From contig JADZEM010000184.1 of NCBI GenBank assembly GCA_020850535.1, forward strand, positions 1-39,677: a DNA stretch of 39,677 nucleotides, read 5' to 3'. Source of the DNA: Chloroflexota bacterium. Its GTDB lineage: Bacteria > Chloroflexota > UBA6077 > JACCZL01. How positions within the stretch are numbered: the first letter of the stretch is position 1; every line of letters starts with the position of its first letter. The notes beneath the pieces are model-generated. The model was not told where the DNA came from. It worked only from the letters and a program-made list of their open reading frames with translations, and searched no databases. Both the position numbers and the translations under genes were made by a program. Below, piece after piece: positions 1 through 39,677 of the stretch.

Positions 1-90
1 GTCCGTCGCGCAGCGACGGTGTGACTGTAGGCGGGGACTTCAGTCCCCGACCGCCCGTTCCATGATGCTTCGGGTACACCAACGATCGTG
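1..90. repeat. Dispersed inverted repeat, left copy
   Basis: Bases 27-74 are the exact reverse complement of 39558-39605 (48 bp). Similarity continues with mismatches outward to about base 3 and inward to about base 85. The unit contains two small hairpins: GGGGAC-TTCA-GTCCCC at about 33-48 and GTCGC-GCA-GCGAC at about 5-17. It carries no transposase gene. It looks like a REP/MITE-type dispersed element, and its presence at both window ends suggests that assembly stopped at a repeat. Confidence 0.85.
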
Positions 91-143
91 CAATCGCCCT
101 GATGAGGCTACTACTCCACCACGCAGAAGGCGGCGTCGTACCC

Positions 144-277
144 GTCATCCCGAGCGGAGCGAGCGTGCGAGCGCAGGCGAGGGATCTTCCCCTGGACACC
201 CCTGCGAGGAAGATCCCTCCGCTCCGCTCGTTCCTCGCGTAGCTTGCCCTGAGCTTGCCGAATGGGGTCGGGATGAC
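144..277. repeat. GTCATCC-type hairpin element, copy A
   Basis: The element is bounded by the 10-bp inverted repeat GTCATCCCGA / TCGGGATGAC. Inside, GAGGGATCTTCC (179-190) pairs perfectly with GGAAGATCCCTC (208-219), extended by GAGCGGAGC pairing with GCTCCGCTC. It belongs to the same family as the elements at 3315, 17911 and 25317. It lies downstream of the IolD-type gene, which ends at 307, and could act as a terminator hairpin, though I see no T-tract. Confidence 0.7.
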
Positions 278-306
278 ACACCCGTCACATCCAGTATGGT
301 AACGTC

Positions 307-2199
307 CTACTCGGTGCCGAGGAACAGCCGCTCCTTCGCCCGCATCGGCTCCCACTCGCGGCGCTTCTGCTGCACCTCGGGCATCGCGCTGACCTCGGCT
401 ACGGGCACGTCCCACCAGGAGTCGTAGCCAGGGACACCCTCAAGGCGGTCGTTGCGGATGTAGATCACCGTTGTGCGCGTGTTCGTTTTCGCCGTCTGGA
501 GCGCTGTTACCACCTCGTCGTAGGTGTAGCAGCGGATCACCTGCGCCCCGAGGCTCTCGGCGTTGGCGGCGAGATCCACCGGCAGGCGCTGAACGTGGTC
601 GGCAAGCTCATCGCCGGGCAGGCTGCCCTCGTGCGGGAAGGCGTAGCGCGTGCCGAAGCCGCTCTGCCCGAGCGACCGGCTCAGCGCCCCGATGCTCTTG
701 TACCCGTCGTTGTCGAGCAACACGATGGTCAGCTTCATGCCCTCCTGCACCGACGTCACGATCTCCGAGGAGAGCATCAGGTAGCTGCCATCCCCGACCA
801 TCACGTAGACCTCGCGGTCGGGCGCAGCCATCTTGATCCCGAGACCGCCGGCGATCTCGTAGCCCATGCAGGAGTAGCCGTACTCCAGGTGGTATTGCTT
901 CGGGTGGCGGGTGCGCCACAGCTTATGGAGATCGCCAGGGAGGCTGCCGGCCGCGCAGACCATGATGGCATCGTGGTCGCCGTGCTCGTTGACCGCGCCA
1001 ATCAGCTCGCCCTGGCTCGGCAGCGGCTGGTGACGGATGCCGTAGATGCGCTCAACCTCCGCCTCCCACTCGCCGTGCAGCGCTTCGGCCCGCCGGCGGA
1101 AGGCCGGCTCGACGCCGTGCCCGTCGAGCAGCGCGCCCAGCTCGTCCAGCGTGGCGCGGGCATCCCCGACCAGCATCAGCGCGCCGTGCTTGGCGGCGTC
1201 GAACTCGGCCACGTTGATGTTGATGAACCGCACGTCCGGGTTCTGAAACCCTGTCTTCGAGGCCGTGGTGAAGTCGGAGTAGCGCGTCCCGATGCCGATG
1301 ACCAGGTCGGCGTCAGCGGCGATCCGGTTGGCCGCCAGCGTGCCGGTCGCGCCGATGGCCCCCAGGCAGAGCGGATGGTCGAAGCGGAGACCCCCCTTGC
1401 CGGCCATCGTCTCGCCGACCGGAATGCCCGTGGCCTCAACGAACTGGCGCAGGGCGTCCGTCGCCTCGCTGTAGATCACGCCGCCGCCGGCCACGATCAT
1501 CGGCCGCCGCGCCGCGCGGATCCAGGCGGCGGCGCGTTCGAGGGCGCTCCGGTCCGGCCGATTCCGCCCGATGCGCCAGACCCGCTTGCCCAACAGCTCG
1601 GTCGGGTAGTCCCAGGCTTCGGTCTGGACATCCTGGGGCAGCGCCAGCGTCACGGCCCCGGTCTCGGCCGGGCTGGTCAGGGCCCGCATGGCGGCCGGCA
1701 GCGCCGTCAGCAACTGATCCGGCCGATTGATCCGATCCCAGTAGCGGCTGACCGGCCGAAACGCGTCGTTGACGGAGACGTCCTGCGAGGCCTCGAACTC
1801 CAACTGCTGGAGCACCGGCCCGACGTTTCGCCGTGCGAAGATGTCGCCGGGCAGCAGCAGGACCGGCAGGCGATTGATCGTCGCCGTGGCCGCGCCGGTG
1901 ACCATGTTCGTCGCGCCCGGCCCGACCGACGACGTGCAGACCAGGGTCTGGAGGCGGTTCCTGGTCTTGGCGAACGCGGCGGCCGTGTGGACCATCGCCT
2001 GCTCGTTGCGGGTCTGGTAGTAGCGGAACGACGGCGACTGCTGGAGCGCCTGCCCGATCCCCGCGACGATGCCGTGCCCGAAGATGCCGAAGCAGCCGGC
2101 GAAGAACTGCTGCTCGACGCCGTCCCGCTCCACGTACTGCTGCTGGAGGTAGCGGATCAGCGCCTGCGCCATCGTCAGCCGCACCGTCGCGGTGGTCAT
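307..2199 (-). CDS. iolD: IolD-type 3D-(3,5/4)-trihydroxycyclohexane-1,2-dione hydrolase (TPP enzyme)
   Basis: This is a 630-residue, cytosolic ThDP-dependent enzyme with the usual three-domain order (PYR, central, PP) and the usual IolD length. The activating Glu lies in RNEQAM (E66). The ThDP/Mg motif is GDGSYLM (469-475) followed by DNDGYKS near 496-502. The stretch GYSCMGYEIAGGLG is typical of IolD rather than of acetolactate synthase. In the family, the enzyme opens the ring of the diketo-inositol intermediate of myo-inositol catabolism. The ATG has an SD-like GAGGGG seven bases upstream. It lies 28 bp behind the amidohydrolase at 2228-3088, probably in one transcript. No other iol gene is in the window, so the substrate could be a related cyclic dione. 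Confidence 0.82.
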   Translation of the reverse strand: MTTATVRLTMAQALIRYLQQQYVERDGVEQQFFAGCFGIFGHGIVAGIGQALQQSPSFRYYQTRNEQAMVHTAAAFAKTRNRLQTLVCTSSVGPGATNMVTGAATATINRLPVLLLPGDIFARRNVGPVLQQLEFEASQDVSVNDAFRPVSRYWDRINRPDQLLTALPAAMRALTSPAETGAVTLALPQDVQTEAWDYPTELLGKRVWRIGRNRPDRSALERAAAWIRAARRPMIVAGGGVIYSEATDALRQFVEATGIPVGETMAGKGGLRFDHPLCLGAIGATGTLAANRIAADADLVIGIGTRYSDFTTASKTGFQNPDVRFININVAEFDAAKHGALMLVGDARATLDELGALLDGHGVEPAFRRRAEALHGEWEAEVERIYGIRHQPLPSQGELIGAVNEHGDHDAIMVCAAGSLPGDLHKLWRTRHPKQYHLEYGYSCMGYEIAGGLGIKMAAPDREVYVMVGDGSYLMLSSEIVTSVQEGMKLTIVLLDNDGYKSIGALSRSLGQSGFGTRYAFPHEGSLPGDELADHVQRLPVDLAANAESLGAQVIRCYTYDEVVTALQTAKTNTRTTVIYIRNDRLEGVPGYDSWWDVPVAEVSAMPEVQQKRREWEPMRAKERLFLGTE

Positions 2200-2227
2200 G
2201 GTCGTGCCCCTCTGCGGCCTGAGTAGC

Positions 2228-3088
2228 TCAGCCTGAGGCTGACCCGTGCCGCTCCAGCAGATCGTACAGGCTGTCGCCCAGGATACGGCGCAGGTCCGCC
2301 GATGCGATGAAGTCGCAGTGGGTGCGGACGGCCTCCAGCGCCTGCTGATAGGTCATCGCCTTGCGCAGGACCGGGTAGTCCGAGCCCCAGTGCAGCCGCT
2401 CTGGCCCGAAATGCTCGTACAGCGCCTTGACGACCGGTCGGCAGGCGGCGTGCGGAAAGTCCCACCCGACAGGGTTCAGGTAGTGGAATCCGGAGAGCTT
2501 GACGTGGATGTTCGGCAGCGCCGCCGACTTCACGATCTCCCGCAGTCCCTGGCCGCCGTCCGGCCCCTCCGCGAGGCGCGCGCCGGCCATGTGATGGCAG
2601 AGGAAGTGGAGGCTCGGGAAGCGCTCGGCAAGCTGCCGCAGGACTGGCTGGAGGCGGGCCGGCATCGCGAAGCTGGCGATCTGGTTCAGGTCGACGGCGG
2701 CCTGGAGAAACGCCAGCCCTTCGTCGGAAAGGTACCAGGAGCCGTCGTCCTGCGGATCGAAGTAGTGGGTGAACCCGCGCAGGCCGTAGCGGTGGACGGC
2801 CTGTCGCAGCCGGTCGGCGGCCCCCGGCTGGTGGTACGTCTCCCACCAGCGGCAGTCCACATCCGCGAACTGGTAGAGCCGATCCGGGAATCGGCGGGCC
2901 TGATAGGCGATGTAGTCGTTGTTGTCCGGGTTGTGCTCGATCCTGGCGCAGATCACCACGGCCTTGTCGACGCCGTTCCGATCCATCTCCCAGAGCAACT
3001 GCTCGATGGTCCCGCGCGACTCGGGGTCGGGGACGGGCGGCTCGTAGGGCCAGTAGCGCCAGGCGTGGCAGTGCGAATCGACGATCAT
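2228..3088 (-). CDS. Amidohydrolase-2 family metal-dependent hydrolase
   Basis: The start chosen gives 286 residues beginning MIVDSHCHAW, with GGAG upstream; the open frame extends further upstream but only through repeats. The protein shows the amidohydrolase TIM-barrel signature: HxH at H6/H8 on strand 1, CHHMAG in the middle, and the C-terminal Asp in HWGSDYP (D237). The family includes lactonases and decarboxylases such as 2-pyrone-4,6-dicarboxylate lactonase, and the substrate here cannot be read from sequence. It precedes iolD by 28 bp. A role in ring-opened inositol or sugar-acid metabolism is a guess from that pairing. Confidence 0.8.
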   Translation of the reverse strand: MIVDSHCHAWRYWPYEPPVPDPESRGTIEQLLWEMDRNGVDKAVVICARIEHNPDNNDYIAYQARRFPDRLYQFADVDCRWWETYHQPGAADRLRQAVHRYGLRGFTHYFDPQDDGSWYLSDEGLAFLQAAVDLNQIASFAMPARLQPVLRQLAERFPSLHFLCHHMAGARLAEGPDGGQGLREIVKSAALPNIHVKLSGFHYLNPVGWDFPHAACRPVVKALYEHFGPERLHWGSDYPVLRKAMTYQQALEAVRTHCDFIASADLRRILGDSLYDLLERHGSASG

Positions 3089-3218
3089 GAGAGGACTCCG
3101 CGCCGGTGTCGGTTTCCGGGTGTCCGGTCGAGTGTACCCCGCATCCACAACTCCTTCCCTCAAGGGCAATGGGCTGGACACGTTCGCACACGGCCGTCGT
3201 TGCGAGAGTCGGTACTTC

Positions 3219-3320
3219 ATGCAACGCGTGCACGACGCAATGGTCATCAGCTTGCCGCGCACGCGGCCATCGTCGCGGGAACGAGCAGCTTGTGCAATGC
3301 GTGCAAGACGCAATTGTCAT
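3219..3320. repeat. Degenerate direct repeat, about 29 bp, two copies
   Basis: Two near-identical segments, 3219-3247 and 3292-3320, share the pattern TGCAAYGCGTGCAMGACGCAA followed by KGTCATC. They lie in the non-coding gap between the amidohydrolase start and the hairpin element that begins at 3315. They resemble the units of the 20-bp array further on (GCACGACG core). Confidence 0.55.
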
Positions 3321-3420
3321 CCTGAGCGTGGCGAAGGACCTCACCCGCTGACCATCACGTGTCGCGCCAGCGGGTGAGATCCTTCACTTCCCTCGCAAGC
3401 TCAGTCCGTTCAGGATGACA
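3315..3420. repeat. GTCATCC-type hairpin element, copy B (MITE-like)
   Basis: This is the cleanest copy of the family: 106 bp with perfect 11-bp terminal inverted repeats (TGTCATCCTGA / TCAGGATGACA). An inner stem pairs GAAGGACCTCACCCGCTG (3333-3350) with CAGCGGGTGAGATCCTTC (3368-3385) with one mismatch. No coding capacity is present. It may be a non-autonomous mobile or REP-like element. Confidence 0.8.
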
Positions 3421-3516
3421 TGGGAACTCGCATGACGACCTGGAAGCTTGCACAACGACACGGGAACTTGCACGACGACCTGGGAACTTGCACGACGACC
3501 TGGGAACTTGCACGCT
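3421..3516. repeat. 20-bp tandem repeat array
   Basis: Four full copies and one partial copy of a 20-bp unit, consensus TGGGAACTTGCACGACGACC, run in perfect register. The first two copies are degenerate and the last three nearly identical. The array starts at the base after the right end of the hairpin element at 3315-3420 and stops about 60 bp short of the GH5 stop codon. There are no spacers, so it is a minisatellite and not a CRISPR. Confidence 0.9.
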
Positions 3517-3574
3517 AGATGCTGACCCGGCTGTCTGTGGCCCGGTTGCAAGCGTGGATGCGTTCGTCAGGTGC

Positions 3575-4999
3575 TCAGGGGCAGGTCAGGCGAGGTCTCA
3601 GTACCGCCAGCAGCTCCTCGCGCGGCAGGCACTGCTTGAACGCGAACGACTCCAGCGCCCGGTCGATCTCCGACTCGGATAGCCCCTCGAAGCGGCGGGC
3701 GTAGGCCGGCTGCATCAGGGCGGCGATGTGCCCGGCCAGGGCGGCCTGCCCCAGGTAGCGCTCGGCGCCGGCCGGATCGACGCTCGGATCGTCGATGGCG
3801 TTCTCGGCCAGCCGCGCAAGCTCGCGAACGAGATCCTTGGCCGGCGTGGACGGCAGCCACTGCATCCAGAAGTCCACCGCAAGCTGGCGCTTGGCCTCGT
3901 GGACCGGCTTCAGCCGCTGCATGTACTCGGAGCGCGGGTCGAGGTGGACCCAGCCCATGACGCCCACGTCCTTGTAGACCCAGGTCGTCCAGTGGATGCC
4001 CCGCTCGTTGAAGATGTCGATCTGATCGGCCATCGCCTGCATGCGGTACGGGTTCTCGTCGGGCGGGCCATTGTAGATCGAGCCGAACTCGCCGACCCAG
4101 AGCGGGACGTTGTGGCGCTTGCTGAAGACCGTGCCCTCGGCCTCGTCCACCCGCTCGATCTGGTAGGCGCGGTCCCAGTACCCGCCGATCAGCTCGCCAG
4201 GGTACGGCCCCGGTCCAAAGCCGGCCCGGGTGTAGTTGTGGCTGCTGTAAACGAGGTTCGGCGCGAACGGCGCTTCGAGGCCGTCGAACAGGCGGCTGTA
4301 GTAGTCGCCCTCCAGGAAGATGATGTGGTCCGGATCGATGGCGCGGATCGCGTCGACCACCCGCCGATAGAGCCGGTTGATGTTCGGCCAGTCGGGCGTG
4401 TAATCGTCGCTCAGGCGGCCGTCCGAGACGTTGCTGACCGGCTCGTTCATGACGTTGTAGCCGGCCACGTACTCCTCGTCGCGGTAGCGCCGCGCGAACT
4501 GCTCCCAGAGCGCCACCCACCGATCCTGAAAGTGTGGATGCTGCCAGAACAGCGAGTGGCGGTTGGCGTTGTCGCTGTGCCAGTCGGTGTTCTGCCACCC
4601 CTGGACGGCGTGCAGATCGAGGATGACGTACAGCCCGTACTTCGCGCACCAGCGGATCGCCCGATCCAGCCGCTTGAAGCCGTCCTCGACGTACTGGAAC
4701 GGTGCGCGGTCCTGCTCGAAGTGGCGGTAGTTGAGCGGCAGCCGCACCACCGTCGCGCCGCACTGCTTCATGAAGACGACATCGTCCTCGGTGAAGAAGT
4801 GATCCAGCAGCCGCTCGAAGAAGAATTCGGCCTTGGCCGTGCCGAGCATGCTGGTGATGGCCGACCGCAGCCCGTGCTCCGAGCCTGGGTAGCCGTTGAT
4901 GAAGTCTTCCATGTTCATCCAGCCGCCGACGCACGTCCCTCGGAGCGCGATCGGCGCGCCGCTGCTCTCGACGATCTGACCACCGGTCACGCGTAGCAT
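3575..4999 (-). CDS. Glycoside hydrolase family 5 (cellulase/glucanase-type)
   Basis: The protein has 474 residues, a TIM-barrel glycosidase of clan GH-A. The acid/base Glu is in YNVMNEP (E186), the nucleophile in WVGEFGS (E304), and SSHNY (H254) matches the conserved His-Tyr region. There is no N-terminal signal peptide, so it probably acts in the cytoplasm on imported oligosaccharides or glycosides. After the catalytic barrel there is a helical tail of roughly 110 residues that I do not recognise. The gene lies 32 bp downstream of an FGGY sugar kinase. Its ribosome-binding site and start codon are duplicated (see 4987-5035). The exact substrate is unknown. Confidence 0.85.
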
Positions 5000-5019
5000 G
5001 GATCCTCCCTGTGACGCAT
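4987..5019 (-). CDS. Possible 10-codon leader peptide overlapping the GH5 start
   Basis: A tandem duplication places a second ATG with its own GGGAGG four bases upstream, 20 bp before the GH5 ATG and in another frame. It encodes [10 protein letters not shown] and stops at TGA (4987-4989), just inside GH5. Its Shine-Dalgarno sequence directly follows the kinase stop. It could be a translated minicistron that couples kinase and GH5 translation, or an accident of the duplication. Confidence 0.35.
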
Positions 5020-5035
5020 GGATCCTCCCTGTCAG
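4996..5035 (-). repeat. Tandem duplication of SD plus start codon (20-bp unit)
   Basis: Bases 4996-5015 and 5016-5035 share the first 17 of 20 bases (GCATGGATCCTCCCTGT on the plus strand). On the minus strand each unit reads ACAGGGAGGATCCATGC, a strong Shine-Dalgarno sequence followed by ATG. Only the downstream ATG (4999) is in frame with GH5. Confidence 0.85.
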
Positions 5036-6549
5036 GCCGGCTGCTCGTCCACCACGAGCCGCTGGTAGAAATGCCGGTGTCGCTTCTGCGCCCGCATCAG
5101 CAGGTCGTGCGACTCAGGATCCGGCTGGTAAGTGCCCTCAAGCGTGGTGGGCCACGTCTCGACGTTGTCGATGGCGCCCAGCCGCTCAAGCGCCAGCAGC
5201 GCCGCCCCGCGACTCGACGCCTCGCGCTCGCCGGAGGCCACCAGCGGCCGGCCGATGGCGTCGGCCACGATCTGCGCCCAGGCGGGAGACTTCTGGAGCG
5301 CGCCGCCCGTGGCAATCGCCTGCTGTGGGGCCGGCAGCTCGCTGGTGACGATGCCGTACATCAGGGCGAAGCGCAGCGCCACACTCTCCAGGCCCGCTCG
5401 CAGGATCTCGATGGGCTTCGTGGCCTGGGTCAGCCCGAGGATCGCGGCGCGGGCGTGGGCGGCGTAGCCCGGGCCGCGCTCTCCCGCGATGAATGGCAGG
5501 ACCGTCAGGCCGTGGCCATCGGCGGCCATCTGCGAAAGCTGCTGCTCGGTCTCTTTGCCGGACGGCAATTGCAGCGTCTCGCTGAGCCAGGCGAACAGGT
5601 TGCCGCCGTTCGAGTCGGCGCAGCCCAGCACGAAGCGGTGCTCGTCCACGCGGTAGCACCACGCGCCCCAGGGGATCGGGGTGCGCTCGCCGCGCCACGC
5701 CACCCGCAGGGAGGCCGAGGTGCCGACCATCAGGGCCATCCGCTCCTGGGTCACGCAGCCGCTGCCGACGTTGCTGACCGCGCCGTCGCCGACGGCTGGC
5801 AGCCACTGGGATTCCGCCAGGGCCGGCCACCGCCGGGCGTACTCGTCGCGCAGGCTGCCAACGGCCACGCCCTGGCCGGTCAGCGGCAGCAGCCGGCCGG
5901 GGTCCAGCCCGATGGCGTCCAGCATCTCGTCATCCCACTTCTGGGCGTTCTGGTCGAGCAGGCCGGTGCCGGAGGCCATCGAGACGCCGCAGACCGAGCG
6001 ATCCAGCAGCCGCAGATGCAGGTACTCCCCGAACGAGACCCAGCGCCGGGTGGTCTTCCAGGCATCGGGCATCGTCTGCTGGAGCCAGAGCATCTTGGCC
6101 GGCCAGTAGCTCCAGTGGAGGAGGCAGCCGGTCCGGGCGTGGACCGCCCGCTCGTCCAGGCGTGACCGTAGTTGCAGCATCTGCTGGCGGGCGCGAGAGT
6201 CGGCCCAGAGCAGCAGCGGGGTGGTCGGGCGGTGCTGCGCATCGACGCCCAGGAAACTGTGCCAGAACGTGGAGATCGCCACGGCGTCGATCCGAAACGT
6301 CCCGCCGTGAACGGTCGCCAGCACGGCCAGGGTCTTGTCGATCAGGCCGAGCGTCGTGTCCAACACCCGATCGGCGTCGAGCGTGGCGGCCCCGGCCGCG
6401 GTCGCCTGGAGCGGCGTCTCGGCGGACATGCCGGTCCCGCGCACGTCGCGCCCGCGCCGGTCGTAGATCTCGGTGCGGACGGAGGTGGTGCCCACGTCGA
6501 TGGCGAGAACCAGGGGCGGCTCTACGTTCTTGAGCGTGACAGACGGCAT
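5032..6549 (-). CDS. FGGY-family carbohydrate kinase (gluconokinase/xylulokinase-like)
   Basis: The protein has 505 residues, the usual FGGY length. The N-terminal phosphate-binding loop is IDVGTTS (D18, G20, T21, T22). The middle contains ASGTGLLD and KWDDEML, which resemble gluconokinase-type members. The C-terminal FGGY signature region [20 protein letters not shown] is present. It should phosphorylate a free sugar, sugar acid or polyol with ATP in the cytosol, and gluconate is my best guess. An AAGGA lies eight bases before the ATG. It precedes GH5 by 32 bp, which suggests the kinase acts on a product of glycoside breakdown. Confidence 0.82.
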
Positions 6550-6625
6550 CGTCGGTGTCCTTCGAGTCGGCAGTAGGCGGGGCGAGTGAGGCAGGGGATT
6601 GGGGGCGCGGCGTCAGACGCCGGTA

Positions 6626-9007
6626 TCAGCGGCGGCGCGGCTGGGCCGTCGGGGTTGGCCGCTGGCGGGCAGGCTCCTGGAGCCCCTTGCGTGGGCCGCT
6701 GTTCGACGAGAACTTCGTGGAGTATTCCAGGCGAGGGCGGTCGTCGGTGATGATCTGGCCGGGGCCGACGCGCGCTTCAAGGGTGGCGCGGTCTGCGACG
6801 TACATCTTGCGGACGTCGTCGCCGGAGCGGATGTTCACCTGTGACAGCGCGGCCCGGGCGATGGGCTGCTGAAACAGGCGATCCACCCAGGGCAGTGCCG
6901 GGTCCAACGGCTGGTCCGACCCGACCAGCAGGCTCCCGTCGAACCAGAGGCTGACGTGCGGGAACGCCTGCAGGAACGTGCGGATCATCAGGTTGTGATC
7001 CTCGTCGGGCAGATCGCGGTTGACCCACTGCAGCATCAGGCCGCCGGGGTTCAGCGAGCGGCGCGCCAGCCGGTAGTACTCGATGGAGTAGAGGTTCGTG
7101 CTGCCGGCGTGGGTCGGCCAGATCGCATCGGCGGTGATCACGTCGTAGGTGTGGCCGCCGACCAGCAGGTGGTTGCGGCCATCGTCCACCAGCATCGTGA
7201 CGTTCGGGCGCTCGGTGACGGCGTAGTTCACGTCGCGGAACCAGTCCGCGCCCCGCACCACGCTCTGCGACAGCTCGACCACGGTGATCTGTGCGCCGTC
7301 GTAGCGGGTGGTGGCCCCGGCCGTCGCGCCGCCGCCCAGGCCGACCACCAGGACCTGCTTCGGCTGCGGGTGGAGCAGCATCGGCAGGTGCCCGAGCATC
7401 CGGTGGAAGAAGACCATCCAGTCGGCGTCGTTCGCCTGGTGATGGTGGTTCATGTACATCGCCAGGTGCTCGTCGCGGTCACGGGTGATGGTGACGGTCG
7501 TCTCCAGGCCCTCTTCCGACCAGAGGATCCGCTCGCCGGGGAAGCGGGCGGCCAGCAGGTCGGCGTAGGCGCGCGGCGCGGCGGCTCCCAGTACCCCGAC
7601 CACCAGCAGGCCCACCAGCGCCGCCGACAGGCGCGTGCGCGTCGGGGTCCAGGAGTCGGCGGCGAGCGTCAGGACGGCCGCCAGCACGTTGAGGCCGGCC
7701 AGCAGCGTCAGGGTGAGGTTGCTGCCGAGCGTGGGCACGAGCAGGAAGCCGGCTGAGAGCGCCCCGAAGATCGCGCCGAACACGTTGGCGGCGTACAGCG
7801 AGCCGAGCCGCTTCCCGACGCTCTCGCCGCCGGCCGTGAAGAGGGTCACCGCCAGCGGAAAGCTCATGCCCAGGAAGAGGGCCGGCGGGAACATGGCGGT
7901 GAACGCCAGCACGCCCATCGCGAAGATCGACGGCCCCTCCTCGGTCGCAAACCCGAGGGCCACGAGCAGCGGCTCCATGCGAGCCAACGCCTGGAGCGCC
8001 AGCAGCGAGCTGACAGCTACCAGTGCCTGGAGCGCCACCAGGGCCAGCGGTCCGTTCTTCGCACGTCGGAGGAACGGGCTGACAGCCGCGCTCCCGAGGG
8101 TGATCCCGAGCAGGAACGCCGCCAGCATCACCGTGAAGGCGTAGGTGGTGGTCTCCAGGAACAGCACCAGCAGGCGGGTCCAGACGACCTCGTAGGCCAG
8201 CGAGCAGAACCCGGAGACTCCCAGGAGGAACGGCAACAGGCGAAGCAGCGTCGGCGGGCAGCGTACGTCGGCTGTCGCGGCGGCGTGCGGCGCGTCGGCG
8301 GCCTGGGCGGGCTGGGCCGCCTGCCGGCTCACCAGCACCGAGAGCAGCCCAGCGACGACGTTCAGGGCGGCGGCGGTCCCAATCGAGCCGCGCACACCCA
8401 GCTCGCCGATCAAGAGGAAGCCGGCTGCCAGCGTGCCGACGACGGCTCCGAACGTGTTGATGGCGTAGAGCAGGCCGATGGCCCGGCCGCCGTCGTCGCG
8501 CGATCCGAGCGCGGCCTTGACCACCAGCGGGAAGCTTGCGCCCATCAGGGCGGTTGGCGCCAGCAGGACGGCGAACGCGATGGCGAACCGCAGCACCGGG
8601 GCCAGGGCGCTCCCACCGACGGTCCGGTACAGCGGCCCGTAGACCTCTTGCAGGCTGGCGAACGCGATGGGTGTCAGCAGGCCGGTCACGCCGATCAGGA
8701 TCTCGACGACGCCGTACCAGAGCAGCGGCGAGCGCACCCGGTCCGCCACGCGTCCGGCCACGTACCCGCCGAGCGCCAGCCCGGCCATGAACGCCGCCAG
8801 CACCGTGGCCGTCGCGTAGGCGCTGACGCCGAACACCAGCGCCAACTGTCGCTGCCAGAGCACCTGGTAGATCAGGCCGCTGGCGCCGGAGAGCAGGAAG
8901 ACCAGCAGGAGCAGGCCGAACGCGCCCGAGGTCAGACTGATGGCGGGCAGGACGCGGGCAGGAGCCAGCGGCGCGCGGGCCTCGGCCTCCGAAAGCGATG
9001 ACGACAT
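6626..9007 (-). CDS. Fused MFS-like membrane domain / spermidine synthase-like methyltransferase-fold protein
   Basis: The protein has 793 residues in two parts. Residues about 28-500 form many hydrophobic helices with MFS-like repeats (note the LGGYVAGRVADR loop). Residues about 520-765 form a Rossmann domain of the polyamine aminopropyltransferase family, with the cofactor loop GLGGGATAG (556-564) and VDDGRNHL (607-614). The catalytic DxxDP-type motif is altered to DAIWP (627-631), so true spermidine synthesis is doubtful. The tail is short and rich in Pro, Arg and Gln. Such fusions are common in Chloroflexi, Planctomycetes and Proteobacteria, with unclear function. It starts 3 bp after the methyltransferase stop with no Shine-Dalgarno, so translation is probably coupled. 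Confidence 0.8.
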   Translation of the reverse strand: MSSSLSEAEARAPLAPARVLPAISLTSGAFGLLLLVFLLSGASGLIYQVLWQRQLALVFGVSAYATATVLAAFMAGLALGGYVAGRVADRVRSPLLWYGVVEILIGVTGLLTPIAFASLQEVYGPLYRTVGGSALAPVLRFAIAFAVLLAPTALMGASFPLVVKAALGSRDDGGRAIGLLYAINTFGAVVGTLAAGFLLIGELGVRGSIGTAAALNVVAGLLSVLVSRQAAQPAQAADAPHAAATADVRCPPTLLRLLPFLLGVSGFCSLAYEVVWTRLLVLFLETTTYAFTVMLAAFLLGITLGSAAVSPFLRRAKNGPLALVALQALVAVSSLLALQALARMEPLLVALGFATEEGPSIFAMGVLAFTAMFPPALFLGMSFPLAVTLFTAGGESVGKRLGSLYAANVFGAIFGALSAGFLLVPTLGSNLTLTLLAGLNVLAAVLTLAADSWTPTRTRLSAALVGLLVVGVLGAAAPRAYADLLAARFPGERILWSEEGLETTVTITRDRDEHLAMYMNHHHQANDADWMVFFHRMLGHLPMLLHPQPKQVLVVGLGGGATAGATTRYDGAQITVVELSQSVVRGADWFRDVNYAVTERPNVTMLVDDGRNHLLVGGHTYDVITADAIWPTHAGSTNLYSIEYYRLARRSLNPGGLMLQWVNRDLPDEDHNLMIRTFLQAFPHVSLWFDGSLLVGSDQPLDPALPWVDRLFQQPIARAALSQVNIRSGDDVRKMYVADRATLEARVGPGQIITDDRPRLEYSTKFSSNSGPRKGLQEPARQRPTPTAQPRRR

Positions 9008-9010
9008 CGG

Positions 9011-9583
9011 CTAGTGGGTGGCCCCGCCGACGTGGCACGTGTAGACGACGGCCGGCGGCAAGTTCAGTAGCACCGAGCGGTAGTGGACGTTGCCGAACGC
9101 GTCCAGCAGGAACGGCCGGAGCATCTTCGAGTACTGGTAGCCAACCATCAGGCCGTGGTCGCCAAGGCTGCGCCGGGCCGCGTCGAGGATCGAGCGGATG
9201 AGCGGGGGCGGCAGCAGCGAGTAGGGGATCCCCGATATAACGGCGTCGACGCGCGGCCAGCCGGCCTCCCGGGTGAGCACGTCGATCTGCTCCGCCGAGG
9301 CTTCCAGGACCGTCAGCCGTGGGTCAGGGTACTCGCGGCGCAGGTGTTCCACGAACGTCGGGTTGGTGTCGATGGCCAGGAGTTTGCCTTCGGGGTGCAG
9401 CGCCTCGAGGATCGGCCTCGTGAACACCCCGGTGCCCGGACCAAGCTCGGCGACAAAGCGTGCGCGCTCGAAATCGATCTGGCCAAGCAGCTCGCGCGTC
9501 AGAAAGCGCGAGCTCGGCGTGATCGAGCCCATCTCGCGCGGGTTCCGCATCCACTGCTTGAGGAACTGAAGACGGGACTGCAC
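9011..9583 (-). CDS. Small class I SAM methyltransferase (phospholipid N-methyltransferase PmtA-like)
   Basis: The protein has 190 residues. SAM motif I is AELGPGTG (46-52), motif II is the acidic AIDTNP (70-75), and SGIPYSLLPPP (117-127) takes the place of the NPPY-type motif seen in PmtA/KsgA-like enzymes. The N-terminus (FLKQWMRNPREMGSITPSS) is typical of short bacterial phospholipid or rRNA-dimethylase-like enzymes. PmtA methylates phosphatidylethanolamine at the membrane. The GTG start has GGAG seven bases upstream. It is followed after 3 bp by the spermidine-synthase-like membrane fusion, so the two probably act together. The substrate remains an inference. Confidence 0.75.
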   Translation of the reverse strand: MQSRLQFLKQWMRNPREMGSITPSSRFLTRELLGQIDFERARFVAELGPGTGVFTRPILEALHPEGKLLAIDTNPTFVEHLRREYPDPRLTVLEASAEQIDVLTREAGWPRVDAVISGIPYSLLPPPLIRSILDAARRSLGDHGLMVGYQYSKMLRPFLLDAFGNVHYRSVLLNLPPAVVYTCHVGGATH

Positions 9584-9701
9584 GGCCGGACTCCGTTCGG
9601 GGCGTTCAAAGGGGAGCGGGCCTGCCCGGGGCAGGAGCGCGCTCCCCGCGCGGAACGGCGGCAGTATATCAGTCCATCGGGCCGAATCTGTGAGCGCGGG
9701 G

Positions 9702-10940
9702 CTATCCCCAGGGGGTCTGGCTTCGCAGAATCAGATCGGCGACCCCTGTTGCCAGCGGCGCGCCGACCGCGACGACGGCCATGATCGCGCAGCGACGCTG
9801 GGATGGCGCGAGCAATGCCGCCGCAACCGTCTCCGCAAGCCGCTCGCCGGCCAGCCAGCAGAGCGCGCCGGCGCCCGCTCCGAGGATCGGCCCGAGCACC
9901 GATCCGAGCACCGGGCCGGGCGACGGCCAGATCAACTGGCAGCACAGCCCGAAGACGGCCCCGGCCAGTCCTGCCGCGACATCGCGCCGAGCCGAGACCC
10001 GCCCGACCCCGAGCCACGCCGCCACGGCCGGCAGGAGCGGGATCGGCGCCCAGCAGACGTAGTGCGTCAGCGGGATGCCCAGGCGGGTGGCCGTGCCGCA
10101 GTCGCGCAGGGCCGAGGTCACGGTCCAGAAGGCTGCCAGCAGCAGCAAGAACCGGGCGCGCGAATCGAGCGCCCGCAAGACGCCCACGATCAGGCCGGCC
10201 CACAGACTCCCCAGCACGACGAACAGGGCGTTGGTACGCACGAGCTGCCAGTCCAGGTAGATGCGAACGGTGTGCTGGTACTCGGCCTGGGCCTGGAGCA
10301 CCGGGGTGGCCGCGATCAGCCGCACCTTGTCAACGGAGTGGTTGTTCAGGAAGGGCCCGAGCATCGGGCCAGCGGAGAACCCCAGCAGCACCAGCGCCAG
10401 AAACGCCCGGGTCCACCAGCGGACAGGCCGCTCCTTCCCGAGCGCCAGCCGCGCCGACACGAACCCGAACGCCGCCAAGGCCCAGCCCCAGCCGATCATC
10501 GCATGCGGGGTTGACCAGCGGGTCTCGTCCAGGCCGAACGCGGTATGCCAGACGGCGTCGAGCGCGGCCCCGAGCGCCAGCACCAGCAGGCCGGCCGCGA
10601 CGAGCAGCAGCGGTCCGGGAATCCGGATGGGCAAGAGCGGCACGCGCCACGCCTCCCCGAACGGGCGGCGCAGCCGGCGCACCGTCAGCAGAGCCAGCAC
10701 CAGGCCGCAGGTCAGGCCGGTCGTCGCGTAGACGAGCAGGTGGGGCGCCGAGAACGGCGTCTCGAACCGATTCCGGATGTGCCAGGAGGCATCCCAGGGC
10801 AGCCCGACGCTCACCGAGACCATCATGGTCCAGAACGCCAGCCACATCACGACGGCGGCGTCTCGTGCCTCGGAGATGCCACCCGCGGACCGGCGTGGCG
10901 TCGGCTCAATCGTCGCGGTTGCCATCGACTCCTGCCGCAT
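9702..10940 (-). CDS. Polytopic membrane protein of unknown function
   Basis: The protein has 412 residues and roughly nine to ten hydrophobic segments, starting with WLAFWTMMVSVSVGLPWDASWH. Conserved-looking polar residues sit inside or beside the helices: DASWH, the His of PHLLVY, LDAVWHTAFGLDETRW and HAMIGWGWAL. These could bind a metal or haem, but I do not recognise the family. The start is uncertain: ATG at 10940 has no clear Shine-Dalgarno, while the in-frame ATG at 10925 (MATATIEP) follows AGGAG at a short distance. It reads in the same direction as the methyltransferase, 118 bp away. Confidence 0.65.
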   Translation of the reverse strand: MRQESMATATIEPTPRRSAGGISEARDAAVVMWLAFWTMMVSVSVGLPWDASWHIRNRFETPFSAPHLLVYATTGLTCGLVLALLTVRRLRRPFGEAWRVPLLPIRIPGPLLLVAAGLLVLALGAALDAVWHTAFGLDETRWSTPHAMIGWGWALAAFGFVSARLALGKERPVRWWTRAFLALVLLGFSAGPMLGPFLNNHSVDKVRLIAATPVLQAQAEYQHTVRIYLDWQLVRTNALFVVLGSLWAGLIVGVLRALDSRARFLLLLAAFWTVTSALRDCGTATRLGIPLTHYVCWAPIPLLPAVAAWLGVGRVSARRDVAAGLAGAVFGLCCQLIWPSPGPVLGSVLGPILGAGAGALCWLAGERLAETVAAALLAPSQRRCAIMAVVAVGAPLATGVADLILRSQTPWG

Positions 10941-11282
10941 CGGTCAGCACACGGTTGCGATCGTCAGCCCGGGCGTCCGCCCGCCGGGACACATCCCGAC
11001 TGGCGGCTGGGAAGACCTTGCGATGTTGAACGCCGACATCGTAGCGGTTCTTGCCACTACGTGAAAATACGACAGACATCTCGGTCAGAGAGCTGTGTCG
11101 GCACTGCGACACTGCTGTCTCAAAGCTCTGCCGCTGCGCCCGTCCTGCCAGGGAGTCTCAGGCGAGCGGCCACGCCTCAGGCCGCCGCGAGGCGCTGCGA
11201 CCGGGCTGATGCGCCCGACGCCCGCGCGCTCGCCGCCGTACCCGATGAGAGTGATGAGAGTATCGCGGTGCAGGGTGCGTTT
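10941..11282. other. Intergenic stretch without a recognisable gene
   Basis: This 342-bp region separates the membrane protein start from the GT2 stop. It must hold the promoter for the minus-strand genes below it. A lower-GC patch around 11035-11110 is the most likely promoter area, but I see no clear -35/-10 pair. I see no RNA gene or repeat. Confidence 0.5.
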
Positions 11283-12728
11283 CTACCGTGCGAACTTCGG
11301 CGTCACCTTGTAGCCAAGGCCCCGCCCGAACAGCAGCCGCGTGTGGGCGTCCAGGGCCGGCAGGCAGGTCAGCACCAGCGTAATCACCGGCATCAGCGCC
11401 CACCCGATCAGCTCGCCCAGCCACTCCCCGAGATCCTTCGGGCCGCCGCGCAGCATCAGGTCGATGGTCGCCGCGATGATGATGAACGGCAGACAGAGCG
11501 AGAGCAGGAAGCCGCCCGCCGAGATCAACGCCGCGCCGTCTGGTGAGGCCACGATAGCCGGCGCAAGGAACGGCAGCGCCTTGGTCCCGAGCGTAATCAG
11601 GAACCAGTGCGTGGGCCAGGTCAGATGATCCTCGATGAACCCGATGGTCGGGCCGAGCGGCACCCGGACCCCGCCCTGCCCGAACGCGCCGCGCACCACG
11701 TATGGCACGTCCGACGCACCCCAGGCCCAGCGTCGGATCATCTGGTAGTGGGCAACAATGGTTTCCCAGGGGGTCGCGCCCTCGGCGGCGTCGCAGAGAA
11801 CGGGCAGGTAGATCGGGCGGACGCGGGCGCTCTCGCCGACGTGCTGGAGCACCTTGAAGCAGATCCGCGAGTCCTCGCAGATGACATCCACATCCCAGTA
11901 GCCCACCCGATGCGCCAGGGCCAGCGGCAGCGAGTACGTGGACTGGAGCACCAGCCGCGAGCCGAGGGCCAGCCGCGCCAGCGACCACGCCGAGTAGGCG
12001 CTGTTGGTGGCGCGGAGCGGCGGGGGCAGGCGATCCAGGTTCGCATGGAAGAAGAGGGCCGGCTGATAGAGACGGTCGGCGTGCTTGGGATCGGAGAGAT
12101 GGGAGTAGGCCAGGGCGCTCAGGTACTTCGAGTGGAGCCGTGAGTCGGCGTCGCAGATGGTGACCAGCACGCGGTCCACGTCGATGCCGCGTCGCCGGAG
12201 CAACGAGCGGGCGCGCGGGGCCGCCCAGGCCAGATTGGACGACTTGCCGGCGACCTCGCCGGGCTGGATCTGGTGGAACAGCGCCCACATCTGCCCGAAC
12301 CGCGGCCGGTAGCGGGCCAGCAGGCGCGCCGAGCGGGCTGCCGCGCCAGGATCGCGCGCCTCGAAGGCGAGGACGACGGCGATCTGCTCGCGCGGAAAGT
12401 CCTGCGCGGCCAGATGGTCGAGCGTCTCGGACAGCACCGCGTCCTCTTCTCTGTAGGTCGGGATGATGACGAGATGGTGCAGTTGGTCGACGCCGCTCTG
12501 CTGCTGCACGAGGCCGTGCCAGTCGGTGCGCTCAGATCGACGCAGCCGGATCAGGCTGACAATCGCTCCGAAGCCCAGCATGGCTGAGCGCATCAGCCAG
12601 TAGGCGTTGAATGCGAGGACCAGCCACGCCAGAGCCAGGGGCGCGACCACGGCGCCCCAGACCGGGAGCGTGACCAGCCCCCAGGTGCCGAGACCGATCG
12701 CTTTCGGCAGGAGATTTGCGCGTGCCAT
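11283..12728 (-). CDS. Membrane glycosyltransferase, family 2 (processive-type architecture)
   Basis: The protein has 481 residues. Two N-terminal hydrophobic helices (about 12-60) precede a GT-A domain opening with LVIIPTYREED (86-96). The metal/nucleotide-binding DAD-type motif is CDADSR (192-197), the catalytic acidic pair is CEDSR (284-288), and QMIRRW (329-334) matches the (Q/R)xxRW signature of processive GT2 enzymes. At least three or four C-terminal membrane helices follow. It should transfer a sugar from an NDP-sugar to a lipid or a growing polysaccharide at the cytoplasmic face. It diverges from the flippase-like gene at 12967, with a shared 238-bp promoter region. Confidence 0.82.
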   Translation of the reverse strand: MARANLLPKAIGLGTWGLVTLPVWGAVVAPLALAWLVLAFNAYWLMRSAMLGFGAIVSLIRLRRSERTDWHGLVQQQSGVDQLHHLVIIPTYREEDAVLSETLDHLAAQDFPREQIAVVLAFEARDPGAAARSARLLARYRPRFGQMWALFHQIQPGEVAGKSSNLAWAAPRARSLLRRRGIDVDRVLVTICDADSRLHSKYLSALAYSHLSDPKHADRLYQPALFFHANLDRLPPPLRATNSAYSAWSLARLALGSRLVLQSTYSLPLALAHRVGYWDVDVICEDSRICFKVLQHVGESARVRPIYLPVLCDAAEGATPWETIVAHYQMIRRWAWGASDVPYVVRGAFGQGGVRVPLGPTIGFIEDHLTWPTHWFLITLGTKALPFLAPAIVASPDGAALISAGGFLLSLCLPFIIIAATIDLMLRGGPKDLGEWLGELIGWALMPVITLVLTCLPALDAHTRLLFGRGLGYKVTPKFAR

Positions 12729-12966
12729 AGTCGCCCCCAGACGGCGAGCCAGAGATGGATTCCGTCACGCACAATGCAGAGACGGTGCCACGATACTCTG
12801 GAAGGGTCTGCGGCCGGGACAGGTGCGACGGACGCCCGTTACAGTTTGCCGGCTGGCGCAGATCGGCGCTCCCGAGGCATCCTCCGATCCAGCCGGCCGT
12901 CGTTCTCTTTCTAACAGACGCCTGGCCGAGTCTGGGACCATTTTTGCAGGGGCGCAGCCACCGCTC

Positions 12967-13956
12967 ATGGGACGTTTCCACCGCCTGCTGAATCACCGTG
13001 CAGTTCGGCTCGCCGGTCCGGCCCTCGGGCTGGGATGCTCGGCGGCTTTCATCTCCCGCCTTGACTTCAACGAGGTCGGAAGCGCGTTCAGCGGGATGGC
13101 GCTCTGGTGGATGATCCCGGTGCTGCTGTTCGGTTGTGTCAACCTCTGGCTGCGGGCCGTGCGGTGGGGCGTCCTGTTGGCCCCGGCCGCGCCCCTGCCG
13201 ACCTCTCAATTGCTGGGCGTGGGCATTTCGGCGGCGCTGGCCGGCCTCGGTCTGCCGATGCGCGGAGGCGACGCGGTCAAGGTGTTCCTCGCCGTGCGGC
13301 TGCCGGGCGTCAGGCTGACCGACGTGGCGGCTGCTGAGCTGCTGGAGCGGCTGGTAGACGGCCTGATCTTCGGGACGTTCATCACGGCGGCGGCCTTGCT
13401 GGACGGCGTGGACGGCTGGCCGTTGACGCTCGGGATGGGCGCGATGGCGATCTACCTGCCGACGCTGCTCGCCATCCCCATCGCGAGCTGGTATCTCGGC
13501 AGGCCGCCGACCGACGCTGCCCAGACGGCCCCCGTCTGGAGCCCACGCCGTCTGCTCGATCAGGCGGCCGGCGCGGCCCATCGGCGGGGTCCGCGATTGC
13601 TGGCGCGCGCCGCGCAGCTCTCGGTGCTGGCCTGGGCCGCCGAAGCCGCTGCCTACTACTGCCTGCTGGTCGCCTTCGGCTGGATCACCACACCGACGAT
13701 CCCGTTTGCGGCGGTGGGCGTCGCCAACTTCGCGTTCGCCGTGCCCGGTGCGCCAGCGGGCGTCGGCACGTTTCACATGCCGGTCAGCTCGCTGCTGGTG
13801 GACAGCTTCGGCGCAGAGCCGGGGCTGGCCGCCGCCTACGTGGTGGTGCTGCACCTCGCCGTGCTGGCGCCGGTCCCGCTGGTCTGGCTGCTGCTGGCAG
13901 CCCGCCGCCGCTGGCAGGCCGTCACGGTACGCGTCATGCATCTGCGGACGCCGTGA
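12967..13956 (+). CDS. Lysylphosphatidylglycerol synthase transmembrane / UPF0104 family protein
   Basis: The start chosen is ATG 12967 (MGRFHRLLNH), giving 329 residues. The open frame extends upstream to 12607, but that would run through the divergent GT2 gene. Seven to eight hydrophobic helices are visible. Family features are the LRAVRWGVLL segment, GLPMRGGDAVKVFL, and AAELLERLVDG, which match the LPG_synthase_TM pattern of a Gly-rich loop then an E-R-x-x-D/E helix. Members are lipid flippases or proteins of unknown role beside glycosyltransferases. No MprF catalytic domain is attached. The stop overlaps the GH1 start by 4 bp (GTGA). Confidence 0.75.
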   Translation: MGRFHRLLNHRAVRLAGPALGLGCSAAFISRLDFNEVGSAFSGMALWWMIPVLLFGCVNLWLRAVRWGVLLAPAAPLPTSQLLGVGISAALAGLGLPMRGGDAVKVFLAVRLPGVRLTDVAAAELLERLVDGLIFGTFITAAALLDGVDGWPLTLGMGAMAIYLPTLLAIPIASWYLGRPPTDAAQTAPVWSPRRLLDQAAGAAHRRGPRLLARAAQLSVLAWAAEAAAYYCLLVAFGWITTPTIPFAAVGVANFAFAVPGAPAGVGTFHMPVSSLLVDSFGAEPGLAAAYVVVLHLAVLAPVPLVWLLLAARRRWQAVTVRVMHLRTP

Positions 13957-15284
13957 GTACCGAGCAATCTCGTCAGCTTCCTGCGCCGCGCATCTTTCCG
14001 GCCGGCTTCCTGTGGGGATCGGCCACCGCTGCCCATCAAGTGGAAGGCAATAACGACAACAACGACTGGTGGGCGGCCGAGCAAGCTGGACGCGTCCCGT
14101 TTAAGTCCGGCCTCGCCTGCGACCACTACAACCGCTTCGACGAGGACTTCCGCATGCTCGGCGGCCTCGGGCAGACGGCGCATCGCCTCTCGCTGGAGTG
14201 GAGCCGGATCGAGCCGCGCCCTGGCGAGCTGAGCCATGAGGCACTCGACCACTACCGCAAGGTGCTGGAATCGCTGCGGGCGCACGGCATCGAGCCGATT
14301 GTGACGCTGCACCACTTCTCGAACCCGATCTGGTTCGCCGAGCGTGGCGGCTGGCTCAATCGGGAGGCGGTGGGCCGCTTCGCACGGTACGCGAAGCGCG
14401 TCGTGCACGAGTACCGCGATCTCGTCCGCTACTGGATGACGATCAACGAACCTGGGGTCTACGCCTCGCAGGGCTGGATCCTCGGCCTCTGGCCGCCGAA
14501 CCGCGCGAACGACCTGCGCGGCTGCTTCACGGCGATGCGGAACCTCGCGCTGGCGCACGGCCGGGCCTACCACGCCATGAAGCAGGCGCAGCCGGATGCG
14601 AGAATCGGTGTGGCGCACCACTGGCGGCTGTTCGACCCGGACGATCCGCTCCGACGCTCGGATCGTCTGCTGGCGCGGGCGCGGAATCACTGGATGAACC
14701 AGGCGTTCCCGATTGCGCTGCGGACCGGCCGGCTGGTCCCGCCGCTCGGCACTGGCGCGAGGATCCCCTGGCTCGCGGATACCGAGGACTGGGTCGGCGT
14801 GAACTACTACACCCGACAGGTGGACCGCTTCGAGCTGCGGGCGGCCCGGCTGGGCTTCGGCCGCGAGCAGTTCCACGAGGTCGAGCGCAACCAGCTTGGC
14901 TGGGAGATCTTCCCGGAGGGGCTTGAGCGGGCGCTGCTGGCAGCCGCGCCGCCGTCCAGCGGGCGCGAGGTGATGGTGACCGAGAACGGCATCCCCGAGC
15001 CTGACGGCCAGGACGAGCTACGGCCCCGCTACCTGATCCGCCACCTGGAAGCGTGCCACCGGGCGATGCAGGCCGGCGTCAACCTGCGCGGATACGTCCA
15101 CTGGACCAGCATGGACAACTTCGAGTGGGCCGAGGGCACGGCGGCGCGCTTCGGGCTGGTCTACGTGGACTTCGAGACGCAGGAGCGCCGCCCCAAGCCG
15201 AGCGCCTACCTGTACCGGGACATCATCCGCCGCAACGGGCTGAGCAGCGAGGATCTGGCGCAGCACGGCGTGTCTGGACGGTAG
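13953..15284 (+). CDS. Glycoside hydrolase family 1 beta-glucosidase/beta-galactosidase
   Basis: The protein has 443 residues, close to the usual family length. The N-terminal GH1 signature is FPAGFLWGSATAAHQVEG (15-32). The acid/base Glu is in TINEPGVY (E166), the nucleophile in VTENGIPEP (E344), and HWTSMDNFEWAEG near the C-terminus gives the substrate-binding Trp/Glu loop. No signal peptide is present, so it should hydrolyse small beta-glycosides in the cytosol. The GTG start at 13953 overlaps the previous stop (GTGA), indicating translational coupling to the flippase-like membrane protein, an unusual partner. Confidence 0.88.
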   Translation: MSTEQSRQLPAPRIFPAGFLWGSATAAHQVEGNNDNNDWWAAEQAGRVPFKSGLACDHYNRFDEDFRMLGGLGQTAHRLSLEWSRIEPRPGELSHEALDHYRKVLESLRAHGIEPIVTLHHFSNPIWFAERGGWLNREAVGRFARYAKRVVHEYRDLVRYWMTINEPGVYASQGWILGLWPPNRANDLRGCFTAMRNLALAHGRAYHAMKQAQPDARIGVAHHWRLFDPDDPLRRSDRLLARARNHWMNQAFPIALRTGRLVPPLGTGARIPWLADTEDWVGVNYYTRQVDRFELRAARLGFGREQFHEVERNQLGWEIFPEGLERALLAAAPPSSGREVMVTENGIPEPDGQDELRPRYLIRHLEACHRAMQAGVNLRGYVHWTSMDNFEWAEGTAARFGLVYVDFETQERRPKPSAYLYRDIIRRNGLSSEDLAQHGVSGR

Positions 15285-15290
15285 GGAGGG

Positions 15291-15344
15291 AGGCCCTCAC
15301 CCCCCGACCCCTGGACCAGGCCCTCACCCCCCGACCCCTGGACC
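15291..15344. repeat. 27-bp direct repeat (two full units plus the start of the hairpin element)
   Basis: Two perfect units beginning AGGCCCTCACCCCCCGACC occupy 15291-15317 and 15318-15344. The left arm of the hairpin at 15346 starts as a third unit. The array lies only 6 bp after the GH1 stop. Confidence 0.85.
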
Positions 15345-15345
15345 A

Positions 15346-15458
15346 GGCCCTCACCCCCCGACCCCCTCTCCCTGTGCGCGGGAGAGGGGGAGGCACGACA
15401 GTCGCGCGTGTCTCCCCCTCTCCCGCGCACCGGGAGAGGGGGTCGGGGGGTGAGGGCC
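15346..15458. terminator. Long palindromic CCCTCACCCC-type element between convergent genes
   Basis: Outer 27-bp arms (15346-15372 and 15432-15458) are exact reverse complements. An inner pair (about 15374-15392 and 15412-15430) pairs as well, giving a stem of about 46 bp. It fills the 193-bp gap between the convergent GH1 and aldo/keto reductase genes and would form a very stable hairpin in either transcript. It lacks a U-tract, so the termination role is inferred from position. The sequence type recurs at 22226-22381. Confidence 0.6.
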
Positions 15459-15477
15459 TTCTAGACTGCGGACGAGA

Positions 15478-16479
15478 CTACGCCACCGGCGGTAGATGGT
15501 GCCGGCCGGGGACCACGTCGGTCTGGCCGGCCGCGCCCTTCAGGATCTCGTCGATCTCGTCGAGGGCGCGCTGTGGCAGTGCGAGGTTCAGCGCCTCGAC
15601 GTTCTCCTCGATCTCGCGGGGCGAGCGGCAGCCGGAGAGCGCCACCGAGACGGCCGGGTTCTTGAGCACCCAGGCCAGCGCCATGCGTGGCAGTGTCGTG
15701 TTCAGGTCGGCGGCCACGGCAGCCAGCTTGTCCACAACATCCAGGTTCGTCCCCAGGTTCGGCCCGAACAGCCGCTGCCCGAACAGCAGGCCGTTCCGCC
15801 GCCAGTCCTTCTCGTCGAAGGCGTTCTCGCGGGGCAGCGTGCCCGTCAGCAGCCCGTGCGCCATCGGTCCGTACGCCATGATGCCGACGCCGATCTCCTG
15901 GGCCGTGGGCATCATCTCCCGTTCCCAGCGCCGGTCGAACATGTTGTAGCCGACCTGGTTGGCGCAGATCGGCGCGAAGCCCTTAGCCGTCCGCAGCTCA
16001 TAGGCGGTGAAGTTGGAGACGCCGATATGCCGGGTCTTCCCCTCGGCCTTGAGCTCTTCGAGCGCCCGCATCGTCTCGGCGATGGGCGTCTCAGGGTCGG
16101 GCCAGTGCATCAGCAGCAGGTCGACGTGATCCGTGCCGAGCCGCTTCAGGCTCTCCTCGTTGATGCGCTTGATGGTGGAGTAGCGGCCATCGAACTTGGC
16201 GGTGAAGGTGACCGGATCCCAGGTGATCCCCACCTTGCTGACCAGGATGATGTCGTCGCGGCGGCCGGCCAGCGCCTTTCCGAGGACGATCTCGGAGCCG
16301 CCAAAGCCGTAGTTCGGGGCCGTGTCAAACAGCGTCACGCCGAGATCCATCGCGCGATGGACCGCCGCGATGACCTCGCTGTCGTCGGTGCTGCCGTAGC
16401 CCGGGTTCCCCATCTCCCAGCAGCCGAAGCCGATGGCCGAGACCGTCAGCCCGGTGTCTCCCAACGCGCGGTATTCCAC
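15478..16479 (-). CDS. Aldo/keto reductase
   Basis: The GTG start at 16479 gives 333 residues. GGAGG lies six bases upstream, much better than any start further up the open frame, which extends to 16797. The protein starts MEYRALGDTGLTVSAIGFGCW, the canonical AKR opening. The catalytic tetrad is D52 and Y57 (FDTAPNYG), K82 (LVSKVG) and H125 (LLMHWPD). It is an NAD(P)H-dependent cytosolic oxidoreductase of the AKR11/12-like group, possibly acting on sugar aldehydes. It is 97 bp downstream of the binding-protein gene and convergent with GH1. Confidence 0.85.
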   Translation of the reverse strand: MEYRALGDTGLTVSAIGFGCWEMGNPGYGSTDDSEVIAAVHRAMDLGVTLFDTAPNYGFGGSEIVLGKALAGRRDDIILVSKVGITWDPVTFTAKFDGRYSTIKRINEESLKRLGTDHVDLLLMHWPDPETPIAETMRALEELKAEGKTRHIGVSNFTAYELRTAKGFAPICANQVGYNMFDRRWEREMMPTAQEIGVGIMAYGPMAHGLLTGTLPRENAFDEKDWRRNGLLFGQRLFGPNLGTNLDVVDKLAAVAADLNTTLPRMALAWVLKNPAVSVALSGCRSPREIEENVEALNLALPQRALDEIDEILKGAAGQTDVVPGRHHLPPVA

Positions 16480-16576
16480 CTGGATCCTCCGTGCGGCAGC
16501 GGTCAGTGCTGCCGGCTTACCAGCCGTCGATGCTAGCACGGTCGGCGCGGCCGATGCTGGCCCGACGGTGACGCGG

Positions 16577-17719
16577 TCAGCGGAGGGCGATGCTGCCCGT
16601 AGCGACCTCGCGCGGCCAGACGATGACCTTGCGGCCTGACTGCAACTGCACCGCCACCACCTGATGCCCGATCTGCTGGCCGGTACGCGGATCGGCGCGA
16701 AAGCGGCCGTAGAAGGTGCTGGTGTCGAGGGCAGCGGCCGTTGCGCGCACGGCCTTGTCGTCCAGCGAGCGGGCCACCCCGATGCAGTGACCCGCAATCA
16801 GCCCGGCCGCGTAGGTCTGCGCGGCCGGATAGTCCGGCGCAGTCCCGAAGCGCGCTCGGAACGCTGCCGCGAACGCCGATGACGTCGGTCCGATCTCTGG
16901 CCGATCCTGGAGTGTCGGCTCCCACTGGCTCGGACCGTAGAAGCCGTCCGCGTCTGCCCCGAGCGCATCCGCAAACGCCTGGACGCCGGCCGCCACCAGC
17001 CCGACGACGGCTGCCTGGACGGCCTGCGCCCGCAGTGCTCGCGCAAACGCGATGTCGGCCTCGGTCACGCCAGCCCCGAGGATGATGTCCGGCTCAAGAT
17101 CGGCGATCTGCCGCACGAGCGCGCGGAGTGGGTCAGGCTCCTTCGGGTAGGCCGCCTGTAGCACCACCTCGAGGCCCAGCCGTCGTGCGTGCGCCTCCGC
17201 ACCGCCAATCACCGCTGCCGGAAACGTTCCGCGTGCGCCGTAGACCAGCGCTACCCGCCGGATCGGCCGGTGGGCGCTCTGCACCGCGATATCCAGCAGT
17301 GGCGCGAAGTAGGCGGTGGCCGGCGAGAGCAGGTTCACGACGTGCCGCCAGCCCCGCGCGACCATCGCGTCGGACGAGCCGCCGTGGTTCCAGAGGGTAC
17401 CGTCCTGCTCGGCGGCCACCTCGGCGGCAGCCAGCGCCAGGACGCTGGAGTACGGCCCACACAGCAGATCGACGCGGTCCTCGCTGATGAGGCGGCGCGT
17501 GTTGGCGGCAGCGTCAGCCTGCCTGCCACTGTCGTCGTAGACGACCAGGCGGATCGGCCGTCGCGGCTCGCCTGGCTCGACGATGATGCCGCCTGCCTTG
17601 TTCCCGTGCTCGGCCCACAGCGTCAGGCCGTCATGCGCCTGCCGCCCCTGCACGGCGAACCGGCCGCTCAGCGAGAGGCTCGCGCCGACCAGGATCGGCT
17701 TTGGGGACGACTCCACCAT
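16577..17719 (-). CDS. Branched-chain amino-acid-type periplasmic-binding-fold protein without signal peptide
   Basis: The start at ATG 17719 (MVESSPKPILVGASLSLSG) gives 380 residues; the frame extends 19 codons upstream but gains no hydrophobic leader. The sequence matches the Peripla_BP_6/LivJ fold: ILVGASLSLSGRFAVQG at the start, VVYDDSGRQADAAANTRRLI, then DLLCGPYSS. Family members normally carry a Sec or lipoprotein signal and feed a LivHMGF importer. Here there is no signal and no permease nearby, so it may be a cytoplasmic sensor like AmiC, or be exported by another route. The strongest SD-like sequence is GGGG just before ATG, which leaves the start open. Confidence 0.7.
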   Translation of the reverse strand: MVESSPKPILVGASLSLSGRFAVQGRQAHDGLTLWAEHGNKAGGIIVEPGEPRRPIRLVVYDDSGRQADAAANTRRLISEDRVDLLCGPYSSVLALAAAEVAAEQDGTLWNHGGSSDAMVARGWRHVVNLLSPATAYFAPLLDIAVQSAHRPIRRVALVYGARGTFPAAVIGGAEAHARRLGLEVVLQAAYPKEPDPLRALVRQIADLEPDIILGAGVTEADIAFARALRAQAVQAAVVGLVAAGVQAFADALGADADGFYGPSQWEPTLQDRPEIGPTSSAFAAAFRARFGTAPDYPAAQTYAAGLIAGHCIGVARSLDDKAVRATAAALDTSTFYGRFRADPRTGQQIGHQVVAVQLQSGRKVIVWPREVATGSIALR

Positions 17720-17835
17720 GCCCCGATGGTAGCCCACCTGCGAACACGCGCCCTGCACGCACTCGGCGACGGCCAATGCTCAGTAGCAATGCTCAGTAAG
17801 GACGAACGCGATCCCCGTGCTGTGCGCAAGAAGCC

Positions 17836-18015
17836 GTGTCATCCTGAACGGACCGAGGAACGCGGGACGTGAAGGTACCTGAAGGGCCGCGCGAACGTGC
17901 TGGACTATACGTGTCATCCTGAACGGACCGAGGAACGAGGAACGTGAAGGATCTCACCCGCTGGCCGTCAACGTTCGCGTCGGCGGGCGAGGTCCTTCGC
18001 AAGCTCGGGACGACA
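17836..18015. repeat. GTCATCC-type hairpin element, copy C with partial duplication
   Basis: A 40-bp segment beginning GTGTCATCCTGAACGGACC occurs at 17836-17875 and again at 17911-17950 with few changes. The second copy continues into the hairpin: GAAGGATCTCACCCGCTGG (17946-17964) pairs imperfectly with CGGCGGGCGAGGTCCTTC (17981-17998), closing at CGGGACGACA. It occupies most of the 413-bp gap between the binding-protein start (17719) and the DppC-type stop (18133). No gene is visible in that gap. Confidence 0.75.
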
Positions 18016-18132
18016 GCGCAACAGAGGAACTTCGACGCGATGCTCGGCGCTGCCGATCTGCGCCATGTCGCTCTTGTCCGCGGCTCAACCGGTGTGCGGC
18101 TGAGGGCGGGGTGACCGGCGTCTCCCAGTTCG

Positions 18133-19059
18133 TCAGTCGCCGCGCCGCGACATCCGGGGATCGAGCGCCGTGCGGAGGCCGTCGCCCAGGAAGTTCAGCC
18201 CGAGCACCGTCACGAAGATCGCGCCGCCGGCCGCTATCGCCATCCACGGCGCCAGTTGGAGCACCTTGTAGCCGTCGTTCAAGATCGAGCCCCACGAGGG
18301 CGTGGGCGGCAGGATCCCGACACCCAGGAACGAGAGCGACGCTTCGACGATGATGGCCGAGCTGACCGACAACGAGGCCTGCACGATGATCGGCGCGGTG
18401 GCGTTCGGCCAGATGTGGCGGAACATCATCCGCAGCGGCCCCGCACCGAGCGTCCGCGCCGCGAGGCAGTAGTCCAGTTCGCGGATGGTCAGCGCCTGGC
18501 TGCGGATCAGGCGCGCGAAGAGGGGCGTGTAGACGATGCCGATGGCGATCATCGCGTTCTCGATGCCGGCTCCGAGCGCGGCAGTGATCGCCAGCGCCAG
18601 CACCAGCGACGGGAACGCCGAGATCGCGTCCATCACCCGCATGAGGATGTCGTCGACCAGCCCGCCGACGTACCCGGCCGTCAGCCCGACCAGTACGCCG
18701 CCGAACAGGGCCACGCCAATCGAGATCAGGCCGACGATCAGCGAGACGCGTGAGCCGTAGATCACCCGTGAGAGCACGTCACGTCCGAGATCGTCGGTGC
18801 CGAACAGGTGCTTCGCGGAGGGCGCATCGAGCGTCGCCAGGAGATCCTGGCGCACGGGATCCTGCGGTGAGATGAGCGGGGCCGTGAGCGCCATCGCCAC
18901 CAGCAGCAGCAGGACGCCGAGGCCCAGGCCCGCGCCGCGCACCTTGAGCAATCGCCGCATGAAGATGCGAAAGCCACGGAGCCGGGTCGAGTCTGCACGG
19001 CCGGCCGGCACGACCGGTACGCCAGCCGTGGACTCGGGGAGCGAGGCTGCCTGTGCCAT
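18133..19059 (-). CDS. DppC/OppC-type ABC transporter permease
   Basis: The protein has 308 residues and about six hydrophobic helices. The family hallmark after TM1 is present: PLISPQDPVRQDLLATL, then HLFGTDDLGRDVLSRVIYGSR. The EAA-type loop contacting the ATPase lies near YCLAARTLGAGPLRMMFRHI. It should form a heterodimeric inner-membrane channel with the DppB-type protein encoded immediately upstream (its stop abuts this ATG). Substrates of the family include di- and oligopeptides, nickel and some oligosaccharides. No ATP-binding subunit gene is in the window. Confidence 0.88.
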   Translation of the reverse strand: MAQAASLPESTAGVPVVPAGRADSTRLRGFRIFMRRLLKVRGAGLGLGVLLLLVAMALTAPLISPQDPVRQDLLATLDAPSAKHLFGTDDLGRDVLSRVIYGSRVSLIVGLISIGVALFGGVLVGLTAGYVGGLVDDILMRVMDAISAFPSLVLALAITAALGAGIENAMIAIGIVYTPLFARLIRSQALTIRELDYCLAARTLGAGPLRMMFRHIWPNATAPIIVQASLSVSSAIIVEASLSFLGVGILPPTPSWGSILNDGYKVLQLAPWMAIAAGGAIFVTVLGLNFLGDGLRTALDPRMSRRGD

Positions 19060-20010
19060 CTAGTCGTACCTCACACGCGGGTCGAGCACGCCGTACAGCA
19101 GGTCGGTGATCAGGTTCGAGAAGAGGATGGCGGTGCCCATCAGCAGCACGACGGCCTGCACCACGGGGAAGTCGCGGTAGAAGATGGCGGCGACGGCCAG
19201 CTTGCCCATGCCCGGCACCGAGAAGATCGTCTCGATCACCACGGTGCCGCCCATCAGCCGGCCGACCTGCACGCCGACCACCGTGATGACCGGGATCAGG
19301 GCATTCATCAGGGCGTGACGGAGCACCACCGCTCGGGTGTTCAATCCCTTCGAGCGAGCCGTGGTCACGTAGTCCTGGTTCATCACTTCGAGCATGGCGC
19401 TGCGGATCTGGCGCATCAGGACGGCCGCCAGACCCGTCCCGAGCGCGAACGCCGGCAGCAGCATCAGCCTGAGGGACTCACCAGGGTTCTCGGTGAACGG
19501 GACGTACCCGCCAGCCGGAAACCAGCGCAACACCAGGGCGAACAGCAGGATCAACAGGATCCCCAGCAGGAAGTTCGGGATCGCCACACCCGAGAGCGCC
19601 AGCGTCGTGCCGATCACATCGAGCCACGAGCCGGGCTTGACCGCCGAGATGATCCCGATGGGCAGCGCGATGATCAGCGCGACGATCATCGACATCAGGG
19701 CGAGCTGCACCGTTGGGGAGATGCTGGAGCCGACAAGCTTTGTCACGGGCTGCTGGTAGTGCGCCGAGTTCCCGAAGTCGCCCACCAGCATCTTGGAGAC
19801 CCAGCTCACATACTGGATGGGAATCGAGCGGTCCAGGCCCAGCTCGGCGCGGATCGCCTGGTAGGCGACGGTGTCGCGAGCGCGCTCCGGCCCGAGGATC
19901 GCCAGGGCCGGATCGCCCGGCAGCAGCAGGATGATGCTGAAGGCGATGACCGAGACCAGCCAGACGACCGGGACCATCAGGATCAAGCGCCGAATGACGT
20001 ACATCCACAT
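19060..20010 (-). CDS. DppB/OppB-type ABC transporter permease
   Basis: The protein has 316 residues and six hydrophobic helices. The N-terminus MYVIRRLILMVPVVWLVSVIAF and the motif LLPGDPALAILG are typical of DppB/OppB. The EAA loop is YVTTARSKGLNTRAVVLRHALMN-like, and the C-terminus LLYGVLDPRVRYD is a family signature. I see no Shine-Dalgarno before ATG 20010; an in-frame ATG lies two codons later. It is directly followed by the DppC-type gene and is divergent from the binding-protein gene at 20407. Confidence 0.88.
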   Translation of the reverse strand: MWMYVIRRLILMVPVVWLVSVIAFSIILLLPGDPALAILGPERARDTVAYQAIRAELGLDRSIPIQYVSWVSKMLVGDFGNSAHYQQPVTKLVGSSISPTVQLALMSMIVALIIALPIGIISAVKPGSWLDVIGTTLALSGVAIPNFLLGILLILLFALVLRWFPAGGYVPFTENPGESLRLMLLPAFALGTGLAAVLMRQIRSAMLEVMNQDYVTTARSKGLNTRAVVLRHALMNALIPVITVVGVQVGRLMGGTVVIETIFSVPGMGKLAVAAIFYRDFPVVQAVVLLMGTAILFSNLITDLLYGVLDPRVRYD

Positions 20011-20259
20011 CGCCGGTCAGCTCACAAGGCGCCGTGCCAGATCGGCCGGCGCAAATGGCAGGTACGCCATGCGTCTCTCTCCACGATGACGAGACTGATC
20101 CGCCAGCAGTGGCGGTCATAGGCTGCGCGATCTAGACGACGATCCGCTGAGCAAGAGCTACCCAAGAACTACCGACGTGGCAGCATGTCCTCGCTGAATC
20201 GATGGTAGGGACCGGCCGCGCGGAACGTCAAGGCACTGGAGCGGCCTGCTGGGGAGTTC

Positions 20260-20288
20260 TTGACACCGGACGAGGGGACCGTTACCGT
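20260..20288 (+). promoter_or_regulatory. Candidate sigma-70-type promoter for the binding-protein gene
   Basis: A perfect TTGACA (20260-20265) is followed after 17 bp by TACCGT (20283-20288). It lies 119 bp before ATG 20407 in the 396-bp divergent gap. The -35 is consensus but the -10 is weak, so this is a suggestion only. The rest of the gap (20011-20259) shows no gene. Confidence 0.4.
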
Positions 20289-20406
20289 TCGACGGAAGCG
20301 GGCACGAGGCCCGTTGCGAGCGCTGTCACCCGGCGGCACAAACGATTGTGGCATACCCGGGCGGCGTCTGACGATACGAAGGGCCAGGCACAGTGGAGGT
20401 GCAGGC

Positions 20407-22215
20407 ATGTTCAGGTCGTCGTCGACCATCTCTCGTCGAACGATGCTCAAGTTCGGGCTGATGGCTGCCGGAACCGGTCTGCTGGCAGCCTGTGGGCAGC
20501 AGGCTTCCGCGCCGGCCGGCGGCTCCGCGCCAGCAGCGGCCAAGCCGACGGAAGCGCCGGCCGCTGCGAAGCCAACGGCTGCCGTGCAGGTCGTGGTGCC
20601 AACGCCGGCGCTGGCGGCGCCAGCAGCCGCCAAGCCTGCCGAAGCCGCGAAGCCCGCCGAGGCGGCCAAGCCGGCGGAGGCCGCGAAGCCAGCCGAGGCG
20701 GCCAAGCCGCAGGCGAACGCCAACATCAAGCGTGGCGGCTCGATGAAGCTGCACCGTCAGAACGAGTGGCCGACACTCGATCCGCACACGGCCCAGACCA
20801 ACAGCATCGACATGGTGCTGACCTACGACTATCTGACCCGCCTCGATCAGAACCCGCAGACCGGGGCCTGGGAGGTCAAGCCGGGGCTGGCCGAGTCCTG
20901 GGAGCTGCCGGACCCGCTGACCGCCATCTTCAAGCTGCGGAAGGGCGTCAAGTTCCACGACGGCACGGACTTCAACGCTGAGGCCGTCAAGTGGAACCTG
21001 AACCGGATGATGACGCACCCGAAGTCGTCGGCGAAGATCTCGACGGCCGGCATCGACACGGTCGAGGTCGTCGATGCGAACACCATCAAGCTCAAGCTGA
21101 AGACGCCCAGCCCGACGCTCTTCGTGAACCTCTCGGCGGACGCCGACAACGTCGGCGGCATGATGTCCCCCACCTGGGCCGAGAAGGTTGGCGATCAGGG
21201 CATCGCGACGGGGTCCGTGGGCACGGGGCCGTTCAAGCTGACCGAGTACAAGCCGGGCAGCCAGGTGGTCTACCAGAAGTTCGACCAGTACTGGAAGCAG
21301 GGCGCGGATGGGAAGCCGCTGCCGTACATGGACGAGGTCGTCTGCAAGTATCAGCAGGACTGGAACGCCGCCCTGGTGGCGATGCGGACCGGCGACTACG
21401 ACCTGATCAACGGCGTGGCTGGACGCGATGTGCCGACCGTCGAGTCCGATCCGAAGCTGCAGATCACCCGGATGCCGTGGAACGCCACGATGTACATGAT
21501 CGCCTTCAACGCCCGCCCCGGCGCGCGCTTCGCTGGCGACGGCATGAAGAAGGTGCGGCAGGCGGTCAACTACGCCATCGACCGCGAGGCCCTGGCGAAG
21601 GCGCTCGGGGCGGGCATCGGCGAGGCCAACTACTACCACCTGGTGCCCGGGCAGATCGGCTACAACGACAAGCTGCCCAGGTTTGACTACAACCCTGACA
21701 AGGCGAAGCAGCTTCTGGCCGAGGCTGGCATGCCGAACGGTTTCGAGGTGACCGTCGATATCATCTCGCGGCCCGAGGACCAGCAGAACGCGCAGGCCTA
21801 CCAGCAGATGCTGGAGAAGGTCGGCATCAAGATGACCATCCGCCCGTCCGAGCGCGTGGCCTGGGTGCAGAAGACGCTGGCCGGCGACTTCGAGATGGGC
21901 ACGCTGCTCAGCGGCGTCCGCCCCGATCCCGACATCGTGCTCGGGTATCGGTTTGCGGACAAGGGTCCTGGCAACTACATGGGCGTCAACAACCCGGAGC
22001 TGGAGAAGCTGTTCGACGCCGGCCGCACCACCTATGAGCTGCCGAAGCGCCAGGAGCTTTACGAGAAGGCGCAGGAGATCGTCGCCGACGAGAGCTACGT
22101 CTGCTTCATCTGGCGGCGGCAGGGCGTCATCGCGACGCAGAAGTCGCTGAAGGGGTGGCAGCCGCCGTTCGGGCAGGCCCTGGTGATGTCCACCGAGCTG
22201 TGGATGGACAAGTAG
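20407..22215 (+). CDS. Tat-exported lipoprotein, SBP family 5 (peptide/sugar ABC substrate-binding protein)
   Basis: The start ATG 20407 has GGAGG seven bases upstream; the protein has 602 residues. The twin-arginine signal ISRRTMLKF (R10, R11) precedes a hydrophobic stretch and a lipobox ending at C29 (LLAAC), so it is a Tat-exported, membrane-anchored lipoprotein. An Ala/Pro/Lys linker (about 30-98) contains four AEAAKP repeats. The SBP_bac_5 domain follows, with LDPHTAQT, the family motif LRKGVKFHDGTDFNAEAVKWN, and VRQAVNYAIDR. It should deliver a peptide or oligosaccharide-like ligand to the divergently encoded permeases at 18133-20010. The ligand cannot be read from sequence. Confidence 0.9.
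   Translation: MFRSSSTISRRTMLKFGLMAAGTGLLAACGQQASAPAGGSAPAAAKPTEAPAAAKPTAAVQVVVPTPALAAPAAAKPAEAAKPAEAAKPAEAAKPAEAAKPQANANIKRGGSMKLHRQNEWPTLDPHTAQTNSIDMVLTYDYLTRLDQNPQTGAWEVKPGLAESWELPDPLTAIFKLRKGVKFHDGTDFNAEAVKWNLNRMMTHPKSSAKISTAGIDTVEVVDANTIKLKLKTPSPTLFVNLSADADNVGGMMSPTWAEKVGDQGIATGSVGTGPFKLTEYKPGSQVVYQKFDQYWKQGADGKPLPYMDEVVCKYQQDWNAALVAMRTGDYDLINGVAGRDVPTVESDPKLQITRMPWNATMYMIAFNARPGARFAGDGMKKVRQAVNYAIDREALAKALGAGIGEANYYHLVPGQIGYNDKLPRFDYNPDKAKQLLAEAGMPNGFEVTVDIISRPEDQQNAQAYQQMLEKVGIKMTIRPSERVAWVQKTLAGDFEMGTLLSGVRPDPDIVLGYRFADKGPGNYMGVNNPELEKLFDAGRTTYELPKRQELYEKAQEIVADESYVCFIWRRQGVIATQKSLKGWQPPFGQALVMSTELWMDK
20638..20709 (+). repeat. 18-bp in-frame tandem repeat (AEAAKP x4) in the lipoprotein linker
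   Basis: Four 18-bp units encode AEAAKP in the flexible linker between lipid anchor and ligand-binding domain. Units two and four are identical at DNA level and the others differ only at synonymous positions, which suggests recent expansion under selection for the peptide. Confidence 0.85.
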
Positions 22216-22225
22216 GCTGACGAAA

Positions 22226-22381
22226 CCCCTCACCCCCAGCCCCTCTCCCTCAAGGGGAGAGGGGGGCGGAGTGAGAGAACCGCTCGTTCCCAGACTGTGA
22301 GACCCGCACACAGGGGACGGGCCGCCGGCGTCCTGCTCGTCTCCCCTCTCCCCTTGAGGGAGAGGGGCTGGGGGTGAGGGG
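22226..22381. terminator. Perfect 39-bp inverted repeat between convergent genes
   Basis: Bases 22226-22264 (starting CCCCTCACCCCCAGCCCC) are the exact reverse complement of 22343-22381, with a 78-bp spacer. The arms also contain a small inner hairpin (CCCTCAAGGGG). The element lies 10 bp after the binding-protein stop and 38 bp before the GH42 stop, so it separates two convergent genes. It is the same sequence type as 15346-15458. A bidirectional terminator role is inferred from placement. Confidence 0.6.
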
Positions 22382-22419
22382 GCATCTGCCGGTGAGGGCC
22401 GTCCCCTGGGCGGCTTCGG

Positions 22420-24537
22420 CTACCGCAGCTCCAGAATCGCGCCGTCGCGGCCGTCCAGCCAGACCGTCACCGTCTGGCCGTTCACGGAGGCCGTGCCCTC
22501 GCCCCACCGTGGCCGCACGGACCAGTATGGGCCGTGCCGCTCGCTCAGCTCGACTTTGACGCTCGTCGGCCGGCGGCTGTGGTTGAGCACCCAGAGGAAC
22601 GTCGAACGGCGGCTCTGGTGCAGACGCGCCACGACCATCCGGGCGTCGCTGTCGTGGTCGGTGGTGACCGTCGTGTGAGGGTCCACGCCGGCCCACTCGG
22701 CCAGCGCCTGGAACGCCAGCCCCGGCTGTCGGTACTGCCCGTACCCGACGAACGTGCCGATCAGACGCGTTCGTCCGCCGCCAAACTGGTGATCCACCAC
22801 CGCGACCTGGCCCTCGGCGTACCGCCCGGCCGCTGGCCCGGCGTAGACGCCGGCCGCTGTGCCAGTCGTCGGCTCGTAGGTCTGGAGGAAGCCGCCACCG
22901 GGCAGGGTGTAGTCGCCAACGGCGACGGTCAGGCCGTCGAGCAGGTCGGGCGTGAACTCGACGTGGGCCTCGCTCGCCCCGAACAGCTCGTCCAGGCCGT
23001 GATTCGGCTGGATCGTGCCGACGTGCCCGTTGTCCCCGAAGTAGCCCGGGCACCCTTCCGAGATCAGGGTGCCGCCGCGCGCCACCCACTCCTTCAGCCG
23101 CACGGCCACTGACGCGGGCAACATCGCGGGCATCGGCAGGTAGAGGATGTCGTACTCGTCGATGTGGTCGATCAGCACCCAGTCGGGCTGAAGGCCGATC
23201 TCGAAGAAGCCGCTGTACGCGCCGCGCGCGCTCTGGGCGTAGAGGTCCGTGCTGCCCTGCTGGGCGTAGCAGAACAGTTGCGACTCCGGCACCACTACGA
23301 TGCCGATCTCGCCGCGCACCGGGCGGCCGGCCCACAGATCGGCCTGCTGCGGGCTGGCCGCCCACTGCGCGATCTGGCAGAGCATCTCGGAGCGGGGCGT
23401 CCGCGAGCCGTCCATGCCGTAGGCGCCGAACGCGCCGAACAGCGGGCCGTCGAGGAGCGGCCGCCAGCGCGGGTAGAGCAGCCCCGTCGCGCCGCCAGCA
23501 AACGAGGTCAGATTCCAGAGGCGGATGTCCTCAGGGTCGGTGATGCGGCCATCTTCGCGCTCCCGCCCGATGACCTGGGGCTGCATCCAGAGCGGGCCGG
23601 CCTGGGCCTCGGCGTGCCAGAACGGCTTGCCGCGCGAGCCGGCCCGGACCACGTCCACGGCGTGCCACTGCTTCCAGGGCTGGTTGCCGCGCCGTGAGGC
23701 GACCCACGTAAAGCCGTAGGTCGAGACCTCGGAGGCGGCCCGCCACTCGTGGCACGCGCCGTCAGCCATGTTCGAGATCGAGAGCGCGACGCCGTGCGCC
23801 GTGACCGGGTGGACGCCGTCGAGGGACCGGATCAGGTCCGCTCGCCAGCGCATCAGGCGGTAGGCGTTGTCGATGCGGAACTGGAGCCAGTCCAGCACGT
23901 CCGGGTATGGCGCGAGCGTGCGCGGCGGCTCGGCGTCCTCCCAGGATGCGATGCTGTACCGTCGCCAGGCCTGGGCCAGCGTGCGAACCTCGCCGTACTT
24001 CTGCTGGAGCCACGCGCGGAAGCGCGCCGCCGTGGCCGGGCAGAAGCAGTAGGCGGGCGGGATGTTGCACTCGTTCCAGATATCGTAGCCGCCCAGGCCC
24101 GGGTGCTCGCGGTACCGCTCGACCAGCGCCCGCAGGAACCGTTCGGCCGCCTCGCGGACAACCTCGTTGTCGAGGCAGAGGCCCGGGAAGCCGCCCACGG
24201 CGCAGGAGTGGCTGTAGGTGCTGTGCGCCTGCTTCCCGTCCTTGTCCGTGAAGCGCGCATGCGCGAACTGCCGCCAGGCCCACTCCGGCGCTGCCGTGAT
24301 GAACTCGGCGATGACCGTGCTGATGCCGTTGGCGGCGGCAAGATCGAGCTGCCGATCGTAGTCCGCCCAGTCGAGGACGCCCGGGGCAACCTCGATGGCG
24401 CTCCACATGAACCAGTGGCGGAAGATGGTGCTGCCATCCTCCGCCGCCAGCTCGTAGTCGCGCGCCCAATCCTCGGCGGGCGGGTTCGACTTGCGGAAGT
24501 AGACCGCGCCGTACGGGAAGGCCGGCAGCTTACTCAT
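22420..24537 (-). CDS. Glycoside hydrolase family 42 beta-galactosidase
   Basis: The protein has 705 residues with the three-part GH42 layout: an N-terminal TIM barrel (about 1-390), a trimerisation, class-I glutamine-amidotransferase-like domain (about 400-620), and a small C-terminal beta domain. The acid/base Glu is in YDIWNECN (E156) and the likely nucleophile in FWHAEAQAG (E310). CFCP near 164-167 recalls the Cys cluster region of some family members. There is no signal peptide, so it acts on imported galactosides or arabinosides. It follows the Rieske gene by 15 bp in the same direction, probably one transcript, an odd pairing. Confidence 0.88.
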   Translation of the reverse strand: MSKLPAFPYGAVYFRKSNPPAEDWARDYELAAEDGSTIFRHWFMWSAIEVAPGVLDWADYDRQLDLAAANGISTVIAEFITAAPEWAWRQFAHARFTDKDGKQAHSTYSHSCAVGGFPGLCLDNEVVREAAERFLRALVERYREHPGLGGYDIWNECNIPPAYCFCPATAARFRAWLQQKYGEVRTLAQAWRRYSIASWEDAEPPRTLAPYPDVLDWLQFRIDNAYRLMRWRADLIRSLDGVHPVTAHGVALSISNMADGACHEWRAASEVSTYGFTWVASRRGNQPWKQWHAVDVVRAGSRGKPFWHAEAQAGPLWMQPQVIGREREDGRITDPEDIRLWNLTSFAGGATGLLYPRWRPLLDGPLFGAFGAYGMDGSRTPRSEMLCQIAQWAASPQQADLWAGRPVRGEIGIVVVPESQLFCYAQQGSTDLYAQSARGAYSGFFEIGLQPDWVLIDHIDEYDILYLPMPAMLPASVAVRLKEWVARGGTLISEGCPGYFGDNGHVGTIQPNHGLDELFGASEAHVEFTPDLLDGLTVAVGDYTLPGGGFLQTYEPTTGTAAGVYAGPAAGRYAEGQVAVVDHQFGGGRTRLIGTFVGYGQYRQPGLAFQALAEWAGVDPHTTVTTDHDSDARMVVARLHQSRRSTFLWVLNHSRRPTSVKVELSERHGPYWSVRPRWGEGTASVNGQTVTVWLDGRDGAILELR

Positions 24538-24552
24538 GCGAACACGACGCCG

Positions 24553-25101
24553 TCACCGGCCGATCTCCACGACCACGTACTGCTGCTCGATGGAGACGGG
24601 GAACGTCTCGGCCACGTATGGCCCCTTCAGCATCCCTTCCATGCCCGGCTCGGTCTCGCCGGCGTCGCCGGTGGCCGCTGCGACCTCGGCCGGCGTGGTG
24701 CCAGGATTCGGCGGGGGTGGCGTGCCGGCCACCAGGGTCTCGTCGGCGCCTTCGGCCACCAGCTCTGCGCCGGGTGTGACGCTCACGTCGTAGCGGCGGA
24801 CGCGCACCTGGACCGGGTCGAACCAGGACTGCCCCGTCCGCACGTCGAACTCCCACCCATGCCAGGGACAGCGCACGATCTCGCCGGGGCGGCTGTACTC
24901 ATACTCGCCCACCGCGCCGGACTTCAGGAAGCCGTAGGCGTTGCCCAGGCAGAGCGGCCCGGCCTGATGCGGGCAGCGGTTCAAGATCGCAAAGAACTCG
25001 CCATGCAGGTTGTAGACGCCCACCGACCGGCCGCCCACATCCACGATCTTCCTGGTGCCGGGGGTGATCTCGTCCACCGTCCCGACGATGTACTTCGCCA
25101 T
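24553..25101 (-). CDS. Rieske [2Fe-2S] ferredoxin-type protein
   Basis: The protein has 182 residues. The cluster ligands are C43 and H45 in NRCPHQAGPL, and C78 and H81 in VRCPWHGWEF, the normal C-x-H and C-x-x-H pair. The Rieske fold ends near residue 118. After that comes a Pro/Ala/Gly-rich segment (about 125-158) and a final strand, making it longer than a plain Rieske ferredoxin. No oxygenase catalytic domain is attached. It may pass electrons to an oxygenase encoded elsewhere, or its cluster may be structural. It is the first gene of a probable pair with GH42. The upstream region carries the 18-bp array. Confidence 0.85.
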   Translation of the reverse strand: MAKYIVGTVDEITPGTRKIVDVGGRSVGVYNLHGEFFAILNRCPHQAGPLCLGNAYGFLKSGAVGEYEYSRPGEIVRCPWHGWEFDVRTGQSWFDPVQVRVRRYDVSVTPGAELVAEGADETLVAGTPPPPNPGTTPAEVAAATGDAGETEPGMEGMLKGPYVAETFPVSIEQQYVVVEIGR

Positions 25102-25162
25102 GCTTCCTCGCAGGTCAGAGTATTCGGCGCCGCGACGCCTGCGGCATCCACTGTGATCGGCC

Positions 25163-25324
25163 CGAGCGTGACCGTGAGCCCGAGCGCGACTGTCATCCCG
25201 GGCGTGACTGTCATCCTGAGCGCGACTGTCATCCCGGGCGCAGCTGTCAACCCGAGCGTGACTGTCATCCCGGGCGCAGCCGTCAACCCGAGCGTGACTG
25301 TCAACCCGAGCGTGACTGTCATCC
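25163..25324. repeat. 18-bp tandem repeat array, nine units
   Basis: Nine units of consensus CGAGCGTGACTGTCATCC follow one another in perfect 18-bp register; variants change the start to TGAGCG or CGGGCG and TCATCC to TCAACC. A tenth, diverged unit runs into the hairpin element at 25317. The array begins about 60 bp upstream of the Rieske start codon. Because 18 is a multiple of three, all frames stay open, but the encoded strings look artefactual. Confidence 0.92.
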
Positions 25325-25399
25325 TGAGCGTAGCGAAGGATCTCACACCCAGTCGTTCAGTTCCAGCGTGTGAGATGTTTCGCTGCGCTCAACTTGACA
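25317..25399. repeat. GTCATCC-type hairpin element, copy D
   Basis: The element starts TGTCATCCTGAGCGTAGCG and ends with CTTGACA. The inner stem pairs AGCGTAGCGAAGGATCTCACAC with GTGTGAGATGTTTCGCTGCGCT with a few mismatches. It is the fourth member of the family seen at 144, 3315 and 17911. The rest of the 406-bp gap (25102-25507) outside the array and this element shows nothing recognisable. Confidence 0.75.
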
Positions 25400-25507
25400 C
25401 GTGAGGCCTGACGGTTGTTCCCGCCATGCCCCTCAAGCCGTTGCCGTGGAGTAGCGACGCTCCCCTGTTCCCGCGCCTGTCGCGCGGGGGCTTGTTGAGA
25501 TCGTTCT

Positions 25508-26620
25508 TCAGCCGCGCGGCTGCAGGTTGTAGAGCTTGCGCGCGTTGCCGCACATCAGCGCCTCTTCAAAGCCGGCCGGCAGGTCGGTCAGCGGCAGGCA
25601 GGCGTCTGGTGCGTCGAAGTCCCAGTGTGGGTAGTCCGTCGCAAACATCAGCTTGTCCTGGAGCCAGGGGGCCTGCTCCAACAGTTGCACGAACTGATGC
25701 GGGACGGGCGGCTCCTCCATCGGCTGGGTCGTGAGCCAGAAGTGCTCCGCGAGGTACTCCGACGGCTTGCGCTGGAGCTTCGGCACCTCGGCCCGCAGCT
25801 TGGACCAGGCGGCATCCATCCGCCAGGCCATCGACGGCGCCCAGGCGAAGCCGCCTTCGATCAGCACGACCTTCAGCTTCGGGAACCGCTCGAAGACGCC
25901 CTCGAAGATGAAGCTGGCGATCTGCGTCATGAAGGCGATCGACTGCCCGGTGTGATCCTCGATGTAGTAGGACGGCCAGCCGGCCCCGGAGACGGGCATG
26001 CCGCCGCCGCCGCCAACGTGGATGCCGATGGGCTTGCCGAGCGCCTCGGCCGCCTCGTAGATCGGCCAGTACTTGCGCCGCCCCAGCGGCTCGCTGGTCC
26101 GCATCGCGAACATGAGCTGGAGGAAGCCCTCATAGCTGCCGCGCCGCTCGATCTCGGTCACCGACAGCGGGCCGTCCTCGTACGGGATCACGAGGCCAGA
26201 CCGCAGCCGAGGCTCGGGGATCAGCCACTCGTGGATCTGCCACTCGTTGATGGCACTCGACAGGGCCGCCGAGTATTCGAGATTTCGCATGCTGGCCGCG
26301 CCCATCAGCGGCTGCAGGATGCCGTACTCGATGTTCCAGGCGTCCAGCAGCTGGATCCGCATGAAGTCGAGGTCCGAGCCGGCTGGCCCGCCGTTCGGCG
26401 GGTAGGCGTCCCGGCGGGCGGCGTTCGGGTAGGTGCGCGGCACGTTGGTGCCGGTGAACCCACGTCCGCCAACGTTCCGGTGGAAGTCGCGCCACTCGTC
26501 CGTCAGAAAGTACTGGTCCAAAGCGCGCGGCGACCGCGGCGTCGGGTGGATGTCGCCGTCGATGACGGGGAACTTCGTCTGCCGACGATCAGCGCTGGAC
26601 TGGGCGAGCGTCACTACCAT
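25508..26620 (-). CDS. Amidohydrolase-2 family protein (DxH variant), paralogue 1
   Basis: The start ATG 26620 (MVVTLAQSS) has AAGGG seven bases upstream; the protein has 370 residues. The strand-1 metal motif reads IDGDIHPTP, so the usual first His is Asp (D23, H25). HVGGGGGMP lies mid-protein and the C-terminal FATDYPHWDF (D329) is clear. The family covers decarboxylases and hydrolases of aromatic-derived acids, and the reaction here is unknown. It is 84 bp downstream of a paralogue with the same TDYPHW signature at nearly the same residue. The pair lies upstream of the Rieske gene, which hints at aromatic or cyclic acid catabolism, by inference only. Confidence 0.82.
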   Translation of the reverse strand: MVVTLAQSSADRRQTKFPVIDGDIHPTPRSPRALDQYFLTDEWRDFHRNVGGRGFTGTNVPRTYPNAARRDAYPPNGGPAGSDLDFMRIQLLDAWNIEYGILQPLMGAASMRNLEYSAALSSAINEWQIHEWLIPEPRLRSGLVIPYEDGPLSVTEIERRGSYEGFLQLMFAMRTSEPLGRRKYWPIYEAAEALGKPIGIHVGGGGGMPVSGAGWPSYYIEDHTGQSIAFMTQIASFIFEGVFERFPKLKVVLIEGGFAWAPSMAWRMDAAWSKLRAEVPKLQRKPSEYLAEHFWLTTQPMEEPPVPHQFVQLLEQAPWLQDKLMFATDYPHWDFDAPDACLPLTDLPAGFEEALMCGNARKLYNLQPRG

Positions 26621-26704
26621 CGTGTGTCCCTTCTCCCTGGCGACGTGGGTCTTGTCGCCTTCCCAGGCCGGCCGCGCTGGGTGCATGGCCGGCACGCTTC
26701 ACGC

Positions 26705-27814
26705 TCAGCGGGCGTGGCGCCCGAAGCCGTAGAAACTGGCGGCGTTGTCGTAGAGGATGTTGCCGCGCTGCGCCTCGGTGAGGCCCACCGGCAGCGCCTC
26801 CTCGGGCGTGTCGAAGTGCCAGTGAGGATAGTCCGTCGAGAACATCAGCAGCGTGTCGGAGTCGATCTGCTCCATGATCTGCTGCACGATGACCGGGTCG
26901 CGCGGGAGATCCAGCGGCTGGAGCGAGAAGCGCATCCGCTCCTTGATGTACTCGGACGGCAGTGCCTTGACCCAGGGCGTCTCGCGTCGGAGGCCTTTCC
27001 AGACCTTATCGAAACGCCAGAAGAAGCCCGGCAGCCAGGTCCACCCGCTCTCGATCATCGAGAGGCGGAGCGTCGGGAACTTGTCGAGCAGGCCCTCGGA
27101 GATGATGCTCAGCAGGTGCGACTGAAACAGCGGGGCCATGTCCACATACTCTTCGATGTAGTGGGACGGCCAGCCGGCCGCGCTCATCGGGGAGCCTGAC
27201 GCCCCGCCGAACTGGAAGCTCGCCACCAGGTTGTGGCGCTCGATCGCCTCGAAGACGGGCCACCAGCGCCGCTGACCGTACAGCGACTGCGACACGGCCG
27301 GCAGCATCACCTGAACGATGCCCGGATGATCGCCCACGCGGTCGATCTCGGCGGCGGCCATCTCCGGCACGCGCATCGGCACGAGCATGGTGGCGCGGAG
27401 CCGTGGCTCGTTCGCCAGCCACTCGTCGATGAGCCAGTCGTTGACGGCGCTGGCCATCGCAGCCGCGGTGTCCGGGGCCGTGATGCCGTCCACGCTGTAC
27501 GCGCAGTTGAGGATGCCGACCTCGACGTTCCAGGCATCCAGCACCTGCTCGCGGATCAACTGGAGGCTGGAACCGGGCGGGCTGCCGTCGGGCGGTCGCG
27601 TGCCGTCCAGGGCGGAGGTCGCGGCGTTGCCGGGGTAGGCTGTGTCAACCGGCCCCTTGAACGCGGACATGGTGATGTACTCGCGCCAGTGCGCGGAGAG
27701 GTACGGGAAGAGGGCCTGGGCGTTCGGGACAGTGCAATGGATGTCGGTGTCGATGACGGGCTGTCCGAGATCCATGCCTCGGACAGCCGGCCGCGAGACT
27801 GGTTGTACGGCCAC
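26705..27814 (-). CDS. Amidohydrolase-2 family protein (DxH variant), paralogue 2
   Basis: The GTG start at 27814 follows GGAGG by four bases, giving 369 residues; an in-frame ATG at 27775 (MDLGQPVID) is a less supported alternative. The metal motif is IDTDIHCTV (D24, H26), again D-x-H in place of H-x-H. FSTDYPHWHF carries the C-terminal Asp (D328). Shared segments with paralogue 1 include the PPGSSLQLIREQVLDAWNVE region, GWPSHYIEEY and the C-terminal block. The mid-protein His-Gly-rich metal segment differs (FGGASGSPMSA here), so the two may act on different substrates or form a heteromer. Confidence 0.8.
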   Translation of the reverse strand: MAVQPVSRPAVRGMDLGQPVIDTDIHCTVPNAQALFPYLSAHWREYITMSAFKGPVDTAYPGNAATSALDGTRPPDGSPPGSSLQLIREQVLDAWNVEVGILNCAYSVDGITAPDTAAAMASAVNDWLIDEWLANEPRLRATMLVPMRVPEMAAAEIDRVGDHPGIVQVMLPAVSQSLYGQRRWWPVFEAIERHNLVASFQFGGASGSPMSAAGWPSHYIEEYVDMAPLFQSHLLSIISEGLLDKFPTLRLSMIESGWTWLPGFFWRFDKVWKGLRRETPWVKALPSEYIKERMRFSLQPLDLPRDPVIVQQIMEQIDSDTLLMFSTDYPHWHFDTPEEALPVGLTEAQRGNILYDNAASFYGFGRHAR

Positions 27815-27835
27815 AGCGCCTCCAGAGATGCCTCA

Positions 27836-27937
27836 GGCCCACCCACATCGACTGGCAATGTGTCGCAACCCTTGCATGTTCGTGTCGCTCAGCGGGACCG
27901 CCGCGATGGCCCGCCCACGTGGACAGGCAATGTTTCG
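27836..27937. repeat. Degenerate 30-bp direct repeat
   Basis: Segments 27836-27865 and 27908-27937 agree at about 25 of 30 positions (core GGCAATGT and TCG) with a period of about 72 bp. They lie just upstream of the amidohydrolase GTG start, in the 531-bp divergent gap before the next binding-protein gene. Confidence 0.55.
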
Positions 27938-28244
27938 TGACTCAGCATGTCCTCTGCAAGCCCGTTTTCGGGAACCCATCTGCTGGGTTGCTCTTCTTCA
28001 ACGCCGTGGCAGGCCGCCGGCACGAGCAGTCCGCCGCACGTCCTTGCAGGTCATTCAGCCGTGGCGACGCGATCGAACCGAGCGCAGCTTTTGTCGGGGG
28101 GACATGCGTTCAGGTGGGAATGTAACCGAATACTGCGCAAATTTCCATCGCACCTCCCTGGGCCCGCGGCGATTCAGGGTGACTCGCGCTGTTGCGGCAA
28201 GTGTAGCCTGGTCGGTCACGTTCTGCTTGAGGAAATGCGATCAC
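27938..28244. other. Intergenic stretch without a recognisable gene
   Basis: This is the remainder of the divergent gap between the amidohydrolase pair and the second ABC operon. GC content falls towards its right end (28190-28260), where a promoter-like TTGACA occurs. Short open frames here have no Shine-Dalgarno and no family resemblance. Confidence 0.5.
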
Positions 28245-28274
28245 TTGACATGTTTCATCACAGACCAGTAGGCT
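28245..28274 (+). promoter_or_regulatory. Candidate sigma-70-type promoter for the second ABC operon
   Basis: A perfect TTGACA (28245-28250) is followed after 18 bp by TAGGCT (28269-28274), about 72 bp upstream of ATG 28346, in a locally lower-GC region. It resembles the arrangement before the other binding-protein gene (TTGACA, 17 bp, TACCGT). The -10 match is weak. Confidence 0.4.
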
Positions 28275-28345
28275 GATTCGCAACTGAATAGGCAGTCGCT
28301 GGCGTCCGTGCAATGTCGCATCGGTGGAGAGAGGCGGGGAAGCCC

Positions 28346-30187
28346 ATGCATTCGCGATTCCAGTCCAGCTCTGCGAGGTCATCACGAAGCGCGTCCCTGA
28401 GCCGACGGCGGTTCCTGGGTATCGGTGTGGGGCTGTCCGCGCTGTCGTTGTTGACGGCCTGCGGCCAGTCGGCGCCGGCCCCGGCGAAGCCGGGCGAGAG
28501 CAAGCCGGGTGAGGCAAAGCCGGCGGCTGCCCCAGCAGCCTCGAAGCCGGCCGAGAATACCGCCGCTGCTCCTACGGCCGCCCCACAGGCGGCTGCTGCC
28601 AAGCCGGCGGCAACGACCGCGGTCGCGCCAAGCGTGGGAACCATCAAGGCTCCCGAGGCCAATCCGAAGCGTGGCGGCGTCATCAAGATTGGCGGCTTCG
28701 GCGACCCTGCCCACTTCGACCTGGACCAGTCGCCAAGTCTCGTCAACCTCTGGCAGCAGTCCCCGATGTACGACAACCTGATCCGCTTCAACCCGAATGA
28801 TGGCGGACGGACGATTGTTCCGGACCTGGCCGAGAAGTGGGAGGTTGCTCCGGACGGCTCGACGTACACCTTCAATCTCCGGAAGGGCGTGAAGTTTCAC
28901 GACGGTAGCGATTTCACCGCCGACGATGTGATCGCAACCTTTCAACGGCGCAAAGCCCCGCCCGAGGGCGTGGTGAGCATCCGTCAGGAACTCTTCCGGG
29001 TGATCAAATCGATTGAAGCGCCGGATCCATTCACCGTGAAGTTCGTGATGAGCGAGCCGCGTGGGTACTTCCTTGAGGCGCTGGCGACCGGATGGAGCGT
29101 CATCCTCTCCAAGAAGTCGCTGGAAGCGAACAAGAACGATCTGCGGCGTGTGGCGGACTACCCGGGCACGGGTCCGTACAAGTACGTGGAATTCAAGCCG
29201 CGCGACAAGTGGGTCTTCGAGAAGAACCCGAACTACTGGAACAAGGAAGTGCCCTATGTTGACCGGATGGAGCGCCTCTCGATTCCGGAGGGCAAGGACC
29301 GGGGGACAGCTGTTCTGTCCGGCCAGATCGACTTCGCAGACAGCGTCTCGATGGATACCTACATGGAGGCGCTCAAACGTGAGAACGACGTTGGGGCGCG
29401 GCTGAACCCGGTCACCTGGGCGAACACCACGACCTTCAACACCCAGAAGGCGCCGTTCAACGACGCCCGCGTTCGAAGGGCCGTCCACCTGGCCATCAAC
29501 CGCCAGGATCTGGCCAAGGTGTACGAGCTCTCGGACAACATCAACGTTGGCACCCGGTGGGTCCATCCGAGCAGCCCACTTGCTACCAACAGGGACGACA
29601 ACCTGAAGCTGCCGGGCTACCGACCGGAGAAGGATGCCGACATCGCCGACGCCAAGAAGCTGATGGCGGCGGCCGGCCTCGAAAACGGCGTCAAGGAGCC
29701 GTTGGTGCTGCTCCTGCGCGGTCTCACCGGGCCCGGCATCGAGGTGTACGCACCGGCCTTCCAGGACATGCTCAAGCGGAATCTGGGACTGGAAGCCGTC
29801 ATCAAGCCTGTCGAGACCTCGGTGTACTGGGACACGGTTCGTGCGGGTGATTACCACCTGACGTGGGGATCTCCGGCCGGCGCGATCAACGATCCGTCTG
29901 ACTACTGGAGTCAGTGGTTCAAGACGGATGGCCCTCAGAACTACGCGAAGTATTCGAACCCGAAGTTCGACGCCTTGCTTGAGAAGATCGACAAGGAACT
30001 CGATCTGGAGAAGCGCAAGGCACTCGCGCACGAGGCGGAGGACCTGCTCGACCAGGAGTGTCCGATGTTCATGCACGGCTGGGTTAACCTTGCGCGGATC
30101 TGGCGCAAGGACGTGAAGGGGCTCAACCACGATATCGTCGGCAGCTACATCGTCACGCGCTACGACACCGTCTGGCTCGACCGGTAG
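28346..30187 (+). CDS. Tat-exported lipoprotein, SBP family 5 (second ABC importer)
   Basis: The start ATG 28346 (MHSRFQSSS) follows a GAGG/GGGGAA-rich stretch; the protein has 613 residues. ATG 28313 is in frame but lacks an SD. The twin-arginine signal is LSRRRFLGIG (R20-R22) and the lipobox Cys is C39 (LLTAC). An Ala/Pro/Lys linker runs to about residue 110. The SBP_bac_5 domain shows FDLDQSPS, the motif LRKGVKFHDGSDFTADDVIATF, and VRRAVHLAINRQ. It should bind a peptide- or oligosaccharide-like ligand outside the cell and pass it to the permeases encoded 9 bp and about 1 kb downstream. Base composition is slightly lower in GC than in its neighbours. Confidence 0.9.
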   Translation: MHSRFQSSSARSSRSASLSRRRFLGIGVGLSALSLLTACGQSAPAPAKPGESKPGEAKPAAAPAASKPAENTAAAPTAAPQAAAAKPAATTAVAPSVGTIKAPEANPKRGGVIKIGGFGDPAHFDLDQSPSLVNLWQQSPMYDNLIRFNPNDGGRTIVPDLAEKWEVAPDGSTYTFNLRKGVKFHDGSDFTADDVIATFQRRKAPPEGVVSIRQELFRVIKSIEAPDPFTVKFVMSEPRGYFLEALATGWSVILSKKSLEANKNDLRRVADYPGTGPYKYVEFKPRDKWVFEKNPNYWNKEVPYVDRMERLSIPEGKDRGTAVLSGQIDFADSVSMDTYMEALKRENDVGARLNPVTWANTTTFNTQKAPFNDARVRRAVHLAINRQDLAKVYELSDNINVGTRWVHPSSPLATNRDDNLKLPGYRPEKDADIADAKKLMAAAGLENGVKEPLVLLLRGLTGPGIEVYAPAFQDMLKRNLGLEAVIKPVETSVYWDTVRAGDYHLTWGSPAGAINDPSDYWSQWFKTDGPQNYAKYSNPKFDALLEKIDKELDLEKRKALAHEAEDLLDQECPMFMHGWVNLARIWRKDVKGLNHDIVGSYIVTRYDTVWLDR

Positions 30188-30196
30188 CAGGGTCCG

Positions 30197-31153
30197 ATGA
30201 ACAACTACCTGCTGCGGCGGCTGCTCGTGACGGTTCCGACGATCATCGGCATCACGATGCTGATCTTCCTGGTGATGCGCATCCTGCCCGGCGATCCGGT
30301 CTCCGTCGTCTTCGGGCAGGAAGCGTTCGTCTCCCTGAGTGCCGCCGATCAGGAGCGTTTTCGCTCCGATCTCGGCCTCAACAAGCCGCTCTACGCACAG
30401 TACCTTGACTGGATGGCCGCTGTCGCGAAGGGCGACCTCGGCCGGTCGTTCTGGCGCAACGACACGGTTGCGGACCTGCTCGCCCGCCGTGGTCCGATCA
30501 CGGTGCAGATCGCCCTGATGGCGATCGTCTTTTCCTGGCTTGTGGGCATTCCCGTGGGCATCCTGAGTGCTGTTCGGCGTGGGTCCATGCAAGACCACGT
30601 GGCACGGCTGCTGGCCACCCTCTTCCTGGCAATCCCGAGCTTCTGGCTCGGCGTTGCCGTGGTGCTCGTCGGCGTTCTCTACTTCTCCTGGCGCCCGCCG
30701 ATTGAGATCGCCTACCTCTGGACGGACCCGCTCAAGAATCTCCAGATGACGATTGGTCCAGCGATTGCACTTGGGGCCGGGGCGGGTGCGTACGTGGCAC
30801 GCATCACACGCTCGTCCATCCTGGAGCTCATGTATGCCGACTTTGTGAGAACGGCCAGGGCAAAGGGTGTTGGCGAGCGGCAGGTCATCTGGCGACACGT
30901 GTTCATCAACGCTGTGCTGCCCGTCCTGACGCTCTCCGGCCTGATCCTGGCTGGTCTTCTCGGCGGGTCAGTCGCGGTTGAGACGGCGTTCGGCGTACCC
31001 GGCCTGGGCACGGCGCTGGTGCGTGCGCTGGCCGACCGAGACTACATGGTCGTCCAGAACCTCGTGCTGGTCTACGCCGTGATCTTCGCAACGGTGAACC
31101 TGGCGGTGGACCTCGCGTACGGCTGGTTTGATCCGCGCATCCGCTACGACTAG
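30197..31153 (+). CDS. DppB/OppB-type ABC transporter permease (second importer)
   Basis: The protein has 318 residues and six hydrophobic helices. It starts MNNYLLRRLLVTVPTIIG, contains LRILPGDPVSVVFG-like family sequence (MRILPGDPV), the EAA-type loop FVRTARAKGVGERQVIWRH, and ends AYGWFDPRIRYD, the DppB C-terminal signature. CAGGG precedes ATG. It lies 9 bp after the binding-protein stop and 22 bp before the DppC-type start, forming one operon. Confidence 0.9.
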   Translation: MNNYLLRRLLVTVPTIIGITMLIFLVMRILPGDPVSVVFGQEAFVSLSAADQERFRSDLGLNKPLYAQYLDWMAAVAKGDLGRSFWRNDTVADLLARRGPITVQIALMAIVFSWLVGIPVGILSAVRRGSMQDHVARLLATLFLAIPSFWLGVAVVLVGVLYFSWRPPIEIAYLWTDPLKNLQMTIGPAIALGAGAGAYVARITRSSILELMYADFVRTARAKGVGERQVIWRHVFINAVLPVLTLSGLILAGLLGGSVAVETAFGVPGLGTALVRALADRDYMVVQNLVLVYAVIFATVNLAVDLAYGWFDPRIRYD

Positions 31154-31175
31154 TTTTGCAGTGGGGAGCGATGTG

Positions 31176-32138
31176 ATGTCCGAGGGTGCAATGCTGGGCG
31201 AACCGAACGCCGTCCTGGAGTCGGCGCCGGCCCGGATGCCGCTCGCTGCTGACCCGGTCGGTCCGCTTCCACGTGGTGGCCGTGCGAACAGCGGACTCTT
31301 CGCACGGCTCGGGGGCCAGCGCGTCTCGGGAATGACGGTGGTGGCTGTGGCAGTGCTCTTCGTCATCATCGTCGCCGCGCTTTTTGCCGAGCAGGTCGCC
31401 CCGTACGATCCCCTGGCCGGGAACTACAGCGCCATCCGCAAGCCGCCGTCGGCAGAGTACCTGCTGGGCACGGACGATGTCGGTCGGGACGTCCTCTCGC
31501 GCCTCATCCACGGCGCGCGCACCTCGTTGATGGTCGGATTCGGTGCCGTGCTCCTGGGCGATCTTGTGGGGCTCATCTGGGGCATCGCCAGCGGCTACCT
31601 CGGGCGTCGGTTCGATCTCTACAGCCAACGCCTCCTGGAGGTCGTGCTGGCGTTCCCGGGGCTGATCCTGGCCACGATGCTGTTGCTGGTCATGGGCGCC
31701 GGGCTGCACACCGTCATCGTCGCCATCGCGGTCACCCGGGTGCCGTCCTGCACACGAGTGATCCGCGCCGTGGCCATCTCGACGAAGGAGATGGTGTTCA
31801 TCGACGCAGCGCGCGTCTCGGGCGCCTCGACGTTCCGGATCATGTTCCGGCATATCGCGCCGGCCTGTGTCGCTCCGTTCCTGGTGATCTTCAGTGCCTC
31901 GTTGGGAATCGCGATCACGACAGAGGCGGCGCTCAGCTTCGTGGGCGTGGGCGTTCCTCCCCCGGCGCCGAGCTGGGGCACGATGCTGGCCGGCGCCGCT
32001 GTCGGAAAGTTCAATCCGCTCTGGTGGCTGGCGGTCTTTCCTGGGCTGGCCATCACGCTGACCGTATTGGCGATCAACCTGACCGGCGACAGCCTTCGAG
32101 ACTTCCTGGACCCTCAGCTTCGACGCCGCGTCAGCTAA
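31176..32138 (+). CDS. DppC/OppC-type ABC transporter permease (second importer)
   Basis: The start ATG 31176 has GGGAG seven bases upstream; the protein has 320 residues. A polar N-terminal tail of about 55 residues precedes TM1, as usual in DppC. Family landmarks are VAPYDPLAGNY, YLLGTDDVGRDVLSRLIHGAR, and the coupling loop MVFIDAARVSGASTFRIMFRHI. The C-terminal GDSLRDFLDPQLRR is typical. It completes the SBP-DppB-DppC set; no ATPase gene follows, and the next gene is a cupin. Confidence 0.9.
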   Translation: MSEGAMLGEPNAVLESAPARMPLAADPVGPLPRGGRANSGLFARLGGQRVSGMTVVAVAVLFVIIVAALFAEQVAPYDPLAGNYSAIRKPPSAEYLLGTDDVGRDVLSRLIHGARTSLMVGFGAVLLGDLVGLIWGIASGYLGRRFDLYSQRLLEVVLAFPGLILATMLLLVMGAGLHTVIVAIAVTRVPSCTRVIRAVAISTKEMVFIDAARVSGASTFRIMFRHIAPACVAPFLVIFSASLGIAITTEAALSFVGVGVPPPAPSWGTMLAGAAVGKFNPLWWLAVFPGLAITLTVLAINLTGDSLRDFLDPQLRRRVS

Positions 32139-32266
32139 GCCAACACCGTGCTGAAGACTCCATGATGAGGCCTCTCCGGCGGTGTACTCACGCTGCTCCC
32201 AGCTACGCGTCACTGGCGGGCCGGCTACAATCGGCCTATCAGCCACCGCGTAGGAAGGGGAAGCGC

Positions 32267-32635
32267 ATGGAGTACGTCCGCCGCGTAGACTTCGGAAAGT
32301 TCGATGCGGCTCCGAACGATCGGCTCTCGCAGGGCCTCATCGACCACGGCACCGGCGTCAGCACCTGCACCATCAACTACATCCAGACGCCAGTGGGTGG
32401 CGGCTCGCCGGCGGGCATGCACGTCCATGAGGTCGATCAGATCTTCTACGTGCTCAAGGGCGTCATGAGCATCGAGATCGAGGGCCAGCAGCACGAGTGC
32501 GGCCCCGGCTCGCTGATCGTGTTCCCGAAGGGAGTGCCGCACCGCAACTGGAACGGCGGCAGCGAGCCAACGGTGCACCTGGCGTTCAACACGCCGCAGC
32601 CGGACCCGGGCAAGCCGTTCGCAACCTCGGTCTGA
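32267..32635 (+). CDS. Small cupin-fold protein
   Basis: The protein has 122 residues, with GGAAGGGG six bases before ATG. Cupin motif 1 is GMHVHEVDQIFYVLKG, with metal-ligand candidates H52 and H54 but Gln (Q58) where the usual Glu stands. Motif 2 is PGSLIVFPKGVPHRNWN with H92. It is probably a metal-binding isomerase, dioxygenase-like enzyme or sensor of a small acid or sugar; substrate unknown. It lies 128 bp after the DppC-type gene. A TACAAT at 32226-32231 could be its own -10 element, but no -35 is clear. Confidence 0.8.
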   Translation: MEYVRRVDFGKFDAAPNDRLSQGLIDHGTGVSTCTINYIQTPVGGGSPAGMHVHEVDQIFYVLKGVMSIEIEGQQHECGPGSLIVFPKGVPHRNWNGGSEPTVHLAFNTPQPDPGKPFATSV

Positions 32636-32657
32636 GGACCGGCGATCCGAGCACCGA

Positions 32658-33227
32658 TCAGGGGCGCTTGCGCCCGAGGCCGCCCGGCCGACCCAGGCCG
32701 GGCGGCTGCTCGCCCACCTGGAGCGTCTCCAGCACGTTCGCCCAGACGTGCCCGAAGCGGGGCTCGTCGTCCACCCAGTAGTCGAACGTCAGCAGCACCT
32801 GGGTGAAGTTCTTCCGCGCGAGGCACATGAACGAGCGGGCCTCGCGGCGCTCGCTCGGGTCGATCCAGCGGGATGACTTCCAGACGATCTCCAGATCGCC
32901 GCGCGTGTCGTCGGTGATCTCGCTCTTCCAGGTGACCGGGCCGCGCTGCTCGATGGGCGTGACCTCGCGAAGCAGGTAGGCGAGGGACAGGTCGGACCAG
33001 TCGATGTGCGCCAGGTGCGTCACCGAGACTTCGAGGGCGCAATCGTCGTCCGGTGGCGTCTTGTCGCAGATCCTGATCGAGCCGCCCTCGACCGGCACGG
33101 GCACCCAGCCGCGCGGCACGTCGAAGCGGACGGCGCCCCAGTCGGCCACGAAGATCTGGCAGCCGGGCTTGGCCTTCCACTTGTGGTTCGCGTCGAGCTT
33201 ATAGGTGCGCCGTTCCCAGCCGGGCAT
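32658..33227 (-). CDS. Hypothetical protein, 189 residues
   Basis: The start ATG 33227 (MPGWERRTYK) has GGAGG eight bases upstream. The protein is soluble with no signal peptide or membrane segment. WGAVRFDVPRGWVPVPVEGG resembles the opening of PsbP/DUF1795-like beta folds (a strand then P-x-G-W), followed by LEVSVTHL and later strands. I do not assign a family. The C-terminal tail is Gly/Pro/Arg-rich. It is convergent with the cupin gene (22 bp apart). Confidence 0.6.
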   Translation of the reverse strand: MPGWERRTYKLDANHKWKAKPGCQIFVADWGAVRFDVPRGWVPVPVEGGSIRICDKTPPDDDCALEVSVTHLAHIDWSDLSLAYLLREVTPIEQRGPVTWKSEITDDTRGDLEIVWKSSRWIDPSERREARSFMCLARKNFTQVLLTFDYWVDDEPRFGHVWANVLETLQVGEQPPGLGRPGGLGRKRP

Positions 33228-33279
33228 GCCATGAGCCTCCACGCCGGCGGCAGATGCTGTCCCGCCGTGTACGTGAATT

Positions 33280-33633
33280 CTAGAGTTCGAAGGTGTATCG
33301 AATGCAGCCAGCCAGCGCCTGCATCGTGTGCGGCCCAATGCGCCCGAGGCGTCTGGTGATCAGTCCTCGGTGCAGCGTGACAAGCTTGTCCAGGCGAATC
33401 CGCGAAGGCACCTTAAGGCCGGTTGCCGAGAATTCCGGATCCGAAGGAAGCATCGGGTGACTGGACGGTGATATCAGGCCAACGGCCTGTGACGTGACAA
33501 TGGCCAGGAGCAAGTCGTCTGACTCGATTCGCCCGACGATGACTGCAGGACGCCGCTTTGCCCCGGTGAGGTCGGTGAACGGAAACGGCACCAGGACGAG
33601 GTCTCCTCAGGAGAGGGGGCGTCCGCCGGTCAC
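33280..33633 (-). pseudogene. MazF/PemK-type toxin interrupted by an early TGA
   Basis: The natural start is GTG at 33631-33633, overlapping the antitoxin stop by 4 bp (GTGA). The frame reads MTGGRPLS, then TGA (33607-33609, codon 9), then GDLVLVPFPFTDLTGAKR to the end, about 117 codons in all. G-D-(L/I)-V-L-V-P-F-P-F-T-D-L is the classic first strand of MazF/PemK RNA interferases, and KRRPAVIV and IRLDKLVTLHRGLI also fit. The stop separates the start from the conserved strand. Re-initiation at the GTG at 33591 would yield 103 residues starting at PFPF, missing GDLVL. It is probably inactive, or a single C-to-T change or sequencing error hits an otherwise intact toxin. Confidence 0.75.
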
Positions 33634-33845
33634 ACACGCTCCCCGTCTTCATCGTTGTACAGATCGGGCTCATCGTGGAGCCAATCAAATGCGCCGCCCG
33701 TTTGCGCGACCGCTGCCAGATCGTCCATCTGAGACTCGTCGATCACAACAACCACACGGTGGTCGCCGGGTTGGATGTCGGCTGGAAGATCGACAGTCAG
33801 CTTGCGGTCTTCGGAGACTTTGCCGCGTGTCTGAATCGCGCGCAT
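33630..33845 (-). CDS. Antitoxin partner of the MazF/PemK-type toxin
   Basis: The start ATG 33845 (MRAIQTRGKV) gives 71 residues; a GTG at 33884 would add 13 unremarkable residues. RGKVSEDRKLTVDLPADI looks like the N-terminal strand of small antitoxins that precede MazF-type toxins, and the C-terminus (DWLHDEPDLYNDEDGERV) is acidic, as expected of a toxin-binding tail. GGAFDWL is a plausible toxin-contact segment. The stop codon overlaps the toxin GTG, the usual coupled layout. Confidence 0.72.
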   Translation of the reverse strand: MRAIQTRGKVSEDRKLTVDLPADIQPGDHRVVVVIDESQMDDLAAVAQTGGAFDWLHDEPDLYNDEDGERV

Positions 33846-33986
33846 CCTACCGCCCCCGTTACGGAGATACTGGCTCCTACCCACTATCGTACCGGTCCGA
33901 TGTACTCAGTTCCTAGCGACCTGAGGAGTGTGCTAATCTGATACCAATTCGAGGTCTTCATTCCGGGCATCGGCTACCATCCGCCT

Positions 33987-34388
33987 ATGAAGACTGTGCT
34001 TCTCACTCTCGATACGCGCGCCCAGCGCTTTACCGATCTGACTGCCGCCGTCGCACAGTTCTGTCGGCCGCTGGGCGATGGGCTGGTCAACGTCTTCGCG
34101 CCGCACGCGACCGTCGGGCTGGCGCTGATGGAGACTGGCTCAGGCTCGGAGCCGGATCTCGAAGAGGCGCTCGGGCGGCTGCTCCCGCGTGACGACCGCT
34201 GGACCCACCGGCACGGCGCGCGCGGTCACGGCGCGGACCACGTCCTGCCCGCGTTTGTCAGCCCCTCGCTGGTGGTCCCCGTCTTCGAGGGCCGCATGGC
34301 GCTCGGGACGTGGCAGTCCATCGTGCTGGTCGATCTCAACGTCGACAACCCGGTGCGGCAGGTCCGCCTCAGCTTCCTCGTGGGCTGA
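33987..34388 (+). CDS. yjbQ: YjbQ/UPF0047 family protein
   Basis: The protein has 133 residues, the usual family length. The family pattern is visible: VFAPHATVGLALMETG near 37-51, DDRWTHRHGARGHGADHVLPAFV (about 68-90), and GTWQSIVLVDLN near the end, with several His residues that form the conserved pocket. The family is called secondary thiamine-phosphate synthase from genetic evidence in E. coli; its native role is unsettled. No Shine-Dalgarno is present. A TACCAT sits six bases before ATG, which could be a -10 element of a leaderless transcript. The last 20 bp overlap the convergent HAMP gene. Confidence 0.85.
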   Translation: MKTVLLTLDTRAQRFTDLTAAVAQFCRPLGDGLVNVFAPHATVGLALMETGSGSEPDLEEALGRLLPRDDRWTHRHGARGHGADHVLPAFVSPSLVVPVFEGRMALGTWQSIVLVDLNVDNPVRQVRLSFLVG

Positions 34389-34890
34389 GGGGCGGGCTGC
34401 CGGCGCTCGCCCTGGCCGTGGCCTCGCTGGCCGCGGACGGCTCCAGGTCGAGTACGAGATCGGCCGGATCGGGCGGCGTGTTCGGGGGTGGGCATCCGCA
34501 CGCCGGCGGCGCACTGCGCAGGCGGATGATGCGCGCCAGCGCCGCGTCGTACCGCACCAGCACCTCGTTCATGATGACGACGAGGTTGCCCACGTCGTCG
34601 CGTGGGCCAGGGTAGAAGCAGCGACCGTCGAGCTGCCCGTGGACGACGATCCGCCGGGCGGTGCGCGTCACGTCGCGGACGGGCGCGTAGGCGAGGCGCG
34701 CCAGCACCCAGGCGATGGGCGCGAAGAGGGTCAGCAGCAGGGTGCTGGCGAGCAGGAGCGTCACCCACAGTGACGACGGGGCGACGGCCATAGCCGGCCC
34801 GGCCAGCAGGACGGTCAGCCCGCTCAACGCCAGCAGCAGGGCGGCGGCGCAGACCATCGCGCCGAGCCACAGCTTGAACCGTATCGACAT
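34369..34890 (-). CDS. Small two-helix membrane protein with HAMP domain
   Basis: The protein has 173 residues, with GGAG six bases before ATG. Two hydrophobic helices (about 7-32 and 40-66) are followed by a HAMP-like segment, APVRDVTRTARRIVVHG then PRDDVGNLVVIMNEVLVRY (about 69-117), with the Pro and the (D/E)-V-G landmarks in place. A disordered Pro/Ala-rich tail follows. No kinase, cyclase or chemoreceptor output domain is attached, so it could be a signalling adaptor. It is the last gene of the five-gene minus-strand run, 66 bp after the cyclic-nucleotide-binding gene. Confidence 0.7.
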   Translation of the reverse strand: MSIRFKLWLGAMVCAAALLLALSGLTVLLAGPAMAVAPSSLWVTLLLASTLLLTLFAPIAWVLARLAYAPVRDVTRTARRIVVHGQLDGRCFYPGPRDDVGNLVVIMNEVLVRYDAALARIIRLRSAPPACGCPPPNTPPDPADLVLDLEPSAASEATARASAGSPPLSPRGS

Positions 34891-34956
34891 GCCGATCTCC
34901 CTCGTCTGGAAGGCTACACCAGACCAGGGGCGAGCGGCGCGGCTCGGGCTGGCGGC

Positions 34957-35421
34957 TCAGGCGAGCGTGGACGTGGCGTCGCGGGCCGTCAGCGATGCCA
35001 GCCGCTCGTCCAGGATGCGGATGCGCCGGGCCAGCACCCGGATCAGCTCGATGGACAGCTCCGGGTACCGCCGCAGCTCCTGGATCAGCTCCCAGCGTGA
35101 GAGCAGCGCGCAGCGGACCGGTGTGACGGCCACCACCGACGAGGACCGGGTGTCATCGTCGAGCACGGCCATCTCGCCGAAGATGTCGCCTTCGTCCAGG
35201 CGGGCCAGGATGACCGCCTTTCCGCCCTCTTCCGGCTCGCGCGACACATCGACCTGCCCGTCCAGGATCAGGTAGAGTGCCACCGCCGACGTCCCCTGAC
35301 GGAGAATGGTGGTGCCGGGGTCGAAGCGCCGGATCGTCATGAGATCGCCGATGCGGGAGCGCTGACGCTCGTCCAGCGGGGCGAACAGCGGAGCGGTTCG
35401 GAGCGCCGTTTCGAGGTTCAT
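34957..35421 (-). CDS. Stand-alone cyclic nucleotide-binding domain protein
   Basis: The protein has 154 residues and is almost entirely one cNMP-binding (CAP_ED) domain. The beta roll shows GTTILRQGTSAVALYLILDG, and the phosphate-binding cassette is GDIFGEMAVLDDDTRSSS with G82-E83 and R92-S93. A C-terminal helix (about 110-145) follows but no helix-turn-helix, so it is not a CRP-type regulator. It begins 8 bp after the GH3-type gene stop with GGGAG in the gap, clearly the same operon. It may bind cAMP or cGMP and regulate a partner protein. Confidence 0.85.
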   Translation of the reverse strand: MNLETALRTAPLFAPLDERQRSRIGDLMTIRRFDPGTTILRQGTSAVALYLILDGQVDVSREPEEGGKAVILARLDEGDIFGEMAVLDDDTRSSSVVAVTPVRCALLSRWELIQELRRYPELSIELIRVLARRIRILDERLASLTARDATSTLA

Positions 35422-35429
35422 CGCACTCC

Positions 35430-37109
35430 CTAGTCGGTCTCACGGACGACCGTGAACTGCTTTCCGAACTCACGGTCTGGCGTGAGGTGTGGGATCTTGA
35501 CCTGGGCCTCGGGCGCGCCGGCGCTCACACGGGCCTGCTTGTAGGCGTCGAACGTACCGGGCGCGACGATCTTCAGGACGGCCGGTCCGAGCCGCAACGA
35601 CTCGCGCTTTGTCTCGTACTCGACGTTCTCGGTGCAGAGGGCATGATCGATCTGCCCGGCCAGCCCGCGCAACTGCTCGTCGGAGAGATCCTGCTTCAGC
35701 TCCAGGTAGAAGGCGTAGCGGGGCGGCGAGTCGAACTGTGGGACCGCTGCGAAGTGCCGAATCGCGTCCTCCCACTCGGTGCCCTCGACCGTCGCCATCA
35801 TCGCCGCCGTCACCTGCTGCTCGGCCAGCTTCTCGCCCGTCATCGAGGTCATCCCCCGACCTTTGCGGACGAACTCGATCAACGGCACGTCGTGGTAGAA
35901 GTCCACGACCCGGATGACGTCGTTGATGTCGTAGCGGTACAGGCCGGCCGAGGTCGTGAAGAGGATGTAGTAGTCACGGTTCGGCTGCAGCTCGGCGGCC
36001 GTCAGAACGGGCGGGTTGGCCTGGTCCCGCGCCTCGACGGGGATGAACTCGAAGAAGCTGGTGGTGACGGCCAGTGCGCCAGCCGAGCCAGCATCGGTCA
36101 GCGGGATCGAGCCGCAGCCCTCGCTGGCGAGGTAGCCACGGTCGCGGATCGGCAGGTTCGGGAACCAGCGGCGCAACTGGCGGAAGTAGAGCGGCATCGT
36201 GCCGCCCTTCCAGCAGAGCACCGTGGCCAGGTCCGGCCAGATCTCCAGCGGACGGAGCTCGCCGCTGTTGCGGACCAGGGCGGCCAACTCGTCGGCCCGG
36301 CGGGGGTTTGGCGCGAGCCGGGCGCTGACGACGCGGTCCAGCCAGTCCGGCAGCGGCCCGAGGGCGTTCGCCGTCCCGTTCCGCACGTCGCGGATCAGCT
36401 CCTCGCGGTACTGCTGGAGCTTCTCGCAGAGCAGCACGATGCTGCTGGGGTTCAAGGACGAGATGGCGGTCAGCGGCGCGTTCAGCGCCATCCGCAGCGT
36501 CAGGTAGTACTTCAGCTCGATGTTGGTGATCAGCGCGATCTCATACGGCAGTGCGAAACGGCTGCGGACCAGCGACGGCTGCCGCTTGACCACGAACCCG
36601 GACATCGCGCCGTAGGGGATGCCTGCCGAGGTCCGGCCCTCCACGTCGCGGCTGGAGGTGACCATGAACTGGCCGGCCCCGGCCTCCGGGTGATCTTCGA
36701 GCACGCGCCAGGTGTGGGTCTGAACGGCGTGGTTGACCTCGGCCAGGGACGAGGTGGTCACGGGGATGAACTTGGCCTTGCCGGTCGTGCCGCTGGTGGT
36801 GGCGAACATCAGCGGCGACTCGGCAGTCAGCACGTTCTGCTCGCCGGCCGTCATGCGGTCGATGTATGGCGACAGGTTCTCATACGTGTTGATCGGCACG
36901 TTCCGCTGGTAGTCGCCGATGTTCCGGATGCTGCCGAAGCCGAAGCGCTTGCCGTACTCGGTGTCGCGGTGCGCCCGGATGATGCTCAGCAGCTTCTTCT
37001 CCTGCGCGACTGTCGCGTTGTAGGTCGCATCCTCGAAGCGCCGAGCGTCGGAGAACCAGCGCCACAGCTGCGTGACCATCACAGCGGTTGTCGCGCGTCG
37101 GGTGTTCAT
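35430..37109 (-). CDS. GH3-family acyl-acid amido synthetase (auxin-responsive GH3-like)
   Basis: The start ATG 37109 (MNTRRATTAV) has GGAGG nine bases upstream; a TTG three codons earlier is possible. The protein has 559 residues, near the plant GH3 length. The adenylate-forming motif is FATTSGTTGKAKFIPVT (SGTTGK at about 106-111). Further GH3 features are YLASEGCGSIPL, the YYILFTTSAGLYRYDINDVIRV block and GMTSMTGEKLAEQQV. Plant members activate a carboxylate (auxin, jasmonate, benzoate) with ATP and join it to an amino acid. Bacterial members are poorly characterised. It lies 24 bp after the enolase gene in a five-gene operon. Confidence 0.88.
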   Translation of the reverse strand: MNTRRATTAVMVTQLWRWFSDARRFEDATYNATVAQEKKLLSIIRAHRDTEYGKRFGFGSIRNIGDYQRNVPINTYENLSPYIDRMTAGEQNVLTAESPLMFATTSGTTGKAKFIPVTTSSLAEVNHAVQTHTWRVLEDHPEAGAGQFMVTSSRDVEGRTSAGIPYGAMSGFVVKRQPSLVRSRFALPYEIALITNIELKYYLTLRMALNAPLTAISSLNPSSIVLLCEKLQQYREELIRDVRNGTANALGPLPDWLDRVVSARLAPNPRRADELAALVRNSGELRPLEIWPDLATVLCWKGGTMPLYFRQLRRWFPNLPIRDRGYLASEGCGSIPLTDAGSAGALAVTTSFFEFIPVEARDQANPPVLTAAELQPNRDYYILFTTSAGLYRYDINDVIRVVDFYHDVPLIEFVRKGRGMTSMTGEKLAEQQVTAAMMATVEGTEWEDAIRHFAAVPQFDSPPRYAFYLELKQDLSDEQLRGLAGQIDHALCTENVEYETKRESLRLGPAVLKIVAPGTFDAYKQARVSAGAPEAQVKIPHLTPDREFGKQFTVVRETD

Positions 37110-37133
37110 CGTTCTCAACCTCCGTTCGGCGTC

Positions 37134-38318
37134 TCAGGAGACGCGCAGGGTTCGCATCGATGCGCCGACGACGCGGTGCGACTGCGAGAGTTCGAAGAGC
37201 GTGTCCAGGCGAACGTGTACGCCAAGTCCCGGCCCGGCAAGCGCGTCGCCGCGGCCTCCAGGCCTGACCGTCAGGTTCTCGGCGGTCAGATCCCGGCGGA
37301 GCAAGAACAGGTTGTCCGCCCCCTCGTGATGGCGGAAGCCCGGCTGCGCGACAGCGGCCACGAGCCGCCCGGCTGCGGTCAGGATACCGCTCTCCCCGAC
37401 CTGTGCGCCTAGCTGACAGAACAGTCCAGACTGGCTTGCCAGCTCGACCAGCTCCAGGGCTGCCAGCGGCCCGCCGCACTTTGAGACGCGTACGTTCAGG
37501 ACGGTGCAGGCGTGGGCCTCGACCAGCCGGCGGGCGTCCGCCATGCTGCACAGCGACTCGTCCACGATGACGTCTTCAGGCAGGCCGGCGCTCAGGCGTC
37601 GGAGGCCTTCGACGTCGTCCGCGGGGACCGGCTGCTCGTAGGACACCAGGTCGTACGGGCGCAGCAGCTCGGCCATCTGGAACGCCTCATCGGCCGTCCA
37701 GGCGCAGTTGGCGTCGGCCCGCAGCTCCACGCCGCGCCCGAGGATCTGCCGCGCCAGCCGCACCGTCTTCAGATCGTGCTCGCGGCCCCGCCCGAGCTTC
37801 AGCTTGACGTCCTTGAAGCCGTACGTGCGGAAGAACAGCAGCATGCCGATCAGGGCCGCGCCGCTGGCGAACGGCGCGACGCCGCCGTAGGTCACCGTGT
37901 CACGGACGGCCCCACCCAGCAGATCGGCTGCCGAACGGCCGGTGGCCTTGCCGAGCGCGTCCAGCAGGGCGGTCTCGACGGCGCACCACGCGGCCCCGGG
38001 CGCCTGCTTGAACAGGTGGAGATCGTCCCGGAGGGCGCGCAGGCCGCGGACCACATCCTGGTCTGGCAACTGACGGGCGAGCAGGGCCGGGCCGTACTCG
38101 TCGGCCACGCGGTCGAGTGCGGTCTGGGCAGTCTCGCCGGTGACGTACTCGCGCGGGACGCCCTCGCCGAAGCCGATGCTGCCATCCGTCAGTTGGAGCA
38201 TCACGATCAGGTTGGTGGTGCTGGAGCGGCTGGCGAGGGCATGCCCGAAGCTGAACCGGAACGGCAGCTCCACGAGGTGCGCGGCAAGCCGCTGGATCCG
38301 CGGGCCATCAGCGCCCAT
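37134..38318 (-). CDS. Enolase-superfamily enzyme, muconate lactonizing/dipeptide epimerase-like
   Basis: The start ATG 38318 has GGAGG upstream and overlaps the hydrolase stop by 11 bp; the protein has 394 residues. An N-terminal capping domain precedes a TIM barrel. MLE-subgroup landmarks are KxK (K172, K174 in KLKLG), metal ligands D202 (RADANCAW), E228 (SYEQPV) and D253 (IVDES), and NVRVSKCGG on the sixth strand. By hand alignment the usual catalytic Lys of that strand is Arg (R277), with K280 at a normally non-catalytic place. Family members are cycloisomerases, N-acylamino-acid racemases and dipeptide epimerases. Next to a GH3-type synthetase, an acyl-amino-acid substrate is an attractive guess. 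Confidence 0.83.
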   Translation of the reverse strand: MGADGPRIQRLAAHLVELPFRFSFGHALASRSSTTNLIVMLQLTDGSIGFGEGVPREYVTGETAQTALDRVADEYGPALLARQLPDQDVVRGLRALRDDLHLFKQAPGAAWCAVETALLDALGKATGRSAADLLGGAVRDTVTYGGVAPFASGAALIGMLLFFRTYGFKDVKLKLGRGREHDLKTVRLARQILGRGVELRADANCAWTADEAFQMAELLRPYDLVSYEQPVPADDVEGLRRLSAGLPEDVIVDESLCSMADARRLVEAHACTVLNVRVSKCGGPLAALELVELASQSGLFCQLGAQVGESGILTAAGRLVAAVAQPGFRHHEGADNLFLLRRDLTAENLTVRPGGRGDALAGPGLGVHVRLDTLFELSQSHRVVGASMRTLRVS

Positions 38319-39273
38319 GACGGCCCTCCGAAGCGGCCTCGCCGGCGGCATGCTGTGCGATCTGGCGTCGGAGCCAGCCCAGCAGGTCGGCGCGGTAGGC
38401 GCGCAACGTCGGCTCCGGCTCGAAGTCGAGGGTGTGGGAGGCGTCGGGGTAGGTGATGGCCGTGCGATCTGGCGCCAGGAGGCCGCCGAGCCAGCGGCAC
38501 GAGGCGGCGGCGTCCATGATCGGGTCGCGCTCGCCGATCTGCAGCAGGATGGGCAGGCTCAGGCGGGCAGCGTACTGATCCCGCGCCCGGTCCAGCCGGC
38601 GCGTCTCCCAGAAGAAGCGGGCCGAGGCTGTCAGCAGCCGGTAGGCGTCCTGCCGGATGTACGCGCGGTACTCTTCGTCGTCGGTGTAGTTCTCGGGGAT
38701 CAGCGGGATCTGGATCTGGCGCTCTGGCCGCGTGAGCCGCCCGAGCAACACACGAAGCTTCCTGAACGGGCTGAGATCGACCTTCGGGAAGAGGCCCGGG
38801 CCGTGGAGCAGCAGCCCGGCCAGCCGCGACTGCTGCCCGGCGGCGTAGGCCAGGGCCAGCTTGGCGGCCCAGCTCGACCCGACCAGGAACAGCGGCGTCT
38901 CAGGGTGGCGGATCTCCACGAGGCAGACCACGCGGTCCAGGTCGTGGAGCAACTGGCTGACGCTCGGCGTGTGGCCCCGTAGACCGCCGCTCAGGCCGGA
39001 GCCGCGCCGGTCAGGTGCGTAGACGGCGATGCCGTTCCCCGCGAGGAAGCCGGCCGTCTCGGCGAACCACGCGCCGTGGCTGGCGATGCCGTGCAGGAAG
39101 ACCAGCGCGCCGGCAACCGGCCGGTCGGTCGGGAGCCAGGAGCGGTAGTGCAGGGACACACCGTCGCAGGCCGCGAGGCGGGTGCGGCTGGCGACGTACC
39201 GGCCGCCGGCGGGCGCCGGGAATGAGTGCCGCTCTGCCGTGTCCGTGATCGCTGGCGCTTGCAGCTGCCTCAT
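38308..39273 (-). CDS. Alpha/beta hydrolase (monoacylglycerol lipase/lysophospholipase-like)
   Basis: The start ATG 39273 (MRQLQAPAIT) has GAGG eight bases upstream; the protein has 321 residues. The frame is open further upstream without family sequence. The oxyanion-hole motif is FLHGIASHG (59-67), APDRRGSGLSGG is typical of lysophospholipase-like hydrolases, and the nucleophile elbow VGSSWA has S134 with Ala in place of the last Gly. The acid is in IGERDPI and the His in DASHTLDF. It should cleave an ester or possibly an amide of a lipid-like or small aromatic acid. It is the first gene of the five-gene operon and overlaps the enolase start by 11 bp. Confidence 0.83.
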   Translation of the reverse strand: MRQLQAPAITDTAERHSFPAPAGGRYVASRTRLAACDGVSLHYRSWLPTDRPVAGALVFLHGIASHGAWFAETAGFLAGNGIAVYAPDRRGSGLSGGLRGHTPSVSQLLHDLDRVVCLVEIRHPETPLFLVGSSWAAKLALAYAAGQQSRLAGLLLHGPGLFPKVDLSPFRKLRVLLGRLTRPERQIQIPLIPENYTDDEEYRAYIRQDAYRLLTASARFFWETRRLDRARDQYAARLSLPILLQIGERDPIMDAAASCRWLGGLLAPDRTAITYPDASHTLDFEPEPTLRAYRADLLGWLRRQIAQHAAGEAASEGRHGR

Positions 39274-39542
39274 CGCGCTCGCCTCGCCTTCCCTGCGTTC
39301 GCGGCCAACCCTGGCATGGTCGCTAAGGTTGGCCGTCTGGTGCCAGGATAGTGCGATTCTGGCCGCGTGTGTGCGCCGCCGGTTACATGCCGTCGGTTCG
39401 CTCGCGAACAGCATGAAACCGACTCAGCGCGCGCTACATACGGGAGACTGCGTGTCTGCGCACGGAATCTCGCGGCGGATCTCTCCGCCGGTGCTGCTGG
39501 TCCGGTCGCCCGGTCAGTGTATCCGTCTGCCGCGCGGTGCGC
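39274..39542. other. Non-coding leader region of the five-gene operon
   Basis: The region must contain the operon promoter. Somewhat lower GC around 39320-39440 is compatible with that, but I could not pick a confident -35/-10 pair on the minus strand. No tRNA, small gene or repeat is evident before the terminal element. Confidence 0.45.
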
Positions 39543-39635
39543 CCCGTCATTGGTGTCCCCGAAGCATCATGGAACGGGCGGTCGGGGACTGAAGTCCCCG
39601 CCTACCGTCATTCAGTCGCTGCGCGACGGCCGTCG
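39543..39635. repeat. Dispersed inverted repeat, right copy
   Basis: Bases 39558-39605 are the exact reverse complement of 27-74. Matching continues with mismatches to about 39630 (including the GTCGC-GCA-GCGAC hairpin, inverted) and to about 39546 on the inner side. The last 14 bases of the window (39664-39677, CGTCGCGCAGCGAC) repeat the same hairpin again in the orientation seen at bases 4-17. Confidence 0.85.
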
Positions 39636-39677
39636 GGAACGGCCGGCACTGGTGCGACTGGAGCGTCGCGCAGCGAC

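Follow-up and report, generated by a model that had tools for sequence, protein, structure and literature searches.

A candidate GH3 and enolase-superfamily gene set for acyl-amino acid synthesis in Chloroflexota

Closest described systems and operon layout

The closest described bacterial system is that of Singulisphaera acidiphila, in which OlsH, a GH3 protein, and OlsI, an alpha/beta-hydrolase protein, make ornithine lipids (PMC12493201). OlsI acts as an O-acyltransferase, not as a hydrolase, and bacterial GH3 homologues gave more than 7500 hits in the same study (PMC12493201). In the literature searched, no characterised bacterial GH3 other than OlsH was met. None of the papers found there linked GH3 to an enolase-superfamily enzyme, and the gene set reported here was not found described.

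The window, i.e., the whole stretch of 39,677 nucleotides that was analysed, carries five genes on the minus strand at 34369-39273 by ORF calling, i.e., ABH, ENO, GH3, cNMP, and a HAMP-like gene. The recomputed intergenic distances, in the order from ABH to the HAMP-like gene, were -11, 24, 8, and 66 bp, exactly as in the preliminary description, and the tight operon noted there was confirmed. Upstream of ABH, only 404 bp remain before the contig end at 39677, and the operon could run further 5'. No exporter or fatty-acid gene was seen 5' of ABH, on the side that the contig end cuts. A sigma-70-type promoter and an intrinsic terminator were looked for in the operon, and neither was found. The arrangement is considered to be beyond chance because its core is found again in other genomes, where genes overlap and, in one case, are fused. 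Many catabolic-type genes, i.e., amidohydrolases, GH5, GH42, and FGGY kinase, were also present in the window.

As in the OlsH/OlsI system, GH3 and an alpha/beta hydrolase share the operon, and GH3 is expected to yield an N-acyl-amino acid (PMC12493201). Unlike that system, the window operon adds ENO and cNMP and is without OlsG, and the ABH nucleophile differs between genomes, being either Ser or Cys.

The GH3, ENO, and ABH enzymes

GH3 (35430..37109, minus strand; alternative TTG start at 37118) was recognized as a full-length acyl-acid amido synthetase. The N, central, and C domains were matched in Pfam with E-values of 1e-75, 5e-22, and 6e-20, and PF03321, PF23571, and PF23572 each scored above the cut-off. 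The nucleotide-binding motifs I-III (TSGTTGKAK, YLASE, and GLYRYDIND) and the hinge lysine (GEK) were present, and the key motif residues were invariant in an alignment of the window protein with six relatives of 28-52% identity. The three-domain architecture with ATP motifs is that of the plant enzymes JAR1 and GH3.12, but the window protein is distant from them (phmmer against JAR1, 1e-34, 123 bits) and its acyl-pocket residues differ. In the OlsH equivalog model (NCBIfam NF052613), it scored 140.6 bits, far under the cut-off of 620 bits. Five relatives scored 95-121 bits, and the G013 protein had no match at 1e-10. Family membership supports GH3 as a predicted amide-forming enzyme, and this bears out the earlier assignment as an enzyme joining carboxylic acids to amino acids.

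ENO (37134..38318, minus strand; alternative upstream start at 38351) showed the MR_MLE_C (6e-45) and MR_MLE_N (8e-7) domains in Pfam. The catalytic set of the MLE subgroup was complete, i.e., KxK in strand 2, D/E/D metal ligands, and K in strand 6, and K183/K185, D213, E239, D264, and K291 (405-aa numbering) were invariant in the alignments. The AF2 model had pLDDT 85 and pTM 0.88. Its top Foldseek match in the PDB was the N-succinyl Arg/Lys racemase of B. cereus, 2p88 (1.5e-31, TM 0.87), and VIA gave the same entry with Z 48.0 and rmsd 2.0 over 367 residues, followed by an entry at Z 46.9. Muconate enzymes trailed 2p88 by just 1-2 Z units. All of the 50 best VIA matches listed were enolase-superfamily (MLE/MR) structures, and the absence of others from that list carries no weight. 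ENO therefore resembles the N-acylamino-acid racemases, including the Thermus and Deinococcus enzymes, in fold, catalytic residues, and best structural match, but its identity is 25-27% and its partner genes are GH3 and ABH.

Two other groups of the subgroup are also near. With the dipeptide epimerases (AEE 1jpm and 3jva), ENO shares the MLE subgroup and a similar "TGE" loop, and 3jva is its best sequence match (6e-64 with a profile). The DxD motif at the end of strand 8 is the mark of dipeptide epimerases, and 1jpm carries D-F-D at this position. ENO lacks it, as 2p88 does: five of the six members have E-G-S/A instead and G013 has E-G-L, which is expected if the amine of the substrate is already acylated. 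Muconate cycloisomerase (TIGR02534) was the best NCBIfam model, at 132 bits versus a cut-off of 334.95, and the muconate/chloromuconate cycloisomerase model gave 161 and 154 bits in two relatives. The cycloisomerases themselves stood at Z 46-47, but catechol-pathway neighbours were not seen around ENO. From the model and the residues, ENO is a candidate N-acyl-amino-acid racemase or epimerase, with a narrow lead over the muconate cycloisomerases. The MLE subgroup proposed earlier was supported, with a structure like that of the N-acylamino-acid racemases named there, and the dipeptide-epimerase reading was not supported.

ABH (38308..39273, minus strand) was matched by Hydrolase_4 (E 7e-42, Pfam) and was closest to monoglyceride lipases (MGL) in phmmer (1e-15). 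The best Foldseek matches of its AF2 model (pLDDT 75) were the mycobacterial and human MGL. The GxSxG/Asp/His set of MGL-type hydrolases was found by alignment as S134, D250, and H280 with the nucleophile motif GSSWAAK, in which the final G of the pentapeptide is replaced by A (GSSWA). The D250 and H280 positions were invariant (alignment A6), and the nucleophile was Cys in three relatives, with the motifs GNCWGA and GHCFGA. Its nearest proteins, the monoglyceride lipases, act on fatty acyl chains. The earlier view of ABH as an acyl-handling enzyme is supported by sequence and model, but the cleavage proposed with it may instead be an acyl transfer, as with OlsI, the closest GH3-linked alpha/beta hydrolase to have been characterised.

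Conservation in relatives and accessory genes

Genome-scale sampling covered Chloroflexota (400 genomes). The ENO subfamily was found in 5/400 genomes, a rare and patchy distribution, and stood beside GH3 in all five, with a sixth adjacent case in G400. GH3 was found in 10/400 genomes. The preliminary description was to fall if gene order was not conserved in related genomes, and it withstood this check, with ENO and GH3 adjacent in six Chloroflexota genomes of different classes. The other three genes fared unequally. The order ABH-ENO-GH3 was observed in the window, L002/L043, and L038; no ABH was present in the ENO-GH3 transcription unit of G009, where one ABH adjoins a second GH3, and G013 and G014 had partners other than ABH. 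In L002, ABH and ENO are fused in a single protein of 693 aa; elsewhere, a haem-oxygenase-like domain is the fusion partner of ENO. The reading frames of ENO and GH3 share 4 bp in both L002 and L003, and those of GH3 and cNMP do so in L002.

The neighbours of the relatives were an FHA-ABC transporter (named from sequence alone) and a beta-ketoacyl synthase in L043, an MFS transporter in L042, and an ABC transporter, methyltransferase, carrier protein, AMP ligase, and UbiD in L035. These transporters and ketosynthase or carrier-protein genes suggest that the product is exported and derived from a fatty acid or polyketide.

The cNMP gene (34957..35421, minus strand) encodes a stand-alone cyclic-nucleotide-binding protein of 154 aa. 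PF00027 (cNMP_binding, E 1.1e-20) was its sole Pfam domain, with no CRP/FNR-type HTH DNA-binding domain, and its phosphate-binding cassette reads FGEMAVLDDDTRSS. Orthologues are found at the equivalent place in L002/L043 and L003/L042, so that cNMP was present at all three loci of the GH3 clade of the window that have a complete downstream side (window, L002, and L003). Twelve cyclase-domain matches were found in the genome, and the cyclic-nucleotide input proposed earlier is possible. 

The HAMP-like gene (34369..34890, minus strand) encodes a two-TM protein with two hydrophobic segments and a HAMP-like segment. It had no match in the Pfam search and matched only the TM/HAMP part of the histidine kinase MtrB (4.4e-7), which makes the label of HAMP membrane protein plausible, if weakly founded. 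No homologue was present at any other locus compared. It probably just adjoins the core genes without belonging to them, and the possible control function first suggested for it was not supported.

Proposed pathway, competing readings, and wider searches

The GH3-ENO set, often with a lipase-like ABH, occurs in a few soil-type Chloroflexota and probably builds a fatty acid–amino acid compound. Our preferred reading, held tentatively at a probability of roughly 45%, is that these genes form a small biosynthetic operon whose product is an acyl-amino-acid metabolite or an amino lipid. A carboxylic acid, probably fatty or polyketide-like, would be activated by GH3 with ATP and coupled to the amino group of an amino acid. 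ENO would remove and replace the alpha-proton of this product, so that the stereochemistry is set or inverted. ABH would form an acyl-enzyme through Ser, or Cys in the relatives, and transfer or remove an acyl group by analogy with OlsI. The cNMP protein could couple the pathway to the cyclic-nucleotide level. The analysis shows directly the gene content and order, their conservation, the ABH-ENO fusion, the intact catalytic motifs, and the nearest structures, whereas the sequence of reactions and an N-acyl-amino acid as the substrate of ENO are inferred. A bolder form of this pathway is doubtful, i.e., an obligate pair of GH3 ligase and ENO N-acyl-amino-acid epimerase giving a stereochemically programmed amino-lipid or acyl-amino-acid product and, with it, D-amino-acid lipids without ribosome or NRPS. 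Its finishing partners would be interchangeable (Ser/Cys alpha/beta-hydrolase acyltransferase, haem-oxygenase-like oxidase, or carrier-protein/AMP-ligase set), under cyclic-nucleotide gating. The GH3-ENO pairing is a concrete candidate for a second bacterial GH3 pathway, in which each enzyme should act on what the preceding one makes. If true, GH3 chemistry, now that of hormones and ornithine lipids, would come to include stereo-inverted acyl-amino acids, in the poorly known Chloroflexota.

The near tie of ENO with the cycloisomerases allows another reading, which is unlikely. ENO would catalyse either a lactonising cycloisomerisation or a syn-elimination and ABH would hydrolyse a lactone or an ester, like the pair of muconate cycloisomerase and dienelactone hydrolase (DLH), with GH3 activating the resulting acid. 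The muconate/chloromuconate model was the best NCBIfam model in three ENO members (132-161 bits), and the structure is almost as near to MLEs. The nucleophile of dienelactone hydrolase is Cys, as in the ABH relatives, and in G014 a member of the dienelactone hydrolase family is encoded 0.8 kb upstream. However, all model scores were far under their cut-offs, the ABH group is of the MGL and not the DLH family, and the neighbourhoods examined showed no ring-cleaving dioxygenase. GH3 is not known to act in the muconate/dienelactone pathway. Somewhat less likely again is a planctomycete-type ornithine or lysine lipid pathway, with an OlsH-like GH3, an OlsI-like ABH, and ENO only racemising the head group. 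The shared operon of GH3 and alpha/beta hydrolase (PMC12493201), the significant OlsH match, and the nearness of ENO to a racemase of basic amino acids, i.e., N-succinyl-Arg/Lys, agree with it, but no member tested reached a quarter of the OlsH cut-off and an OlsG-like methyltransferase is absent from the window operon. Enolase, racemase, and Chloroflexota are all unmentioned in PMC12493201.

A catabolic or salvage operon is improbable, lower still than the lipid pathway. ABH would release acids or amides, ENO would epimerise a peptide or N-acyl-amino acid, and GH3 would conjugate a by-product or toxic acid. The abundant catabolic-type genes of the window fit this reading, and MLE-subgroup epimerases are often found in peptide salvage. 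Nevertheless, ENO is without the dipeptide-epimerase motif, relatives adjoin transporters and carrier-protein/ketosynthase/AMP-ligase partners, and the genes are rare. The handling of plant hormone-like acids was raised in the preliminary description; taken as conjugation of auxin-, jasmonate-, or salicylate-like acids in a soil bacterium, it gained no specific support and is very improbable, although the GH3 family includes JAR1 and auxin-conjugating enzymes. GH3 is no nearer to the plant enzymes than to OlsH (123 versus 141 bits, by differing methods), and the closest bacterial GH3 to have been characterised yields N-acyl-ornithine lipids (PMC12493201). Four positions listed as jasmonate-binding in JAR1, i.e., F113, L117, L124, and F125 (PMC12493201), align by hand with V, S, A, and V in the window protein, and no auxin or jasmonate genes were recognized nearby. 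A menaquinone-like trio was rejected from the model scores and the distribution. ENO as MenC, an acid-activating enzyme for MenE, and the hydrolase as MenH agree in superfamily for two of three steps, and OSBS models matched ENO at 1e-28. But the scores were far under the cut-offs (OSBS, 98.8 versus 200.65; SHCHC-synthase, 20.3 versus 208.55), GH3 is not MenE, and presence in 5/400 genomes is unfit for a quinone pathway.

Viral contigs scanned with the GH3 alignment A4 gave no relative. By tblastn, 13 distant GH3s were found on plasmids, and two annotated plasmid regions, i.e., a Streptomyces polyketide cluster with thrS and a Citrobacter radical-SAM cluster, had no enolase adjoining GH3. A single-sequence scan of genome contigs gave two close relatives.

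Organization of the operon

Five consecutive ORFs were confirmed on the minus strand at 34369-39273, as the preliminary description had claimed, and the spacings of -11, 24, 8, and 66 bp were reproduced. Pfam domains were assigned to the first four, i.e., Hydrolase_4 to the MGL-type alpha/beta hydrolase (ABH, 39273-38308), MR_MLE N and C to the MLE-subgroup enolase-superfamily enzyme (ENO, 38318-37134), GH3, three domains of three, to the acyl-acid amido synthetase (GH3, 37109-35430), and cNMP_binding to the stand-alone cyclic-nucleotide-binding protein (cNMP, 35421-34957). In the Pfam search of the operon proteins, the fifth, HAMP-like gene (34890-34369) had no match. Its product has two hydrophobic segments and resembles the TM/HAMP region of MtrB only weakly. 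The gene is convergent with a downstream YjbQ-family gene (33987-34388). Upstream of ABH, the first gene, 404 bp remain before the contig end.

Elsewhere in the window, a PemK/MazF-like toxin ORF (33280-33591, minus strand) preceded by a RelN-antitoxin-like ORF (33630-33884, minus strand) is a probable toxin-antitoxin pair (33280-33884). A 793-aa protein (6626-9007, minus strand) has a spermidine-synthase-like domain fused to an MFS-type membrane domain.

Conservation and distribution

Scanning genome contigs with the GH3 protein recovered two Chloroflexota MAGs, and further genome searches added G084, G014, and G013. In JAICJW010000006.1 (genome G400), ABH and ENO are fused in one 693-aa ORF followed by GH3 and cNMP, with 4-bp overlaps at ENO/GH3 and at GH3/cNMP. 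JAFAOS010000471.1 (genome G009) has consecutive ENO, GH3, and cNMP. A few kb off, on the opposite strand, G009 carries another GH3, accompanied by an NAD-dependent epimerase family protein and an alpha/beta hydrolase of its own; a patatin-like phospholipase fused to a cNMP-binding domain (L042:17926-19701 of this locus) is convergent with the operon. The order in G084 is ABH-ENO-GH3, with GH3 interrupted by the contig end. In G014 (locus L034:6219-8135), an N-terminal PF14518 haem-oxygenase-like domain, possibly a diiron oxidase, is fused to ENO, and GH3 is directly downstream. G013 (locus L035:2805-11021) encodes a methyltransferase, GH3, ENO, a phosphopantetheine carrier protein, an AMP ligase, and a UbiD decarboxylase; an ABC transporter closely precedes them, and the GH3-ENO pair looks to be part of a compact natural-product cluster.

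Thus, ENO and GH3 lie side by side in six genomes, the window included, and the operon is real and conserved. ABH directly accompanies the pair in three genomes, and cNMP follows GH3 in all three downstream-complete loci of the window's GH3 clade (window, G400, and G009). The HAMP protein had also been proposed as a member, which was not upheld: no counterpart was found at the relatives' loci, and it should be excluded from the system.

GH3 and ENO were each searched in a set of 400 Chloroflexota genomes, with agreement between the two sets among the genomes listed. GH3 relatives occurred in 10 (E <= 1e-30) and the ENO subfamily in five (E <= 1e-70), every one with adjacent GH3; no member without GH3 was found in these genomes by the profile used. 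By plain counting, the chance of five random genomes all falling among the ten is 3e-9, a figure that is indicative only because the ENO profile was derived from GH3-linked members. Presence was patchy, i.e., one of seven genomes in the class of G084 and neither of the two listed family relatives of the window. The GH3 phylogeny united the sequences of the window, G009a, G084, and G400 in a single clade (support 99/99); G014 was placed outside it and G013 with Streptomyces GH3s. Therefore, the ENO-GH3 association predates the window clade or had multiple origins.

Predicted functions of the enzymes

The MLE-subgroup catalytic set of ENO is complete. Its AlphaFold model (pLDDT 85, pTM 0.88) best matched the N-succinyl Arg/Lys racemase 2p88 by Foldseek and VIA (Z 48.0; next 46.9), and in the sequence profile dipeptide epimerase 3jva and 2p88 tied. 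Dipeptide epimerases carry DxD (D-F-D in 1jpm), a motif that bears on the free amino terminus of their substrate, whereas ENO has E-G-S/A there, or E-G-L in G013. This replacement argues against a substrate whose amino terminus is free.

GH3 retains the full set of nucleotide motifs, with key residues invariant in all seven aligned sequences. ABH resembles monoglyceride lipases (moderate model, pLDDT 75). The window enzyme has a Ser nucleophile (GSSWA), whereas the three relatives have Cys at this position, a pattern consistent with acyl transfer. The FGE...RS cassette is retained in the cNMP proteins, and 12 cyclase-domain matches were found in the window's genome.

Proposed pathway and related GH3 systems

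The characterized precedent for pairing GH3 with an alpha/beta hydrolase is OlsH/OlsI of the ornithine-lipid pathway of Singulisphaera acidiphila. OlsH is a GH3 producing N-acyl-ornithine from ATP, ornithine, and free fatty acid, OlsI is an O-acyltransferase of the alpha/beta-hydrolase superfamily, and GH3 homologs of non-planctomycetes may use other amino acids (PMC12493201). The text of that study mentions neither an enolase nor Chloroflexota. On this basis, GH3, which from its family and intact motifs is predicted to adenylate an acid, would form an N-acyl-amino acid, ENO would epimerize it at the alpha position, and ABH would transfer or release an acyl group. Transporters and fatty-acid/polyketide-type genes neighboring the relatives' loci suggest that the product is exported or placed in the envelope. 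The earlier suggestion of plant hormone-like acids as substrates was not supported. The operon is undescribed in the literature searched and is best filed with GH3-based amino-lipid systems.

The window GH3 is not OlsH itself, as it scored 140.6 bits against the NCBIfam equivalog cut-off of 620. The relatives' GH3s scored 95-121 bits, and that of G013 had no match to the OlsH model in the NCBIfam search. GH3, hydrolase, and cNMP domains are together again in another clade, in genome G358, where an alpha/beta hydrolase-cNMP-binding domain fusion (L037:9851-11203) lies downstream of another GH3. On a Streptomyces plasmid (L031:1-14365), GH3 was found within a type I PKS cluster that also encodes a P450, an aminotransferase, and an additional thrS, possibly a self-resistance threonyl-tRNA synthetase.

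Follow-up and report, generated by a model that had tools for sequence, protein, structure and literature searches.

Gene neighbourhood of the enolase-superfamily gene

The window, by which we mean the entire 39,677-nucleotide stretch of DNA analysed, carries on its minus strand, at 37134-38318, a gene for a 394-residue enzyme of the enolase superfamily (ATG at 38318, stop at 37134). The protein matches the Pfam models MR_MLE_C (154.1 bits) and MR_MLE_N (29.8 bits), both above cut-off. The plus strand of the same interval contains two stops, and the gene is the minus-strand one. An alternative ATG at 38351 would give a longer minus-strand frame (38351-37134); the start at 38318 reproduces the residue numbering of an earlier sequence-only reading of this gene, and that numbering is used below.

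The neighbouring genes lie on the same strand. Upstream, a gene for an alpha/beta hydrolase (PF12146; 38308-39414, minus strand), whose reading frame has an internal ATG at 39282, overlaps the enolase start by 11 bases. Downstream, 15 bases past the enolase stop, comes a gene for a GH3 acyl-adenylating, amide-forming enzyme (35430-37118, minus strand), and 8 bases past it one for a small protein with a cyclic-nucleotide-binding domain (34957-35421, minus strand), which also follows GH3 at two other loci, L062 and L066. The contig ends at 39677, and genes upstream of that point lie beyond view.

Elsewhere in the window, the cyclic-nucleotide-binding gene is followed by a 173-residue reading frame (34369-34890, minus strand) that weakly resembles the membrane portion of MtrB- and CzcS-type sensor histidine kinases and has no kinase domain. 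A 793-residue protein (6626-9007, minus strand) joins MFS_1 and Spermine_synth domains in one chain, and there are three Amidohydro_2 genes (2228-3313, 25508-26695, and 26705-27814, minus strand), two of them in tandem and adjoining a Rieske protein at 24553-25101.

Arginine at the second catalytic lysine position

The sequence-only reading had described an enzyme with the KxK base and all three metal ligands of its superfamily and with arginine where a second catalytic lysine was expected. Motif reading (VKLKLG, ADANCAW, YEQPV, VDESL, and LNVRVSKCGG) and alignment bear out both parts. The protein has the capping domain and barrel fold of the muconate cycloisomerase subgroup, the invariant pair K172-x-K174 on the second strand (codons at 37797-37805, minus strand), and acidic metal ligands at the ends of strands 3, 4, and 5, namely D202 (37713-37715), E228 (37635-37637), and D253 (37560-37562), all on the minus strand. 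At the end of the sixth strand, where all five named comparators have lysine, it has R277 instead (37488-37490, minus strand, computed from the 38318 start).

We aligned the protein by profile to YkfB, an L-Ala-D/L-Glu dipeptide epimerase (1jpm; residues counted along the printed chain), whose two bases are given as K162 and K268 in the accessible text of PMC5808125. K172 and K174 fall opposite K160 and K162, R277 falls opposite K268, the first lysine of NIKLMKAGG, and K280 (37479-37481, minus strand) falls opposite K271. The sequence-only reading had named K280 as the residue that might turn out to be the catalytic lysine. Since K280 aligns with K271, matching the second, non-base lysine of the dipeptide epimerases (NIKLMKCGG), it is not a displaced catalytic lysine. 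The AlphaFold2 model (pLDDT 92.3, pTM 0.91) agrees with this register, with the sixth strand spanning 273-276, R277 at its end, and residues 278-281, K280 included, in the next helical turn; moreover, position 280 is Gln in both CatB comparators.

The position of R277 is occupied by lysine in all five solved relatives that were read residue by residue (5 of 16 solved sequences) and in all five named comparators, which come from plasmids and comprise two CatB proteins, a D. radiodurans protein annotated MenC, an L-Ala-D/L-Glu epimerase, and DgcA. In a chosen subset of 42 aligned members with arginine at this position, hereafter the Arg-type enolases, KxK and the metal ligands are invariant, as are H26, R31, R56, Y58, T60, and E62. 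Two of these, H26 (38241-38243, minus strand) and R56 (38151-38153, minus strand, in the GEGVPR-YVTGE motif), occur in none of the five named comparators. Some members from a Planctomycetota search described below relax parts of the GEGVPR-YVTGE motif, for example with YLTG for YVTG.

Membership in the known families was assessed next to these residues. With YkfB the enzyme shares the fold, KxK, the three metal ligands, and a second-lysine motif of equal length (NIKLMKAGG against NVRVSKCGG), but K174 alone is kept of the two lysine bases, K268 having become R277; Ala stands opposite R24 of 1jpm, one of the residues highlighted for dipeptide epimerases in the SFLD according to the accessible part of PMC3965090; H26 and R56 are new and invariant; and the gene is linked to GH3 and a hydrolase. 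By residue alignment to 1jpm and by NCBIfam model scores, membership among the dipeptide epimerases is rejected. CatB, a muconate cycloisomerase, shares subgroup and fold (MLE structures reach a Z score of about 45), but it has Lys at 277, Gln at 280, and catechol-pathway neighbours, and with the muconate cycloisomerase model TIGR02534 the protein scores 132.6 bits, short of the 334.95 required, so that by model score it is not a member of that family. Nor does its score with TIGR01928 (99 bits, cut-off 200.65) place it among the o-succinylbenzoate synthases, and no NCBIfam model reached its own cut-off with the Arg-type enolase. Proteins of this type are at risk of being labelled dipeptide epimerase or muconate cycloisomerase by similarity.

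In structure comparisons the protein lies closest to N-acylamino-acid racemases and muconate cycloisomerases, with the N-succinyl Arg/Lys racemase 2p88 at the top (Z score 47.8; Foldseek E value 1.2e-33). This match, together with possible production of N-acyl amino acids by GH3 partners (PMC12493201, accessible text), would suit an enzyme that is still an N-acyl amino acid epimerase or racemase with R277 serving as the second acid/base. The racemases, however, keep the lysine (NIKLMKCGG in 2p88) at 25% identity to our protein, as do all five solved relatives noted above, and the change from Lys to Arg coincides with the appearance of two further invariant residues in the pocket, H26 and R56, so new chemistry or a new substrate is favoured and we regard retained racemisation as unlikely.

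Spread and origin of the Arg-type family

Relatives were collected with a profile scan built around two N-terminal motifs rather than the arginine motif, from which 80 of 130 were kept. Every one of these 80, fetched without selection on the arginine motif, has Arg at position 277. Three relatives from the window's own phylum share it. When 199 genomes of the phylum to which locus L070 belongs (Planctomycetota) were searched separately by profile, 26 hits were obtained at 1e-60, 24 of them with Arg; one of the remaining two reads NIKLMKCGG and the other has neither motif. Arg was absent from 26 other enolases taken from relatives of the window's genome, in which the position is Lys (20), Tyr (4), Ser (1), or Gly (1). 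Its recurrence in relatives and in the Planctomycetota hits rules out that the arginine is an accident or a sequencing artefact.

A maximum-likelihood tree was computed from 67 rows, 37 of them Arg rows (of 81; L030, with a match shorter than 260 aa, was omitted), and these 37 form one group with a support of 100/100. Chloroflexota, Melainabacteria, and Planctomycetota are all represented in this clade, along with other lineages. Frequencies differ: the enzyme was found in 4 of 400 Chloroflexota genomes, where it is rare, in 17 of the 77 genomes from the class that includes L034, and in 24 of the 199 Planctomycetota genomes. A protein-only scan of the genome contigs gave no relative. On these sequences, the Arg-type enolases are an uncharacterised bacterial family of single origin that is widespread across bacteria. 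We found no description of the arginine variant or of a link between GH3 and an enolase in the open-licence literature, and papers under subscription could exist.

Loss of one catalytic lysine might also be read as a sign of a degenerate or noncatalytic homologue. KxK and all metal ligands are nevertheless present in every member read, across several phyla, which makes such a homologue most improbable.

Partner genes and a candidate pathway

At 68 of 80 loci, an alpha/beta hydrolase of the PF12146 kind is encoded within 2 kb of the Arg-type enolase and in the same orientation; of the 12 loci where it is missing, three (L067, L075, and L076) break off at the enolase or shortly after it. Around the 26 loci of the Planctomycetota search, a hydrolase match was present within 1.5-kb flanks at 10, compared to none at 26 control enolase loci. 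At L066 (8086-10167, plus strand), the hydrolase and the enolase form one continuous 693-residue reading frame, with GH3 next to it and a ketosynthase (KS) gene past the cyclic-nucleotide-binding protein. The partner hydrolases have invariant Asp253 and His283 (window numbering) in 70 aligned sequences, with Ser as the nucleophile in 36 and Cys in 34. Among the partners of L034-L113, Cys is found in nearly all loci of the Melainabacteria group and Chloroflexota, and Ser in the planctomycete loci and in the window.

A small gene precedes the hydrolase at 22 loci; only L108 and L172 match the PF14518 seed, and the seed built from the small gene and that of PF14518 match each other only at an E value of 0.019. 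PF14518, an iron-containing redox enzyme domain, is fused to an Arg-type enolase in a 769-residue reading frame at L033 (7826-10135, plus strand), which GH3 follows, and L172 has a PF14518-like gene, the enolase, and GH3 side by side.

GH3 itself is found within 2.6 kb of the enolase, in the same orientation, at 34 of 80 loci, mostly close kin from Melainabacteria, and 7 of 19 additional regions, which are less related, have it directly beside the enolase. In 9 of these 19 (L166, L167, L168, L170, L174, L175, L176, L178, and L179), neither a hydrolase nor a GH3 seed match lies near the enolase. A genome-wide search, for which 22 of the 80 loci were chosen, found GH3 in 21 of the 22 enolase-bearing genomes and in 1 of 14 control genomes; at most Planctomycetota loci GH3 is not near the enolase and lies elsewhere in the genome. 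The gene order is nearly constant in Melainabacteria (hydrolase, enolase, GH3, SDR, Mpo1-like, SDR, SDR), and an Auribacterota cluster (L068) comprises KS, KS, GH3, DUF1571, enolase, hydrolase, and two SDR genes.

We also fetched 15 GH3 regions from enolase-bearing genomes. Nine of them (L119, L121, L123, L124, L126, L128, L130, L131, and L132) have FabZ, FabG, two KS genes, and a hydrolase beside GH3, and the other six are without KS or cut by contig ends. Eight of the nine genomes are labelled Planctomycetota or a family thereof; the ninth, L131, is labelled Bacteroidales, yet its enolase groups with planctomycetes in the tree.

A precedent for the pairing of GH3 with a hydrolase comes from ornithine lipid synthesis. 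According to the accessible text of PMC12493201, GH3 enzymes adenylate carboxylates, and in Singulisphaera a GH3 enzyme and an alpha/beta hydrolase together make ornithine lipid: a free fatty acid and ATP are what OlsH uses to form N-acyl ornithine, to which OlsI, the hydrolase, attaches the second acyl chain. The OlsH/OlsI pathway of Singulisphaera acidiphila combines enzymes of the two kinds that stand beside the Arg-type enolase, but the main text of that paper does not contain the word enolase, and the window's GH3 scores only 140.6 bits against the cut-off of 620 of the OlsH model NF052613, so by that model it is not an OlsH. The synthesis of N-acyl dehydrotyrosines (stieleriacines) was also considered and set aside, as the main text of PMC12479983 is without 'GH3', 'enolase', and 'hydrolase' and the synthesis rests on NasY. 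Neither 'GH3' nor 'enolase' occurs in the accessible text of a review of planctomycete metabolites (PMC12078418).

Enzymes of the enolase superfamily start by abstracting the alpha-proton of a carboxylate with the help of Mg2+ (PMC5808125, accessible text). In the Arg-type enzyme, K174 would take the alpha-proton of the metal-bound carboxylate, while R277 would lie on the opposite face, where its guanidinium would be too weakly acidic to serve readily as a second base and could instead stabilise the enolate or anchor an anionic or leaving group. Because K174 is kept and the opposing lysine has become an invariant arginine, return of the proton from the other face should be disfavoured, and a one-base course is therefore likelier than racemisation; such chemistry fits the arginine at the second-lysine position. 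From these residues and the gene linkage we tentatively infer, at somewhat less than even confidence, a one-base Mg-enolate enzyme that carries out an elimination or cycloisomerisation of a carboxylate or N-acyl amino acid, in one pathway with the hydrolase and GH3. The sequence-only reading had named a similar chemistry as possible, and its arginine has proved real, invariant, and correctly placed; it missed the family and the conserved GH3 and hydrolase partners. Arginine can act as the base in some other enzymes, which counts against a one-base course. The remoteness of GH3 at most Planctomycetota loci, the nine regions in which the enolase stands without a partner match, the close kinship of many GH3-linked loci, and the low score of the window's GH3 with the OlsH model also count against the pathway.

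With regard to the order of steps, the hydrolase may free or transfer an acyl group, the enolase may alter the resulting acid or N-acyl amino acid, and GH3 may adenylate an acid and form an amide, as OlsH does in ornithine lipid synthesis. Given the OlsH/OlsI precedent and the structural match to N-acylamino-acid racemases, the substrate of the enolase is probably either what GH3 makes or the acid that it consumes.

Hydrolase, enolase, and GH3 follow one another in this order in the window and at most Melainabacteria loci, and MenH, MenC, and MenE of menaquinone synthesis offer an analogy. By that analogy, the enolase would dehydrate or cyclise a free acid made by the hydrolase, GH3 would then activate it, and no amino acid would enter the enolase step. 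Adenylation of carboxylates by GH3 (PMC12493201, accessible text) would suit this course, as would the below-cut-off match to o-succinylbenzoate synthase models, but no menaquinone-type partners were present among the scanned neighbours and the Deinococcus MenC comparator has lysine, and we consider a MenC-like reaction unlikely.

For Planctomycetota, Melainabacteria, and some Chloroflexota, the family suggests an acyl-amide or lipid pathway that has yet to be characterised. A bolder form of the proposal, possible but doubtful, is that hydrolase, Arg-type enolase, and GH3 constitute a cross-phylum route to amide-linked lipids or acyl-amino-acid natural products, in which the Lys/Arg site would perform a one-base elimination yielding, for example, a dehydroamino acid or an unsaturated acyl-amide; in Planctomycetota, a FabZ-FabG-FabZ-KS-KS set stands beside GH3. 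If true, one-base elimination by a Lys/Arg enolase would be a new reaction for the superfamily in an undescribed pathway. The single origin of the family and its recurring partners make it a testable case of one substitution redirecting enolate chemistry.

Two further arrangements were observed around GH3. L128 (7621-15773, minus strand) has FabZ, FabG, FabZ, KS, KS, hydrolase, and GH3 in a row, an arrangement that recurs in other planctomycete genomes. L031 carries, in the same region as its enolase-GH3 pair, a second block of hydrolase, GH3, and epimerase-type SDR genes (3804-7346, minus strand).
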